Shown: positions 1-64,000 of the stretch, piece after piece | How positions within the stretch are numbered: position 1 is the stretch's first letter | How the letters are laid out: each line of letters starts with the position of its first letter | Assembly (NCBI GenBank): GCA_021413845.1 | Contig: JAIOPP010000127.1 | Coordinates: forward strand, 1 to 64,000 | Direction: 5' to 3' | Source of the DNA: Planctomycetia bacterium | GTDB lineage: Bacteria; Planctomycetota; Planctomycetia; Pirellulales; PNKZ01 | DNA length: 64,000 nucleotides | Translations under genes and position numbers: made by a program | The notes under the pieces: generated by a model | Databases searched by the model: none | Seen by the model: the letters and a program-made list of their open reading frames with translations, nothing else | What the model was told of the DNA's origin: nothing

Positions 1-2
1 AG

Positions 3-308
3 ACCACGCTCGTCGTCGTCATGGGGGAATTTGGACGTACGCCGCGCATCAACAAAGACGGTGGCCGCGATCATTATCCGAACGCCGGCTGCGTCCTCAT
101 GGCCGGTGCCGGGATTCGGCGCGGCGTGGTGATCGGCGCGACCGATCGGAACGGAGCCGTCCCTGCCGCACGACCTTACACACCGGGCGACGTTGCGGCG
201 TCGATCTACCACGCGCTGGGAATCGATCCGCACGGAACTTACTTCCCGCGACTCCCGCGACCTACCCCGATCGCAGACGGCCGAGTCATCGACGGCTTAT
301 TCGCCTAA
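3..308 (+). CDS. DUF1501 family protein, C-terminal part (5' end outside window)
   Basis: Only the last ~100 codons are present; the frame is open to the window edge, so the ATG at 21 is internal. The translation shows the typical DUF1501 C-terminus: a Val-rich strand followed by GEFGRTPRIN, GGRDH and an AGAGIRRG stretch. These resemble the metal-binding end of the alkaline phosphatase/sulfatase-like fold to which DUF1501 belongs. In planctomycetes such proteins are exported by Tat and usually sit next to DUF1549/DUF1553 cytochrome-like partners. A second DUF1501 gene follows after 31 nt on the same strand, so the two are probably co-transcribed. Function is unknown for the whole family. Confidence 0.85.
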   Translation, partial: TTLVVVMGEFGRTPRINKDGGRDHYPNAGCVLMAGAGIRRGVVIGATDRNGAVPAARPYTPGDVAASIYHALGIDPHGTYFPRLPRPTPIADGRVIDGLFA

Positions 309-339
309 GCGGGTTAACCAGTTACTTCGGAATGCTCCC

Positions 340-1761
340 ATGTCGGAATCACACGACGCTCACTCCGCTCCGTTCACGATGTTCTCGCGGCGTGCGGCGC
401 TGCGCATCGGCGGCGCCGGCGGGATCTCGCTGGCGGCCTTCGGTTCCGCATCCCGGCCCCTATCGGCTTTCGCAGCACCATCGGGTTCACTCCTTTCCGA
501 ATCCGCCGCTTCGTTCGGCCGCGCGAAGTCGGTGATCTTGTTCTTTCTGCTCGGCGGCCCGTCGCAGCACGATACCTGGGACCCTAAGCCCGACGCTCCG
601 GCCGAAGTGCGCGGCGAGTTTAAGCCTATCGCATCGAGCTTATCCGGTCTGCAGGTCGGCGAGCTCATGCCGCGCACCGCGAAGCTGACCGATCGGCTCG
701 CCGTGATTCGCTCGATGATCACCGGCGACAACAGCCACTCGTCGAGCGGTTATCAGATGCTGACCGGCGTACCTCACGTGCCGCTCGGCGTCGAGAACGC
801 GACGAAGAAAGCGCCGAACATCGCACCGTGCGCCGCCTCGATCGTCAAATCGTTGCGCGCCGAAGGTGGCAAGCTCCCCGCGTCGATCGTATTGCCCGAG
901 CATGTTTGGAACGACGGCAATATCTCCTGGCCCGGCCAAGACGCCGGCTTCCTCGGCTTGAAGCACGATCCATGGCTCATTCCTTGCGATCCTTCCGAAG
1001 CTTCGTTTCAGGTGCCGGCTTTGAGCTTGCCCGGCGAACTGACGCAACCGCGATTCGACGGCCGCCGTGAACTGCTCACCGAGCTCAATCGCCGCTTGGA
1101 TCGTTGGAGTGAGACGGCCGGCAGCGCTCCTTACGATCTCTACGCGCGGCAAGCCGTCGACATGCTCACGTCGTCGGATTCGCGCGGCGCGTTCGACATC
1201 AAAGCCGAGAGCGAGGCGACGCGCGATCGTTACGGCCGGACGCGCTTCGGACAGAGCACGCTCTTGGCCCGGCGACTCGTCGAAGCCGGGGTCTCACTCG
1301 TGCAGGTCAACTGGACGCGCGTGAAAGGCTTGCAAAGCAGCGGCTGGGATACGCACGCGAATCATCACAAGCAAGCGCGCGACATGCTCATGCCGATGAT
1401 GGATCAGACCTACTCGGCGCTGCTGGAAGATCTCGAAGCGCGCGGCTTGCTCGACGAGACGCTCGTCGTGTGGGCCGGCGAGTTCGGACGCTCGCCGCGA
1501 GTCAACGGCGCGGGCGGTCGCGACCATTGGGGCCGCTGCTTCTCGATCGCACTGGCCGGAGCCGGCATTCGTCGCGGCACGGTCTTCGGCGCCTCTAACG
1601 CTCATGGCGGCGAGCCGGCTCGCGATGCCGTCACGCCGGCCGACCTCTGGGCCACGGTTTATCACTGCCTCGGCCATCATCCCGACTCGCTGATGCACGA
1701 TCCCCAGGGTCGTCCGTTGCCGATCAGTCGCGGATCGGTCATCCGTGACGTGCTGATCTAA
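340..1761 (+). CDS. DUF1501 family Tat-exported protein
   Basis: 473 residues, full length for DUF1501. The open frame extends back to 193, but the ATG at 340 is preferred: it lies downstream of the previous stop and gives a Tat-type leader (SRRAALRIGG followed by a hydrophobic stretch to about residue 45). The body has the family hallmarks FFLLGGPSQHDTWDPKP near the start and GEFGRSPRVN, GGRDHWG and AGAGIRRG near the end. The same C-terminal block is in the partial gene upstream, so this is a tandem paralogue pair. The likely location is periplasmic or paryphoplasmic. The family resembles metal-dependent phosphatases/sulfatases in fold, but its substrate is not established. Confidence 0.85.
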   Translation: MSESHDAHSAPFTMFSRRAALRIGGAGGISLAAFGSASRPLSAFAAPSGSLLSESAASFGRAKSVILFFLLGGPSQHDTWDPKPDAPAEVRGEFKPIASSLSGLQVGELMPRTAKLTDRLAVIRSMITGDNSHSSSGYQMLTGVPHVPLGVENATKKAPNIAPCAASIVKSLRAEGGKLPASIVLPEHVWNDGNISWPGQDAGFLGLKHDPWLIPCDPSEASFQVPALSLPGELTQPRFDGRRELLTELNRRLDRWSETAGSAPYDLYARQAVDMLTSSDSRGAFDIKAESEATRDRYGRTRFGQSTLLARRLVEAGVSLVQVNWTRVKGLQSSGWDTHANHHKQARDMLMPMMDQTYSALLEDLEARGLLDETLVVWAGEFGRSPRVNGAGGRDHWGRCFSIALAGAGIRRGTVFGASNAHGGEPARDAVTPADLWATVYHCLGHHPDSLMHDPQGRPLPISRGSVIRDVLI

Positions 1762-1914
1762 CTCTTTCTCGCTGCCGAGCGTTGGGTTACTGATTGATTG
1801 CTGCCGAAGAAACGCAGACACTCGGTACACAGCTCATCGCGCCGGAAAATTGCATCGAGACTCCCCTAAACAGATCGGCTGACAGATCGATAGCGTATTC
1901 GGAACTCTTCGCCA

Positions 1915-3996
1915 TCAGAAGCACGAGGCGAAGATCGCATGGGTGATATTCTTGTGGCGGGGTTGCTTCCGATCGAGCTTCTCTTGCTCCAGGGATTTCT
2001 TGATCGCTTCGTTGAAGTTCTTTTGAAAGTCTTCCGGATTCAGCGTGGTACCGGTGGCCGCTTGGCGCGAATATTCGCCCCCCTCCCACCGCAGATTGCG
2101 AATCTCGCGCGGGCCCTCCCATGCTTTACCGTCAATTTTGACTTTCCGGCCGTCTTTGACCATCGTGCCGCTGGGAGAAATGCTGAACTCGGTGACCGTC
2201 CGCCAATCGTCAGGTGGCGCCGTGATTTTGGGATCGGTCGCGACGAGGTCGCTGAGTTTCACTGATACGGTCTGCAAGGCTTTGGAGGCGTTTAGATTTC
2301 GGACGACCGTGTAGTCGACAGCAGGCCGGCCGGGCACCATGGCACCCCAGGCGTTGCAATTGAAGGTCAGCACGAGTTGGTTGTCGCTCCGGCAAGTGAC
2401 TTCGAAGTGCAGCGTGGCGCCATCGGGGCCCTGCCACTTGGGATCCTTCAGCTTGCGGGTCGTGGCATTCCACAGCGGCGGATGTCCCCAGTTCAAGAGA
2501 TACCAGTCGTGCCAACCGCGCGCGCCGTCGTCAATCAGCCGATCGGGCTTGTCCGTGGCCTTCACGCTGGCCGAGCGCAGTTGCGCGGGCCCCGCTGAGA
2601 CGACGCGCGAGCTGATGGCAAACGTGGCGCTGGATTCCTGCCCCGCCGGCCGCGGACTCGTCCGATAGGCTGCCGGTGTTTCATAGACGACGTTCGCAAA
2701 GGCGAAGAACGGCTGCTCAAGATTCATCACAGGGCATTCGGCCTGCCATTGCGTGCCGGATTTCACGCACTTCGCATCGCGCCAAAAGCGGGTGAGCGCA
2801 TGTGGATCGAGGGAGTAGTAAATGTCGACGCGCTGTACGGCCTGCGAATCATCCGGTGTGACGATGATTCGAGGCACGCCGGTGGTAGTCTTGAGTTCCA
2901 GCACCAGCTGCGGCGTCTGCGGCATCTTGAATGCTTGCCCCTTCAGGTGCTCTTCAAACCACAGAAGCTCGGTGATGGAGTGCTCATCGGAATGATGGTG
3001 ATTCAGGTGAGGCGAAATGCTGAATCGGACGCGGTCGTCGGGCACATTGCGCCAGTTCCAAGCCATGTTGTCGATATGCGCGTGAAAGTCATTCGTCGGC
3101 GAAAGCCATAGGATCGGACACGTTACCAGCGGGATGTAGGCGTTGTCGGAAATGCAAGCCAGTTCCATCTCCGTGCGCTGGGTTCGGCTTCCGCCGGGCA
3201 CCTTGGCTTCGCTCTCCGTTAAGTCGCCCGAACCTCCGCACGACGGCACGGCGGCTTTGATCCTTTTGTCGATTCCTGCGAGGTTCGTGGTGAGCTTGCC
3301 CCCCATGGAATGCCCGTGCGCTCCGATGCGCGTCGCATCCACTTCCGGCTGCTGTTGCAGGAACGTGATCGCGCGACGCCCCGCGATCAGCACGAGAAAC
3401 CAGTTGCTGTTGCGAGGCGACTCAACGGAATCGAGAGTGTATGCATCGGGAGTCGGAGACCCGGCGAAGTGGTTCGCCTTGTTGCGTTGCGGCGGATGCG
3501 TCGCGTCGAGCTTTCCCCAGTCGGTTTGCGGCCCGCTCCAAGTCTCTCGGCCAAGACTCATCTTGTTGCCGCCCCAATTGATGGAGATAGCGGCATAGCC
3601 GCATTTGGCATAGGTCACGACGCTGCTGAGCGAAGCCGACTGTCCGCCGCCATGCATCTCGACGAGTGCCGGAAGTTTCGTTCCGCCTTTCGGAAAAGCG
3701 TAGAACGCCGCGACCCTCGACGAAGCCCCCTTGAAGACTCCCACTTGATATCGAACGATTCGGCAGACGACGCCGTCCTGTTCCCACTCCTTGAGAATCT
3801 CGACATCCAGCGGAGTGGTCCGGTCGAATTCCTCAAAGCCGGCCCAGAGTTCCGTGAGGGTTCGCGGGATCACAGGGGAGCTAGCAAAGCCAAGCGTTGT
3901 CCCAGTGCTCGGAGACTCCGTGCTCGTGTCGGCAGCGTACAGGGTGGCCAACGGAGCCATCAGCAACGCAATGAGTAGCAAGAGGGTGTGTTTCAT
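1915..3996 (-). CDS. secreted alpha/beta hydrolase (acetyl xylan esterase-like) with C-terminal beta-sandwich
   Basis: 693 residues with a clear Sec signal peptide (positively charged start, Leu-rich core, cleavage near residue 21). The hydrolase domain spans about residues 45-370: an HGGG oxyanion motif at 115-118 and the nucleophile elbow GHSMGG at 228-233 with Ser230. The Asp and His of the triad probably lie around residues 300-340 (SPTNDFH and a His-rich stretch). The remaining ~300 residues look like beta-rich carbohydrate-binding or accessory domains. Dienelactone-hydrolase or acetyl xylan esterase-type activity on a polysaccharide ester is inferred from fold and from the neighbouring sulfatases. 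The gene is convergent with the DUF1501 gene, separated by 153 nt. Confidence 0.75.
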   Translation of the reverse strand: MKHTLLLLIALLMAPLATLYAADTSTESPSTGTTLGFASSPVIPRTLTELWAGFEEFDRTTPLDVEILKEWEQDGVVCRIVRYQVGVFKGASSRVAAFYAFPKGGTKLPALVEMHGGGQSASLSSVVTYAKCGYAAISINWGGNKMSLGRETWSGPQTDWGKLDATHPPQRNKANHFAGSPTPDAYTLDSVESPRNSNWFLVLIAGRRAITFLQQQPEVDATRIGAHGHSMGGKLTTNLAGIDKRIKAAVPSCGGSGDLTESEAKVPGGSRTQRTEMELACISDNAYIPLVTCPILWLSPTNDFHAHIDNMAWNWRNVPDDRVRFSISPHLNHHHSDEHSITELLWFEEHLKGQAFKMPQTPQLVLELKTTTGVPRIIVTPDDSQAVQRVDIYYSLDPHALTRFWRDAKCVKSGTQWQAECPVMNLEQPFFAFANVVYETPAAYRTSPRPAGQESSATFAISSRVVSAGPAQLRSASVKATDKPDRLIDDGARGWHDWYLLNWGHPPLWNATTRKLKDPKWQGPDGATLHFEVTCRSDNQLVLTFNCNAWGAMVPGRPAVDYTVVRNLNASKALQTVSVKLSDLVATDPKITAPPDDWRTVTEFSISPSGTMVKDGRKVKIDGKAWEGPREIRNLRWEGGEYSRQAATGTTLNPEDFQKNFNEAIKKSLEQEKLDRKQPRHKNITHAIFASCF

Positions 3997-4242
3997 CAGG
4001 TTATTTATGTCGGAGACAGTTGCAGCAAAGTGCCGATTCGAGTTCGGTTTGACTATTTTATGTTGAGTACATCGGTGGCGTGCTCGAGATTCCGCATCAA
4101 TCCTCGCGTCGATACACCTTCAGCACGTTTCGAATTGCTTCCACAGGCGGGTAACCGTCTGGGACAACCTCACGCTTCGCTCAACCTGTGTCGAATGAGG
4201 TTGCTTCAATGCAGATGCGTTCGTGCGCTGAATCTTGAATAT

Positions 4243-4485
4243 TTAGATCGGCGAAGGCAGCACGTTGTGGGCAAGCACGTTCATGATCGCGGAATGCGAT
4301 TCGGCGACGAGCGCGGGCGAAGCCGGAAGCTGCGTTGCGCCATCGCCGTAGTTCCAGTAGCTGGCACCGATCAGCATGCCGACGGCCGCCATGGCCACGA
4401 GCAACACGCCGTCGCGAGTTCTCCAGCGCCGCGCTTCGATGACCTTCGGTCGTTCTTGGCGCTTTGCTTTGTGCTTATGATTCAT
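4243..4485 (-). CDS. small single-TM hypothetical protein
   Basis: 80-residue open frame beginning MNHKHKAKRQERPK. It has a strongly basic N-terminus of about 25 residues, then one hydrophobic segment (about 28-45, GVLLVAMAAVGMLIGASYW) and a short non-cytoplasmic tail. It lies downstream of the sulfatase gene on the same strand, after a hairpin at 4578-4606, so it may be the last gene of that unit or an independent small gene. No family recognised. The basic leader plus one TM helix argues for a real membrane protein, but the length makes a chance frame possible in this GC-rich DNA. Confidence 0.4.
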   Translation of the reverse strand: MNHKHKAKRQERPKVIEARRWRTRDGVLLVAMAAVGMLIGASYWNYGDGATQLPASPALVAESHSAIMNVLAHNVLPSPI

Positions 4486-4577
4486 TCCGTCGGCCAAGAA
4501 TGCGGGTACAGGTGCAAACTTCGCATCAAGGTCTCGGATCGGCGGGCGAGCGAGAACGACCGCCCGGTCGTCCCGAG

Positions 4578-4606
4578 GCGAGCGTCCCACTCTTGGGGAC
4601 GCTCGC
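4578..4606. terminator. hairpin downstream of sulfatase gene
   Basis: A perfect 11-bp inverted repeat (4578-4588 with 4596-4606) around a 7-nt loop lies 14 nt beyond the sulfatase stop codon. No T-tract follows on either strand, so it may act as a transcript-end stabiliser or weak terminator rather than a canonical intrinsic terminator. Confidence 0.5.
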
Positions 4607-4619
4607 TCGGGACGCTCGT

Positions 4620-6386
<1,767 letters not shown>

Positions 6387-7033
6387 AGATGTTTTCCTTA
6401 GTTGCGAAATCTAGAAGAGCGGATTGAGTTAAGTTGCCGCAAGGGCGAGGAGCGGCGAAGCCTTTTTATAGCTATTAGTATGACTGAGGTCGCGGCGTAC
6501 GACTCTGGAATTCGCGGATGGATTGAGCGGCTGACGGCGAACGGCGTTCGACGTGATTGAAGAGGCTTAACAACGCGCTGGAGCCCGATCTCCTCGGAAG
6601 GAGCGAGCAACCGCGGATTCCGGGATTCTTTAACGCAAACCGCACACCATTCGGTGAATCTGCCTTTGGCAAACAGTCGGCGTGGACGCAGCGATGGATA
6701 CGTCGGTGGATCGCGAGCGACCCATTTTGTCGAGATTGCGGCTGAATTACCTACGGCACGAACCTTGCGCAGCGCGTTGAGCTCGCTGAGACGTTCCGCC
6801 CGTATCTAAGGTCAGCAGCCGAAGAATTTCACAGTCACCACCGAAGCGGTGATCGGTCGAAGCGCGCCGATTCGCACACAGAAGCGTGCAATATCGTTCG
6901 GCGCTGCAAGCGGATTTGCTCTCGCTCCGATTATGCCGCTCCGATATCTAAGCAAACGGCTCACCGGTCGATGCAACTTCGACCCCCAGAGCTCCGGCCC
7001 ATCCCACGCAGTTGCGGAGAACGGGCCGGAGCT
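6387..7033. other. divergent intergenic region with inverted repeat, no convincing gene
   Basis: This is the left part of the ~1 kb between the two divergent sulfatase genes. Short open frames occur on both strands but none has a ribosome binding site plus protein-like composition. At 6990-7000 and 7023-7033 there is a perfect 11-bp inverted repeat (AGCTCCGGCCC and its complement) around 22 nt, next to a truncated gene start at 7156. The rest may be degraded coding DNA and promoter for the 4620-6386 sulfatase. Confidence 0.4.
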
Positions 7034-7156
7034 TAGCGAACTTACCTGCCGATTAGCGGCGGAGTTGAGTTCGAGCTCCGGATTCACGGTCGCGCCGCGC
7101 GAGCCGTAGTTCGCTTCTCCGATCTTCTTCGTGAAACCGACGTTGAGTTTGAGCAT
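7034..7156 (-). pseudogene. truncated 5' end of a small conserved planctomycete gene
   Basis: A perfect AAGGAGA ribosome binding site 6-7 nt upstream introduces an ATG at 7156. The first ~35 codons read MLKLNVGFTKKIGEANYGSR and then a VNPELEL stretch. From memory this N-terminus matches a small hypothetical protein common in planctomycetes, but that was not checked by search. After about residue 35 the protein-like pattern stops and the frame runs into the 11-bp inverted repeat at 6990-7033, staying open without meaning to 6812. The likely reading is a gene broken by insertion of, or deletion up to, a small hairpin repeat. Confidence 0.5.
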
Positions 7157-7405
7157 GGGGATCTCCTTTGAAGTTGAAAATTGCTCGTCATCTGCATCGC
7201 CGGCGTCCTCGTGGTGACTAAGGCGACGCACGTGACGCAGAATCCGAAACCTGGCAGAGTCGTGGTCGGCCGAACGCGTGTCGGTCGGTGGTTACGAGTC
7301 CCAAACGATTGGCCGCGAATTTGAACTGCACGAGCGAAGGCATATCGAACCACCGATGCTATCGGTAGAATCGCGTCTTTCGCCGACGACTGCAGGGAGA
7401 AAACG

Positions 7406-9967
7406 ATGCAACGATTTCCGCGGTGGGAAACGATCATTGGTCGATTGCTCCTCTTGACGACATTGGCGAGTGCCGCCGGCTGTCCGCAGCAATCCGCTGA
7501 CAAGAGCGAAGATGCTCCGGTGCCCCAGGCCGCGGTGGTTGAAGAGCAAGCCACGGGATCGGAGGCATCGGCGACCCCTCGGATCGCCGCTCAGTCGGGC
7601 AGTCCCGGCGCCACAACGGCTCTTCCAGGCAACCAGCTTCCACCGCCCGATCCGAAGTTCGGCGGCGTCATCAATCTGAAAGCAACCGACTCGAAGCCGT
7701 GGTGGCCGCCGCGCGTAGTGCCGCCGAAGGGCGCGCCCAATGTGCTCTTGATTATGACGGACGATTGCGGATTCGGGTCGCCGAGCACGTTCGGCGGTGT
7801 CATCCCCACGCCGGCCCTGGATCGCATCGCAAATAACGGACTTCGTTATACGCAGTTCCATTCCACCTCGCTCTGCTCACCGACTCGTGCGGCCCTGATC
7901 ACCGGGCGCAATCATCACGTGGCAGGATTCGGTGTCGTGGGCGAAGCGGCTACCGGCTTTCCGGGCTACGATTCGGTCATACGCAAGGAGTGCGGCACCG
8001 TCGGCGAAATCCTCAAGCAGAACGGTTACGCGACGTCGTGGTTCGGCAAGGACCATAACACTCCTTTCTATGAAGCGTCGGTGGCAGGGCCGTTCGATCA
8101 ATGGCCCAACGGGATGGGCTTCGATTACTTCTACGGCTTCGTCGGCGGTGACACGAGCCAGTGGACGCCGAACTTGTTCCGCAATACGACGCCGATTTAT
8201 CCGTTTGAGGGAAACCCCGAATGGAACCTGACCACGGCGATGGCCGACGAAGCGATCGAGCACATGAAGGGCCTCCACGAAGTTGCGCCCGACAAGCCGT
8301 TCTTCGTCTATTACGTCCCCGGTGGCGTACATGCTCCGCACCATCCCACGAAAGAATGGGTGAAGAAGATCAGCGATATGCACTTGTTCGACGATGGCTG
8401 GAACAAGTTGCGCGAAACCATTTTCGCGAACCAAAAGAAGCAGGGTATCGTCCCGCAAGACACGAAGCTCTCTGCCTGGCCGAAGGAACTGCCCGAATGG
8501 GATACCCTCGACCTGAGGCAGAAAGAACTCTTCATCAAGCAGGCTAACGTCTTCGCCGCGTACCTCGCTTATACCGACCACGAGATCGGCCGCGTCATTC
8601 AGTCGGTCGAAGATATGGGCGAACTCGACAATACGCTCATCATCTACATCAGCGGCGACAACGGAGCGAGCCCCGAGGGAACGATCAACGGCACTCCCAA
8701 CGAGTTCACCTTCTTCAACGGCGTCACCGTGCCGGTGAACGACCAATACTTGTTCTACGAGCTTTGGGGCTCAGACCAAACTTTTCCGCACTACTCCGCC
8801 GGCTGGGCCTGGGCCTTTGACACCCCGTTCCAATGGTGCAAGCAGGTGGCGTCACACTTCGGCGGTACTCGCCAAGGCATGTGCATGTCGTGGCCGGGGC
8901 ATATCACCGACAAGGGCGGTATCCGCACGCAGTTCCATCATATGATCGACATCGTGCCGACGATCCTCGAAGTGACCGGTATTCCCGTTCCCGACACGAT
9001 CAACGGCATCAAACAGCGACCGATGGACGGCGTGAGCATGGCTTACTCATGGGACAAGGCCAACGCGACCACACCCTCCAAGCGCACGACGCAATACTTC
9101 GAGATGCTCGGCAACCGTGCCATTTATCATGAAGGCTGGGTCGCCTGCACCACTCCGGTCAACACGCCTTGGGATTTGGGCATCATGCCGTCCCCCGACG
9201 TGATCTCCGGCTACAAGTGGGAACTCTACCACGTCGACAAGGACTTCTCGCAGTCAACGGATCTCGCCGCCCAAATGCCCGACAAGCTCAAGGAGCTGCA
9301 GGATCTCTTCTATGTGGAGGCAAAGAAGAACGACGTACTACCGCTCGACAACTCGACGCTCGCGCGGTTCCTTACGCCGCGCCCCAGCCCGACGGCGGGA
9401 CGCACCAGCTTCACCTATACCGGTGAGTTGAGCGGTGTCCCTCCGGCTTGCGCTCCGAGTATTCTCGGACGCTCGTATAACATCGAAGCGGAGATCGAGA
9501 TACCGGAGGGGGGTGCTCAAGGGATGATCGTAACCGAAGGTGGACGCTTCGGCGGATATGGATTGTTCTTGAGTAAAGGGGAACTCGACATCGGCCGCGG
9601 CAAAGTCGTCTTCATCTACAATCTGCTGGGGAAACGCATTGCGTGGGAAGGCCCCAAGCTCGAAGCCGGCAAGCACACGATCGTTTTCGACTTCAAGTAC
9701 GACGGACCGGGATTCGGAAAAGGAGGGACCGGCACGCTCTCGATCGATGGTAAGGAAGCGGCCAAGAAAACGCTGGAGCACACCGTGCCAATCACCTTTC
9801 CCGAAGATGAGACTTTCGACGTCGGAATGGACACGCGCACTCCCGTCGCGCTCATCGAGTACCACTACGACTGCCCATTCAAGTTCACCGGCAAGATCAA
9901 TCGTTTGACATACGCTCTCGGCCCGCACGAATACGTTGCCGCGATCAAGACCGAGACGCCGCAATAG
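7406..9967 (+). CDS. large arylsulfatase, probable lipoprotein
   Basis: 853 residues. The N-terminus has a hydrophobic signal ending LASAAGC, so Cys26 may be lipidated (a weak lipobox). A low-complexity linker then runs to about residue 100. The sulfatase core begins NVLLIMTDDCGFG (Asp119-Asp120), and the formylglycine motif is CSPTR (Cys157), the canonical C-x-P-x-R. The core runs to about residue 640. The last ~190 residues are a beta-rich domain (GRFGGYGLFLS, KHTIVFDFKY, GTLSIDGK) typical of long arylsulfatases. It is divergent from the other sulfatase. Sulfate-ester hydrolysis at the cell surface is the family role; the substrate cannot be read from sequence. A small membrane protein follows immediately. 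Confidence 0.9.
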   Translation: MQRFPRWETIIGRLLLLTTLASAAGCPQQSADKSEDAPVPQAAVVEEQATGSEASATPRIAAQSGSPGATTALPGNQLPPPDPKFGGVINLKATDSKPWWPPRVVPPKGAPNVLLIMTDDCGFGSPSTFGGVIPTPALDRIANNGLRYTQFHSTSLCSPTRAALITGRNHHVAGFGVVGEAATGFPGYDSVIRKECGTVGEILKQNGYATSWFGKDHNTPFYEASVAGPFDQWPNGMGFDYFYGFVGGDTSQWTPNLFRNTTPIYPFEGNPEWNLTTAMADEAIEHMKGLHEVAPDKPFFVYYVPGGVHAPHHPTKEWVKKISDMHLFDDGWNKLRETIFANQKKQGIVPQDTKLSAWPKELPEWDTLDLRQKELFIKQANVFAAYLAYTDHEIGRVIQSVEDMGELDNTLIIYISGDNGASPEGTINGTPNEFTFFNGVTVPVNDQYLFYELWGSDQTFPHYSAGWAWAFDTPFQWCKQVASHFGGTRQGMCMSWPGHITDKGGIRTQFHHMIDIVPTILEVTGIPVPDTINGIKQRPMDGVSMAYSWDKANATTPSKRTTQYFEMLGNRAIYHEGWVACTTPVNTPWDLGIMPSPDVISGYKWELYHVDKDFSQSTDLAAQMPDKLKELQDLFYVEAKKNDVLPLDNSTLARFLTPRPSPTAGRTSFTYTGELSGVPPACAPSILGRSYNIEAEIEIPEGGAQGMIVTEGGRFGGYGLFLSKGELDIGRGKVVFIYNLLGKRIAWEGPKLEAGKHTIVFDFKYDGPGFGKGGTGTLSIDGKEAAKKTLEHTVPITFPEDETFDVGMDTRTPVALIEYHYDCPFKFTGKINRLTYALGPHEYVAAIKTETPQ

Positions 9968-9989
9968 AATGAGCGTATCGGGCAGTAGA

Positions 9990-10352
9990 ATGAACAAGCC
10001 GCTCGCTTTCGCCGCGCTCGCCGAAGCCGCCACCGGCGCAGCGCTCATCGTCGCCCCATCACTCGTCGCGCGACTGCTGCTCGGCACGGAACTCTCCGGC
10101 GTCGCGGATGCCGTGGGCCGCGTGGCCGGTATCAGTCTGTTATCTCTAAGCATTGCGTGCTGGCCGGGCAAAAAGCCGACGCGTGCGGCACTCGGTGGGA
10201 TGGCGACCTACGGCCTGCTGGTTACGTTCTACCTCTTGTATCTCGGCATTCGCGGCGAGTGGGTCGGCCCGCTCCTGTGGCCGGCCGTAGCGTTGCACGC
10301 CGTGCTGACGTTGCTGCTGGCACGAGCTTGGCTCAGTGCAAAAACTGCCTAA
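9990..10352 (+). CDS. small integral membrane protein
   Basis: 120 residues from the ATG at 9990; an alternative in-frame ATG at 9969 lies just after the sulfatase stop. It has four hydrophobic segments: AALAEAATGAALIVAP, VAGISLLSLSIACW, LGGMATYGLLVTFYLLYLG and LLWPAVALHAVLTLLLA. It is probably co-transcribed with the sulfatase, given the gap of about 20 nt. It resembles small DoxX- or DUF4345-like four-helix membrane proteins in layout, but no diagnostic motif is visible. Confidence 0.7.
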   Translation: MNKPLAFAALAEAATGAALIVAPSLVARLLLGTELSGVADAVGRVAGISLLSLSIACWPGKKPTRAALGGMATYGLLVTFYLLYLGIRGEWVGPLLWPAVALHAVLTLLLARAWLSAKTA

Positions 10353-10528
10353 TAAAACAATCATTCGAAGGAGATAAGCGTCGGTCACATCGACCGGCCT
10401 TAACAAGTGTTGCAAATCTGCATCACCACCGTCATGTGCAGTGACGATTATCGCGTCGAAGTCACGACAACGGATGAATCACAGGGAACAAAGCCGACGG
10501 GAATGGCTCGGTCTTACATTCGATCGGT

Positions 10529-11509
10529 TCATTTGGTCTCAACGACCCAAATGTTCCGATAGCGGAGTGGGTTGCCGTGATCCTGCAGGTAAATCGGGCC
10601 GGGGTCGGGGCCGGGCTTGTTGGGAGCGGAGGTGGTCGAACGCTCACCAGGAAGCTCCACGTCGTTATGGATGAGCACTCCGTTGTGCGAGATCGTCACC
10701 CGCGGGTTGGCGACCAGTTTGTCTCCTTCGTACTTCGCCGCGGTGTAGTCGATGTCGAAGGTTTGCCAAGTGAGCGGCGGCAGGCACATGTTCACGTCCG
10801 GCGCCTTCACCGAATACAACCCGCCGCATTCGTTGTTCTCCCCTTTCAGGCCGAACGAATCTAGCATCTGGCATTCGTATCGAGCGCCGACGTAGATCCC
10901 GCTATTGCCGCGTCCCTGGCCCCGATCTTCCGGTTGATACGGCGTACGGAACTCGATATGCACCTTGCAACTGCCGAACTTCCGCTTGCTCGAACAGCCT
11001 TGCATCAGGAGACCGTCGTCGGTCATGCGGCCTTTGTCGAAGGCCTCGGCCGACTTACCGTCGAAGAGGACGATCGCGCCCTCGGGCGGACTTGCGCCGA
11101 GAGTCGGGCTAGTACGCGTGACTTTCTTGAGCTGGGCGATTTCGCTTCCCTCTTCGGAAAGTAACTTGGCGACGCCGTCCTTGATCCTCGCTCCGATTTT
11201 CTCTCCCTTTGCGGCGACCGCTCCTTCTTTCAATTCGCCGCCCAGCTCAATTTTTGTCTCTCCCTTTTTCCAGCCGTCGCCGGGGAGGCCGCCTTGGTAT
11301 TCAACGAGGTGAAACTTTCCCTTGCCGAGTGCGATGACCTGTAGTCCGACTTTGAAAACTCCGTCCTCGGTCTTGCGCGTGCCGACGTATTCTCCTTGAA
11401 ATGGAAAATCGGCATCGGTCATGGTTGGGTCGGTATAGCTCGGACCGGCTGCATGCGCTGTCGCTGCCCAGGCAATGGCCGACAGGAGGAAGGCGAAAGG
11501 CTTCGTCAT
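10529..11509 (-). CDS. secreted DUF1080 (3-keto-disaccharide hydrolase-like) protein
   Basis: 326 residues with a Sec signal peptide cleaved after AHA (about residue 20). An N-terminal module (25-135) contains QGEYVGTRKTEDG and a Lys-rich GDGWKKGETKIELGGE stretch. The C-terminal DUF1080 module (about 140-325) has the usual LFDGKS start, a GRGNSGIYVGARYE core and a closing YLQDHGNPLRYRNIWV. DUF1080 is a jelly-roll fold found in glycoside-handling proteins and abundant in planctomycetes. Extracytoplasmic carbohydrate binding or hydrolysis is inferred. It is convergent with the sulfatase operon. Confidence 0.85.
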   Translation of the reverse strand: MTKPFAFLLSAIAWAATAHAAGPSYTDPTMTDADFPFQGEYVGTRKTEDGVFKVGLQVIALGKGKFHLVEYQGGLPGDGWKKGETKIELGGELKEGAVAAKGEKIGARIKDGVAKLLSEEGSEIAQLKKVTRTSPTLGASPPEGAIVLFDGKSAEAFDKGRMTDDGLLMQGCSSKRKFGSCKVHIEFRTPYQPEDRGQGRGNSGIYVGARYECQMLDSFGLKGENNECGGLYSVKAPDVNMCLPPLTWQTFDIDYTAAKYEGDKLVANPRVTISHNGVLIHNDVELPGERSTTSAPNKPGPDPGPIYLQDHGNPLRYRNIWVVETK

Positions 11510-11686
11510 GAATGCGTACCCCGAATAAAAGCGACTGGATCATTCGGGCTATTGTGGGAGCGCAGCTCAGCGGCCGCAAGCAGTCCCTGCCCGGAACTGA
11601 GCCGGAGTGAACCGATATATTGCAGCAATTCGCGGTACCGCAACCCGCCGAGCGCACTTCACGTAGCGGCACGCCCAACGGGATAG

Positions 11687-13069
11687 TCAAAACGTTAGAA
11701 TCACGCGCAGCGTCAGCATCAGCGGGCTACCGTAGCTTGCGCTTTGCGCCGCCGGAATGATGTAAGTCGCTTGCGGCGAGACGGAAAAGTTTGGGCTATG
11801 CTTCCAGAGGTAGTAACCGTTGATCGCCGTTTCACTGCCGCGCATGTCGGAATGTCGAATGCGGCCGCGGCGAAAGTTCGTCGCCTGTGGGTCGGACGAG
11901 AGGTCGCTGCAGGCAACGCCCAGGCCGATCGCATCCTCGTCGCGACCCGCGAGAAAGCCGGTCCGGGTTAGGCCCGCGCCGTTGTAAAACTGGAAGATAG
12001 TGATCCGGGGGTCGGAATTACCGAACTGGTAAAAAGCCCGGATCCCTTGGCGATCGTCTTCGTCGTCGGGATTCTCGCGCCACAGGGTTTGCTCCCACGT
12101 GAGATAAAGCCCGTCGACGCCGTGAATCGATTGCAGTCGGCCGAACGTGCGTTCGACGAGATGTCCATTGATGTCGAACGATTCTTCGCGCAGTTGGTTG
12201 ACTTCCTCGAACGTCGCTGTTGAGTACCAGTAGCCGACGCAGAGGCGACCGTCGCGGCCTCGAGAAAGACGATAACGAAAGCCCGCTTCACCGATCCAAA
12301 ACAACGGCGAATTTCCCGAGAGCAAACGACTCGGCCCGGCGAGGCCCGGCAGGTTGCCGTTCGCCGCCGAACCGTCGTACATGGCGACGCCGAAGTACGT
12401 CTCCTTCGTCGGATAGAGGAACAGGTTCGCGCCGCAAGCCGGGTCGGGATAGGTCGGCAACAAGAAAATCGTCGGCGAGTTGCCGAATGCCCCGTGCAAG
12501 AAATCGGCGCCGTTCTCAACGAAGGCGAATTCGTTATTCGCGTCGACTTTGCCGATCTTCACACGCACGCGCTCATCGAACAGCTTTTGCTCGCACCACA
12601 GTTCCGAAATCTGGGAGCGTTGCGAGTGGGGGGATGCATCGAGCTGATCGAAAAACTGCTCGTCGCCGGCCAGCGTGTGGCCGTTCGTGCCGCCGTGATT
12701 TTGAAACAGGCAGGACCAACGGCCCCCTTCGAGGCCGACCAACTTCTCCATGTCGATCGTTGCAAAGAGGTTTAACAGGTTTTGCTCGGCGGCGTGGCCC
12801 GGCCTCCGGCCATCGAAGGCAGCGTAGTTCTCGTGAATCCACCACTGACCGCCGATCTCCAGCGGCGAATCTCGCCTTCCCTGCAAGACCGGCCCGATCC
12901 CAAAAGGAGCATCACCTTCGCCTTGCTGACCTCGCATGACGCCTGGTTGCAACAGCCCCCAGCAACAAAGCGCCGTTGCTAACCAGGGCGCAAGCAAAGC
13001 CGGCGAAGTTCGCGATGGCAAAGCTGCCTTATTCGCTCTCCATGACAAAAATGGCCGCGATCGTCGCAT
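11687..13069 (-). CDS. OprB-type carbohydrate-selective porin
   Basis: 460 residues, the length expected for OprB porins. The leader is long; a hydrophobic stretch at about 25-45 ends before RGQQGEG. The mature part shows the family pattern: ENYAAFDGRR, the strand-turn motif VKIGKVDANNEFAF followed by FGNSPTIFLLPTYPDPA, FGVAMYDGSA, and a C-terminal aromatic strand ending VILTF, as expected for outer-membrane insertion. Sugar uptake across the outer membrane is the family role. The neighbourhood of sulfatases and DUF1080 proteins fits delivery of released sugars. Confidence 0.8.
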   Translation of the reverse strand: MRRSRPFLSWRANKAALPSRTSPALLAPWLATALCCWGLLQPGVMRGQQGEGDAPFGIGPVLQGRRDSPLEIGGQWWIHENYAAFDGRRPGHAAEQNLLNLFATIDMEKLVGLEGGRWSCLFQNHGGTNGHTLAGDEQFFDQLDASPHSQRSQISELWCEQKLFDERVRVKIGKVDANNEFAFVENGADFLHGAFGNSPTIFLLPTYPDPACGANLFLYPTKETYFGVAMYDGSAANGNLPGLAGPSRLLSGNSPLFWIGEAGFRYRLSRGRDGRLCVGYWYSTATFEEVNQLREESFDINGHLVERTFGRLQSIHGVDGLYLTWEQTLWRENPDDEDDRQGIRAFYQFGNSDPRITIFQFYNGAGLTRTGFLAGRDEDAIGLGVACSDLSSDPQATNFRRGRIRHSDMRGSETAINGYYLWKHSPNFSVSPQATYIIPAAQSASYGSPLMLTLRVILTF

Positions 13070-13585
13070 CGGCAGAACATGGACGAAGATGAACTAACAT
13101 GCGAGGCACTTTCTTCATCGACGGCGACAACGCCGGCACTTCATGAGGAATAGTGTCGCAGCTCATTCCAAGCGATCGCCAGCGCGTCGTTAGGCTTCTC
13201 CCGACAAGCGGCAGGCCACCTCCGTGAGGTCGAACAGACTGGCGCCGTCGGATCCCCTCGTAGCCTTGAGTTTGTCGATCAGACCATCCGGCATTTTTGC
13301 TTTGGGCGATATCGTGCTTCTGCGACTCCACCATGCGATCACCGCGGAGTAGCGGCTCATGTCGTGCGGAGCGACTTTGATCGCGAGGCCTTTGCAGCAA
13401 CGTGCCGACCGGGTGTCGATGTGATGACGTGCGTGCTATCGGTCCGGATCTTGGTGAAGAAAAGACCGACGAATCGATACTTAAATGCCGATCGACGCCC
13501 GCAAGTTGGTGCCGAATGCTAACCTACGGAAAACGGCGTGGTCCAAACCTGCGGTGTGAAGGCCCCGGTTTCCTGCGTCTTACCG
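13070..13585. other. gene-poor stretch with a possible decayed coding frame
   Basis: No intact gene. On the minus strand a protein-like reading can be followed in two frames joined by one shift near 13395. It starts with YRFVGLFFTKIRTDSTHVIT, continues after the shift with IKVAPHDMSRYSAVIAWW and DGLIDKLKAT, and ends at a TAA near 13196. No family was recognised. It abuts the glnB remnant on the same strand, so the whole interval is probably a graveyard of broken genes. Confidence 0.35.
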
Positions 13586-13762
<177 letters not shown>

Positions 13763-13830
13763 TCATTGCGGTTGAGAATTGCTACGCCAGGATTGCCGCT
13801 AGTAACTCTTCACGACTTGCTATCGGCCGA

Positions 13831-15168
13831 TTAGCCGACGATTTCCGTGAATTCGCTCGCGTTATCGGCAAACTTGCGGACGGGGAGATCGAGGCGGTGC
13901 AACATGGTCACGTAGAGGTCGCCGAGCGGGCGTTCCTCGCGGGCTTTGATGTAGCGGCCGTGGCGGAAACCGAGGTCTTTGCCTCCCGCCAGCACGATTG
14001 GATAGTTCCGCGCGTTGTGCGTGTTACTCGTGCCGCTTCCGTACATGGCCAGCGTACGATCAAGCACGCTCGTTTCACCTTCGCGAATGGCCGAGAGTCG
14101 ATCGAGGAAGTAGGCAAACTGTTCGGCGAGGTAACGATCGTACTCACCCCAGCTCGAATCTTTGGTTGGATCAGAGTGACTGAGGCCGTGGTGTCCACCG
14201 TGTTTGCCCGTACCGATCTTGATGATGCCGGGGAAGCGATCGCAAATTCCGTGGCCGTCTTCGGATGAAATCTGATAGGTCGCCACGCGCGAGGTATCGG
14301 TCTCGAAGGCGAGCACGATGAGATCCATCATCGTGCGGATATAGTCTGTCGGCCCCTTCTGAGAGACTTCGAGATTGAACTTCGAGCGATCGACATCGGG
14401 GATCGCTTTGCCGAGCCAAGTTTGCGCCCTGCTGAGCCGACTTTCGACTTCGCTCAACGAGGAGAGGAATTCATCGAGCCGCTGTTGATCGGGTCGACCG
14501 AGCCGATTGCGCAGCGAACGAGCATCTTCCAACAAGAAGTCGACGCGCTTGCGACCCGCTGAGAGAGCCCGTTCGTGAGCCGCGCGGTCGCCGTCGGCCG
14601 GCTTTTCGAAGAGGCGTTCAAAAATGCTGCGTGGATTCGACTCTGCGGGGATGGCTCGCCCTTGTTGATCGAACGAGATCGTGGTGGCTCGGCTCTTCAT
14701 GCCGGTGCCGCCGTTGCTCGAGAGCACCAGCGAGGGAATCCGTGTGTGCAGACCGTACTGGCGCGCAATCAACTGATCGATCGAGATCGAGTTGTTGAGA
14801 TTGAGGCGAATATCGGCTCCCGTGAGCCAGACGTCGCCCGTGTTGTGACCAACAAGCTGCCGACTGGTCGGATGGGAAAGTTGACCGAAGATCGTGAGAT
14901 TCTGCTTATGTCTGGCAAGCGTCTCAAGCGAGCGGGTGAATTCGTAGTCGGGACCCTCGGTCCGTGGGAACCAGTTCCAATCGCTGGTTGGATCGCTGGG
15001 TTTCGACAGGGCGACACCATTGCCGAAAAAGAACGCACAGAAACGCTTCGGTTTGTCCGTGGCGGTCGGGGCGGCGGAAGCCATCGCTTCGAGCCAGGGG
15101 AGCGCCAGGGAGAGCCCCGTGCCACGAAGGAAGGTGCGTCGGTCAAGGTGCCAGGTGGGGTGAGGCAT
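13831..15168 (-). CDS. DUF1552 family Tat-exported protein
   Basis: 445 residues. The N-terminus carries a twin-arginine leader (LDRRTFLRGTGLSLALPWLE) followed by KRFCAFFFGNGVA, the typical DUF1552 opening. Later blocks include VGHNTGDVWLTG, SIDQLIA and a C-terminal YGSGTSNTHNARNYPIVLAGG stretch. DUF1552 proteins are nearly always encoded next to DUF1592-type cytochrome-like proteins, and here the DUF1592 gene lies upstream on the same strand (86 nt between stop and start). The pair is presumably exported and works together; its biochemical role is unknown. Confidence 0.9.
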   Translation of the reverse strand: MPHPTWHLDRRTFLRGTGLSLALPWLEAMASAAPTATDKPKRFCAFFFGNGVALSKPSDPTSDWNWFPRTEGPDYEFTRSLETLARHKQNLTIFGQLSHPTSRQLVGHNTGDVWLTGADIRLNLNNSISIDQLIARQYGLHTRIPSLVLSSNGGTGMKSRATTISFDQQGRAIPAESNPRSIFERLFEKPADGDRAAHERALSAGRKRVDFLLEDARSLRNRLGRPDQQRLDEFLSSLSEVESRLSRAQTWLGKAIPDVDRSKFNLEVSQKGPTDYIRTMMDLIVLAFETDTSRVATYQISSEDGHGICDRFPGIIKIGTGKHGGHHGLSHSDPTKDSSWGEYDRYLAEQFAYFLDRLSAIREGETSVLDRTLAMYGSGTSNTHNARNYPIVLAGGKDLGFRHGRYIKAREERPLGDLYVTMLHRLDLPVRKFADNASEFTEIVG

Positions 15169-15254
15169 GGTGGGAACCGTGTCTAGGTGGGGTGTTCCGC
15201 AATCTGAATATGTTCGCAGGAATCGCGACCATTCTCAATCCTGTTTGGGGGGAT

Positions 15255-17744
15255 TCACTTGGTTTGGAACGGCTCGCTAGCAATCACTAGTTCAATTAGT
15301 GCAGAGAGCCGATCTTCACGTTTTTTCAAGGCAGGCACCAAGCTATCGATCACTTCCATGTCGCTGAGCGTCAACGAACGCCCCAGAGCGTAGCTCGCCA
15401 CGCGGCGTAGCACCGCTTGGCGCAAATCATCGCTTCGTGTGCGAAGCAACTCGATTTTTAACTCGCGCAGCCCGTTGATCGTGACGCCCGTAGGAAGTTC
15501 CGCTTTGGTGTCAATCGCCTGAGTCGACTTTTGTTTTCGCCATTGGCCAATCGCATCGTATTCTTCGAAGGCAATGCCCCAGGGATCGATCTTGTTATGG
15601 CAACCGGAACAGGCCGAGCTATTGCGATGCAGAGCCAGTGCCTGCGTAATCGTCAGCCCTTTGAGCTTGGGATCGCTGGCGCGGTCGAGCTCTGGGACAT
15701 TGGGTGGCGGCGGGGGAGGTGGATCGTCGAGCAAGTTCTTGAGCAGCCACATGCCGCGTTTGATCGGATGCCCGTCGAGGCCATCCGAATTGCCGGTTAG
15801 CACGCTCGCCTGCGTAAGCAACCCACCGCGCTCGAGCAGTGGATCGAGCTGCACTTTGCGAAAATTCGACCCGTGTACTTCGGGGATGCCGTAGTGCTTG
15901 GCGAGGATCTCGTTGACGAAGGTGAAATCCGCGTCGAGAAAATTCAGGATGCTCAGGTCATTTTGCAGCACATGGGCGAAGAAGTGGATCGTCTCCTGCT
16001 TCATGGCGGAGGCGAGCTGGTCGTTGTACTCGGGGTAACGGTTCTTGTTGACGGTGACGCGCTGCAACCGGTCGAGCTCAAGCCACTGCTCAGCAAACTG
16101 TTCGATGAATTGCCAGGCGTTGCGGTCCTTAAGCATCCGTCGCGTCTGTTCCGCGAGCACGCGCGGGTCTCGCAACTTGCCTTGCTCCGCCAGTTGCAGC
16201 AGCGTTTCGTCGGGCATGCTGCTCCAGAGAAAGTACGAAAGTCGGGCCGCCAGTTCATGATCGGTCAGTCGTTCTTTGCCCGTGCTGCCGCTGCGACTGG
16301 CGGGGAGAGCCAGAAAACGTGTTGCCGTCAGAACTACGCTCAGCGTTTCGCGGATGCTCGCTTCCAACGAGTCGGCTTCGCTACGGGCCCGAGTCCAAAA
16401 CGACATTAGTCGATCAAGTTCCTGCTTTTCGATCGGCCCGCGAAAGGCTCGCGTGGCAAAGCGTTTGATCACCTCCCGCGCGTAATCGTTCTCAGTCAGT
16501 CCGTCACGGTTGGGAAACAATATGCGGGTGTGCGATGCGGGAGGCCACTCTTCCAAGAATGGGCTCTCGAATTCGATCCATTCGATCTTCAGCTGCGGCG
16601 GATTCGCTTCGTTCGCCAGCTTAGGGGCCGCGTTCCAAGCGTAGAGGATGCTGCAATTTTGATTGCGGAAAGGCCCAGGATTCGGCAAGGGGAAGTTCTC
16701 AAGCCGGGCACGAAACTCATAGGTGCGAGACTCAAAATCATCAACGACGATCGGCGAACCAACCGGCTTGAGTTCAACGCCATGCAAGTTCGTGCATCCG
16801 AGCCCGACGGCCAATTGCGGTAGTCGAGTCGACTCCAGTTCGGGTTCGGGCTCGAACCGTGCAGCACGCACACGGATCAGCATTTCGCCGCGCCGAAATG
16901 GATGATGCAGTCGAAAGCCGTAGCGAAAGTCGGGCCGCGCCAAGGCAGCTTCGCCGAACGGTCGTGGAGCGTCGGGCAGCAACACTCCGATCGGATGCTG
17001 ATTCTTCTGATCTTTTCCGAACTGGCAGTCATCGCCAATCGTGAACGTCTTGTCTTTAGCGCGATAGTCATAGCTTTCGCCTGGCAAATCCGCGGGCTTT
17101 GGCAAGACTTCGACCGGCTTCTTCGCCTCGAGGCGATACCGATGCACCTCGGGAGCTGGTCCGGTGACAATGGCCTCGGCGAGGGCCTCATCGGCGATTT
17201 GCAGGTACATCTCGTACTGCAGGGGCGACATCCGCAGGGCGTCGCCGTCATTGCGAAAGCCTTCCTTGGAACGTCCATCTTCAGGAAGCCGGCTGCCAAA
17301 CTCGATCGACAATCCCAGCAGATCCTGCATCGTCCGTTCGTACTCACGGCGCGTGAGCCGACGGAAGTGGGTAGCTGGATTTTTGGTCAGCGCAGCTCTC
17401 CGCATTTCTTGCACGATCCAGCCCGTGATCAGCTCGCGTTCCGCTTTCGCAAGCTGAGGCTCGTCCTTGGGAGGCATGTCGCCGAAGTTGAGTCGATTGA
17501 GCACCTCTTGCCAGTGATCGCCGTCATTCCCTTGGATGAGATCCGGGTTCAGCTCGTCGATCCGCAACTCCCCCTTCGGTTTGTTGTCTGTCAAACCGTG
17601 GCACTTATGGCAATGCTGTTTGAGTAGCCCGGAAACTTTGGCGAACGGTATTGGCTCGGCGGCGTGCGCGGACTGCACTGACACGGACATTGTGGCCAGC
17701 ATCAGCGACACTATCGTACATAGATTGAAGCGCACTCTTGGCAT
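15255..17744 (-). CDS. DUF1587/1595/1592/1588/1585 multidomain haem protein
   Basis: 829 residues from the ATG at 17744, chosen over a TTG at 17759 because GGAG lies 6 nt before it and it gives a compact signal peptide. The N-terminus has a cytochrome-type CHKCH motif (Cys45, Cys48, His49). Then come the family blocks: RRLTRREYERTMQDLLGLS (DUF1587), a central carbohydrate-binding-like region, DHELAARLSYFLWSSMPDE (DUF1592), a poly-Pro DPPPPPPPNVPEL in DUF1588, and a second CSGCH motif followed by IDPWGIAFEEYD. It is exported and couples with DUF1552 in planctomycetes. Electron transfer or polymer oxidation is speculative. Confidence 0.9.
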   Translation of the reverse strand: MPRVRFNLCTIVSLMLATMSVSVQSAHAAEPIPFAKVSGLLKQHCHKCHGLTDNKPKGELRIDELNPDLIQGNDGDHWQEVLNRLNFGDMPPKDEPQLAKAERELITGWIVQEMRRAALTKNPATHFRRLTRREYERTMQDLLGLSIEFGSRLPEDGRSKEGFRNDGDALRMSPLQYEMYLQIADEALAEAIVTGPAPEVHRYRLEAKKPVEVLPKPADLPGESYDYRAKDKTFTIGDDCQFGKDQKNQHPIGVLLPDAPRPFGEAALARPDFRYGFRLHHPFRRGEMLIRVRAARFEPEPELESTRLPQLAVGLGCTNLHGVELKPVGSPIVVDDFESRTYEFRARLENFPLPNPGPFRNQNCSILYAWNAAPKLANEANPPQLKIEWIEFESPFLEEWPPASHTRILFPNRDGLTENDYAREVIKRFATRAFRGPIEKQELDRLMSFWTRARSEADSLEASIRETLSVVLTATRFLALPASRSGSTGKERLTDHELAARLSYFLWSSMPDETLLQLAEQGKLRDPRVLAEQTRRMLKDRNAWQFIEQFAEQWLELDRLQRVTVNKNRYPEYNDQLASAMKQETIHFFAHVLQNDLSILNFLDADFTFVNEILAKHYGIPEVHGSNFRKVQLDPLLERGGLLTQASVLTGNSDGLDGHPIKRGMWLLKNLLDDPPPPPPPNVPELDRASDPKLKGLTITQALALHRNSSACSGCHNKIDPWGIAFEEYDAIGQWRKQKSTQAIDTKAELPTGVTINGLRELKIELLRTRSDDLRQAVLRRVASYALGRSLTLSDMEVIDSLVPALKKREDRLSALIELVIASEPFQTK

Positions 17745-18137
17745 CGCGATCTCCGCCAAAACGAACAGGAATATCGCTCAATTTTACAATGCCCGAGTGA
17801 CCCGGCACAACACGTTGAGCGAATGGGTTATTCCTTAGCCCTGCGCTAGTCCACCGATCTTCGTGCCGTCGGCTTTGGGCCGTAGCAGCGCGAGTGCACT
17901 TGCGAAAGCGGCAGACCGACGCCGCGATATTCGTGTTCGTCGCCGTCGCCGCCATTCCACGCCACATAGGCCGCGCGGAGTTCGGTGATTCGTTTCTCAA
18001 GCTGTTTCCGGACAGTGGGAGCCGGCGTGCCCCAAGTAAGTGCCGAGCTTCTCAACCTGATAGGGTGTCGGATAGATGGCGGAACGAGTGACGAGATAGG
18101 CGAACTTTTTCGAGTCGTCTCTTTTAACGCGGTTCCA
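17745..18137. other. intergenic region, possible C-terminal gene remnant
   Basis: About 390 nt between two minus-strand genes. A minus-strand frame ending at 17846 contains a protein-like piece (PTVRKQLEKRITELRAAYVAWN and a GDGDEHEYRGVG segment), but it has no convincing start or ribosome binding site. It could be the tail of a degraded gene. Nothing else is visible. Confidence 0.3.
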
Positions 18138-19457
18138 CTACTTATTCACATGGGCGACCGGTTTCAAAGTGAACTGATGCGCTCGCGGAAGTCGAGCGTG
18201 ACGAAGCTGGGATTCGAGTTCGGTCAGCCGGGGATCCGTTTGGGTCAGCAGTTCTTGCCAACGTCGGAAGACGATCGCGTTCTTCTTCAAAACCAACTGC
18301 ATCACTTGCTGCGATTGGGCAGTGATAGGACCTTTCGCGGTCGCCATGTTCCATCCTTGCTGCAGTTCACCGGAGTCGACCGTCGCGGCCATTTCGCCAT
18401 CGATCAGCACCTCGTACCGCGCGGCTTCAAGACCCGTGACTTTCAACAGATAGCGATTCAGATCCGCAAGAATCGTTGCTCGCTTTAAGGCCGGTTCCGC
18501 CCGCGCGTCGATGGGCATCGGCAGCGCGTCGTCGATTCGCTCGAAACGGATCGTACCGTCTGCTTGTTTTACCAACTCTTTGATCCGGCACTTGCTTGTC
18601 GCCACGACCCGATTCTCAGCGGCGTCGATTTCGGCCGCAGAGACTTCCGAGCCAGCGCCCAGTTCTTTCAAAATCACCCAAGCCATGACGGCATGCCCCG
18701 GTGCTCCGGGATGAACGGCATCCCGGCCCCCACCGAAATATTCCGGTGGTGTGGCCGCGCGAGCCTGACGCACCAAGGTCATGTAGGGATCAAAGTGGTC
18801 GACGAACAACACCTTCTGTTGCGTGGCGACTTCCTTCAAGCCATCAGCAAATTTTCGCAGCGCCGTGTTGCTCCCCTCCTCGTTGGGATTGGGCTTGTCC
18901 GGCGTATGCTCGATCGGTTGCGGCGTGAATAATGCGACACGACAATTACGGTCGCGTAACGTTTTCACCAACGCGTTCTCAGCCAGCATGAATCTCCGAT
19001 AGCTGGCATCATTAAAATTCTGATAACCAAAATCGTTCATGCCGAATTGAATCGTGACCAGCGTTGGCTGCCACGGCAACACGTCGCGGTTCAGGCCATG
19101 AGCGACATACGCCTCGATCTTCGGTTTCCGCAACGTATCATCACCCGATCTAAGCGTGGCCCAATCAATCGGTTCCGACTGGCGCTGAATGAGCGCCGCA
19201 GAATCACCACCGATGCCAAAGTTTCGGAAGTCCAGTTTCCATGTCGGAAAACGAGTCAGGACATAGGACTCGATATAAACCGTATACAGCCCACCTCGAT
19301 CGGTTTCGCCTGGTTTTCCCTGCTCGGTAATACTGTCGCCGAGAAATGCGACCCGTTCACCATCGCGAATAAAGAACTCGCCAGCCTCGGTCGAGACACA
19401 CAGTCCAACGACGGTGGCGCAGATCAAGAACGAACGAATCCATGAAACACCATTCAT
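18138..19457 (-). CDS. secreted SGNH/GDSL-type esterase
   Basis: 439 residues from the ATG at 19457, which has GGAG about 10 nt upstream; a start at 19478 would add seven residues. A signal peptide ends near STEA. The SGNH blocks are present: block I AFLGDSITEQG with Ser42, block III FGMNDF with the Asn, and block V DAVHPGAPGH with the catalytic Asp-x-x-His. About 150 residues of C-terminal extension follow the catalytic domain. The family deacylates carbohydrates or lipids. Next to the DUF1592/DUF1552 pair and upstream sulfatases, a polysaccharide acetyl-esterase role is plausible. Confidence 0.85.
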   Translation of the reverse strand: MNGVSWIRSFLICATVVGLCVSTEAGEFFIRDGERVAFLGDSITEQGKPGETDRGGLYTVYIESYVLTRFPTWKLDFRNFGIGGDSAALIQRQSEPIDWATLRSGDDTLRKPKIEAYVAHGLNRDVLPWQPTLVTIQFGMNDFGYQNFNDASYRRFMLAENALVKTLRDRNCRVALFTPQPIEHTPDKPNPNEEGSNTALRKFADGLKEVATQQKVLFVDHFDPYMTLVRQARAATPPEYFGGGRDAVHPGAPGHAVMAWVILKELGAGSEVSAAEIDAAENRVVATSKCRIKELVKQADGTIRFERIDDALPMPIDARAEPALKRATILADLNRYLLKVTGLEAARYEVLIDGEMAATVDSGELQQGWNMATAKGPITAQSQQVMQLVLKKNAIVFRRWQELLTQTDPRLTELESQLRHARLPRAHQFTLKPVAHVNK

Positions 19458-19718
19458 TCCTATGCGGCTCCAGACCAATCAACTCGAACGCCCCTCAACG
19501 GCATCTGATTGCAGAAAACAGCCACGGCGTTACGCAGCGAATGCCGTTCATCATGGTTTCGTACTGAATGTTCCGTTTTTACAAAACACCAACCCTCCAG
19601 CACCAAACACCTTGCGATCAGCCGAAAACTTTTCCATTTCTTCTCTTCAACCGGGATTCCCCATTTGGCTTGTGCGCTGATCCACCGACTTTTCGCTTGA
19701 CGCCTGTTCAGCGGTTTT

Positions 19719-19769
19719 GCGGTGCAGTGTGTCACGACATTCTGGACTTTTGTGCGCGAGTTCTCGCCA
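19719..19769 (+). repeat. left terminal inverted repeat of the IS relic
   Basis: Begins GCGGTGCAGTGTGTCACGAC and ends TTCTCGCCA. It pairs with 20656-20706 with five mismatches. Confidence 0.75.
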
Positions 19770-19912
19770 CCTGGCCCATATCCGTCCCGGCTTGGAATAC
19801 CTGAGCCGTGGTTTCTCAGCGAGTCCGGCGTTTTAGCGCCGCTTTTTCCCCGCTGTTCTCAAACCGCGCGTACTCCTGCCACGGATCGCCTCGCGTTTTC
19901 ACCTGTCCAAGC

Positions 19913-20583
19913 TCAGTTGAGGCTCACGGTCACGGGTTCACAGACGCTACAGGTCCGCTTCCGATTGGCCTCCACTCGTGCCTGACGTGCCAGTTGCCGA
20001 GCCGCTTCCAGTTCTCCAGGAATCTTGTCTCCCGTGCCGAAGTAGTACATTTCGTCCGGCGTCTGCCCGGGGAACGCGGAATGCGGGATTGTGGCGTTGT
20101 GCGCTTGTACATAAAACGCCACGAGCGTCTCGACCCTACGAACCGAATCTAGCGGGTTCAGGAACAGCCACTGGTGCTTGAGCACGCGCCACCAAGATTC
20201 GATCATCGAATTCGAGAACGTGATCTCGGTTTGGGCCAGGACTCGGCTCAGCAGGCCCGAGGCAATCAGCTCGTCGACGGCTCCGTTGAAGTTCTCGACG
20301 CCGCCATCGGCAACTAGCATCGGTTTATCGCCGCTGACACCCGCAGCAGCGCGATCAGTTTCTGAACGCGTCGGCGTAGCTGTAATACTTCCCGCTGCCA
20401 CTGAGTCCCGTCCAGGTTGAGGGCCTCGACGGTGACGACGGGGACGTCTGAATCCGTCAGCCAGCCACGTGCGGTCGAACGAGGTACGCCTCGTTGTAGG
20501 GCGCAACCGATGTCCCGCGTGGTGCGGACCAGATTCCGGAGACGGTGATCGTAACGGCGTTGCGTGCGAGTTGTGATGGCCAT
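19913..20583 (-). pseudogene. IS3/IS481-like (rve integrase core) transposase, internally deleted and frameshifted
   Basis: The N-terminal piece starts at ATG 20583 (MAITTRTQRRYDHRLRNLV, then a helix-turn-helix region and a QREVLQLRRRV coiled coil) and runs off at about 20335. The C-terminal piece, in another frame from about 20330 to 19913, begins LVADGGVENFNG and contains SNSMIESWWRVLKHQWL, HNATIPHSAF and TPDEMYYFGTGDKIP. These are the last Asp-to-Glu part of a DDE integrase core. The whole middle, including the first catalytic Asp region, is missing. It cannot be active. It sits inside the inverted-repeat pair. Confidence 0.85.
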
Positions 20584-20655
20584 CACTCGATCATGACCAA
20601 CCCCACCGGCCAAGCAACCGGGCTGATGTCAATTGCCGGTTCGGTTCGTCTAGAA

Positions 20656-20706
20656 TGGCGAGAACTCGCGCAGAAAACTCCAGAAGGTCGTGACACTCCG
20701 CACCGC
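20656..20706 (-). repeat. right terminal inverted repeat of the IS relic
   Basis: Reads, on the minus strand, GCGGTGCGGAGTGTCACGAC and ends TTCTCGCCA. It is the inverted partner of 19719-19769. Confidence 0.75.
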
Positions 20707-20962
20707 TGGTTTTTCTTCTGGCCGTTGTCTCGACAGCTTGTGTCAAGAAACCCGCGCAGCCGTTGGGAGCCTCGTTTGTTGGGGAAATCCGGCCGGCTCC
20801 CGTTAGAGTTACGGCGATTGTATGAGTGAGGGAGTCCCGGAAGTGCCCCGCTCGCCGGTATTGCCGCAGAGGAGTCGTCGATCGATCGCTTGCCACATAC
20901 GAGTTCTAGGGAGCCGATAACAGGACGGCTTAGACGGCGGTAAAAGAATCGCGCGACGCAAA

Positions 20963-21946
20963 TCACCCGTTCGCCGTCCATGCGAAACCGCGGTCGCATT
21001 TCAGCCTGGCTCGCACGAGGCCAGCATTCGGTTGAAATGTTTCGATGACGATCGCCTTGATCTTCTTGGTCGAGTACTTCCGTTTGTCGCCGTAGGTGAT
21101 GTCGACTTTGCCGGTATTCAATCCCTTGATGTCCACGACATTCAACAAGCTTGTGGCCGCTCCCTCGGTGCCGACGAGTGTGGCGCGCAGAAACCCGGTG
21201 CGTCCCTTTACGCGGAGCATCCCGACCGTTTTCCATGCCGCGGTCAGATGGCCCAAGAGCCCCGCCATGCCGATGATCTTCTCGCGGCGGGCGTAGTCGC
21301 GATCCAGCTTGCTCTTCAAGTTGCGCGTCGTGCAGACGATCATCGAGTCGGTCGGGTCGACGAATTTGTCGATCTCCTTGGACGGACCGAAGCAGACAAC
21401 CGGGATCGTCGGGATCGTCGGGCCGAGGTTCGACTGCTCAGTGAGCTTGCCGACCGATTGCCACCAGGGAGCTCGGACCATCTGCTCGTGAAATTGACGG
21501 GCATTTCCGGCAAGCGCGAATGTCGGGTTGCGCGTCTGTTCGACTTTGCCGGCGCGGTGAATCGTGATTTGCTCGCGCGTCGGGTCCAGCACCTCAATCC
21601 GTCCGCTGTGCCGCTTGGCGTCGATCAAATACACGGCGGCATCGGTCAGGATAATCGCGTCCCATTCGCCGCGGCTGAACTCGCGCGGCGGCCAAACGCG
21701 TTGCCGAATCACACCTTTGACCTTCTTACCGAATGCCGAGGCGATTCTCAGCATCGAATCTTCGGTATCTAGACCTTTGCGATGCTGCGCACCCTCTTCA
21801 AAGGTCAAGTCGAGTACATCGCGCACGTCGTCGCCGAACGGCAATATCGCTGGCTCGACTCGGGTCGCCGCCGTCTGCTTCAGAACGGTCGGTTTATGAA
21901 CGGCCGCCGGGCGAACGATCGTCGGCTTACGGAGAGCGGATGCCAT
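20963..21946 (-). CDS. NERD (nuclease-related) domain protein
   Basis: 327 residues from the ATG at 21946. The open frame continues to 22378, but those upstream codons are Arg/Pro-rich and not protein-like. The N-terminal ~60 residues are a Thr/Val/Pro-rich linker. A NERD domain follows, with EEGAQHRKGLDTEDSML, then GEWDAIILTDAAVYLIDAKR, the D-x(n)-D/E-x-K pattern of the restriction-endonuclease-like fold, and an HSGRIEV strand. A further ~120 C-terminal residues (IIGMAGLLGHLTAAW and beta-rich) have no recognised family. NERD domains are predicted nucleases found in defence and DNA-processing contexts. The gene is divergent from the unknown cassette, 633 nt apart. Confidence 0.75.
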   Translation of the reverse strand: MASALRKPTIVRPAAVHKPTVLKQTAATRVEPAILPFGDDVRDVLDLTFEEGAQHRKGLDTEDSMLRIASAFGKKVKGVIRQRVWPPREFSRGEWDAIILTDAAVYLIDAKRHSGRIEVLDPTREQITIHRAGKVEQTRNPTFALAGNARQFHEQMVRAPWWQSVGKLTEQSNLGPTIPTIPVVCFGPSKEIDKFVDPTDSMIVCTTRNLKSKLDRDYARREKIIGMAGLLGHLTAAWKTVGMLRVKGRTGFLRATLVGTEGAATSLLNVVDIKGLNTGKVDITYGDKRKYSTKKIKAIVIETFQPNAGLVRARLKCDRGFAWTANG

Positions 21947-22579
21947 GAGTACTCGTTCCGGTAGCAAGGGCCTATGGACAGTCTCGATCGGATAACCATG
22001 GTGCTGAGCGGCGGCGACGCATCCGAGCTGAGAGCGCCATGGTTCCTCACCGTTGATCTGCAGGCCGGCCGAACCCCCTGAATCTTTGTTCCCAACCGCC
22101 GGCACCCTTCGCGCGCGGGGGCAGCGCGCTGGCGGCCGACATGCTCTTAGGCTTAGCGATGTCTGTGCCGCTCCTACACTCGCGATATCTTGGCGCGACG
22201 ATGATCGAATATCACACGCATCTGATCGCGAAAAACGGAAAGTCGTACTAAGTGTCCAATCGCAATTAGCACTGCCGGCATCGTCATAAGTCCTTTGAAA
22301 TATGGGGGCGCTCAGGAGCGCCACAGCAAGGGGTTGCCACGGTTCGCTTTTTTGATTCGGCGGCGGTAGCCGTGACAATTTCCACGAGCAATGCCGCCGG
22401 GCTGTGGTGCAACACGTAGCCGCGATGCACTTCGCTGCTCGCGAACGGATAGACCTTCATACGGACTCTCCGAAGACATTGCGTGGGATCGATCAAAGAA
22501 CCGACCGTCGATGCGGCGAAGTGGAAGGACCGGCTGTCGACATCCGAGTTCAAGAATCCAAGCGAGTGCTGAAAGTCTT
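21947..22579. other. divergent promoter region between NERD gene and cassette
   Basis: 633 nt separating two divergent genes. The open frames here are mostly low-confidence. One small minus-strand frame with a good ribosome binding site is listed separately (22284-22460). A short GC hairpin (GGCGCT/AGCGCC, 22307-22322) lies within it. Promoters for both flanking genes are expected here, but no confident -35/-10 pair was identified. Confidence 0.4.
22284..22460 (-). CDS. possible 58-residue hypothetical protein
   Basis: Starts at an ATG (22460) preceded by GGAG with 7-8 nt spacing. It encodes MKVYPFASSEVHRGYVLHHS, then a hydrophobic ALLVEIVTATA segment and a Cys-Cys pair near the C-terminus. 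No family recognised. Its position in the divergent gap could make it a small regulator or a chance frame. Confidence 0.25.
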   Translation of the reverse strand: MKVYPFASSEVHRGYVLHHSPAALLVEIVTATAAESKKRTVATPCCGAPERPHISKDL

Positions 22580-23809
22580 ATGAAGAAAAAACGAATGCCC
22601 AGGAGTGCTGCCAAAGACTCTGTTACTGTGCCCGTAATGAACGAGGTCGCCGAGCGGCAGACGGACACGATCGCAAGCAGACCAACGGCGGCACCGGTTC
22701 AGCAACGTCATCCGAACAATCAAGTCGATGGCGATCCTATCCCCAAGGCGTCCGTAACTGTGCTGAAGGTGCCGAAATCGAAAATTGCGAACGCCGCAAT
22801 CCCGAAGCAAGTTCAGCCAATCCAAGAGAACGCCTGTAATGAAGTGATCGCGCCGTCGTCTGAGTCGATGCATGCGATCGTACTTGAGGTCTTAAGTGAA
22901 CGGCACAATCGGACTGGTCAGAGCACCAGCTTGGCTGAGGTGCGTTCAGCGAAGAAACCGGATCGAAAAGGCCTCCGCGAGGCGGTCTCGATTCTGTTTC
23001 GGAAACCGATTGTCGACCTTACCGATCCCGTTCTCGATGAGATCATCGAGAAGATCGAAGCGGAAGCCGCTTCCGACGCCGAGAATGTAGCCGCGAATCT
23101 CATTCAGCTGGTCGCGCACCTGCGATCCCTGAACTGCACGACCCGGGACGCTATCGTCGACTATTTCGTCGCAGCTGATCAGGTGTTGCTGGAGCTTCAT
23201 GCGGAACTGCGGCATTCGCGCCCCAGTCCGACGCGCTTGCGGCAAATGGCGGCGCAGTATGCCCTGGATCCGAGACGCCCTATCGATGAACCTGCCCATC
23301 GGATCGACATTCGCTCGATGTACGACGGTTACGAGATCGCCATCGCTCCACCCGGTACTTCGAATTTGAAGTCGATTCCGCTTCCCGGAATCATCGTCAA
23401 CGACCCCTTTAAGTGTCTGTTGCTCGGCTTAATGTTATCCGGTCCTCCCCACTATACGGACCTCATGCAGCTGATCGAAATGCTTCTGGGGTACGTGCCG
23501 GCCGAAAACAAGGAGCTTGCTCAAAACCCAGTGCTGACACCTTCGACCGCCGTGCAAGTCGATGTCGAAGAATCTTCGATCGTCGTGTTCGGTCGCCACT
23601 ATGTGGTGGAGCTGCAGCAAGTTCGATTCATGCAGTTGCTGTTAAAGGCGCCGGGCGTATGGATATCGACTCGGAAATTTCACGCCGATCCATTATTCGA
23701 AGGTGTTCGCATGGATCGAATACGGGACACGCTTCCTTCCGTCTTGCTAGATCTTATTGAGAGCAAGGGTGGGAAGGGCTATCGGCTCATGGTCGAACGG
23801 TTGGAATAG
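22580..23809 (+). CDS. cassette gene 1: uncharacterised protein with C-terminal winged-helix-like end
   Basis: 409 residues from the ATG at 22580, where the protein-like part begins (MKKKRMPRSAAKDS); the frame is open further upstream but Arg-rich. The first ~130 residues are low in order (Pro, Gln, Ala, Ser). Residues ~130-250 are mostly helical (SILFRKPIVDLTDPVLDEII, VAHLRSLNCTTRDAIVDYF). Residues ~325-409 resemble an OmpR-type winged helix: VFGRHYVVELQQVRFMQLLL, then GVWISTRKF, RIRDTLPSVLLDLI and a wing KGGKGYRLMV. It may be the DNA-binding or regulatory member of the cassette. No receiver domain was seen. No close family known to me. Confidence 0.6.
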   Translation: MKKKRMPRSAAKDSVTVPVMNEVAERQTDTIASRPTAAPVQQRHPNNQVDGDPIPKASVTVLKVPKSKIANAAIPKQVQPIQENACNEVIAPSSESMHAIVLEVLSERHNRTGQSTSLAEVRSAKKPDRKGLREAVSILFRKPIVDLTDPVLDEIIEKIEAEAASDAENVAANLIQLVAHLRSLNCTTRDAIVDYFVAADQVLLELHAELRHSRPSPTRLRQMAAQYALDPRRPIDEPAHRIDIRSMYDGYEIAIAPPGTSNLKSIPLPGIIVNDPFKCLLLGLMLSGPPHYTDLMQLIEMLLGYVPAENKELAQNPVLTPSTAVQVDVEESSIVVFGRHYVVELQQVRFMQLLLKAPGVWISTRKFHADPLFEGVRMDRIRDTLPSVLLDLIESKGGKGYRLMVERLE

Positions 23810-23904
23810 CCGTTCCAAAATCTGTACGTGGGCGCGCGAGCGTTACATGCGCATGATTTGTGACGATCGATAGTCATCACACCTCATCCCCCAAGGATGC
23901 AGAA

Positions 23905-24297
23905 ATGGATAGCGACGAAGAGCCGCAACCGGCGGCTCGCCCTTACTTCGTTCCCGAAAACGTGGACTTCGAGGCCTTGCCCGAGTCCGTCAAAGTCGCT
24001 TTCCGAACGATCGTCGAGCCGGCCTACGCCGAGCTGGTGCTCGGGGCGCGTAACGCTTTGGAACGGAGTATGGGAGCGAGCTTCGTCTTCCTGCTCGCCG
24101 AAGAACTACTTAATCACTTCGAAATCGGGCGCGAGATGGACCTCGCACAGACGAACGCCGGTGTCGATCGAGAAAAGCGTGACAAGACCTTCGCTCAGTT
24201 CCTGAAATTGATCGGGGCGAAAAACTCGGCTTTGAATGCGTTGTTGCGGATCCGCAAGCTCCCGCCGCCGTTCCGATTCCCCGAGCCGCTGATCTAG
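23905..24297 (+). CDS. cassette gene 2: small helical hypothetical protein
   Basis: 130 residues. The ATG at 23905 is preferred over a GTG at 23860 because AAGGA lies 9 nt upstream. After an acidic N-terminus (DSDEEPQPAARPYF) the rest is predicted helical, including LPESVKVAFRTIVEPAYAEL, FVFLLAEELLNHFEIG and FAQFLKLIGAKNSALNALL, and ends in a basic, Pro-rich tail. No family recognised. Fifteen nucleotides separate it from the next gene, consistent with one transcript. Confidence 0.6.
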   Translation: MDSDEEPQPAARPYFVPENVDFEALPESVKVAFRTIVEPAYAELVLGARNALERSMGASFVFLLAEELLNHFEIGREMDLAQTNAGVDREKRDKTFAQFLKLIGAKNSALNALLRIRKLPPPFRFPEPLI

Positions 24298-24312
24298 TAA
24301 AGTTCAACGACA

Positions 24313-24762
24313 ATGGAAATCAGAAGATCTGTTGACCAACGCCGGACGAGGATCGAGCGCTTCCTCGCTGAACATCGTGACGCGCTAAGCCGACAAGGCG
24401 TCGTCGTCCCGACGTATCGGCATCGAGATGGTCGAAAGCTCGGTCCCTTCTTTCAGTTGCGCTGTCGGATCGAGGGATGCCAAATCGCGATCTATCTCGG
24501 GACTGACGAAGAGCTTATCCGTCTCGTGCGGGGGTACTTATCGCAATTGCAAAGGCAGCGGCTGGAGAGCCTCCAATTGGCGGAACTGCGCTGCGCACTC
24601 CGGCGACGAGCCCGACTTGCTCGGCAGAGTCTAGACGCCGAGCTTGAACAGATGGGACTTCGTCGTCAAGGAAACGAGATTCGGGGCTGGCGTTCTAAAA
24701 AACGGGTTGAGGCCGTAGCCTCACTCAACATGTCGTCGACGCGGGAAGTTCCTCAGCGCTAA
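24313..24762 (+). CDS. cassette gene 3: small basic protein with YLGTD motif (family A)
   Basis: 149 residues, very basic. A short N-terminal helix is followed by a beta segment (FFQLRCRIEGCQIAIYLGTD), a long Arg/Leu/Gln-rich helical hairpin (about 70-115) and an end motif (LRRQGNEIRGWR). The same order recurs in the gene at 27213: RQG near the start, strand plus YLGTD, helical hairpin, then a G-x-x-x-G-x-x-I-R end. The two are therefore diverged paralogues inside one cassette. The beta-hairpin plus coiled-coil layout and charge suggest nucleic-acid binding. It vaguely recalls DUF6788-type small proteins, but this is not verified. Confidence 0.6.
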   Translation: MEIRRSVDQRRTRIERFLAEHRDALSRQGVVVPTYRHRDGRKLGPFFQLRCRIEGCQIAIYLGTDEELIRLVRGYLSQLQRQRLESLQLAELRCALRRRARLARQSLDAELEQMGLRRQGNEIRGWRSKKRVEAVASLNMSSTREVPQR

Positions 24763-24783
24763 CGATTTACAAGGTGGGTCATA

Positions 24784-25884
24784 ATGCCGCTCAATCGAGA
24801 TGAATTCGTCCGTTACCAGCGTGGTATAAAAGGCCCATCATGGCGCGCTCGGATCGCGGCCCATACGAAGATCCGCGGCGGCACGCGGCAGGCCGAAGTC
24901 GCCGATGAATTGCTGATGGATTTCAGCAAGTACCTTCGGATCAAGGGAGGAGACGGCCCTGGCAACACCCGAGCTGCGAAACTCTTTCCCATCATCGCCG
25001 CTGCAGAGCGCTTGAACGAAGATCATGAGAAGACGGCCGTATTGAAGTTGATGGTTGCGGCCGACATGTCGCACGACGAGAAGCACGCCCGTAGCGACGT
25101 CGAGATCTCAATCTTGAAGACATGGGAATCGCTGTTCTTCGATGCTCGAGGCCAGCGCCAAGCCACCGGCTGGCTGGCACACAATATCATCGAACCAGAA
25201 CTGAAAGCCGGTAACCCGGAGTTGGCGTCGAAGTTGAAGGTGGCGCTGATGGCCGGGCCGATCGCCGTTCGCGGGATGCTGGACATGCAGAGCGGCGTTT
25301 GCCTAGACGAGGGTGATCGGCTGTTTCAGCGCAGGATCAAGTTGAACGAAAAGTTCGACGTTGCAGTGAACTTGCCGGTCGACTCCGAACGGTCTCAGTT
25401 GTTCTTCATGAAGTTGCACGTGAGCCTCATGGCGGCCGAGAAACGTCAGGCTTTAGCAGAACAGAAACTCGCGCAACGCTGCGCCGAAGCTCGAGACCGC
25501 GTTGAACTTGAGAAGCTGCGACTCGAGCAAGCTGCTGAGTTCCAGGCGGTTCGACGTAGCGAAAAGATGTCCAAAGCCGAACGGCGAGCGGTCGGCGGGG
25601 CTGCACGGCGGCAAGCAACGCAGGAGTTGAAACGCTACCAAGAACAGGCTCACTGGAAAGCGGTGCAGTGCCGGGTGGCGGAATCACCGTTAGCCCGGTT
25701 GCGCTGGAGTTCTCAGCCGGTTGTTGCATTTGAGGGAAGATCGCATGGTGCCGACGCCGACCCGACCATCGTGAGCATCACGGGGTACCAAGCGATGAAG
25801 GAAGTCATCGAAGACATGAACGAACTCGCCGAGAAGGAATTCGATAGCGAGCAAATGCACGAGCCCTTGCTCGTGGCCATCTAA
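24784..25884 (+). CDS. cassette gene 4: uncharacterised protein with coiled coil
   Basis: 366 residues; the ribosome binding site AAGGTGGG lies about 6 nt before the ATG. The N-terminal half is helical and globular: YQRGIKGPSWRARIAAHTKI, a Gly-rich IKGGDGPGNTRAAKLF turn, and the motif ISILKTWESLFFDARGQ. The middle (about 180-215) leads into a long charged coiled coil (about 215-300; AAEKRQALAEQKLAQR and EKLRLEQAAEFQAVRR). The C-terminus ends in an acidic helix. No catalytic motif was recognised. The W-E-x-L-F-F-D-x-R block is a distinctive handle for homology searches. Part of the co-directional cassette. Confidence 0.6.
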   Translation: MPLNRDEFVRYQRGIKGPSWRARIAAHTKIRGGTRQAEVADELLMDFSKYLRIKGGDGPGNTRAAKLFPIIAAAERLNEDHEKTAVLKLMVAADMSHDEKHARSDVEISILKTWESLFFDARGQRQATGWLAHNIIEPELKAGNPELASKLKVALMAGPIAVRGMLDMQSGVCLDEGDRLFQRRIKLNEKFDVAVNLPVDSERSQLFFMKLHVSLMAAEKRQALAEQKLAQRCAEARDRVELEKLRLEQAAEFQAVRRSEKMSKAERRAVGGAARRQATQELKRYQEQAHWKAVQCRVAESPLARLRWSSQPVVAFEGRSHGADADPTIVSITGYQAMKEVIEDMNELAEKEFDSEQMHEPLLVAI

Positions 25885-25935
25885 AAGAAAAGAAGTTCGA
25901 CCGGAGCAAGTGTTTGCCTTTGAAATCTCGCCAAA

Positions 25936-25990
25936 CGCAAGCCGTTGATTTGTCTCACGGGAGTATGACGTGCTCCCGCAACGGCTTGCG
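25936..25990 (+). other. nested hairpin in the intercistronic gap of the cassette
   Basis: An outer 12-bp perfect stem (25936-25947 with 25979-25990; CGCAAGCCGTTG and complement) encloses a 10-nt one-sided bulge and an inner 6-bp stem (25958-25963 with 25973-25978; CGGGAG/CTCCCG) with a 9-nt loop. It lies 51 nt after the stop of cassette gene 4 and ends 7 nt before the ribosome binding site of gene 5. It could be an attenuator, an mRNA-processing site or a protein-bound RNA element. It has no T-tract. Confidence 0.65.
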
Positions 25991-26010
25991 AGGCTATAAG
26001 GAATTCGACG

Positions 26011-27318
26011 ATGGAACGAAACAGCATCTACGAGACACTGCTGAAAGACGCAAAACCGTGCGTGCTCCCGGTGCCGTGGACGGAACTGCAGTGTCACTCG
26101 GCGTTCGTTCGCCTGCCGGAGGACTTATCGCGGACGATCAAACATCTAAAGGGAAAGTTCAAAGATGAAGCCCTCATCGGGGCCGGAGTTCTTGTTCAAA
26201 CGGCTCCAGGCGAAACGAGCGTCAATCCATTACTGATCGAGCATGGTCACTGTCTCTTGGCAACGGAGAAGGCGCTCGAAGGGGGTTGTCATCAGCTGGT
26301 CGCTGGCATGCAGGCGATCGGACGGCATCAGGGGAGCGTCGCTGCAGCGCTTGATGATCCGCGGATGGCGGAGATCCGTGAGAACGTCGATTCGCAAATA
26401 TTCGTCGCCTTTTCGCAGGCCGATTTGGCGGTTGCCTGGAGCATCGGTTTGCCGGCGATTCCGTCAACCGGCCTGGAGAATCTCGGCGGCAAAGCACTGG
26501 ATGTGATGTGTCAGGCTTTGAAGCTACGGCGATCGTCGGACGAATTCGACACCGACCGAGCCCCGAGTGGGCTCACGATGACGAGCTATCCGGTATTGAT
26601 CAACTGGTCTCTCGCTGAGCTCGCACCGAAGGATTATGCAAACGCCCGAGAAGTAGAACGTCACTTCTTGGGCCTGCATCGCCATCTCGGCGTCGACCTC
26701 AGGGGCGGCGCTATTTGGACGCCGACAGCCCAGGAAATTGAAACGATCAAGTTTCGAATCACGTTCGGGCAACCGAGCGATGTCTTGGATGCGATCGTCG
26801 ACAGCAGTGCGGCGAGCCCGACCTTCGGCGCCGCGTCGAAAGCCAGCGCGTGCCCGGAGCCGCGAGGTTACCTCGAGGCACTTCGGGAATGGACGGCATG
26901 CGCCGCGAGTGAAGACAATTCGCGCCGCAAAAGAGCATGGGACCGAGTACTACGCTTTCAGGAATCCGAACTGATTACGCCCTTGTTAGAGCAGGCTCAC
27001 AAGGAATCGGAGCTGCTGCCGCAGATGCTGCTAACGGCGCTGAGTGGAGTCAGTCGTATGTTTCACCCTCAGGCAACGCTCATGTCGGTAAAGTTTGCGA
27101 AGACCATTCGAGATAACGGCTTGAAGGCATCGACTCAGCTGCCTACCGAGGATTTTCGACAATTCGTCGCACTCGCGGACCATATGATCGCAATGGCGGA
27201 AGGAGTTCACTTATGCCGAGGCAAGAAGCCAAAGAATATCGCCAAGTTACTGAAGTCGATGAAGTTGCCGCCGACCTTGAAGCCCTCGGACTCGGCAGCG
27301 AAGAGATCGCGGCGCTGA
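26011..27318 (+). CDS. cassette gene 5: large uncharacterised protein
   Basis: 435 residues; AAGGA with 8-nt spacing supports the ATG at 26011. It opens with VPWTELQCHSAFVRLPEDL and continues with mixed alpha/beta segments: GHCLLATEKALEGGCHQLV, YPVLINWSLAELAPKDY and EVERHFLGLHRHLGVDLRGG. The last third is helical (LEQAHKESELLPQMLLTAL, FAKTIRDNGL) and ends in a very basic tail (GKKPKNIAKLLKSMKLPP). No signal peptide or TM segment, so it is cytoplasmic. No family recognised. Its last 106 nt overlap the start of the next gene in another frame, which indicates translational coupling. Confidence 0.6.
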   Translation: MERNSIYETLLKDAKPCVLPVPWTELQCHSAFVRLPEDLSRTIKHLKGKFKDEALIGAGVLVQTAPGETSVNPLLIEHGHCLLATEKALEGGCHQLVAGMQAIGRHQGSVAAALDDPRMAEIRENVDSQIFVAFSQADLAVAWSIGLPAIPSTGLENLGGKALDVMCQALKLRRSSDEFDTDRAPSGLTMTSYPVLINWSLAELAPKDYANAREVERHFLGLHRHLGVDLRGGAIWTPTAQEIETIKFRITFGQPSDVLDAIVDSSAASPTFGAASKASACPEPRGYLEALREWTACAASEDNSRRKRAWDRVLRFQESELITPLLEQAHKESELLPQMLLTALSGVSRMFHPQATLMSVKFAKTIRDNGLKASTQLPTEDFRQFVALADHMIAMAEGVHLCRGKKPKNIAKLLKSMKLPPTLKPSDSAAKRSRR

Positions 27319-27659
27319 GGCAGCAAGGATTCGTAACCGGCGAGGTACGGGTCGGCCGCGTGATCTACAAGCTTCGATTCCGTTTGCAGGGTCGGCAGCG
27401 AGTGCGGTACCTCGGTACTGACGCCGACAAAGCGGATTGCGTCGAGAGACTTATACAGACGCTGCAACGTGGTCGTCGCATCAAGAAGCAATTACGAGAC
27501 CTCAACCACGATTTGACCGAAAAGCTGGGAGAGACGAAACGACGCCTGGAACCGTTTTTGGATCGAGCTGGATTGAAATTTCACGGAATGGCAATTCGCA
27601 ACCCTCGAGGCCGCAACGCGACGATTGCGCAGCCGACCATCATGCAAAAGGAGATTTAG
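27213..27659 (+). CDS. cassette gene 6: small basic protein with YLGTD motif (family A, second copy)
   Basis: 148 residues; GGAAGGAG 7-8 nt upstream of the ATG makes this start convincing, although it lies inside the end of the previous gene. It shares the architecture of the 24313 gene: LRQQGF, the strand YKLRFRLQGRQRVRYLGTDA, an Arg/Lys/Leu-rich helical pair (about 75-115) and an end LKFHGMAIRNPRG. The paralogues are strongly diverged, so they probably form a heteromeric pair or act on different targets. No Cys or His cluster. Nucleic-acid binding is inferred from charge only. Confidence 0.6.
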   Translation: MPRQEAKEYRQVTEVDEVAADLEALGLGSEEIAALRQQGFVTGEVRVGRVIYKLRFRLQGRQRVRYLGTDADKADCVERLIQTLQRGRRIKKQLRDLNHDLTEKLGETKRRLEPFLDRAGLKFHGMAIRNPRGRNATIAQPTIMQKEI

Positions 27660-27662
27660 ATC

Positions 27663-28010
27663 ATGGAAGAAGAACAGCAGGTTACCGAAGCGACGCAAGC
27701 AGTTGAAAACTCTCCGGAATCGTCGGACTCGGCGGTGGCGCGCGAGCAACGCATTGCAGATTATGTGACGCAGTCTCTGGAGGTGGGCGATCCGTTCGAG
27801 GCCAACGTCGGCGTGGTCAACGCCGACCTCATGTTGCTCGCCCTTCGCTATCGGCAAGTTCTAGGTGACGCACTTGAGCAGCCGCCGGAAAACTTGGCTG
27901 AATTGGCCGAGATCATGCCGAGCGTCGACAGCTACGTCCGTTTGGTGAAGCAAGTTGATCGCATCTCGCAGTTGGCGATGAAGCTCAAAGCGGCGAATGC
28001 ATCGCCGTGA
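27663..28010 (+). CDS. cassette gene 7: small acidic hypothetical protein
   Basis: 115 residues, starting 3 nt after the previous stop with AAGGAG about 9 nt upstream. Its acidic, Glu/Ser-rich first 25 residues lead into helices (VAREQRIADYVTQSLEVGD, LMLLALRYRQVLGDALEQ, DSYVRLVKQVDRISQLAMK). It is acidic where its neighbour is basic, which would suit a partner or chaperone. It is the last gene of the cassette; an 18-bp repeat array follows. No family recognised. Confidence 0.55.
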   Translation: MEEEQQVTEATQAVENSPESSDSAVAREQRIADYVTQSLEVGDPFEANVGVVNADLMLLALRYRQVLGDALEQPPENLAELAEIMPSVDSYVRLVKQVDRISQLAMKLKAANASP

Positions 28011-28153
28011 TCCGCCGACGCTGTACCGCAAGACGACGGCTGAAGCGAAGATCTGAGATTTTGATACCCAGCTCCAGCGGGTGGATGCCAGCCGATTGCT
28101 GGCGAAGTCTGCTTGTGCTATCGTTCGAAACAAGCGGAGCGACTGCGCGCCAG

Positions 28154-28278
28154 GTGACAAAAACTTTGTCCCAAATCGATCCGGTGGCCAACCACTACGT
28201 CTCAACGTGGCCAACCACTTTGTCTTGAGTTGCTCTAAGTCGTTTCGCGTCGGTGCGGCCGTGGCCAAAAACTATGTC
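28154..28278 (+). repeat. four degenerate 18-bp direct repeats
   Basis: Copies at 28154-28171, 28184-28201, 28207-28224 and 28261-28278 share the consensus GTGGCCAAmmACTwyGTC. Starts are 30, 23 and 54 nt apart, irregular, so this is not a CRISPR array. Multiple short terminal repeats of this kind are known at ends of IS21-like elements and at integrase arm sites. They could also be operators. The gap 28011-28295 has no convincing gene. Confidence 0.6.
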
Positions 28279-28295
28279 TGCCTCCATTGCGAACG

Positions 28296-28850
28296 TTAGT
28301 TATTTTGCCGCCGTGCGATGCGAACACGAGCACCGCTTAAATTTAGGCGCATATCCAAAAGTCGATTGCTTACGCCGTAAACACGAGTCGCAGTCTCATT
28401 CGACATTTTCTGCTCAAGAATATGCAACGCTGCGGCGTCGGGCACCAACAAAGTTGGCCCGAGCCATTCCGCCTCCGCTTCTAAAATTGAATCAGGTACA
28501 AACGGTAGCGTCGGTGCGTGGCATAAGATGGCGTGTGCTAATTCATGAGCAAGATTAGCCGCTTGTCGCGCTTTCACGTGGCCGTCATTGTGAAAAACGA
28601 TACGCTTTCGGCCGTGCCTTCCCACAAAAATAGTCACGGCCGAAAATAGGTCGCGCCCTTTCCCTCTTAAGTAACGAACTCCCTCCGGCTCATATTTTTC
28701 TACGTCGCTCAGCTGCACTACCGGGATATCCAAGTGCTCAGCCACGCGCCAAGGGCAGATCGGCGCATGCGCAGCCAAATTCAGTTCGCGTCGTAACGCG
28801 ACGGCGTGTGAATTTGCTTCAGCTTTAAAACCTCGCCGCAATTTGATCAT
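28296..28850 (-). CDS. ImmA/IrrE family metallopeptidase
   Basis: 184 residues with the zinc-binding motif HELAH (residues 102-106) in LAHELAHAILCH and a downstream EAEAEWLGPTLLVP that supplies the usual third ligand and the helix of the IrrE N-terminal-like domain. Family members cleave or inactivate partner Xre-type repressors, as ImmA does ImmR in ICEBs1, or IrrE DdrO in Deinococcus. The partner here is the Xre gene immediately upstream: its stop and this start overlap (ATGA, 28847-28850). Low GC compared with the surrounding core genes suggests horizontal acquisition. Confidence 0.85.
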   Translation of the reverse strand: MIKLRRGFKAEANSHAVALRRELNLAAHAPICPWRVAEHLDIPVVQLSDVEKYEPEGVRYLRGKGRDLFSAVTIFVGRHGRKRIVFHNDGHVKARQAANLAHELAHAILCHAPTLPFVPDSILEAEAEWLGPTLLVPDAAALHILEQKMSNETATRVYGVSNRLLDMRLNLSGARVRIARRQNN

Positions 28851-29212
28851 TCGGATTTCTCGGAACTGAAGTGTTGATACATCGCTTTCAGCGTTGCCTC
28901 AATCGCTTTCTTTCCTTGCGGGGAGAGGTTTTTATCTCGTCGAAACTGGGCAGCGATATTGGCCACCGGTGAGAGAAGGCCGGGCTGATTTTTGTCCCCA
29001 TCGATGATGTATTCATCGGCGGACAACCCGGACCATTTTAGAAGTGCAGCTAGGCTATCCACGTCTGGCCGTCGGCCTTGCGCCATACGAGTTAACGTCG
29101 ACGCACTTACCTCGGACTCTTCGGCAACTTGTTTCCATGTTAGATCGCGCGATTGTCGCTGATCTTCTAGGGCTGCAAAGAATCCTTCCGCGTCGAAAAT
29201 CCCCTTAGGCAT
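28847..29212 (-). CDS. Xre-family HTH transcriptional regulator
   Basis: 121 residues from the ATG at 29212; an alternative start at 29230 adds six residues. A helix-turn-helix occupies about residues 24-70: TWKQVAEESEVSASTLTRMA, followed by DSLAALLKWSGLSADEYI. The C-terminus (ANIAAQFRRDKNLSPQGKKA) would be the region recognised by ImmA. The gene overlaps the ImmA gene by 4 nt. The upstream AT-rich region holds an array of AATT-centred sites, likely its own operators. The role is probably repression of itself and of the divergent 29416 gene. Confidence 0.8.
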   Translation of the reverse strand: MPKGIFDAEGFFAALEDQRQSRDLTWKQVAEESEVSASTLTRMAQGRRPDVDSLAALLKWSGLSADEYIIDGDKNQPGLLSPVANIAAQFRRDKNLSPQGKKAIEATLKAMYQHFSSEKSE

Positions 29213-29242
29213 AAAATTTCTATTTAGCAATCGATTTCACTA

Positions 29243-29337
29243 TTGCAATTCTGCGGCCTGTGCGCTACGATTGGAATTGCAGGATGGCAATTTAAGTCTA
29301 CATCGCAATTTTAATGCGTCAAATGGAATTTTAATGC
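29243..29337. promoter_or_regulatory. AATT-centred operator-like array between Xre gene and secreted-repeat gene
   Basis: Five similar sites occur in 95 nt: TTGCAATT (29243), TTGGAATTGC (29271), TGGCAATTTAAG (29285), TCGCAATTTTAATGCG (29303) and TGGAATTTTAATGC (29324). All have G(C/G)AATT, and the last two are near-identical. The region is AT-rich and lies between the divergent starts at 29212 and 29416, where an Xre repressor would bind. Confidence 0.55.
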
Positions 29338-29415
29338 AAAGGAGGGGGAATTGGTACGAACGAGTTCGCGTTAGGCATCAGTTTGTTTTCTTGGATTATT
29401 TAAAGGATAGACTCG

Positions 29416-29877
29416 ATGAAAAAACTACTTTTTAGTGTCTTTTTATTACTTGCGACTACGAGTGTCGCGTTGGCCACAACTGCGGACCAAGCAACGGTGA
29501 GCGGTGCTTTAGACGCACTTGAATTTGAATTTATCAAGCCGAGGGACGGAACTATCGGCGGCCCGCAAGAGTATAAGGCAACTCAAGGAACTATCGCCGC
29601 TCTTCGGCGAACTCAATTCTGGGTGAAGAGCGACGGTTCCATCACCTTCACGAAGCCTCCTGGCGTCGGAGCTGGCGGCGTCGCAGCGACGAAGGAACAA
29701 TCTTTGATTGGTGATGCATTACAGAAATTGAAGTTTAAGTACGTTCAGCCGACCAACGGTAAAGTCGGTGGCGATCAAGAATATGAGGTTACTCACGAGA
29801 CGATTCGTCACTTGAGGGGTAGTCGATTTTGGCTGCTCGGGGATGGCTCGATCTCATTTAAGCCACCTACCGAATAG
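29416..29877 (+). CDS. small secreted protein of two internal repeats
   Basis: 153 residues. A Sec signal peptide (MKKLLFSVFLLLATTSVALA) is followed by two copies of a ~50-residue unit, about 31-82 and 101-151, identical at 23 of 48 aligned positions. Shared features are an AL-x-x-L-x-F start, a G-x-x-GG-x-QEY centre, T-I-x-x-LR, the pair FW, and a DGSI-x-F end. A short Gly/Ala linker joins them. The layout suggests a duplicated peptidoglycan- or ligand-binding module, but no family was recognised. It is divergent from Xre/ImmA and ends in a strong terminator. Confidence 0.75.
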   Translation: MKKLLFSVFLLLATTSVALATTADQATVSGALDALEFEFIKPRDGTIGGPQEYKATQGTIAALRRTQFWVKSDGSITFTKPPGVGAGGVAATKEQSLIGDALQKLKFKYVQPTNGKVGGDQEYEVTHETIRHLRGSRFWLLGDGSISFKPPTE

Positions 29878-29905
29878 AGTTGGTAGGTCGTCGCTAACGA
29901 AAAAA

Positions 29906-29939
29906 GGGATGTGTTACTTCAAAGTAGCACATCCCTTTT
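29906..29939. terminator. intrinsic terminator of the secreted-repeat gene
   Basis: A 13-bp stem (29906-29918 with 29923-29935, one T-G wobble) with a 4-nt loop TCAA is flanked by an A-run before and TTTT after. It therefore works as a canonical Rho-independent terminator and could act on both strands. Confidence 0.9.
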
Positions 29940-30240
29940 CCTTTCGACGACGGTGTTATCTGTGCCATTCCGCGTCCTGCCACCCCGACATTTCGATGTG
30001 ATTGCGGTCGTGCGGCGGTGTGCCGAGCAAACTCGATCGGCCTGTGATGCGGCGGCAGAATCGAGTTGGGAAAGCAGCGGGCATGCTTTCCTCAGCGAAT
30101 GTCCCGATCTGCGGTTGATCGTCGTGGCCGGGGGTGCCATGATTCTTCTTTAGAATCGGCTCACCGCCGGGCCGGTTCTTCGGTGTGTTACGATACGGAA
30201 AATTCCTTGCACTCTGCTACGAGATAGGTCGGCGATCGCT
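29940..30240. other. intergenic region, no gene seen
   Basis: About 300 nt between the terminator and the yebC-like gene. Open frames on both strands lack start signals or protein-like composition. It probably carries the promoter of the following gene. Confidence 0.5.
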
Positions 30241-30963
30241 ATGGGACGAAATTTCGAGAATCGCAAGAAGTCGATCTTTAAGACGGCCGGGCAGAAATCG
30301 AAGTTGTACTCGAAGTACGGTAAGCAACTGTACGTCGTCGCCAAGAACGGCGCTCCGGATCCTGACCTCAATCCGGCTTTGCGCAGCTTCATCGAGAAAG
30401 CCAAGCGAGATCAAGTGCCCGCCCACGTGATCGAAAAGGCGATCGAGAAGGCCCGCGGTGCCGGCGGGGAAGATTTCGCGACGGCCCGCTACGAAGGGTT
30501 CGGGCCGGGCGGGTCGTTGGTCATCGTCGATTGCTTGACGGACAACAATCAACGGACGATCTCCGAGGTTCGCAATTGTTTCACGAAGACCGGTTCGAAG
30601 ATGGGAGCGACCGGCTCCGCCGCGTTGTCGTTCGATCATCTGGCGGTGCTCTCCTTCAAAGGAGGGAACGAAGACGCGGTGCTCGAAGCGATGTTGAACG
30701 CCGACGTCAATCTGGACGACGTCGAATGCAAGGACGGCCACGTGACGGTCTTTGCGCCCCCCTCCGAGTTCTTCAAAGCGAAGACGGCATTGCTCCAAGC
30801 GTTTCCGGGCACCGAGTTGGAAGTGCAAGAGATCACCTTCTTAGCTCAGACCACGAAGACGCTCGAGCCGGACGACTTAGCCACGTTCGAAAAGCTGCTG
30901 GCTATGTTGCACGATTGCGACGACGTGCAGGAGATCTATCACAACGTGGACTTGCCGGGCTAG
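30241..30963 (+). CDS. yebC: YebC/PmpR/TACO1 family protein
   Basis: 240 residues, full length. It begins MGRNFENRKKSIFKTAGQKS, a variant of the usual GHSKWANIKH opening. The body has the family blocks NPALRSFIEKAKRDQVP, IEKAIEKARGAGGEDF, YEGFGPGGSLVIVDCLTDN, NRT-like RTISEVRNCFTKTGSKMG, and a C-terminal LLAMLHDCDDVQEIYHNV. Members were described as transcription regulators, and more recently as factors that help ribosomes at proline stretches, like TACO1 in mitochondria. This marks return to core genome to the right of the island. Confidence 0.92.
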   Translation: MGRNFENRKKSIFKTAGQKSKLYSKYGKQLYVVAKNGAPDPDLNPALRSFIEKAKRDQVPAHVIEKAIEKARGAGGEDFATARYEGFGPGGSLVIVDCLTDNNQRTISEVRNCFTKTGSKMGATGSAALSFDHLAVLSFKGGNEDAVLEAMLNADVNLDDVECKDGHVTVFAPPSEFFKAKTALLQAFPGTELEVQEITFLAQTTKTLEPDDLATFEKLLAMLHDCDDVQEIYHNVDLPG

Positions 30964-31108
30964 TCGGCTCCGTTGCATCGTCGGTGCCGGCTGCGGGTTG
31001 CGTCGTACGGCGGCAAAACCACTTGTGTTCGGCGTGGGCCGTGGGCAACATGGAGGGATGCCGCCGCGAACAGCCTGCTCGGCGCTCCCGCCTACGAGAC
31101 CCTGCCTG

Positions 31109-32413
31109 ATGTCGAAGCGTGCGATTCGTCGTTGTTTTTCGGTCGGCTCGGCGGCGGCGTGTTTACTCGTCGGGTTGTTCGCTGCGAGCGGGCAGGCTCA
31201 GGATTTCGAGAGCGCGCCGATCGAGTACGCGAAGCGGGTCCCTAGGAATCGGGTCTCCGAATTGATGGCCGATGTGCAGGTCGGCAAGAAGACGTTGAAG
31301 CACGACGCGGAGTTCGGCTATCTCCGTTCGCTCTTGGCCGAGCTGGCCGTGCCCGTCTCGTCGCAGACGCTGGTGTTTTCCAAAACCAGTTTGCAGCGCC
31401 ACTACATCAAGGCGAGCACGCCGCGAGCCCTGTACTTCAACGACGACACTTACATCGGCTACTGCCAAGACGGCGACGTGCTCGAGATCTCGACCGTCGA
31501 CGACGACCTGGGAGCGGTCTTCTACACGCTTGCGCAAGAGCCGGAGAAAGTTCCGTCGGCCATCCGGCAGACCGACACCTGCTTGATCTGCCATGCCGCC
31601 ACGCCGACCAAGGGAGTGCCGGGCCACACGCTGCGCTCCGTCTATAGCGATGCGGCCGGCTATCCGATTCTGTCGTCGGGCACTTACCGCACCGATCAGT
31701 CGAGCCCTTTCGATCGTCGCTGGGGAGGTTGGTACGTTACCGGAACGCACGGCGAGCAGAAGCATCTCGGCAATATCGTGCATACCGGCTACGGCAATCC
31801 CGAGCGAGCCGACAACGCCGCGGGGCAGAACGTGGTCGACCTCGGGCATCTGCTGGAAACGAAGAACTACCCGACGCCGCATAGCGACATCGTGGCGCTG
31901 ATGGTGCTGGCGCATCAGACCGAAGCGCACAACTTCATCACGCGCGCCAACTTCACGACGCGGCAAGCGATGCACGATCAGGAGAGCTTGAATCGCGAAC
32001 TGGGTCTGCCGCCCGACGAGCCGCGCGAGAGCACGCAGAGCCGCATCAGGAGCGTGTGCGAGCCGCTGTTGGAATATCTCTTCTTCAGCGACGAAACTCC
32101 GCTGACGCACAAGCTCGAGGGGACGAGCGGATTCGCCGCGGAGTTTGCGCGGCCGGGGCCGCGCGATCGGCGCGGGCGCTCGCTCCGCGACCTCGATATG
32201 CAAAGCCGGATGTTCCGCTATCCGTGCAGCTACCTGATCTATTCGTCGAGCTTTCGGGCCCTGCCGAAGGAAGCGAAGGAGTACGTGTTTCGACGCATGG
32301 CCGAGATCTTGAGCGGCAAAGACGAGAGCGAGAATTTCCGACATCTATCGCCGGAAGATCGCCGCGCAGTGCGCGAGATCCTGGCGGACACGCTGCCCGA
32401 GCTTAAGCTCTGA
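31109..32413 (+). CDS. exported protein with CxxCH haem-binding motif
   Basis: 434 residues from the ATG at 31109, giving a signal peptide (SVGSAAACLLVGLFAASGQAQ). The frame is open further upstream, but that part is not protein-like. One haem-type motif CLICH lies at about residue 160, in TDTCLICHAATPTKGVPGH. Other blocks include RALYFNDDTYIGYCQDGD, GGWYVTGTHGEQKHLGN and MVLAHQTEAHNFITRANF. This matches a group of planctomycete and proteobacterial cytochrome-like proteins of unknown function. The periplasmic location is inferred from the signal peptide. A GC hairpin follows the stop. Confidence 0.75.
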   Translation: MSKRAIRRCFSVGSAAACLLVGLFAASGQAQDFESAPIEYAKRVPRNRVSELMADVQVGKKTLKHDAEFGYLRSLLAELAVPVSSQTLVFSKTSLQRHYIKASTPRALYFNDDTYIGYCQDGDVLEISTVDDDLGAVFYTLAQEPEKVPSAIRQTDTCLICHAATPTKGVPGHTLRSVYSDAAGYPILSSGTYRTDQSSPFDRRWGGWYVTGTHGEQKHLGNIVHTGYGNPERADNAAGQNVVDLGHLLETKNYPTPHSDIVALMVLAHQTEAHNFITRANFTTRQAMHDQESLNRELGLPPDEPRESTQSRIRSVCEPLLEYLFFSDETPLTHKLEGTSGFAAEFARPGPRDRRGRSLRDLDMQSRMFRYPCSYLIYSSSFRALPKEAKEYVFRRMAEILSGKDESENFRHLSPEDRRAVREILADTLPELKL

Positions 32414-32438
32414 GGCCGGCGACCGGCGTAAGCCGGCC
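32414..32438. terminator. hairpin between convergent genes
   Basis: GGCCGGC (32414-32420) pairs with GCCGGCC (32432-32438) around 11 nt, exactly between two convergent stop codons. It may serve both genes. No T-tract. Confidence 0.4.
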
Positions 32439-32439
32439 G

Positions 32440-35400
32440 TTACTTCGAGCGCTTCGTAGCGAGCGGGGTGAGCCGAATCGAGTGGATGTGAAACGGCGTA
32501 TGCGATCCGAGGAACAACGATTGCTTGTTCGGGAGGTCCCAAAACTTGGTCGAGAGTTGATCCGGCCGTCCTTGCCAATCGACGACCTTCTCGGCGTCGC
32601 AAAATACCTTGACGCCGCCGGAGCGCACTTCAACGCGCACCGTCTTGCGCTGGTCGAGCGGAAGTCGAGAGCCGAGATTCTTCGTCGGATTGCGATCGTT
32701 GTTCAGGCCTTCACCGTCGAGCAGTTCGATCCCCCAGCGTCCGGAAGCGTTATACGAGTCCATCATCGCAGTCGCTTGCCGGCCGCCGGAAACGAAGCCT
32801 AGGACCATTCCCGTGCCTCCCGGCATCTTGCGCTCGATGACAAGCTCGACTTCATACTCCGCCGGAACCGCTCCCGGGGTCGGCAAGTAGAGTCGAGCTT
32901 GTCCGTTGCCGCCGCCGTTGTTCGGTGTGACGAGTACGCTGCCTTGCTTCGTCCAACCTCCCGCGACGACATCGCGCGGAATCTCGATGGCCGCGAGAAG
33001 ATCGATCGTTGCTGCCGCCGCAGGCTTCGCAACGGTCGTAACGGAACCCTTGCCCGAAAGGTTGCGGAAGACGATGTTGCGAAAACGAACCTCGACCGGC
33101 GTGCCTTGAGAGACGAGTTGCCAACCGAGGAGGCCTTGATCGGGAAGGTCGAAATCTCCGTCGGTAGTCGTGCTGCCGTTGACCGTGATCGTCAGGTGCT
33201 TGCCCACGCAGCGCACCGTCATCCGATTATAGTCGTTCTCTTTGTGCAGCTTGGCGGGAGTCTCGGGAGGAGCGGCCGATAAGACTCCGTTGCGCGGACC
33301 GCTTTGCCACCAGAGTCCGCCGTATCCCGTTTTGCCGGTGGCGCCGATCTCGGCTTGCGGGCCGGTCATCATGAGCGTCGTCGGGTCGAAGATCGTGCTG
33401 CGGAACTGCAATCCCGAGTTGGCTCGATCGCCCTGCAACTTCACCTCGTATTCGCATTCGAAATCGCGATAGGTTTTCGTGCCGTAAAGGAAAGTGATTC
33501 CTTGTTGCTGCAATGTTCCCACCAGCTCGCCGGCTTCCCATCTCCAAACGCCGGGCCGGCCGGTCCAGTCGGTGAGATCGACACCGTTGAAGAGCCGAAC
33601 GACGCCCGCGGACGAAGCCGGCGCTTCGGCAGCAGCGGGCGTCGTTCCACTGCGCACCCATGTCGTACCGATGATTTGTCCGTGTCGTCCGTGGCCGGAA
33701 GAATCGAGAAGTTCGGTCCCCGAACCCTCGTCGCAGTGATACAGAGCGAGCGTATTCGCATCCGGCGCGAAGCGCTCGTCAGGCTCAAAGTCGACGACAT
33801 AGCGAGCTGTCGATGAGACGCGGATTTCGTCGATTTTGCCGTCGTAGCGCGAGGGGAAACCCCCGAGTCGCTCGCTACCGATCCATGTACCGTCGAACTT
33901 TGCCGCGTTTGAGGGCGTTGACGACCCAGTTTGCTTCTTGACCAGTTTTCCGTCGACGAACAATCGCGACTCGCCCGCATCGACGACGTACGCCAAATGC
34001 GTCCAGCGGTCCGCCGACACGGGCGGGCCGAATAGATCACGACCGACTTTGTCGTCGGCGGTTCGTTCCGCGCCGTGGGGATTGCGATTCGCAAAATGGA
34101 GTTGGACCGGGGCCCGGCCATTGACGCGCACGATCGGCATCGTTTTAACGCTGAAGTCTCGTACACGACATTCCAACGTGCATGATTCGCCGTCGCGTTG
34201 GAGTTTGGGGATGACTATTTCGCTAGTCACCCCGTTGAAACTTAATGCCGCATCGGCGATTAGAGCCGGCGAAGAAGATGCGACCGGTTGGCTCAAGGAC
34301 GGTCCGGACGCCGTGCGCGGCGTGCCGTCGGAGTTTAGTTCTCTTAGGCGGAGATTGCGGAACTCCAGCTGCGACGGATAGAGCTGCAAGCCGAGTCGGC
34401 CGCGCGTGCGCTTCCCCGGCGCAAGCTCCGTGGCGACGACGAGCGTGCCGTTGATCGAGATGCGTGCGCTGTCTTTGAAGACTGCTAAGCGGAATCGATG
34501 CCACGCGCCGGCGGGTGGGCGCACTTCCGGCTGCGGCGCGACGGAGCCGTAGATGGCGCCGGTTCGGCTCGTCCCGCCGATCGTCGCGAACCTCGGCGAG
34601 TTGTCGTCGAGCAACTGAACTTCTTGGAAGTCGGCGCCGGAGATCTTTCCCTCGGGCCAGGCCCGAAAGAAGACGCCGCTGTTGCTGTCGGGTCCGAGTT
34701 TATAGTCCATTTCGAATTCGAAATCGTCGTACTCGGCGTCGGACATCAACCAGCCCGGCGTACCGCTCGTTTGCCCGACGAGCACCCCGCCGGAAACGCG
34801 CCAACCGTGGAGCCCTTGCGGAGTCCAGCCGGTGAGGTCGCGGCCGTTGAACAGGCTTTGCCAACCATCGGTCAACGGCATGGCAGGAGGATTGGTTGCG
34901 AGGGTCGAAGGCGTTGCGGTCGGCGTAGTCCACTCGACGAGGCAATTGGGTCGTGCTTTCTTTAGCTCCGCCACTCCGGCCGCGGTGACACCCGTACCGT
35001 CGAGCCACACATAGTTCAGGTTCGGCAACTGACTAAGATGCTTGAGGCCCGAGTCGGTGATTCCGGTGACGTTACGAAGATCCAAATCGCTCAATGTTTT
35101 AAATCGGTCTGCGGCCCACTTCAGGCTGTCATCGGTGAGCCCACTTCCCGCGAGGCAGAGTGTTTCGAGTTTAGGTAAATCACTCAACTGCTGAAGAACG
35201 GTATCGGAAACTCGGGTGTTTTTAATGCTGATGGATGTAAGCCGAGTTAACCCGCTGAGTACCTTGAGCGAGGAGACGTTGCCGTTATCGCGCATAATAC
35301 GGAGCACATAGAACGGCTCGCGCGGAAGCTCCGATTTGTTCCGTACTTGGGTCGAACCGAAAGCGGCACTCGCCGCCAAAGCGATGTCGCAGCTGACGGT

Positions 35401-36969
35401 TGCCTTCTCGGACAGGCACCATTCCGCGGCGGCGCGATTCCTTTGCACTTCCGCCGCCGCGAGTATGGTCGCGGCCGGTGCAGGGGTCGTCGGCACGACT
35501 TCGACACTTGCCCCGCCGGGCACGTTCAACTCCGCGACCACGTTGCCGTCTTTATCGCGGACCTTCACGATGATCCCCGCCACGAGCAACAGCACGGCTC
35601 CTGCGATCCCGGCCGCGATGAGCTTCGTCTTGTTGTTCGCGCCGGTGAACTTCGCACTCTTCGTGGGAGGCCGAGCCGAAGTCGATGCGTTCCTCGCGCG
35701 CGTGGCGGCATTCGCCGCCGGAGCGAGCATTTCGCTCTTGGGATCGGTTTCCACTTCCGCTTGATCGAACTGTGCGGTGGCGTCGAACTGTGCCGTGGAG
35801 GAAGCCTTCGACGCCGACGCCGGTTTCACTTGCGAGGTCGCGCTTCCCGGCTTCGTCGGCCCGCTTCCCATCGCGTTCATGAACGACGCGAGCTCGGCAT
35901 TGTTCCCGACGCGCGAACCGCCGGCCCCGCCGTGCGAGCCGCCGGTCGCGGAGCTTCCGTCTTTCGCAAACGGCATCAGTGCCGCGATCACTTCGTTCAT
36001 CGACTGAAAGCGATCTTGCGGTCGCTTGGCGATCATCTTGTGGAAGGCTTGCTCGAGCGGCCAGGGAACGTCGTCGCGCGTCTTCACGAGCGACGGCAGC
36101 GGCGCGTCGCGGTGCGCCATGAGCCGGCCGATCATCGTGTCGTTTTCGTAGGCCTTCTTCGCCGTGAGCAGATACCAGAGCGTGCAGCCGAGCGAATAGA
36201 TATCGGCCCGCGCATCGGCCGTCTTCGTATTCGTCGCTTGCTCGGGACTCATATAGTCGACGGTCCCCATCACCTGCTCGGTCGCCGTGAGACCGTCGTC
36301 CCCCCCTTCGATGCGCGCGAGCCCCATGTCGAGAATCTTGACGACCCCTTTATTGTCGAGCAGCAAGTTCGCCGGCTTAATGTCGCGATGGATTACTCCT
36401 TCGCCGTGGGCGAACGCCAAGCCCTTCGCGGCTTGCAACACGTAGTCGATCGCCACTTCGACCGTGAGCGGACCGTTTTTCTTGACCAAGTCGGAGAGGT
36501 CGCCGCCGTCGACGAATTGCATCACGAGATACTTCACGCTCCCGGCCTCGCCGGAGTCGTACGCCGTGACGATGTTCGGATGCTCGAGCCGCGCCGCGGC
36601 TTGCACTTCGCGCTGGAACCGCTTCACGGCCGCTTCGTCTTTCATCGCCGCGCCGGACATCACCTTCAGCGCCACGATTCGTTTCATCCGTCGATGCCGC
36701 GCTTTGTAGACTTGCCCCATCCCGCCCGCGCCGATCTCGGCCAGCACGGTGTAGTCGCCCATGATCAGCCGCGCCCCCCGGCCGGCGAGGATCTCACGGG
36801 CCTGAAACTCGGTGAGTTTGTTTTGTGCGATGAAGTGCCGGGCAAAGGCTTCGCCGTCTTTCGGGCGTTCGCCTGCGGGAATCGCACCCCAGGCCGCGCG
36901 CACTTCGTCGGCCGTCATCAGTTGCGACGTCGTGAGTGCCTTGCCGAATTGTTCGCTCGAGACAGCCAT
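32440..36969 (-). CDS. membrane Ser/Thr protein kinase fused to LRR, DUF1080 and LamG modules
   Basis: 1509 residues. The cytoplasmic kinase spans about 73-330: glycine loop GAGGMGQVYKA with Lys102, HRDIKPAN at 194-201, DMG at 214-216 in place of DFG, and GTVDYMSPEQ. A Ser/Ala/Thr-rich linker leads to one TM helix (about 448-467). Outside the membrane come leucine-rich repeats (about 566-680; SDLPKLETLCLAGSGLTDDS), a DUF1080 module (about 700-870), a LamG-like module (about 910-1090), a second DUF1080 (about 1123-1297) and a final beta-sandwich. The protein looks like a receptor kinase that would sense carbohydrates. Ligand and targets are unknown. Confidence 0.9.
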   Translation of the reverse strand: MAVSSEQFGKALTTSQLMTADEVRAAWGAIPAGERPKDGEAFARHFIAQNKLTEFQAREILAGRGARLIMGDYTVLAEIGAGGMGQVYKARHRRMKRIVALKVMSGAAMKDEAAVKRFQREVQAAARLEHPNIVTAYDSGEAGSVKYLVMQFVDGGDLSDLVKKNGPLTVEVAIDYVLQAAKGLAFAHGEGVIHRDIKPANLLLDNKGVVKILDMGLARIEGGDDGLTATEQVMGTVDYMSPEQATNTKTADARADIYSLGCTLWYLLTAKKAYENDTMIGRLMAHRDAPLPSLVKTRDDVPWPLEQAFHKMIAKRPQDRFQSMNEVIAALMPFAKDGSSATGGSHGGAGGSRVGNNAELASFMNAMGSGPTKPGSATSQVKPASASKASSTAQFDATAQFDQAEVETDPKSEMLAPAANAATRARNASTSARPPTKSAKFTGANNKTKLIAAGIAGAVLLLVAGIIVKVRDKDGNVVAELNVPGGASVEVVPTTPAPAATILAAAEVQRNRAAAEWCLSEKATVSCDIALAASAAFGSTQVRNKSELPREPFYVLRIMRDNGNVSSLKVLSGLTRLTSISIKNTRVSDTVLQQLSDLPKLETLCLAGSGLTDDSLKWAADRFKTLSDLDLRNVTGITDSGLKHLSQLPNLNYVWLDGTGVTAAGVAELKKARPNCLVEWTTPTATPSTLATNPPAMPLTDGWQSLFNGRDLTGWTPQGLHGWRVSGGVLVGQTSGTPGWLMSDAEYDDFEFEMDYKLGPDSNSGVFFRAWPEGKISGADFQEVQLLDDNSPRFATIGGTSRTGAIYGSVAPQPEVRPPAGAWHRFRLAVFKDSARISINGTLVVATELAPGKRTRGRLGLQLYPSQLEFRNLRLRELNSDGTPRTASGPSLSQPVASSSPALIADAALSFNGVTSEIVIPKLQRDGESCTLECRVRDFSVKTMPIVRVNGRAPVQLHFANRNPHGAERTADDKVGRDLFGPPVSADRWTHLAYVVDAGESRLFVDGKLVKKQTGSSTPSNAAKFDGTWIGSERLGGFPSRYDGKIDEIRVSSTARYVVDFEPDERFAPDANTLALYHCDEGSGTELLDSSGHGRHGQIIGTTWVRSGTTPAAAEAPASSAGVVRLFNGVDLTDWTGRPGVWRWEAGELVGTLQQQGITFLYGTKTYRDFECEYEVKLQGDRANSGLQFRSTIFDPTTLMMTGPQAEIGATGKTGYGGLWWQSGPRNGVLSAAPPETPAKLHKENDYNRMTVRCVGKHLTITVNGSTTTDGDFDLPDQGLLGWQLVSQGTPVEVRFRNIVFRNLSGKGSVTTVAKPAAAATIDLLAAIEIPRDVVAGGWTKQGSVLVTPNNGGGNGQARLYLPTPGAVPAEYEVELVIERKMPGGTGMVLGFVSGGRQATAMMDSYNASGRWGIELLDGEGLNNDRNPTKNLGSRLPLDQRKTVRVEVRSGGVKVFCDAEKVVDWQGRPDQLSTKFWDLPNKQSLFLGSHTPFHIHSIRLTPLATKRSK

Positions 36970-37155
36970 AACCTGTGCGGATCCAAGCCACAGAGAATCT
37001 CATGCACCTCTACGGATGAGCTCCCCCAAAAGGATTGATTCATGATAACGAGCTTACCAGGGGGAATGACAGCAGAAAACGTACGCGGGCGTTGTCGAGG
37101 TGAAACTTTCGGTTTACGTCGAAATGCCTGTTTTCGCGGTCCGGGAACGGATCGG

Positions 37156-38886
37156 CTAGCGTTTTTCGTCGGCCGCAGACAGGACGACCATGCCGACTTG
37201 CGTGATCGTGCCCGCCCGGTTGAGTTCGCGCACATGCAGCGCAATCTCTTGGAAGCGGACGATGCTGCCGACGCGCGGAGGCTCGTCCCCGAGGATGCGC
37301 CGAATCGCCGCGTCGAGCGTGTCGGTCGGCGGTGCGTCGAGGCTGAAACCGTAAAACTCTTCGAGTTCGCCGACCGAGATCGAGGCCCGCAAGGGAAACT
37401 CGAGCCGCACGGGCAGCTCTTCGCGCGCCTCGACTCGGGCGAAGACCTGATTCACCAGCGCGCCGACACCCGGCCGGAGCACGATGATCACATGGTCTCC
37501 CGGCTCGATCCGCGTTTGTCCTTGCGGCGGAATCAATTGCTCCTGGCGAGCGATCATCGCGATCGTGCAGCCGTCGGGAAGTGCGAGTTCGCGCACATGT
37601 TTGCCGGCCGCGCGCGAGTCTTCCGTCACCGTGTAGTCGACGATATCTCCTTCGACGTAACGAAGCGAACTGATTTCAAGGCTCACCGGCGGCGACGGCT
37701 CGGCCGCGGTCATCAAGCCGAGCCGTTTCGCTACGAGCGGCAATGTCCAACCCTGCACGAGCGCCGAGACGACGACCACGAAGAACACGACGTCGAACAA
37801 GACCGAAGCTTGGGGAACACCGTACAGCAGCGGAAACGTCGCCAGCGTAATCGGCACCGCTCCCTTCAACCCGACCCACGACAACAGCGCCAACTCGCGC
37901 GGCTTGAAGCGAAACGGCAACAGCGACAGTACGACGGCGATCGGTCGTGCGAGCAAGCAGAGCACGACGGCGATGGCGAGCCCTTGCCAAGCGACCGCCA
38001 GCAGCCGGCTCGGGAACACGAGCAGCCCGAGCACGACGAACATCGTGATCTGCGAGAGCCAAGCCAGTGCGTCGTGAAAGAGAAAGATGCCGCGCTTAAA
38101 CACAAGCCGGCCGTTGCCGAGCACGATGCCCGCGAGATACACGGCGAGAAATCCGCTCCCTTCCCAATGCGCGGCGACGCCGTAGATCAGCAGCGCAAAC
38201 GCGCTGACCAAGATCGGGTACAGGCCGCCGATATCGAGATTGATCCGGTTCACGACCTTTGCCGCGACGTAGCCGCCCGCGAGTCCGACGAACGCACCGA
38301 TCGTCATCTGCCGAGTGAACAGCCAAAACAGATCCGGCCCCAGCTGCATGTCTCCGGTACTCAGATGGATGCAGCCGAGCGTGAGAAAGATCGCCATCGG
38401 ATCGTTGATGCCGCTTTCGATTTCGAGCGTCGATTGCAGTCGCTTAGGCAGTGCGACCCCGCCCAAGCGCAGCACCGCGAACACGGCCGCGGCGTCGGTC
38501 GAGCCGATGATGCTGCCGAGCAGCAAGCCTTGCAGCAGCGAAATCCCTAAGATTTTCGCGGCGATCAGACCCGTAATCAGCGCCGTGATTACGACGCCGA
38601 CCGTCGCCAGCGCCAGCGACGGGCGCCAAGCGGAGCGGATGCCGGCGAGCGTCGTACTGAGTCCGCCGTCGAAGAGAATCAACGCCAGCGAGAGGGTGCC
38701 GATCGCATGAGCCAGCTTGTAGTTCTCGAACTCGATCCCCCCCAACCCTTCCGAGCCGGCGAGCATCCCGATCGCCAAGAACAACACCAACACCGGCACG
38801 CCGAAGCGAGTCGAGAACTTGCTCGATGCGATTCCCGTGAGCAGCAATGCTCCTGCGACGAGAATAACCGTATCGATATAGAACAT
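37156..38886 (-). CDS. nhaP2: NhaP2/CvrA-type K+/H+ antiporter
   Basis: 576 residues from the ATG at 38886, close to the 578 of CvrA/NhaP2; the frame is open to 40098, but the upstream part is antisense to malQ. About 12-13 TM segments fill residues 5-385 (LILFDGGLSTTLAG, SGINDPMAIFLTLG with the membrane-buried Asp, and FHDALAWLSQITMFVVLGLL). A TrkA-C domain (about 410-480; GCTIAMIARQEQLIPPQG) and a C-terminal transporter-associated domain (about 500-576) follow, as in the family. It exports K+ (or Na+) in exchange for H+ and is probably gated by nucleotides or other ligands through TrkA-C. Confidence 0.88.
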   Translation of the reverse strand: MFYIDTVILVAGALLLTGIASSKFSTRFGVPVLVLFLAIGMLAGSEGLGGIEFENYKLAHAIGTLSLALILFDGGLSTTLAGIRSAWRPSLALATVGVVITALITGLIAAKILGISLLQGLLLGSIIGSTDAAAVFAVLRLGGVALPKRLQSTLEIESGINDPMAIFLTLGCIHLSTGDMQLGPDLFWLFTRQMTIGAFVGLAGGYVAAKVVNRINLDIGGLYPILVSAFALLIYGVAAHWEGSGFLAVYLAGIVLGNGRLVFKRGIFLFHDALAWLSQITMFVVLGLLVFPSRLLAVAWQGLAIAVVLCLLARPIAVVLSLLPFRFKPRELALLSWVGLKGAVPITLATFPLLYGVPQASVLFDVVFFVVVVSALVQGWTLPLVAKRLGLMTAAEPSPPVSLEISSLRYVEGDIVDYTVTEDSRAAGKHVRELALPDGCTIAMIARQEQLIPPQGQTRIEPGDHVIIVLRPGVGALVNQVFARVEAREELPVRLEFPLRASISVGELEEFYGFSLDAPPTDTLDAAIRRILGDEPPRVGSIVRFQEIALHVRELNRAGTITQVGMVVLSAADEKR

Positions 38887-39005
38887 GTCGTGGCTGGGGT
38901 GGTCCGTGAGCGTGGCGGCGGTCGGTCGAGCCTCATTAGGATAGAGTACTGAGCGCGCATCGGCCGGCCCTCCGGAAACTTCCGTCGAGCCGCAGCTTAA
39001 GAATC

Positions 39006-41150
39006 TTAAGAGCTCGAGCCTCGTTTCCCGATTTCGCGAAGCAACGACGACACGCGCTCGTCGGTTGTGAATTCCTCGAACGAATAGCGGGCTTTGCGAC
39101 ACCAGTTCGACGTCGGGTCGTTGGTGCCGGGAATGTTTTGTGAAGCCGTTTCTCGCCATAAATCTTCGAGGTTCAACAACACCGTGCGCGTCGCCCCGGC
39201 GCTCAATCGACGCAGCGTGGCGACGAGCAGCTCGGCGCCGGTCGCGCCGGCGAAGTCGCGCTCGCCGGAATGCCCGACCCCGAGATGGTTCGCCAGCGCT
39301 TCGACGGTCGCGCGCCGCTCGGCCAGCACCGCTTGCGGATCGAGATCGCCGAGCATGCCGAGCGCCTCGCGCTCGCGCACGTCTTGTCCGGTCAGATAAG
39401 CCGCGAACGGCGGCATGTCGTGCGTATTCAAACCGGCAACCGACGTACGGGGCGCGTCCGGCAACGGATGCCACGGGTTCGGTTGCAATGCGTACTGCGC
39501 GACGAACATCCCTTGCACGTTGTGCCGCTGCATCGAACTCGGCACCTCGGGCGGCACGGTCCCGAGGTCTTCGCCGACGAGCAGCGTCCGGTGCCGATGC
39601 GATTCCAAGCTGAACACCGCATACAGCTCTTCGGCCGGATAGCGGACGTACACGCCGTCGTGGGCCGTCATTCCCTCGGGCACCCAAAACAGCCGATGGA
39701 AGACCGGCATGTGATCGATCCTCAACATCCCGGCATGACGAAGTTGATGGCGCAGGTAAGCGATGATGTACCGATAACGCTGGTTGCGGATGCCGGTCGG
39801 ATGCATCGGCGGGAAGCCCCAATCCTGGCCGTTGCGAAACACGACGTCGGGCGGGCAACCCCCGGCCGCGCCGACGGCAAACGCTTCGCGCTCGCGCCAC
39901 ACATCGTAACCATCGCCGTTCACGCCAAGCGGCAGATCGAGATACAAGCTCACCCCGGCGCTGCGCATCGAGTCCGCCACCGCTTGCATCTGCTCCGCCG
40001 CGATCCATTGCACGTACAAGTGATAATCGCGCACGTCGGCGTCGAACGCCTCTTCGGGAATCGTGCCGCTCTGAAGCGGCTCGGGCCATTTCGTCCACGG
40101 CGCCGCGCGCCGCTCCATCGTGGCCCGAAAGCGGGCGTAGTGTTCGGCGTCGGGTCGTGCTTGCAGAAACGCTTCGTACGCGGCGCGCCTCGTTGCCGAC
40201 GCCGTATGCAGGAACTCGGCGGCAAGCACGACGAGAATCTTGCGCTTCAGCGCGAGTTGCCGACGATAGTCGATCAGCGCTGCGTCGCGAAGTTCGGCCA
40301 GCTCGCGCACGAAGTCGTCGGAGCGAACGATTGCTTGCGCGGCTTCACTGGCGGCGAACTCCGGAATCGCTTCGAGATCGAGATATGCTTCGTTCCAAAA
40401 CAGTCGGCTGGCCGGCGAGTAGGGGCTCGGCTCGAACGGTTCGTCGAGCAACTGCGCGAGCAGCGGCAACGTGCCGACCGCTTCGCCTCCTTCGCGCCCG
40501 ACCCAAGCGGCCAGCTCTTTCAAGTTCGTGAAGTCGCCCCCTCCCCAACTCCGCGCAGAGTGGAGCGCGTAGAGAGGTAGAAAGCTCCCCCAGTTGCGAT
40601 GTTGCCCGCCGGCGTCGGGCTCATAAGCCCGGCGCGGTGCGCTGACGACCGTGCAGCTATAGGCCGTGCCGTTCAACGTCAGCGCGAGTTGGTGATAGCC
40701 GGGCGGTAAGCCTTCGGGAAGGGGGCAACTCTTCACGACATACTCGACGCCGTCGAAGTGTTCACATCGCGTCGTCGGGAGTTCGTCGAGCACTGCGCTC
40801 CAGGTGCGTACCTCGCCCGATTCCAACGTCAAGCTCGCGTCGAAGCGTTCGCCGCCGCGGCTCTGCTCGCTGCGCAGCGCTAGGTGGTTCGATTGATCGT
40901 CCCAAGCGATCGCGATCGGCTCGAGCGGTGTCTGCCAATAAGTTTGCTTCCAGGCCCGAATCGCGACCGGCGCGTCGCCGGCGCTTGCGAGCGGAGTGCC
41001 GAGAATTTGGAGTACGCGAACCAGCGCGGCCGGTGAGGCGTGCCGGCGTTGATACATCGCATCGATGTATTCCCGTTCGACTCCGTACAGTTCCGCTAGT
41101 TCATGGAGGTCGGCAAGTTCCGTCGGCGTGAGCTGGTCGTTCGGCTGCAT
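39006..41150 (-). CDS. malQ: 4-alpha-glucanotransferase (GH77)
   Basis: 714 residues from the ATG at 41150 (MQPNDQLTPTELADLHELAE); an upstream in-frame start at 41228 gives an Arg-rich extension that is less likely. The N-terminal ~170 residues form a starch-binding-like domain. The GH77 core begins near RNWGSFLPLYALHS. Catalytic signatures are LRIDHMPVFHRLFW (nucleophile Asp), LLVGEDLGTVPPEV (acid/base Glu) and GLNTHDMP (third Asp). It transfers maltooligosaccharide units in glycogen or maltodextrin metabolism, in the cytoplasm. The stop lies about 120 nt upstream of the antiporter start on the same strand, so they may be one transcript. Confidence 0.9.
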   Translation of the reverse strand: MQPNDQLTPTELADLHELAELYGVEREYIDAMYQRRHASPAALVRVLQILGTPLASAGDAPVAIRAWKQTYWQTPLEPIAIAWDDQSNHLALRSEQSRGGERFDASLTLESGEVRTWSAVLDELPTTRCEHFDGVEYVVKSCPLPEGLPPGYHQLALTLNGTAYSCTVVSAPRRAYEPDAGGQHRNWGSFLPLYALHSARSWGGGDFTNLKELAAWVGREGGEAVGTLPLLAQLLDEPFEPSPYSPASRLFWNEAYLDLEAIPEFAASEAAQAIVRSDDFVRELAELRDAALIDYRRQLALKRKILVVLAAEFLHTASATRRAAYEAFLQARPDAEHYARFRATMERRAAPWTKWPEPLQSGTIPEEAFDADVRDYHLYVQWIAAEQMQAVADSMRSAGVSLYLDLPLGVNGDGYDVWREREAFAVGAAGGCPPDVVFRNGQDWGFPPMHPTGIRNQRYRYIIAYLRHQLRHAGMLRIDHMPVFHRLFWVPEGMTAHDGVYVRYPAEELYAVFSLESHRHRTLLVGEDLGTVPPEVPSSMQRHNVQGMFVAQYALQPNPWHPLPDAPRTSVAGLNTHDMPPFAAYLTGQDVREREALGMLGDLDPQAVLAERRATVEALANHLGVGHSGERDFAGATGAELLVATLRRLSAGATRTVLLNLEDLWRETASQNIPGTNDPTSNWCRKARYSFEEFTTDERVSSLLREIGKRGSSS

Positions 41151-41520
41151 GAAGGTCTCGGCGGTTCGCTGCGTTTCACGTCGCTTCGGTGAAGGTCTCA
41201 AGGTCACCGATTCTCGAGTTTCACGCAATGCCGATCCCTCGACAGCTAGCCCGCAACACGGGGTAGCGCTTTCTCAGGTCGGTACGGAGTTTGCTTCACT
41301 TCCTGCTACATAAGCCGGACGTTATTTTTTCGCGAAATTCGCGCTTGCCGTTGTGTTGGCGGTTCGGTCGCTATTCGCTCAGGAAGGCTCGGAAGCGTTC
41401 GCTGTCGACCCCAAAGGTTCGGAAACGATTCGCCGCTGGGTTCTCAAGCTCGGCGAGCGCAAGTAAGCCGTTGGCAGCGAAGATAGAACGACGTACGATC
41501 TGCAGGAAGGAGAGCGGGCC
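41151..41520. other. divergent region with a startless open frame
   Basis: 370 nt between malQ and the DUF2127 gene. On the plus strand a startless frame (41314-41466) encodes a protein-like stretch (FAKFALAVVLAVRSLFAQ, then DPKGSETIRRWVLKLGERK). It may be the tail of a lost gene. No promoter motif is certain. Confidence 0.3.
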
Positions 41521-42066
41521 GTGAGCGTAAGGATACCGATGGAACATCGAGCGGCGGAAGATTCGATCAAACGGCCGGTTACGGTTCCGCCTGCGCGCCA
41601 CGATCGGGGCCTGCTTCTGATCGCGATCTTTAAGTTCGTGAAAGTCGCGCTGCTCGTCGCGACCGGCTTCGGGGCGCTACGCATGCTGCAGCCCGAGTTT
41701 GCGGAACGGGTCGATCATTGGGCCGCGGAGTTGGCGATCGCCGATGAACGAAAAGTGCTGCAATACGTCCTTGCGCGTATGAGCGGCCTGAGCGATGCCC
41801 GACTCAAGATGCTCGGCATCGGCTGTTTCGTTTACGCCGCCGTGTTTCTCACCGAAGGGATCGGACTGTATCTCGAACGGCGTTGGGCCGAGTATCTCAC
41901 GGTCGTCGCGACGGGTTCGCTGGTGCCGCTGGAGTTGTACTCGCTCGCGAAGCACGTCAGCATCGAGAAGGTCGCGATTCTCGTAGTGAATCTCGCGATC
42001 GTCGCGTACCTGATCTATCGACTCCGCGCCCAGCGCACCGGTCTAGACGAGCGGTCTACCGCTTAG
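41521..42066 (+). CDS. DUF2127 family membrane protein
   Basis: 181 residues. A polar N-terminus of ~25 residues is followed by four hydrophobic segments: LLLIAIFKFVKVALLVATG, LGIGCFVYAAVFLTEGIGLYL, YLTVVATGSLVPLELYSL and VAILVVNLAIVAYLIYRL. The order and the F-K-x-x-K and EGIGLY blocks fit DUF2127, a family of predicted integral membrane proteins without known function. Its start is GTG at 41521 or ATG at 41539 (MEHRAAED). Its last 11 nt overlap the end of the convergent peptidase gene. Confidence 0.7.
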   Translation: MSVRIPMEHRAAEDSIKRPVTVPPARHDRGLLLIAIFKFVKVALLVATGFGALRMLQPEFAERVDHWAAELAIADERKVLQYVLARMSGLSDARLKMLGIGCFVYAAVFLTEGIGLYLERRWAEYLTVVATGSLVPLELYSLAKHVSIEKVAILVVNLAIVAYLIYRLRAQRTGLDERSTA

Positions 42067-44260
42067 GTTGAAAGCCTTCTGCGCCGAATTGCCAGAGGAA
42101 GAACGACCAAATGTCGGCCCGTTCTTCGTGGCGCTGCGAGCGGGTCGAGCCGATGCCGTGGCCGGCATGATAGTCGACTCGATACAGGACCGGTCGCGCG
42201 TCGGACACATTCGCCTCGGACGCTTGTAGGCGGGCCGTCGTCTTGGCCGATTGCCACGGCTCGACGCGCGGATCGTTGATGCCGTGCGTGAGAATGACGG
42301 CCGGATACTTCACACCGTCGCGGATGTGTTGATAGGTGCTCATCGCCAGCAAGCCGCGGAACTCCTCTTCCTTAGTCACCGTGCCGAACTCCGGCACGTT
42401 CGGCGGGCCGTTCATCGTCGTCTCGAAGCGCAGCATATCGGTGCAGCCGACCGCGATGTTCGCCGCCGCGAAGAGTTCGGGCCGTTCGGTGATCGAGCGC
42501 CCGATGAGAATCCCTCCGGCGCTGCCGCCGCGGCCTGCGAGTTTCGCCGGCGATGTGTAACCCTGCTTCACGAGATACTCGGCGCAGGCGATGAAGTCGC
42601 GCCAGGTGTTCGGCTTCGTCGATTTGCGACCCGCATGATGCCACGTCTTGCCGAAGGCCCCTCCGCCGCGTACATGCGCCACCGCGATCACGCCGCCGCG
42701 CTCGAGCCACGCCAAGTTCGTCGGGTCGTAACCCATCGACGCCGTGTGACCGTAAGCGCCGTAGCCGGAGAGGTTCGTCGGGTTCGAGCCGTCGAGTTTG
42801 ATGTCGGCCCGATGGATGATCGACAGCGGCACGCGCACGCCGTCGTGACTCGCGACCAATACCTCCGTCGCCGCGAGACCTGCGGGCCGGTCGTACTTCC
42901 CCTCCGGCGAAAGCTTCGTATCGACGAGCGACTTCGTATCCGGATCGTAGCGATAGAGCCGGCCTTCGCGAATCCAAGAGCGGGTGCGAACGAGCGCGCC
43001 CGGCATGTCGGGCCGCGCAGTTTCGACGTTGCCCGAGGGCTCGTCCGTCGGCAGCGCGATCGGCTCCGCTTTCGCACCGGCCTCGTAAGGGACGCGGAGA
43101 ATCTTATTCGGCACGCCGCTCAAGATGCCGACGTAGAGTGCGTCTTGCGCTACGGCGATCGAATCGACGACGTATTCATCGGCCGGTACGACCACAGCGG
43201 CCGATGCGATGTCGGGCTTCGCCAACGATGTGCGCAGCACCTGGAAACGGGGCGCGTTCAGTGCCGTGAGAAGATATATATCGTCGCCGCGCACGGCGAA
43301 CTCCGTGACGAGATCGGCCCGATCGCAGACTTTCGTCCACTTCACGTCGGCGGTGCCGAGCGCGCTTTGCGGCGCAGCGTAAAGCGTGATGTCGGTCTCG
43401 TCGCCATGCTTCACTTGGCCGATGGCGAAGGTCGACCCGGTCGGAATGAGGACGGCCGGGAAATCCATCTCTCCCATCTCGGGCGAGCCCGCCGCTCCCC
43501 GACCGAATACGAGCGAATCTTTCTCGACGTCTGTGCCGAGCGTGTGGCGAAAGGCCTGCGTGAACTTATAGCCCTCGGTCACGGGATCGGCGGGACCCAG
43601 CTTGCGCCGCCGACTGTAGTAGAACGAGCGACCGTCGGGCAGCCACGACGGCAGCGCATACTCCGCTTCGAGACGATCGATCGTATCGGGCAGAGCCTTG
43701 CCGGTTTTCAGATCGAGCACCTTGAGCGAGGTTTGCTCGGAGCCGGAAGCCGCGAAGCCGTAGAGCAGATACGCGCCGTCGGGTGAGACACGGTAGAAGC
43801 TCAGCGTGAAGTGATCGCTCGGTTCGGCCTTGGGAAACGTCTCGGGATCGACGAGCAAACGCTCGACGTTCGACGCGCCATCGCGAACGTAAACCTTGGC
43901 GACGTTCTCCGACGCGAGTTGCTTGAAGTAAAACAGATCGCCGTTCGGGCGGCGCGCGATGCCGTAGATCGAGTACGGCGCCCCGGCGTCGAGCTCGTCG
44001 ATCCGTTTCAAGAGCGCCGTGCGACCGGGGATCGCGCCGAGCGTGTGGGCGGCGAAGTCGGCTTGGCCTTTGACCCACGCTTGCACCTCGGGATCGGTGA
44101 ACGCTTCCAGATAGCGATACGGGTCGGTGATCTTCGTGCCGAAGTAGTCGTCGACGACAGGCTTCACCGGAGCGACGGGAGGAGAATCGGCCATCGTAGT
44201 CACCGGTGCGAGTGGAAAGAGTGCCGCGCATGCGAACACAAGTAAGAGCGAGATGCGCAT
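42056..44260 (-). CDS. prolyl oligopeptidase family serine peptidase (S9A), secreted
   Basis: 734 residues with a signal peptide (MRISLLLVFACAALFPL, cleavage near MADS). An N-terminal segment VDDYFGTKITDPYRYLEAF precedes a seven-bladed beta-propeller (about 75-430), then the alpha/beta hydrolase domain. The catalytic triad is Ser580 in GRGGSAGG, Asp663 in THGINDPRVEPWQSAK and His701 in HAGHGIGS. Length and order match prolyl oligopeptidases. It cleaves after Pro in short peptides; with its leader it acts outside the cytoplasm. The ends of this gene and the DUF2127 gene overlap by 11 nt. Confidence 0.92.
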   Translation of the reverse strand: MRISLLLVFACAALFPLAPVTTMADSPPVAPVKPVVDDYFGTKITDPYRYLEAFTDPEVQAWVKGQADFAAHTLGAIPGRTALLKRIDELDAGAPYSIYGIARRPNGDLFYFKQLASENVAKVYVRDGASNVERLLVDPETFPKAEPSDHFTLSFYRVSPDGAYLLYGFAASGSEQTSLKVLDLKTGKALPDTIDRLEAEYALPSWLPDGRSFYYSRRRKLGPADPVTEGYKFTQAFRHTLGTDVEKDSLVFGRGAAGSPEMGEMDFPAVLIPTGSTFAIGQVKHGDETDITLYAAPQSALGTADVKWTKVCDRADLVTEFAVRGDDIYLLTALNAPRFQVLRTSLAKPDIASAAVVVPADEYVVDSIAVAQDALYVGILSGVPNKILRVPYEAGAKAEPIALPTDEPSGNVETARPDMPGALVRTRSWIREGRLYRYDPDTKSLVDTKLSPEGKYDRPAGLAATEVLVASHDGVRVPLSIIHRADIKLDGSNPTNLSGYGAYGHTASMGYDPTNLAWLERGGVIAVAHVRGGGAFGKTWHHAGRKSTKPNTWRDFIACAEYLVKQGYTSPAKLAGRGGSAGGILIGRSITERPELFAAANIAVGCTDMLRFETTMNGPPNVPEFGTVTKEEEFRGLLAMSTYQHIRDGVKYPAVILTHGINDPRVEPWQSAKTTARLQASEANVSDARPVLYRVDYHAGHGIGSTRSQRHEERADIWSFFLWQFGAEGFQPKR

Positions 44261-44306
44261 AGAGGTCGACTTCCTAGGAACGCCAAATTCCAGCCTGGCA
44301 ACTCTG

Positions 44307-44397
44307 ATTAGCCGGAGGGCGTTAGCCCCCGGTTCTGCGGCCTAATCTCAAGTTGGAAATAACACGTGTAACCGGACGCTAACGCGTTCCGGCTGAT
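44307..44397. repeat. pair of inverted 27-bp planctomycete-type intergenic repeats
   Basis: Copy 1 (44307-44333) begins ATTAGCCGGAGGGCGTTAGC. Copy 2 (44371-44397) is inverted and matches it at 22 of 27 positions. Each copy is itself a small hairpin, and together they could form a large stem. A third copy lies at 47741-47767, so this is a dispersed repeat family. It sits between two minus-strand genes. Confidence 0.7.
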
Positions 44398-44409
44398 CGG
44401 TTGCTCGCC

Positions 44410-45342
<933 letters not shown>

Positions 45343-45525
45343 GGTAGGAACTGCTATGTTGGGTGGCGGGATGTTGCGTGGTGAGATGTCGGCAGCGGAG
45401 GACGAGGCAGTTCGCAGTGCGATGCGTGGGCCCAAGCCTCCGTCTGCTTGGGCGTAAGCTTACCGCGCACGATTGCCGCGGTCGCTCCTTTTTTCTCGCC
45501 GGCCGCGAGGCGGAGGTTGGCGCCG

Positions 45526-46014
45526 TCAGGCCGAGGTTTCGCTCGCGGAATGCAGCAAGTCTCGGAGCCGGGGAAACTCGGCTCTAACGTGCTCGTCCAT
45601 CGCGGCCGCGAAGCGCGGGGAAAAGTAGAGGCGGAACAACGGATCCAGCACTCGGCCCAGGCCCGCGAAGCCGGCTTCGATGGTGTGCGTGATGGTCACG
45701 CCCGAAGGGTCGTCGTCGAACTCCATGACGACCCGCACCGGCAAGCGAACGCCATTCACGACTTGCCGCAGAATTTTTCGATCGGCAATCGCTTCGACGA
45801 TCAGATCCGTTTCCTTGACCCGATAGTCGCCGATGTACTGATCGATGAAGATGACGTTGCCGACGTAGTTCGGGCAGTGCTTGAGCGTCGTATGACGCAG
45901 GTGAACTCCCGGCCACCACGCTTGGTAGTCGCGGTCCGTGGCATTCAACAGAAACTCGAAAATCTGTTTCGCCTTGAGACCGTCGACGTAAACCTGGGTT
46001 ATCAGCGTGATCAT
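45526..46014 (-). CDS. SRPBCC/START-like lipid-binding protein
   Basis: 162 residues from the ATG at 46014 (MITLITQVYVDGLKAKQIFEF); the open frame beginning at 46077 adds an Arg-rich stretch. Beta strands wrap a C-terminal helix: NYVGNVIFIDQYIGDYRVKE, LPVRVVMEFDDDPSGVTITHT, and LDPLFRLYFSPRFAAAMDEHV. This is the helix-grip pattern of the SRPBCC superfamily, which binds hydrophobic ligands. The ligand is unknown. It starts 53 nt after the prfC stop, so they are probably co-transcribed. Confidence 0.7.
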   Translation of the reverse strand: MITLITQVYVDGLKAKQIFEFLLNATDRDYQAWWPGVHLRHTTLKHCPNYVGNVIFIDQYIGDYRVKETDLIVEAIADRKILRQVVNGVRLPVRVVMEFDDDPSGVTITHTIEAGFAGLGRVLDPLFRLYFSPRFAAAMDEHVRAEFPRLRDLLHSASETSA

Positions 46015-46066
46015 AAGTCGGCCGTTACGCCGATCGCCGCGAGGCCGTTTGCTGCGCAGGTAGTAA

Positions 46067-47698
46067 TCAGGTCGCACCGGCCGGTTTCAATTTATTTCCC
46101 GCGGCTCCCATGTTCGCCATGCGCACGGCGGCGAACTCGATCGTCGGGTTCTCTTTCTTGCAGTAGTCGGCTTCCCACGTCGAGGTAAACAGCACGGCGA
46201 GATAGCCGAGCTGATCGCGCACGACCTTCGCCGTATACGGAATCTTGATTTGATCGGGCTCGATACCCGGCGTCGCGATCCAGCGGGCCAGTTTATAGGG
46301 CAGCCATTGCATCGTGGTTGCCGTGTTGTACTCCGTCTCCAAGCGGAACCGCACGACATCGAACTGCAACTCACCGACGGCGGCGAGCATCGGCTCGTGG
46401 CGCTGAGCTTTCGGATCGACGAACTTCTGAATCGCTCCCTCTTCAAGCAACTGTTGCAGTCCGCGCTCGAATTGCTTGCGGCGGTCGGTGTCGCTCGTGC
46501 GGAGCACGGTGAAGAACTCCGGCGAAAACTGCGGCAGCTGCTCGAAGTTCACGGCCGGGCCGGTGCAGAGGGTGTCGCCGAGTTGAAAGTCGCCCGGGTT
46601 GATGAGCCCGATGATGTCGCCGGCGAACGCTTCGTCGACGGTCTCGCGCTCTTTGCCGAACACGCGATAAGCGCGCGGCAAACGGATCTTCTTGCCGGTG
46701 CGCGGATGGAGCACTTCCGTGTCGCGCTCGAACCGGCCCGAGCAGATGCGGGCAAACGCGATCCGGTCGCGATGTTTCGGGTCGAGGTTGGCTTGGATCT
46801 TGAAGATGAAGCCGCCGAACTCCGGACGCGTCGGTTCGATGGGGCCGAGGTCGCTGTTGCGCGGCGTGGGCGGCGGGCAGAGCTTAAGAAAGCCGGTGAG
46901 AAAGTGAGCGACGCCGTGGTTCGTCAGCGCGCTGCCGAAGAAGACCGGCGAGATCGCACCGGACAAGAATCGCTCTTCGTCGAACTTCACGCCGGCGTCT
47001 TGCAATAGCTCGATCTCTTCGAGCACCGCTGCGACGACCTTCGGATTGATCTTCGGTTCGTTGGGCAAGTCGGCGAGCGGAATCGAGCGCGGCTCGATAC
47101 GGCGCTGACCGTCGCGCTCGTCGAAGATGTCGGCCACGGAGGTCGCCGGATCGATCACGCCGCAGAATTCGTGGGCCGTGCCGATCGGCCAATTCTGCGG
47201 CACCGTTTCGATGCCGAGCTTGCTTTCGATCTCCGTGAGGATTGCCAGCGGCGCGAACCCCGCGCGATCGACTTTGTTGACGAACGTGATGACGGGAATC
47301 TTCCGCAGCGCGCAAACTCGGAACAGCTTTTCGGTTTGCGTCTCGATTCCCTTCGCCAAGTCGATCACCATCACGGCGCAGTCGGCGGCCATGAGCGTGC
47401 GGTAGGTGTCTTCGCTGAAGTCATGGTGCCCCGGCGTGTCGAGCAGGTTGATGTGGTAGCCGTCGTATTCGAACGGCAGCACGGTGCTGCTGACGGAGAT
47501 GCCGCGCTGCTTTTCGAGCTCCATCCAATCGCTCGTGGCGGCCCGTTGCGTCTTGCGCCCGCGCACGCTGCCGGCGATCTCGAGGCAACCGCCGTAGAGC
47601 AGCAGCTTTTCGGTCAGGGTCGTTTTGCCGGCGTCGGGATGCGAGATGATCGCGAAGGTGCGACGTCGCGCGACCTCGTGCTGGATAGGGGATGACAT
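46067..47698 (-). CDS. prfC: peptide chain release factor 3
   Basis: 543 residues from the ATG at 47698; the open frame extends to 48706, but that part is antisense to the DUF1080 gene. GTPase motifs: SHPDAGKTTL (G1), RGISVSSTV (G2), DTPGHHDFSEDTYR (G3) and NKVDR (G4). The C-terminal RF3 domain follows (FERGLQQLLEEGAIQKF, GELQFDVVRFRLETEY). RF3 removes RF1 and RF2 from the ribosome after termination. Length (E. coli 529) and motifs are normal. Confidence 0.95.
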   Translation of the reverse strand: MSSPIQHEVARRRTFAIISHPDAGKTTLTEKLLLYGGCLEIAGSVRGRKTQRAATSDWMELEKQRGISVSSTVLPFEYDGYHINLLDTPGHHDFSEDTYRTLMAADCAVMVIDLAKGIETQTEKLFRVCALRKIPVITFVNKVDRAGFAPLAILTEIESKLGIETVPQNWPIGTAHEFCGVIDPATSVADIFDERDGQRRIEPRSIPLADLPNEPKINPKVVAAVLEEIELLQDAGVKFDEERFLSGAISPVFFGSALTNHGVAHFLTGFLKLCPPPTPRNSDLGPIEPTRPEFGGFIFKIQANLDPKHRDRIAFARICSGRFERDTEVLHPRTGKKIRLPRAYRVFGKERETVDEAFAGDIIGLINPGDFQLGDTLCTGPAVNFEQLPQFSPEFFTVLRTSDTDRRKQFERGLQQLLEEGAIQKFVDPKAQRHEPMLAAVGELQFDVVRFRLETEYNTATTMQWLPYKLARWIATPGIEPDQIKIPYTAKVVRDQLGYLAVLFTSTWEADYCKKENPTIEFAAVRMANMGAAGNKLKPAGAT

Positions 47699-47740
47699 GA
47701 TGAAGCTTACGTCGGCCGAGAAGGGGAGGAGACCACGGTC

Positions 47741-47767
47741 GTCAGCCGCCGGGCATGAGCCCCCGGT
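47741..47767 (+). repeat. third copy of the 27-bp intergenic repeat
   Basis: Matches the copy at 44307 at 21 of 27 positions, including the core AGCCCCCGGT. It lies in the 280-nt gap between the divergent prfC and DUF1080 genes. Confidence 0.6.
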
Positions 47768-47978
47768 TCCGGAAACGCGTCTCCACGGCGAAAGGCGGCA
47801 CGGGGCCGACCAAAGCTCGACAAATATCAGCTTTCGCCCGAAAACACAAGGCCGGCAGCAGGTTACGTTCGGCAAGTTCGTCCGTCGAAATGGTTGAAAT
47901 CGCGCGGTGATTGACCTATAGATGCGGTTCCGCCGCCGCAGGGCACATCGCACACTCCTTCCGTTCAAGAAAGTTTTT

Positions 47979-49154
47979 ATGCACGCCTCGCGCTCTCCTT
48001 CGTCGCTGGTTCGTCGACTCTTCGTCGCCGGACTTTTCGTATTCGGTTTGTCGTTGATCGCCGGCGAAGCGCAGAGTGCGCAAGTCGCGGCGGCCGATCC
48101 GGCCCCGACCGGCACGGCGAAACCATCTGTTCCGAAGCCAACGAGCACCGTGAAACCGGAAGCCGCGAAGCCGGAAGCCGCGAAACCCGCTGCCGTCCCA
48201 TCGGACGCTCCGAAGCCTCCCGCCGCCAAGCCTGCCACCGAGAAACCTTCCGCCGCGCCGACTGTTGAAGAGAAGCCCATCGTCGAAAAGCCGACTGCTC
48301 CGAAATCGGCGACTGGGAAGCCCACCGAAACGAAACCGGAAACAAAGCCCGAGACTGTAAAACCGGAAACTGTGAAGCCCGATACGGTGAAGCCCGCAAC
48401 GGTGAAGTCGGCTGCCGCGCCCGCGCCGCCGACGGTCGAAAAGCCCGTTGTCAAAGCTTCCGAGCAACCGTCCGCTGAATCATCGCCGGCGGTGCCGCCG
48501 TCCGATGCGAATCCGTTCGACGGCAAGTCGCTCGCCGGTTGGACGACGCCGGCCGGCAAGCCCGTCACCGGTTGGGTCGCCCGAGACGGCGCAATCTTTT
48601 TGCCGCCGGGTGCGCATGGCGGCAACATCGTGACGGCGAAAGAGTACGGCAACTTTTCCCTCTCGTTCGAGTGGAAGATCGCGAAGGGGGGCAACAGCGG
48701 CATCAAATATCGGGTGCGCGATTACGACGGCAAGCTGCTCGGCATCGAGTATCAGATCTACGACGATCCCCCGCAGTCGCCGGCGAAGGGCTCGGCCGGC
48801 TCGATCTATGATCTCTACGCGCCGAACTCCGCGAAGAAATTGAAACCGGTCGGAGAGTTCAACACGGCCAAGATCACGGTACGCGGCAACCGCCTCGAGC
48901 ATTGGCTCAACGGCGAGCTCATCGCCGCGGCGAACGTCGGCACGGCCGATTGGCACAAGCGGGTCGCCGAGAGCAAATTCAACGACGTGAAAAACTTCGG
49001 CATGTACCCGAAAGGCAAACTCATGCTCACCGACCACGGCACCGAGGTTTGGTATCGCAACATCAAGTTCGAGACGTATCCCGACACGACGACCGCCGTG
49101 CGCCCGACCGGCCGAGCGCGGCCTCGGCTGCTGCGCTCGCTCTTCGGCCACTAA
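47979..49154 (+). CDS. secreted DUF1080 protein with Lys/Pro-rich linker
   Basis: 391 residues from the ATG at 47979; the open frame starts at 47922. A signal peptide (RRLFVAGLFVFGLSLIAGEA) is followed by a long low-complexity linker (about 45-180) of PEVK type: repeats of KPETVKP, KPEAAKP and APKPPAAKP. The DUF1080 module (about 185-370) has FDGKSLAGWTTP, SLSFEWKIAKGGNSGIKYRV and a closing GTEVWYRNIKFETYP. The linker probably spans the cell wall or keeps the binding domain away from the membrane. Carbohydrate binding or hydrolysis is inferred from DUF1080. Followed after 71 nt by the sialidase-like gene. Confidence 0.85.
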   Translation: MHASRSPSSLVRRLFVAGLFVFGLSLIAGEAQSAQVAAADPAPTGTAKPSVPKPTSTVKPEAAKPEAAKPAAVPSDAPKPPAAKPATEKPSAAPTVEEKPIVEKPTAPKSATGKPTETKPETKPETVKPETVKPDTVKPATVKSAAAPAPPTVEKPVVKASEQPSAESSPAVPPSDANPFDGKSLAGWTTPAGKPVTGWVARDGAIFLPPGAHGGNIVTAKEYGNFSLSFEWKIAKGGNSGIKYRVRDYDGKLLGIEYQIYDDPPQSPAKGSAGSIYDLYAPNSAKKLKPVGEFNTAKITVRGNRLEHWLNGELIAAANVGTADWHKRVAESKFNDVKNFGMYPKGKLMLTDHGTEVWYRNIKFETYPDTTTAVRPTGRARPRLLRSLFGH

Positions 49155-49225
49155 CGTTACCGCCGTGATGGCTTGAAACCGAACCGCCGCGCCGCTCGTG
49201 GTTTTGCGGACAGGAGAACCATGCG

Positions 49226-50443
49226 ATGGGAAGCTTCCTGCAGAGGTCGGCCCTGCTTCTCGGTGTGCTCGCGCTCGCTTCTCCGGCGCAAGCCGACGAG
49301 CCGGCGCTGCGCATCGAGCGGGCCGTCGTGCTCAAGGGCCTTGAGAAATATTACTTCACGCAATCGCGCGGCGCCGTGATTCCCGGCGCGCCGCGCGATC
49401 GGATCATGATCGTTTCGCAAGAGACGGAGAAAGAGGGCTCGCACGGCTATCGCGATCTCTGGGCGATCGAAAGCCGCGACCACGGGACATCGTGGAGCGA
49501 GCCGGCGCGAATCGAGAGCCTAGCGCGCACGAAGCTACCGAACGGCGACGAACTGGCGATCGGCGACGTCACGCCGACCTGGCACGCCCGGACGAAGACC
49601 GTGCTCGCGACAGGGAAGACGTTCACCTTTCGCGGCGGCACCAAGGAAGATCGGCTCGCCGAGCAAGTATCGTATGCCGTGTATGTGCCGGGGAACGCCG
49701 ATAAGGCCTCGAGCGGCCAATGGAGCGAACTGCGGATCTTGAAATTGCCCGAGGTCGATAAGGCCGGCTATCCGCTCGTTTCGCCGAACTCCGGTTGCAT
49801 GCAGCGGGTCGATCTTCCCGATGGCGATATTCTGTTGCCGATTCGCTACCGCCGCGGTCGAGAAGCGACCGACTACACGGCATTCGTCGCCCGCTGCAAG
49901 TTCGACGGCAAGACCTTGAGCTACGTCGAGCACGGCAACGAACTCGTGAAGACCAACGGCCGTGGCTATGGCGAGCCGTCGCTAGTGAAGTTCGGCAATC
50001 GCTACTTTCTCACGATCCGCAACGAAGTGACCGGCTATGTCACACGCAGCGACGATGGCCTCACGTACGAGCCGCCGATCGATTGGAAATACGACGACGG
50101 CACCCTCATCGGCACCTACAACACGCAGCAACATTGGGTCGCACACGAACCCGATGGGCTCTATCTCGTCTACACCCGCCGCGGCGCGGGAAACGATCAT
50201 ATCTTCCGGCATCGCGCGCCGTTGTTCATCGCGAAGGTCGACCCGGACCGGCTCTGCATCCTTCGCGCGACCGAGCAAATTCTGATTCCGCACGACCATG
50301 CCGACCTCGGCAACTTCGGCGTCGTGCAGGTGAGCCCGACCGAAACGTGGGTCGTCGCGGCGGAAGGTCTGGCGTTCGGCCAGCGGAAGGCGGAGCGAAA
50401 TAAGGTGATCGCCGCGAAGATCGATTGGTCACCGCGCAAGTAA
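49226..50443 (+). CDS. secreted BNR/sialidase-like beta-propeller protein
   Basis: 405 residues with a signal peptide (LLLGVLALASPAQA). An Asp-box-type motif SRDHGTSWSEPAR lies at about residue 84, and several propeller strands with repeated W/Y-containing turns follow (SDDGLTYEPPIDW, TWVVAAEGLAFG). The layout resembles sialidase-like exo-alpha-sialidase-fold proteins common in planctomycetes. The Arg triad and other catalytic residues were not identified with confidence, so enzymatic activity is uncertain. It is co-directional with the DUF1080 gene. Confidence 0.75.
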   Translation: MGSFLQRSALLLGVLALASPAQADEPALRIERAVVLKGLEKYYFTQSRGAVIPGAPRDRIMIVSQETEKEGSHGYRDLWAIESRDHGTSWSEPARIESLARTKLPNGDELAIGDVTPTWHARTKTVLATGKTFTFRGGTKEDRLAEQVSYAVYVPGNADKASSGQWSELRILKLPEVDKAGYPLVSPNSGCMQRVDLPDGDILLPIRYRRGREATDYTAFVARCKFDGKTLSYVEHGNELVKTNGRGYGEPSLVKFGNRYFLTIRNEVTGYVTRSDDGLTYEPPIDWKYDDGTLIGTYNTQQHWVAHEPDGLYLVYTRRGAGNDHIFRHRAPLFIAKVDPDRLCILRATEQILIPHDHADLGNFGVVQVSPTETWVVAAEGLAFGQRKAERNKVIAAKIDWSPRK

Positions 50444-50592
50444 CCCGTCGCCGATCGGATCGTCCGCGGACGCGAATCGCTCGGAATTGCGGGAATTATT
50501 TGCCGGTTCAGCGCGTCTGAGCGCGGTGGGCGCTGCCGCCGGCCCGTGTTACGCCTCGTCTCGATCTCTCTCGAAACGCATCGAGTTTTATT

Positions 50593-53500
50593 ATGGTTTC
50601 GCGCACGTTTCGCCGTGGAATGGCCGTTGCAATCTCGGCGGCTTTTCTTGCCGGCGGCCTCGCGTATTTCGGCGGCTCGGTTTCGGCCGTAGATCCCGTT
50701 GCCGGCGAGGTTAAGCCGAGCGCGTCTCTTTCCGACGACGGACACATCGGCAAGATCGTCGACGTGCAAGGGCTCGTCTCGCTTCGTCCCTCGGCCGCCG
50801 AACGCTGGACGCCGATCGGGCGCGGCGTTGCGCTCCGGCCGGGCGATCGGCTCCGAACCGACATTCGCGGCCCGAACGCCGTGAAGCTGCGCCTCACGTC
50901 GGGCGTGGAACTCACGCTTGGGCCCGGCACGCTCGTCGAATGCGTTGCGCCGCTTCATGCTCACATTCAAACCGGTGAGTTGCAAGTCAACTACTTGCCG
51001 TTGTCCACGGCCAATCGGGCACCGCCGGGCAATGTTTCGCCGTTCGTATTGCTCGGGCCCGATAAGAACAACCCGAGCAAGGAAGCGGACAAACTGTCGC
51101 TGGCCGGCGGTACGAAGACGTTTCATCGCGTCGTCGATCGGACACACTCGCTCCAAACGCTTACCGCAGCCGGCACGTTGCCGAAATGGCTCGCGGGCTT
51201 CGAGGGGTCGTCGACTCAAGAATCGCTAGGGTCGCTCATCGTGAACTTGCCCGACGGGCGCAACGAGCCCCTCACGATCGGCTACCACAAAGTCGACGTC
51301 GAGATTCGCGATCAGATCGCACGGACCACGATCGAGGAATCGTTCGTCAATCACACTTCCTCACGGCTCGAAGGAACGTTTCATTTTCCGCTCCCGCAAG
51401 ACGCGTCGATCTCCGGCTTCGGCATGTGGATCGGCAACGAATTGGTCGAGGCCGACGTCGTCGAAAAGCAACGGGCTCGCGAGATCTACGAAACGATTCT
51501 GCGCGAGCGGCGCGATCCCGGTCTGCTCGAATGGACGAGCGGCAATCTGTTTAAGGCCCGGGTGTTTCCGATCGAAGCGAATTCCGAGAAGCGCGTGAAG
51601 ATCGTCTACACGCAGGTGTTGCCGCTGCGAGGCGATAAGTTTCGCTACCAATACGGCCTGCGCAGCGACCTGCTCCGGATGAAGCCGCTGCGCCAGTTAT
51701 CGGTGAACGTCACGATCCAATCTTCGCGCGCCCTGAAGCAAGTCGCCTGTACGACGCATTCTGCTCGAACGCAACGCACCGCACACTCGGCGCAAGTCGA
51801 TTACTCGGCGCAGGGAACCTCGCCCGATCGCGATTTCGAGGTCGTCTGCGAAGTCGACGGCCGGCAAAACGACGTCGTCGTCGTGCCGCATCGCCGCGGC
51901 GACGACGGCTACTTGTTCGTGCAACTCTCGCCGCCGGGCAGCGCCGGCAATTGGCAACGCGAGCTGGTTCCCGACGGCGAGCCGATCACGCTCGTCTTGC
52001 TGTGCGACACCTCGGGCTCGATCGATTCCGAAAAACGGAAGCAACAGGCCGAGCTCGTCGCGACCATGCTCCGATCGCTCGGCGACAAAGATCGATTTCT
52101 GCTCGGTGCGACGGACGTCGGCACGGTTTGGGCATTGCCGGATTTGCTTTCGCCGGCCGCCGACAACATTCGCCGCGCATGCCTATTTCTCGACGAGCGC
52201 GTCTCGCTCGGTTGGACGAACCTCGATCGTGCGTTCGAGGCCGCTTTGGCGAAAGCGCCGGCCGGCGCGCAGATCGTCTACATCGGCGACGGCATCCCCA
52301 CCGCCGGCGATCGCGATCCGGCGGCGTTCGTGCGTCGGCTCAAGAAGATGCTCGAAGCGCGGCGCGCGACGAACGGGTCTGCTTCGGGCGACGTCGCCGG
52401 CCCGACGCTGCACGCCGTCACGATCGGCAACATCCATGAAGCGGTCGTGATGCGCGGCATCGCCACGGTCGGCGGCGGCTCGATCCGCGCGATCGCCGGC
52501 GAGCAGACGCCGCAGGTCGTCGCGCGCGAGTTGCTGAACGAGATCGCGCGGCCCGGCTTGCGCGATCTGGCCGTCGAGTTTCGCGGCGTGAAGGTCGGCG
52601 CGATGTATCCCGAGCGGCTGCCGAACATCGCCGTCGGCACGCAACAAATTCTCGTGGCCCGCTACTTGCCGGAAGGGAAGGATCAGTCGGGCGAGATCGT
52701 CGTGACGGGCCGACTCAACAACGAGCCGGTGCGCTACGCGGCGCGCGTCGAATTTCGCGACGCCGAGGCCGGCAACTCGTTTATTCCCCGGCTCTGGGCT
52801 CGCTCGCATCTAGATCATCTGTTGGAGCAGGGGAGCAGCCCGGCGTTGCAAAGCGCGATCATCGCGCTCTCCGAAGAGTTCCACATCATCACGCCGTACA
52901 CGTCGCTCTTGGTCTTGGAAACCGACGCCGATCGGGAACGCTTCGGCGTGAAGCGGCGTTTCGAGATGCGCGACGGCGAGCAATTCTTTCGCGAAGGAAA
53001 AGCGCAGGCCGATTTCGAGCTGGCCGCCGAGCAGATGCGCCGCGCCGGCGATTGGCGGCTCGACATGCGCCGCAGCGTCTTACGCCAACTCGCCGCGCTC
53101 GGGCGCGACGGCGACGTGTTTCATCGCCGCGGATACTATCCGGCCGACTTGTACGGCGTTCCTCCGTTCAGGATGAGCAACACCTTCACGGGTAGTGGTT
53201 CGCTCGTGATCTCGGAGGGATCGCTCACCCTCGGAGGCGCCGCGGGAGACGATAGTTCCGTGAGCCGGACTTTATTATTGGCGGCTTCAGGAGAACTTGC
53301 GGGGAGTGAGAGTGATGAGAATTTGGAACGGGAGGATCGGGATGAGAGCGTCGTCGACGGCGATGAAGAGTACGCTCGACCCGGCGAGCAGGACCTGCTG
53401 CGAGCGCATGGGGACGCCGATTCCTTTCGGATCTCCCGTGAAGCGACATTCGCCGAAGCAGGCGAGGGAAGATTATCGCTCGGCTTCGGAGGGGGCGAAC

Positions 53501-56500
53501 GGCAGGCGCAGATGTTGTTCGAGCCGCGAGGTTGGGCCTCGGAAGTAAATCGAAGGGGAGGGGGCGGATTCGCCGGTGGAATGGTCGGAGGGGGCTATCT
53601 CGACCCTGCCGATCAAGCGCGTAACCTGCAACGGTTCTTCCCCCCGCTCCCGCCGAAGCCGGCCCTGGCGGCGCGAGCGCCGGAAAAGAATCCTCCACGT
53701 TGGCTCGCCGCGTGGTCGCCGGAAGCGTTGCAACTTTCCGAGAGTCTGCTCCGCACATCGGCCCTTGCGAAGCTCGCCGGCGGGATCCTCGTCGAGGAGC
53801 GGCACGACGACTTCGATCCGATCTGGGACCGGCGCACCTCGCACTCGTCTGCGACGGCGCTATACGCCCCCAAGGCCTGGCTGACGAAAACCGTTCATTC
53901 CGACGGGCTCTTCACGGTCGACTACGGCAACGAGCGGGAACGAGGGACGTATTTTCCGTCGCTGCTGCTCGGCCGAAGCCGGGCCGCCGTCGAGGGGGAC
54001 TTGCGTCCGCAGCCGCTCGTGCGCGACGACGGATCTATCGAGCCGTTGCACGAAGCGCATCCGTATCAACAAGCGCGCGTCGAGCATCCGGCGCAGAATC
54101 AGGCGCTGCTGATCGTTTCGGAGCCCCATCAACACTCGAGCTGGCGCTATCTGATCGATACGGCGAAACACGTGCTGCTCGGCACGCAATGGTTCCACGA
54201 TGACAAACTCCACGGCACGAGCGAGCGGAGCGAGTTCGTCGAAGTCGGCGGAACGTGGTGGGCCACGAAGGTCGTTGCGACCGACGACCGAAGTCGAAAG
54301 CTATCGGAGACTCGGTTCGCGATTCAATCACTCGAACCGGCGCACTACGAGGCCCGCCTAAAGGCTGAGTCGATAGCGAAAGACGACGTTTGCTTCCTGC
54401 ACGGCCGACTGCCGACGTTGGCCGCCGCGCGGCGAAGGCAAGCGGAAGGTTCGGCAGGTTTCGAAGACCGAATGGTATTGCTCTCGGGCTATTGCGGGAA
54501 GCAGCAATGGGCGGAAGCGCTCGCGCTCTACGACACGATCGAGAAGCTCGACGGCCGAGGAGCAAACGACACGCCGAAGCCGGGCCTGCGCCGGATGCGG
54601 ATCGCGCTGCTCGGCATGATGCGGCGCAATGAAGAGGCCCGGCGCTTGCTGTCGGAAGAAGCGCAGCGCCTCGTCGCGGAACCGAAAGCCGCAGAGCGTG
54701 CGACGGCCGATTTCTTGCTCGCGGAGCACGCCGGCGTTTCCGAGACGCACGAGCACCTGCAATTCCTTGCGCTCTTGAAACCGGTCTACGAGCGCCATCC
54801 CGACGACCTGCACGCGCTCCCGAAATGGCAAACCGAGGAACGGGAAGCATGGGCCCGAACCGACCGCGGCGAAGAAACATTAGCGCAGCATAAAAGTGCG
54901 GCGCAGCGGGAACCGTGGAGCGAGCATTTGCAGGTGTCGTATGCTCAACTCCTCCAGCGAGAAGGAGAGTTCGACGGCGCGCTCGCTTGGCTCGACCAGG
55001 CGATCGTCGAACGGACACGCCGAGCCGGCGCGGAAGATGAATCGCTGCGACGAGCGTATGTGGACCTGCTCTATACCCTTTCTCGTAAGCCGGAGCTGGT
55101 GAAGTTCACGGCGGGTTGGATCGCGCATCGGCCGAATCTCGAATATGCCTATCTGCAACATCTCACGGCCTTGCAATATGCCGGGGAAGAGAAGCAGGCC
55201 GACGAGCTCGCGCTGCGATGGATGCGCGAGGCCCGCTCGGGAGGCAAGCTGAGCGATGAACGACGCGCGCGATTGCTGGGAGCGATCTCCTTCGCTCAAG
55301 AAGATGGGAACCGAGGTTACGGTCGGCGCATGGACGAGCGGTGGTTCGAGCCGATGGCCGAGACCGCGCGGTTCTTCTTGCGCGATCCGGACGAACGGAC
55401 GATCGTGCGCGAGGCGATCGACTTCTCCGGAGAGATCCGCGATCGGCTTCGGGGCGAGTTCTTCACGATCTTACAAAAGGAAGTTGCGACCCTCGCGCAA
55501 CACCGCATCCGGTTCCTGCTCAGGGAGGTCGGTAACGATCGGCTGGTGTTTCCGAATCGGCTCGCCGGACGGAAGGAAATGAACGCCGCCGCGATTCCGA
55601 ACGAGGTCTGGAAGCCGATCGCCGACGGGCTGCGCGCGCGGTGGGAAAAGATGCCGCCGGAAGAGATCCCGCTCGACGGCTCGTTGCCGACAAACACCGA
55701 GCGGCGCGAGCTCGCCGGAGCGCTCCGATCGATCTATGCGAGCCGCTTCGCCGAGACGGAGCTGCTGCCGTTTCTCCGGCGCAAGCTGGAAGTCGCACCG
55801 CCGGCGCGGAAGCAGGACGAACGTCAGGATCTGTTCGAGACGCTCGTCTCCGGCGCGTGGACGGAAGAAAAAGAAGCCGAAGCGTTCGGGCTCATAGGCG
55901 CGCTCGGGAACGAAGGCTCGGACATCCGAGTGGCGACGGAAATCGGCGCGTTGCAGCGCTTCGTCGATGCGATGCTGCGCGGCCGACAAGAGGCCGCGAT
56001 GAAAGCGCTCGCCGATCGTGGGGAAGTCGACAAGCTCACGCGCAAGGAGCTCGCGGAAAGAAAAGCTGCGCTGCGGAAGGAAGCGCTCGCAGGGGTCGCG
56101 AAGCGCTTGGGGAGCGTCGACCAGCCGGAGCGAGAAGCGAAGCTGCCGACCGATTGGCTCCGAATGGAAAGGGCTTGGCTCGATGTGCAATTGGAGCGCA
56201 ACACGGAAGGGGTGCTGAAGTTCTGTCGCACCGCGCTCGACCAAGCTGCCGCGACACCGATACCCGATGCCGAGGACCAAGAGATCGCTGCGGAAGTGCG
56301 GGTCGAAGCGGAAATCAAGGAGCTGCTGCAACAGCGCATGCTGGCGACATGGATGTATCTCGCAACGCGCAAGAGCGCGAAGCCGGAGCTTGCCGAGCAG
56401 CTCTTGCGTTATCTCGATGCGGAGATCGCGCGACGAAGCGCAGACGATCTTAAGCATCGAGCCGGCGGCGAAGAGTTCGCCGATGCGTGGCGCAGGGAGA

Positions 56501-59500
56501 AGTATCGGTTGCTCACGGCGCTGGATCGGCCCGACGATTTGGAGCGCGAGCTGCGCGCGTGGATTCGGGCCGGCTCGACGACTGCTCCGTGGCGGCAGGA
56601 GCTCGCCTTAGTCCGCGCCGAGCGCGGCGACCTTGCGGAGGCGATCGCGCTGTTCGAAGCGGCCGAGAAAGATCGGTTGCTTTCGCCCGAGGATTACCGC
56701 CGACTTGCGAATTGGTATCTGGCGACGAAGCGGCCCGACGACTATCGGCGCGCCAAGCTGGAATCGTTTGCCCGGTTGCCGGAAAACATTCTCTCGAACA
56801 TCCTCTATCGCGCCGAGCAGCGGCGCAACGCGGAAACGGCGAAAGGGCTTCCGATCTCGTTCGACGAAGATACGCTGTTCGCGTTCGGAGCGTTGTTGAC
56901 GAAGGCGGCGAGCCCGGAACATTACCCTTCGTCGTTGCGCGAGACGTACGAAACGGTGCGCGATCCGCGATTGTTGCGCTGGATTCCCGACGGGGCGCTG
57001 GGACGTTCCCCCCAGCAGATTTATGAGTATCTGCAAGGGCTTTCGAGCGGGTTGCTCACGGCCGTGCGCAACGAAGCAGCGACCGATGAGATTCGAGCCC
57101 GAATCGAAGAGTTACGCAAAAGAGAGTTGACGCCGGTCGATCGCCGCGCGCTCGACTTGTTGGAACTGGTCGTCGAATGGAAAGCCGCGGAGGTATTGGA
57201 TCAGCCCGGCCCTCACGCGGCGGCGTGTCTTGCATTGCTCGAGCGGACGAAACCAGGCCCGAGGTCGGAAGAGGAAACGCGCCAAAGGGCCGGGCTCTTG
57301 AAGGGGCTCGGTACAGCGAAGCACGTGGCGCTGCGCGACGAGCAATTGCGACAGCTGAAGCAGTTGCGGCAGGAAGCGAAGCCGGGTTCGCGCGACCGGC
57401 TGAACATCGCGGCGGACCTCGGCCGGCTCTTGTTCGAGAGTTATGAACTTCGAGACGAAGCGCTACTGCTCTTCCAAGCCGAACTCGCCGACTACGTGCA
57501 GGCTCGCGGCGGCCGGCTTCCGCGCGCCGACTACGAACCCTTCGCTGCGTACGTGAGCTTCTTGATCCAAGCCGGGAGGTTCGTCGAAGCCGAGACGTTG
57601 GTGCAAACGCATGAGAAGCTTGCGGAGAATCGCGCGGATCGCCGCTGGTTCGTTGAAAAGTTGGCGCTGGTCTACGATGCGGCCTTGCGCGACAAGGCGG
57701 AAGTCTCGCTCGGAAAAGGGGAGACGCTCTTCAAAAGTCTTACGGCGCTCGGCCTGAAACAGATCGAAACGGCGCAGACAGACGACGAACGGAAGCTCGC
57801 GGTGGATCGGCATGTGCGGACGTTCTGGACAGCCCGCAAAGCGGAGGTCCCCGGCGTTGCGGAAGCATCGAGCACGTTTGCATTCGAGCAACTGCCGGCA
57901 TTTCTCAAGCTACAGTCGACGGATTACGACCACATCGTGAAATTGCCGATGGCGACACTCGATCAGCCGACGAGTCACAAGGAGATGTTGCGCTACATCG
58001 TCGAACGGGTCGAGCAATGGCCCCCGCGCTTGCAGGGATTTGGGCGGGGACCGTTGGCGACCTTCGAATATGAAATCGCCGAACACCGCGGTGAGCTACA
58101 AACCGCGAACCTCAAAGACCTCGAGGCGCGCTTGTTTGTCTTAGTGCGCGCTCAGTTTAAGCGTCATCTGAGTACCGATGAAAGTAACGGAATCTATCGG
58201 CTCTTTCATCGACCGGGCGAGGATTGGAAATCGCGCGTCGGAGATTTCACCGCCGCCGCGGAAGAAGCGTATCGCGAACAAAAACAGTCGGGCCGACGAG
58301 TGACGGCCGTGGCCGCCTATGTTTGGCAGGAGCTCGGACTGCACAAGCGGGCGATCGAAATGCTTGCGACGGCCGAACGAGAAGGGTTGCTCGTGCGAGA
58401 AGAATCCCGCACCTTGGTCGAATACTTGCGCAGCGAAAGTCGCCATGCCGAAACGCTCCCGGTGTTGGAATCGTTGGTGCGCGCCGATCCCGACGTGATG
58501 CAAGATCAGGCCGCCTTGCTGACGGCCTACCACGATGCGGAACAGCCGCAGAAAGCCGCCGAGCAAGCCACGGCGATCGAGCGACATTTTCATCGGCCAG
58601 GGCGTTGGACCGAGCAAAACATCGCGATGTTCGCCGAAGCCTGTTTACGGGCGAGTCTCTACGAGAAAGCGATTACTTACTTCAACGAAGCGATCTCGCT
58701 CCGCCGCCGCGCCTCCGGAGTAGGTCGCGCGGTCAACGATGCCACGTTGTCCGAATGGTATCAACGCTTGGCGTTTGCCCACGGCGCGCTGGCGCAGATG
58801 CCGGAAGCGGTCGAAGCGGCGCTGGGGGCCGTCGTCTGTTGGAGCCCGCGACATGAGCGGCGCAAGGAAAGTCTGCAAGTTCTCGACGATGTCGTCGACC
58901 GCGCGGATCAACTCGACCGCTATGTGAAATCGAAGGACGACGAGGCGCAAGCGTCGGGCCAAGACAGCCCCTTGTTGCGCAAAGCGTTCGGCAAAACTTA
59001 TCAACATCGAGGGGCGCACGACAAGGCGCTCGTGCAGTTGCTCGCGGCCCAAGCGCTGCAGCCGAACGATCGGGAAGTGTCGGAGATGTTGATCACGTCG
59101 TACGATGCGCTCGACCGACCCACGGAGGGAACTCGGCAGCTCCTCGCGCAGATCGACTACGATCGGCACGACCTGACGCTGTATGAGCAGTTGGCCGAAC
59201 GGTTGAAGAACGACGAAGCGGAAACGGAGCGGGCGACGACGTCGATCGTCGAAGGGGGGCCGACTGAGGCGGAAAATCATGCGGCCTTGGCCGCGATCCG
59301 GCAGAAGCAACGGCGCTGGAACGAGGCCGCCCGGGAGTGGGCCGAGGTGGCGGAACTGCGGCGTCTTGAACCGACCGGACTGTTGGGCTTGGCCGAAGTG
59401 CAGCTCACGCTCCGGCAATGGGACGAGGCGCGCCGGACGCTCGATCGGTTGCAAAAGACGGAGTGGCCCGACCGGTTTGCCGAGCCGCTGCGGAAGGTCG

Positions 59501-59529
59501 ACGAGCTGCGCGCGAAGCTGCCGAAGTGA
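50593..59529 (+). CDS. giant VIT-vWA-TPR protein
   Basis: 2978 residues. An N-terminal signal or anchor (about 10-32) precedes a FecR-like beta domain (about 50-135; VDVQGLVSLRPSAAERWTP). Then come a VIT domain (about 212-343), a vWA domain with MIDAS Asp472 in LCDTSGS and IGDGIPT (about 460-690), and a Gly/Ser/acidic spacer (about 855-1010). The rest (about 1030-2978) is helical, rich in tandem TPR-like units, and ends LGLAEVQLTLRQWDEARRTL. VIT-vWA proteins with TPR arrays are typical for planctomycetes and are thought to build extracellular or periplasmic complexes. The open frame is uninterrupted over 8.9 kb, which argues for selection. No enzyme motif was seen. Confidence 0.85.
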   Translation: MVSRTFRRGMAVAISAAFLAGGLAYFGGSVSAVDPVAGEVKPSASLSDDGHIGKIVDVQGLVSLRPSAAERWTPIGRGVALRPGDRLRTDIRGPNAVKLRLTSGVELTLGPGTLVECVAPLHAHIQTGELQVNYLPLSTANRAPPGNVSPFVLLGPDKNNPSKEADKLSLAGGTKTFHRVVDRTHSLQTLTAAGTLPKWLAGFEGSSTQESLGSLIVNLPDGRNEPLTIGYHKVDVEIRDQIARTTIEESFVNHTSSRLEGTFHFPLPQDASISGFGMWIGNELVEADVVEKQRAREIYETILRERRDPGLLEWTSGNLFKARVFPIEANSEKRVKIVYTQVLPLRGDKFRYQYGLRSDLLRMKPLRQLSVNVTIQSSRALKQVACTTHSARTQRTAHSAQVDYSAQGTSPDRDFEVVCEVDGRQNDVVVVPHRRGDDGYLFVQLSPPGSAGNWQRELVPDGEPITLVLLCDTSGSIDSEKRKQQAELVATMLRSLGDKDRFLLGATDVGTVWALPDLLSPAADNIRRACLFLDERVSLGWTNLDRAFEAALAKAPAGAQIVYIGDGIPTAGDRDPAAFVRRLKKMLEARRATNGSASGDVAGPTLHAVTIGNIHEAVVMRGIATVGGGSIRAIAGEQTPQVVARELLNEIARPGLRDLAVEFRGVKVGAMYPERLPNIAVGTQQILVARYLPEGKDQSGEIVVTGRLNNEPVRYAARVEFRDAEAGNSFIPRLWARSHLDHLLEQGSSPALQSAIIALSEEFHIITPYTSLLVLETDADRERFGVKRRFEMRDGEQFFREGKAQADFELAAEQMRRAGDWRLDMRRSVLRQLAALGRDGDVFHRRGYYPADLYGVPPFRMSNTFTGSGSLVISEGSLTLGGAAGDDSSVSRTLLLAASGELAGSESDENLEREDRDESVVDGDEEYARPGEQDLLRAHGDADSFRISREATFAEAGEGRLSLGFGGGERQAQMLFEPRGWASEVNRRGGGGFAGGMVGGGYLDPADQARNLQRFFPPLPPKPALAARAPEKNPPRWLAAWSPEALQLSESLLRTSALAKLAGGILVEERHDDFDPIWDRRTSHSSATALYAPKAWLTKTVHSDGLFTVDYGNERERGTYFPSLLLGRSRAAVEGDLRPQPLVRDDGSIEPLHEAHPYQQARVEHPAQNQALLIVSEPHQHSSWRYLIDTAKHVLLGTQWFHDDKLHGTSERSEFVEVGGTWWATKVVATDDRSRKLSETRFAIQSLEPAHYEARLKAESIAKDDVCFLHGRLPTLAAARRRQAEGSAGFEDRMVLLSGYCGKQQWAEALALYDTIEKLDGRGANDTPKPGLRRMRIALLGMMRRNEEARRLLSEEAQRLVAEPKAAERATADFLLAEHAGVSETHEHLQFLALLKPVYERHPDDLHALPKWQTEEREAWARTDRGEETLAQHKSAAQREPWSEHLQVSYAQLLQREGEFDGALAWLDQAIVERTRRAGAEDESLRRAYVDLLYTLSRKPELVKFTAGWIAHRPNLEYAYLQHLTALQYAGEEKQADELALRWMREARSGGKLSDERRARLLGAISFAQEDGNRGYGRRMDERWFEPMAETARFFLRDPDERTIVREAIDFSGEIRDRLRGEFFTILQKEVATLAQHRIRFLLREVGNDRLVFPNRLAGRKEMNAAAIPNEVWKPIADGLRARWEKMPPEEIPLDGSLPTNTERRELAGALRSIYASRFAETELLPFLRRKLEVAPPARKQDERQDLFETLVSGAWTEEKEAEAFGLIGALGNEGSDIRVATEIGALQRFVDAMLRGRQEAAMKALADRGEVDKLTRKELAERKAALRKEALAGVAKRLGSVDQPEREAKLPTDWLRMERAWLDVQLERNTEGVLKFCRTALDQAAATPIPDAEDQEIAAEVRVEAEIKELLQQRMLATWMYLATRKSAKPELAEQLLRYLDAEIARRSADDLKHRAGGEEFADAWRREKYRLLTALDRPDDLERELRAWIRAGSTTAPWRQELALVRAERGDLAEAIALFEAAEKDRLLSPEDYRRLANWYLATKRPDDYRRAKLESFARLPENILSNILYRAEQRRNAETAKGLPISFDEDTLFAFGALLTKAASPEHYPSSLRETYETVRDPRLLRWIPDGALGRSPQQIYEYLQGLSSGLLTAVRNEAATDEIRARIEELRKRELTPVDRRALDLLELVVEWKAAEVLDQPGPHAAACLALLERTKPGPRSEEETRQRAGLLKGLGTAKHVALRDEQLRQLKQLRQEAKPGSRDRLNIAADLGRLLFESYELRDEALLLFQAELADYVQARGGRLPRADYEPFAAYVSFLIQAGRFVEAETLVQTHEKLAENRADRRWFVEKLALVYDAALRDKAEVSLGKGETLFKSLTALGLKQIETAQTDDERKLAVDRHVRTFWTARKAEVPGVAEASSTFAFEQLPAFLKLQSTDYDHIVKLPMATLDQPTSHKEMLRYIVERVEQWPPRLQGFGRGPLATFEYEIAEHRGELQTANLKDLEARLFVLVRAQFKRHLSTDESNGIYRLFHRPGEDWKSRVGDFTAAAEEAYREQKQSGRRVTAVAAYVWQELGLHKRAIEMLATAEREGLLVREESRTLVEYLRSESRHAETLPVLESLVRADPDVMQDQAALLTAYHDAEQPQKAAEQATAIERHFHRPGRWTEQNIAMFAEACLRASLYEKAITYFNEAISLRRRASGVGRAVNDATLSEWYQRLAFAHGALAQMPEAVEAALGAVVCWSPRHERRKESLQVLDDVVDRADQLDRYVKSKDDEAQASGQDSPLLRKAFGKTYQHRGAHDKALVQLLAAQALQPNDREVSEMLITSYDALDRPTEGTRQLLAQIDYDRHDLTLYEQLAERLKNDEAETERATTSIVEGGPTEAENHAALAAIRQKQRRWNEAAREWAEVAELRRLEPTGLLGLAEVQLTLRQWDEARRTLDRLQKTEWPDRFAEPLRKVDELRAKLPK

Positions 59530-59637
59530 CGGTTGCGGAAACGCGACCGGGGACCGCGAGCATCGCTGGACGCCGAACGGGCGAAGGCGTAGATTGCTCG
59601 TGGGTTCCGCAAAGTTCACAGTTCCAAAGGATTAACC

Positions 59638-60009
59638 GTGGCTAAGAAGAAAGTTGCAGCAGCGAAAAAGAGTGCGAAGAAGCCGGCCGAGCCGGGCATC
59701 GTGGCGAAGGTCGTCGCCGCGGTCGTGAAGGTCGAGAAGAACGTCGCGGCGCGCAGCGCCAAGCGTCAGGCCGCCGTGGCGAAGGTCGTGGCTAAGGTCG
59801 CTACGAAGATCGCCGGCGCGACGGAAGTCGTGGCCGAGAAGGCCGAGAAGCGCGCCGAGAAGAAGCAAGTCGCGGCGAAGAAGGCCGCCGCACCGGCGCC
59901 TGCCGCTCCGACACCGGCCCCGCCGGCGCCTGTCGCCGCTCCGGCTCCGGCAGCGAAGCCGGCTCCTGCGAAGAAGAGCGCTAAGAAGCCGACCGCGAAG
60001 AAGAAGTAA
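59638..60009 (+). CDS. histone H1-like Lys/Ala-rich DNA-binding protein
   Basis: 123 residues starting at GTG (59638) with AAAGG 7 nt upstream. The composition is almost only Lys, Ala, Val and Pro: MAKKKVAAAKKSAKKPAEPG, a central KVVAKVATKIAGATEVVAEK helix, and a Pro/Ala tail with KKSAKKPTAKKK. This matches the histone H1-like (Hc1/AlgP-type) proteins of planctomycetes and other bacteria. It binds DNA by charge and may compact the nucleoid. A strong hairpin follows the stop. It is a stand-alone transcript between the giant gene and the chemotaxis operon. Confidence 0.8.
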   Translation: MAKKKVAAAKKSAKKPAEPGIVAKVVAAVVKVEKNVAARSAKRQAAVAKVVAKVATKIAGATEVVAEKAEKRAEKKQVAAKKAAAPAPAAPTPAPPAPVAAPAPAAKPAPAKKSAKKPTAKKK

Positions 60010-60021
60010 CCCACTCTCGGA

Positions 60022-60061
60022 ACGTCGGCGGGCGGCGCGAACGTGCGCGGCCCGCCGACGT
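60022..60061. terminator. strong hairpin after the histone-like gene
   Basis: A perfect 12-bp stem (60022-60033 with 60050-60061; ACGTCGGCGGGC and complement) encloses a 16-nt loop that can itself fold through GCGC/GCGC. It begins 12 nt after the stop codon. No long T-run. Confidence 0.65.
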
Positions 60062-60430
60062 CGCCGTTTCGCATCTCTCGTTGCGCTCGAACTCTCCGAG
60101 CCTTCTCGCGCCGCACTCTCATCGGCACGCGCGATCTTCTGCGACGCTCCGAGCCCCGTGGATTTCCTCCCCGCCTCGGTCTCGATTCTCTCGTTGCCTC
60201 GCGCCGGCTTACTTGCCCGCGGCTTGCTCAAAGCCGCGCTTCTCGCTCGCTGCAAGCGTTTGCGCGCCCGCGTCCGCGTTTCGCATGAGGAAGACCACGG
60301 CTTGCCCGCAGGGCATTCGTGAGACATATGCTCCTGTCAAGATTTTACGGCTGGGCAAATGCGAACGTCGCCGCGGTTCGACTCCTTCTTCGAACTCGCC
60401 GGCGACCGTCAAGTACCGAGGTTCACGCAC
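60062..60430. other. upstream region of cheA, no gene seen
   Basis: About 370 nt, C/T-rich on the plus strand, without a convincing coding frame. It should contain the promoter of the chemotaxis operon. Confidence 0.4.
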
Positions 60431-63178
60431 ATGGAATTCGCCGACGCCGAGCTCATCGCCGACTTCGTGGTCGAGTCGCAAGAAGGACTCGCCGACATCG
60501 AGCAACAGATGCTCGCGATCGAAGCCGGCGGCGCGCAGCCCGACGCCGACTTGGTCAACGCCGTGTTTCGCACGATGCACACGATCAAGGGAACGGCCGG
60601 ATTTCTCGGCCTCAGCCGGATCGGATCGTTGGCGCATAGCTTGGAAGAAGTTCTCAACGGCATGCGCAATCGTGAGGTGGCGACCAGCTCGGAGCTCGTC
60701 ACGTCGATCTTGAAGGCCGCCGACTTCATGAAGGGGCTGATCGACTCGGTCGAGACGTCGAACGACGCCGACATCACGGAACACGTCGCGGCGATGCACC
60801 GCTACCGGCCCGTCACCGAAGGCGAAGCCACGGTCGAGGCGGCGCAGGCTGAAGTCGTCGCCGAACCAATTACCGCACCGGAAAACAATACGGCGGCCAC
60901 CGGCGGCGCCGGGCCGGAGCTCAGCGAAGCGGTGCGTGAGTTTTTGATCGAATGCTACGAAAACCTCGATCGAATGGATCACGACCTATTCGTGTTGGAG
61001 CAAAACCCGGCCGCGGAGAATTTGCTGCGCGGCATCTTCCGCACGATGCACACGATTAAAGGGGGGGCAGGCTTTTTGGGCCTCGGAGCATTGGAAAAGC
61101 TTGCCCATACGGCCGAAAATCTGCTCAGCAAACTGCGCGACGGAAAGCGAACCCTCACGTCCGACATCGCCGGCGCACTCTCCGCGACGGTCGATAAATG
61201 TCGTGAAGGGCTCCGCCTGGTCGAGGTTGCCCAGAGCGATGTCGGGTTCGACACGGAATCGGTCGTGCGGCAGCTGCTGCTTGCAGACCGAGACGAGAAG
61301 AGCCCGACGATCGTTGCTGAGATCGCGAATCCGCTCGTCGTTCCTGCGGCGTTGCCCGTCGCACCGGCCGCGCCTTCCGTCGCTCCGTCGTCCATTGCTC
61401 CGGTGTTGCCCACGGCCGAAGCGGCTTCGTCGGAGAAGTCGCAGCTCGCGGCCGGCGACAGCACGATTCGGGTCGATGTCGGGCTGCTCGATAAGTTGAT
61501 GACGCGCGTCGGCGAGTTGGTTCTCGCGCGGAATCAGATCGTGCAGTTTACGAGCAAGCTTGAAGACATGGCCTTCATCCGCACGGCGCAGCGTTTGAAT
61601 CTCATCACGACCGAGCTGCAAGAGAGCGTGATGAAGATGCGGATGCAGCCGATCGGCAACGTCTGGTCGAAGTTTCCGCGCGTCGTTCGGGATCTTGCTT
61701 CGCAACTCGGCAAGCAAGTCCGGATCGACATGGAAGGAAAAGAGACCGAGCTCGATAAGACGATCGTCGAAGCGATCAAAGATCCGCTGACGCACTTGGT
61801 GCGCAACTCGGTCGACCACGGCATCGAAGGGCCGGAGCAACGGCGTGCGGCCGGCAAGCAGATCGAGGGCTGCTTACTGCTGCGGGCCTATCACGAAGGG
61901 GGCCAAGTCAACATCGAGATCACCGACGACGGCGCCGGATTGAACCTCGATCGGATTCGCAAGAAAGCGATCGACAAGGGATTGCTCACGCCGGATCAAG
62001 CCGGGCGAATGTCCGATCGAGACGTCGCGCAGTTGATCTTCGCACCCGGCTTCTCCACGGCCGAGCAAGTGACGAGCGTCTCCGGGCGCGGCGTGGGGAT
62101 GGACGTCGTGAAGACGAACATCGAACGCATCAGCGGCACGATCGATCTGCAAAGCCGGCCCGGCCAAGGGACGACGATCAAGATCAAAATCCCGCTCACG
62201 TTGGCGATCATCCCGGCCTTGGTCGTGACGAACGACGGCGATCGCTACGCGATTCCGCAAGTCAGCTTGTTGGAGCTCGTTCGGCTCGAAGGGGACGAAG
62301 TGAAGAAGAACATCGAATACGTGCACGGCGCGCCGGTGTATCGGCTGCGCGGGAAGTTGTTGCCGCTGGTTTATCTCTCGCAACGCTTGGGATTGGCCGA
62401 GCGCCGGGAGACGAAAGAGGAGTCGGCGAGCGACGCAACTCCGAACGACAGAGCTGCGAATGACTGCGCTGCAAATGAGGGAGCGGTGAACATCGTCGTG
62501 CTGCGGGCCAACGATCGGCAGTTCGGGCTCGTCGTCGACAAGGTGAACGATACGGAAGAGATCGTGGTGAAGCCGCTCAGTCGACAACTGAAAGGGCTTT
62601 CCGAGTATTCCGGCGCGACGATCATGGGCGATGGCACGGTTGCCCTGATTCTCGACGTGATGGGGCTCGCCATCGCCGCCGGATTGGCCGCCGAAATGCG
62701 CGAGCAGAAGAATTCCGGCGCGTCGAAAAGCGATGAGAAAGCGGGTCGTCCGCTCGAGACGTTGCTCGTCGTCGACTTGGGAGACAGCCGACGCTTCGCG
62801 CTGCCGACCTCGATGATCTCGCGGCTCGAAAAGGTTTCGCACTCCGACATCGAATACGCCGACGGCCGAGAAGTGATTCAATATCGCGGCGCGATCTTGC
62901 CGCTGGTGCGATTGAGCGAAGTGTTCGGTGCCGCACCGCAAGCAGGATCGCCGCAAGACGAACTGCAAATCGTCGTCTATGCCGATCAAGACCATCATTG
63001 CGGGCTCGTCGTGCAGCGGATCGTCGACATCGTAGAAACGGAATTGAACCTCTCGACCTCGAAGCGCGACGACGACAACCTGCTCGGTACTTCGATTATT
63101 CAACAGCGCGTAACCGACGTGCTCAACCTGCGCCGCCTCGCCCGACGGCCTGCCGCCACCAAGTTCAAGAGCCATTAG
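60431..63178 (+). CDS. cheA: chemotaxis histidine kinase CheA with two HPt and two CheW-like domains
   Basis: 915 residues from the ATG at 60431 (MEFADAELIADFVVESQEGL); an in-frame ATG at 60359 adds 24 residues. Two HPt (P1) domains are present, with phosphoacceptor His50 in FRTMHTIKGTAGFLG and His207 in FRTMHTIKGGAGFLG. An Ala/Pro linker (about 300-335), a dimerisation domain (about 345-410) and an HATPase follow: N box HLVRNSVDHG, G1 DDGAG, G2 GRGVGMDVV. A CheW-like domain (about 590-745) is followed by a second (about 760-905). CheA autophosphorylates and feeds CheY/CheB. It is the first gene of the operon. Confidence 0.93.
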   Translation: MEFADAELIADFVVESQEGLADIEQQMLAIEAGGAQPDADLVNAVFRTMHTIKGTAGFLGLSRIGSLAHSLEEVLNGMRNREVATSSELVTSILKAADFMKGLIDSVETSNDADITEHVAAMHRYRPVTEGEATVEAAQAEVVAEPITAPENNTAATGGAGPELSEAVREFLIECYENLDRMDHDLFVLEQNPAAENLLRGIFRTMHTIKGGAGFLGLGALEKLAHTAENLLSKLRDGKRTLTSDIAGALSATVDKCREGLRLVEVAQSDVGFDTESVVRQLLLADRDEKSPTIVAEIANPLVVPAALPVAPAAPSVAPSSIAPVLPTAEAASSEKSQLAAGDSTIRVDVGLLDKLMTRVGELVLARNQIVQFTSKLEDMAFIRTAQRLNLITTELQESVMKMRMQPIGNVWSKFPRVVRDLASQLGKQVRIDMEGKETELDKTIVEAIKDPLTHLVRNSVDHGIEGPEQRRAAGKQIEGCLLLRAYHEGGQVNIEITDDGAGLNLDRIRKKAIDKGLLTPDQAGRMSDRDVAQLIFAPGFSTAEQVTSVSGRGVGMDVVKTNIERISGTIDLQSRPGQGTTIKIKIPLTLAIIPALVVTNDGDRYAIPQVSLLELVRLEGDEVKKNIEYVHGAPVYRLRGKLLPLVYLSQRLGLAERRETKEESASDATPNDRAANDCAANEGAVNIVVLRANDRQFGLVVDKVNDTEEIVVKPLSRQLKGLSEYSGATIMGDGTVALILDVMGLAIAAGLAAEMREQKNSGASKSDEKAGRPLETLLVVDLGDSRRFALPTSMISRLEKVSHSDIEYADGREVIQYRGAILPLVRLSEVFGAAPQAGSPQDELQIVVYADQDHHCGLVVQRIVDIVETELNLSTSKRDDDNLLGTSIIQQRVTDVLNLRRLARRPAATKFKSH

Positions 63179-63187
63179 AAGTGCATT

Positions 63188-63646
63188 ATGAATAAACGTA
63201 CCCGACAGTTTTGCACGTTCTACGTCGACGATTTGTTTCTCGGCATCGACGTGCAACAGATCCAAGAAGTGATTCGGTATCAGACGATGACGCGGGTGCC
63301 GCTGGCGCCGGCGGCCATCAGCGGGCTGATCAACTTGCGGGGTCAGATCGTCACGGCGATCGATCTTCGCCGGCGACTCGGCGCACCGCTTCGCCAGCCG
63401 GATCAGCCGCCGATGAACGTCGTCGTGCGCGACGGCGAGAACGCGGTGAGCCTGCTCGTCGATCGGATCGGCGATGTGCTCGAGGTCGACGACGAATTGT
63501 TCGAATCTCCGCCGTCGACCGTGCGCGCCGACGTTCGCGGACTCATCACAGGGGCTTACAAACTTCCCGATCGGTTGCTGCTCGTCTTAGATCGAGGACG
63601 AGCGTTGGCCGAAAGCGACGGAGCGGAAACACGACTGGCCGGGTGA
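63188..63646 (+). CDS. cheW: chemotaxis coupling protein CheW
   Basis: 152 residues, normal for CheW. It starts 9 nt after the cheA stop. Motifs: [39 protein letters not shown] and ITAIDL-like [10 protein letters not shown], then [13 protein letters not shown]. It couples receptors to CheA. The next gene is a receptor, so all three probably act in one array. Confidence 0.93.
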
Positions 63647-63670
63647 CGCTGGAATTCTTCCGAACGCCGC

Positions 63671-63712
63671 CCCTCATCCGGCCTTCGGCCACCTTCTCCC
63701 GGTGGGAGAAGG
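63671..63712 (+). repeat. hairpin-forming intergenic repeat
   Basis: CCCTCATCCGGCCTTCGGCC is followed by a perfect 9-bp stem (63692-63700 with 63704-63712; CCTTCTCCC/GGGAGAAGG, loop GGT). This motif type is familiar from many bacterial genomes as a dispersed intergenic repeat. It lies between cheW and the receptor gene. Confidence 0.6.
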
Positions 63713-63779
63713 ATTACTCCCGAATCCTTTTGCAGACAACTCATTCAATTCAACTCGCATCTTAATGGAGAATCGTTCG

Positions 63780-64000
63780 ATGACTACAACCCTTCGCAAA
63801 CCGAAAACAACCGCGGCATCGGCCGGTAAACGAAACTTGGAGAACGCCGCGCTCTTGGCCGCGATCGGCAAGTCGCAGGCCGTGATCGAGTTCAACCTCG
63901 ACGGCACGATCCTCCACGCGAACGATAATTTCTTGAAGGCGCTCGGCTACTCGCTCGACGAAATCGTCGGCCGGCACCACAGCCTCTTCGCCGACGACAC
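63780..64000 (+). CDS. PAS-containing methyl-accepting chemotaxis protein, N-terminal part
   Basis: The ATG at 63780 has GGAG 9 nt upstream; the frame is open to the window end (~73 codons). After a basic, Thr-rich start ([19 protein letters not shown]) a PAS domain begins: [18 protein letters not shown], then [16 protein letters not shown]. This PAS opening is typical of soluble or PAS-sensing chemoreceptors such as Aer-like and BdlA-like proteins. Its position after cheW supports a receptor, but the signalling domain lies outside the window. Confidence 0.75.

Follow-up and report, generated by a model that had tools for sequence, protein, structure and literature searches.

Mobile ubiquitin-like operons of prokaryotes have already been described (Iyer, Burroughs & Aravind, 2006; PMC1779556). 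The cassette that neighbours relatives of the genes in this work likewise encodes a ubiquitin-like protein (UBL), an E1 (ThiF), and a JAB protein and likewise lies on mobile islands, and compared with the operons in the part of that account considered here it adds DUF1257, DUF2997, and an AAA ATPase. The operons in that same part of the account do not include the seven-gene module reported in this work. The second system to be compared is the transposon end. The ends of IS21, an element that is active when in tandem, contain direct repeats spaced by 23 bp and have CA as their terminus (PMC10122671). An array of direct repeats with fixed spacing was identified immediately 3' of the module, as described below.

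The module is located in a window of 64,000 nucleotides (the whole stretch of DNA that was analysed) and consists of these genes:

22580-23809, + strand: g1, 409 aa, helical middle domain and predicted C-terminal OmpR/PhoB-type winged helix; optional regulator of the first slot
23905-24297, + strand: g2, 130 aa, acidic, helical; optional, pairs with g3
24313-24762, + strand: g3, 149 aa, small, basic, paralogue of g6; remotely DUF6788-like
24784-25884, + strand: g4, 366 aa, putative N-terminal helix-turn-helix (sigma region 4/LuxR-like), helical C-terminal half; core
26011-27318, + strand: g5, 435 aa, N-terminal half suggestive of a DnaG/Toprim primase, helical C-terminal half; hallmark of the core
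27213-27659, + strand: g6, 148 aa, small, basic, remotely DUF6788-like, its start overlapping g5 by 106 nt; core
27663-28010, + strand: g7, 115 aa, small, acidic, helical; core

All seven co-directional reading frames that the first-pass annotation had listed are present on the + strand at the starts it gave, with an alternative GTG start for g2 at 23860. The intergenic distances from g1 to g7 are 95, 15, 21, 126, -106, and 3 nt in order, in agreement with the several gaps below 25 nt (15, 21, and 3 nt) and the 106-nt overlap claimed earlier. The claim of strong ribosome binding sites holds for g2, g4, g5, g6, and g7, which have good Shine-Dalgarno sequences, whereas those of g1 and g3 are weak. 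The genes g1 to g4 have intact homologues in another genus (locus L017, contig G006:C221) with dN/dS of about 0.24-0.32 and are therefore real genes rather than chance reading frames; for g2 the values are 67% identity and dN/dS of about 0.24. Amino-acid identity to L017 is 49-67% for g1 to g4 and 32% for the comparable part of g5. By these substitution estimates, the genes comparable with the related genus are under purifying selection. The earlier statement that none of the proteins belongs to a nameable family was borne out in Pfam, NCBIfam, PHROGs, and PADLOC, where even matches of g1 to g7 near an E-value of 1 were just noise.

The taxonomic distribution of the module is narrow. The single-sequence search of 118 relatives identified g5 in at least five genomes and g4 in at least four. 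The g5 profile identified homologues in at least 11 of the 397 genomes of the order, these genome counts being lower bounds because few candidates were scored per genome at first look. The g4 profile is broader and matched 34 of the 397. The g5 profile detected only the window's own genome among 392 genomes across the whole phylum. All same-genus genomes searched lack g5, and the empty-site comparison showed that the flanks are rearranged in same-genus genomes. The gene order was read by profile scan of all fetched loci, which include 14 g5 loci, and is as follows:

Window: g1-g2-g3-g4-g5-g6-g7
L017: g1-g2-g3-g4-g5, then contig end
L018 and L040: g1-g4-g5-g6-g7
L019: g4-g5-g6
L043: repressor-g4-g5-g6-g7
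L042: repressor-g5-g6-g7-g4
L044: g4-g5-g6-g7
L041: fused g2 and g3, then g4-g5 and contig end
L020: g4-g5-g7; another g6-g7 pair lies about 17 kb beyond them on that contig (L106)
L045-L047: g4 and g5 in a single reading frame, g6 and g7 in a single reading frame
L021: g5 alone, adjoining tyrosine recombinases

The g4 gene accompanies g5 in 13 of the 14 loci. The first slot is variable and is occupied by g1 or by an unrelated repressor-like gene that is common to L042 and L043. Judged by gene order, the core of the module is g4 to g7, with g1 and the g2-g3 pair being optional. The first-pass annotation had proposed that conserved order elsewhere would make the cassette a discrete system, and such order is exhibited by unrelated genomes. 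The outcomes it had named as contrary did not occur, as the homologues are not mainly single and no phage structural family was matched in PHROGs. In sequence comparison, the seven genes are a conserved and rare gene set that was found in one planctomycete order and is located in accessory DNA.

The AlphaFold2 model of g1 places a winged helix in the last 90 residues (N-terminal sheet, three helices, and C-terminal hairpin). All 50 of the 50 PDB fold matches listed are OmpR-family DNA-binding proteins, mostly with probability of 0.98-1.00; the best E-value is only 6e-3 and the list is uniform. The modelled C-terminus of g1 is of the OmpR/PhoB-type winged-helix fold, consistent with the winged-helix-like protein claimed earlier. 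The protein differs from the OmpR/PhoB family in that the 90-residue fold is joined to an unknown helical domain: no receiver (REC) domain was found, the protein is matchless in Pfam and NCBIfam, and its N-terminal part is helical in the model. Homologues of g1 were identified in L017, L018, and L040 by profile scan, and those of g2 in L017 (5e-55) and L041 (5e-17, in one reading frame with the g3 domain).

The two small basic proteins g3 and g6 had been claimed as paralogues, and one profile gathers both; the g3 of L017 also matches g6 with an E-value of 8.6e-6. The motif of g6 is 'KLRFR..GRQRVRYLGTD' followed by a long helix. The g3/g6 proteins have in common with DUF6788 (PF20586) the 'GPYYKL..G.....YLG' hairpin and a long helix, but only the L017 relative of g3, the best of the relatives, matches the Pfam model (E-value of 0.02, 15.5 bits), below the gathering cut-off of 27.2, and the remaining g3/g6 relatives have no match. 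Both proteins are thus remotely DUF6788-like at the sequence level. For g4, weak matches to helix-turn-helix families fall at one common place in several of 12 members, the best being Sigma70_r4_2 with an E-value of 0.0014, and these weak matches indicate a putative helix-turn-helix similar to sigma region 4 or LuxR. The similarity of g4 to 'Disks large' proteins in the PDB sequence search was rejected as a coiled-coil artefact.

The AlphaFold2 model of g5 is fair (pLDDT of 79.9), and its Foldseek search gave nothing significant, with weak viral matches that include a DNA primase. Residues 48-187 approximately are colinear in hhalign with the DnaG core, namely the RNA-polymerase core and the first Toprim strands. 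The score against the DnaG profile is 33; none of 200 column-shuffles exceeded 21.8, and 16 unrelated families taken from these loci scored 19.8 or less. The island primase of L110 has a zinc-ribbon primase domain (E-value of 3e-5). Against a profile of DnaG together with this primase, the hhalign score of g5 is 38.2 (probability of 49%, single-comparison P of 2e-4), with 200 shuffles reaching no more than 23.2 and other families no more than 25.6; no remote match of g5 is better. A likeness of g5 to DnaG/Toprim primases, the L110 enzyme included, is probable but suggestive, not significant, and lies in the colinear core alignment. The g5 protein differs from these primases in that the zinc ribbon is absent, the C-terminal half is long and helical, no database match is significant, and the catalytic Toprim acids (Glu and DxD) are unconserved, their columns varying among the 14 members. 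It is probably catalytically degenerate or non-catalytic.

The noncoding array, which was lacking in the earlier description of the cassette, comprises these features:

28153-28283, + strand: four-repeat array of about 130 nt that ends in TATGTCnnCnnCCA
28153-28175, + strand: first site, consensus of the sites approximately TGnCAAnnTTTATGTC
28184-28206, + strand: second site
28207-28229, + strand: third site
28261-28283, + strand: fourth site

The repeats share the orientation of the module genes. Arrays are located directly 3' of the module in the window, L019, L040, L042, and L043, which represent five genera and three families, and none follows the module in L018, L020, and L045-L047. In each of the five arrays the GTC-to-GTC distances are exactly 31, 23, and 54 nt, a pattern for which window shuffles gave an expectation of 0. 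Overall identity across the five genomes is only about 70%, and the similarity stops at the terminal bases given above. No further full array was found in about 2 Mb of loci examined, of which about 1.05 Mb is from the window's own genome, and the array has no match in the plasmid collection or Rfam, nor its pattern in viral contigs. The identical geometry at about 70% identity, together with the lack of a full copy elsewhere, argues that the module and the site evolve together. Since the association is kept across genera despite sequence drift, it is probable that the array is acted on by the module proteins, or that it and the module form one moving unit.

The sole other repeat cluster found in the own genome is in L190 (2358-4251, G000:C27), where a large serine recombinase gene is followed by three repeats with spacing of 22 and 21 and the same terminus as the array, adjoining the 3' end of an EF-P-like gene. 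This recombinase and its repeats may mark the edge of an integrative element. In L042, the right-end terminus is followed after a few bases by an inverted similar terminus at the contig end (12884-12964), which looks like a junction of abutted ends. The contig G331:C196 was considered as a circular element and rejected, as terminal overlap is absent.

The array, a single end-like site in each of five genomes, resembles the ends of IS21, Mu, and Tn7 in its several direct repeats with fixed spacing, one spacing being 23 bp, in its terminal CA, and, in L042 alone, in what looks like an inverted abutted end. A transposon of this type could have the array as its right end and be moved in trans by a transposase whose gene lies elsewhere, with the module as a passenger. 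The spacing of 31-23-54 (21-22 in L190) and the loss of similarity beyond ...CCA, set beside the IS21 ends described above, the abutted termini of L042, and the near-identical repeats that adjoin different genes in the window and L190 of one genome are consistent with that proposal. However, the array differs in having four sites at 31-23-54, the left end is missing in the window so that a two-ended transposon is not established, and a passenger would hardly be expected to preserve one end geometry alongside one gene set across five genera. The IstA/IstB, TnsABC, and MuA genes were not found at the module, no DDE transposase or AAA+ ATPase was found in it with Pfam, NCBIfam, PHROGs, and PADLOC, and no fetched locus has an IstA/IstB-like gene, the IstB-type motif scan of those loci returning one DnaA-like reading frame only. 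We consider mobilisation in trans unlikely, while taking it seriously.

The module is flanked in the window by these features:

19719-20706, strand not assigned: IS relic with transposase fragments, left neighbour
20963-22378, - strand: NERD-domain gene, divergent neighbour
28296-28850, - strand: ImmA-type M78 peptidase
28847-29230, - strand: Xre repressor

The left flank described earlier holds for the IS relic, which has 51-nt inverted ends with 90% identity (19719-19769 and 20656-20706), and is borderline for the NERD protein, whose score of 20.7-23.7 bits straddles the cut-off of 22.1. On the right, both the Xre helix-turn-helix and the ImmA/M78 peptidase of the earlier description were confirmed; they form a regulatory pair of the ICE or prophage type, with the 3' end 13 nt from the array. 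The local G+C content drops to about 0.51 at 28000-30000, and this stretch includes a gene for a small secreted-looking protein (29416-29877) to the right of the pair.

The module could also act in conflict, as an anti-phage or addiction system that variable islands carry as an accessory, with the array as an operator or an unrelated island boundary. The patchy distribution, the NERD and ImmA-Xre neighbours, and the greater divergence of g5 (32% identity) than of its operon neighbours (49-67%) are in line with such a system. Neighbours in other loci that look PIN-like (L017), nucleotidyltransferase-like (L018), and like an AbrB/Doc pair (L040) by eye point the same way, the Doc-like gene of L040 matching the candidate defence models PDC-S23. 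Against it, none of the seven proteins matched a PADLOC model of a known anti-phage defence system, no nuclease, NTPase, or toxin domain and no other effector-like catalytic or membrane domain was found in g1 to g7, and a regulatory array 3' of an operon would be odd. A conflict system appears improbable, and a defence role is unsupported. A prophage structural or replication module was likewise not indicated, as PHROGs gave no match, no viral contig matched g1 or g2, and no phage record matched g4; the plasmid collection has no homologue of g1 or g5.

The islands of the g4 family carry tyrosine integrases, excisionase-type helix-turn-helix proteins, Prim-Pol, and zinc-ribbon primase. Some of these islands also carry the ubiquitin-like cassette, which consists of DUF1257-like, DUF2997, AAA ATPase, UBL, cysteine-rich, JAB, and ThiF E1 genes, with only part of the set seen in some loci. 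It was identified at these places:

L042, 2005-8329
L020, 11611-16823
L018, 8115-9084
L041, L102, L103, L104, L109, and L110
Own genome: G000:C32:27517 and G000:C96:61260

The DUF1257-like marker gene is present in 93 of the 397 genomes of the order with up to seven copies per genome; local alignment was used to find it because the Pfam DUF1257 model misses the planctomycete form. Within 20 kb of this marker lie 14 of 48 g4-like genes, compared with 0.53 expected. The cassette and the module are sometimes on the same strand in an apparent single transcription unit (L042, L041, and L020), and they are non-contiguous in the window, L040, L043, and L045-L046. It is very improbable that the module serves this conjugation cassette (UBL, E1, JAB, AAA, DUF1257, and DUF2997), for example as a regulator or substrate adaptor, for despite the shared islands, the occasional shared transcription unit, and the enrichment of g4-like genes near it, most module loci have no cassette nearby and the cassette is far commoner than the module (93 of 397 genomes versus at least 11 of 397).

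In five of five related islands, the g4-like gene is directly followed by the gene of a 'YR...YIG' protein of 268-323 aa (L102 8610-9578, L103 8852-9652, L104 14645-15457, L109 10706-11614, and L110 4284-5087). This protein has a short N-terminal motif that is g6-like by eye, and the L110 copy has no Pfam match. The ubiquitin-like island of L103 also has a reverse transcriptase gene that adjoins a possibly helicase-like gene (3820-6641), and a similar pair is located in L022 (8630-11927). On the - strand of the window, 6815-7291 encodes a truncated relative (E-value of 2.5e-6) of a family of the ubiquitin-like islands (L041 5686-6390), which suggests a remnant of an old island.

The fixed-geometry site and the accessory location suggest that the cassette is machinery or cargo of a mobile element and not a known defence system. 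Defence, DNA processing, and mobile-element maintenance had been offered together in the first-pass annotation. Maintenance fits best because of the islands with integrase, primase, and ubiquitin-like genes and the fixed-geometry cis array, and a role in DNA processing is conceivable should g5 be primase-like. Our tentative reading, to which we give somewhat less than an even chance, is that a class of planctomycete mobile elements has this cassette as its backbone operon for maintenance or mobility, and that the operon comes with a cis site of its own. According to this backbone reading, g1 or the unrelated repressor-like gene would sit in a regulatory slot before the g4 to g7 core. The g4 protein, through its helix-turn-helix, and the basic g6 and g3 proteins would bind the four downstream repeats, on which a nucleoprotein complex of fixed geometry would be built with g5 and g7. 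The g5 protein would be a primase-like scaffold whose catalysis is probably lost. At the end of the element, this complex would control strand transfer, replication, or segregation, with the array as a putative element end or maintenance site; the role given to each protein is likewise putative.

No integrase, transposase, or replication initiator was found in or beside the module of the window. A bolder version, which we regard as doubtful, is a self-sufficient new mobility or replication machinery in which an altered primase-like protein and DNA-binding partners work on a single four-site end with fixed geometry and operate without a known transposase, integrase, or replication initiator.

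The findings in this work extend the first-pass annotation by the array of fixed spacing and by the link of the g4 family to the ubiquitin-like cassette. Among planctomycete islands that are full of unnamed genes, one recurrent unit is now defined, its parts are named, and a probable cis site is assigned to it. The unit is also linked to islands with conjugation genes of the eukaryote-like, ubiquitin type. Should its proteins act on the array, the unit would amount to mobile-element machinery that lacks any recognised recombinase or replication initiator; should they not, the array would still be a marker for tracing the element.
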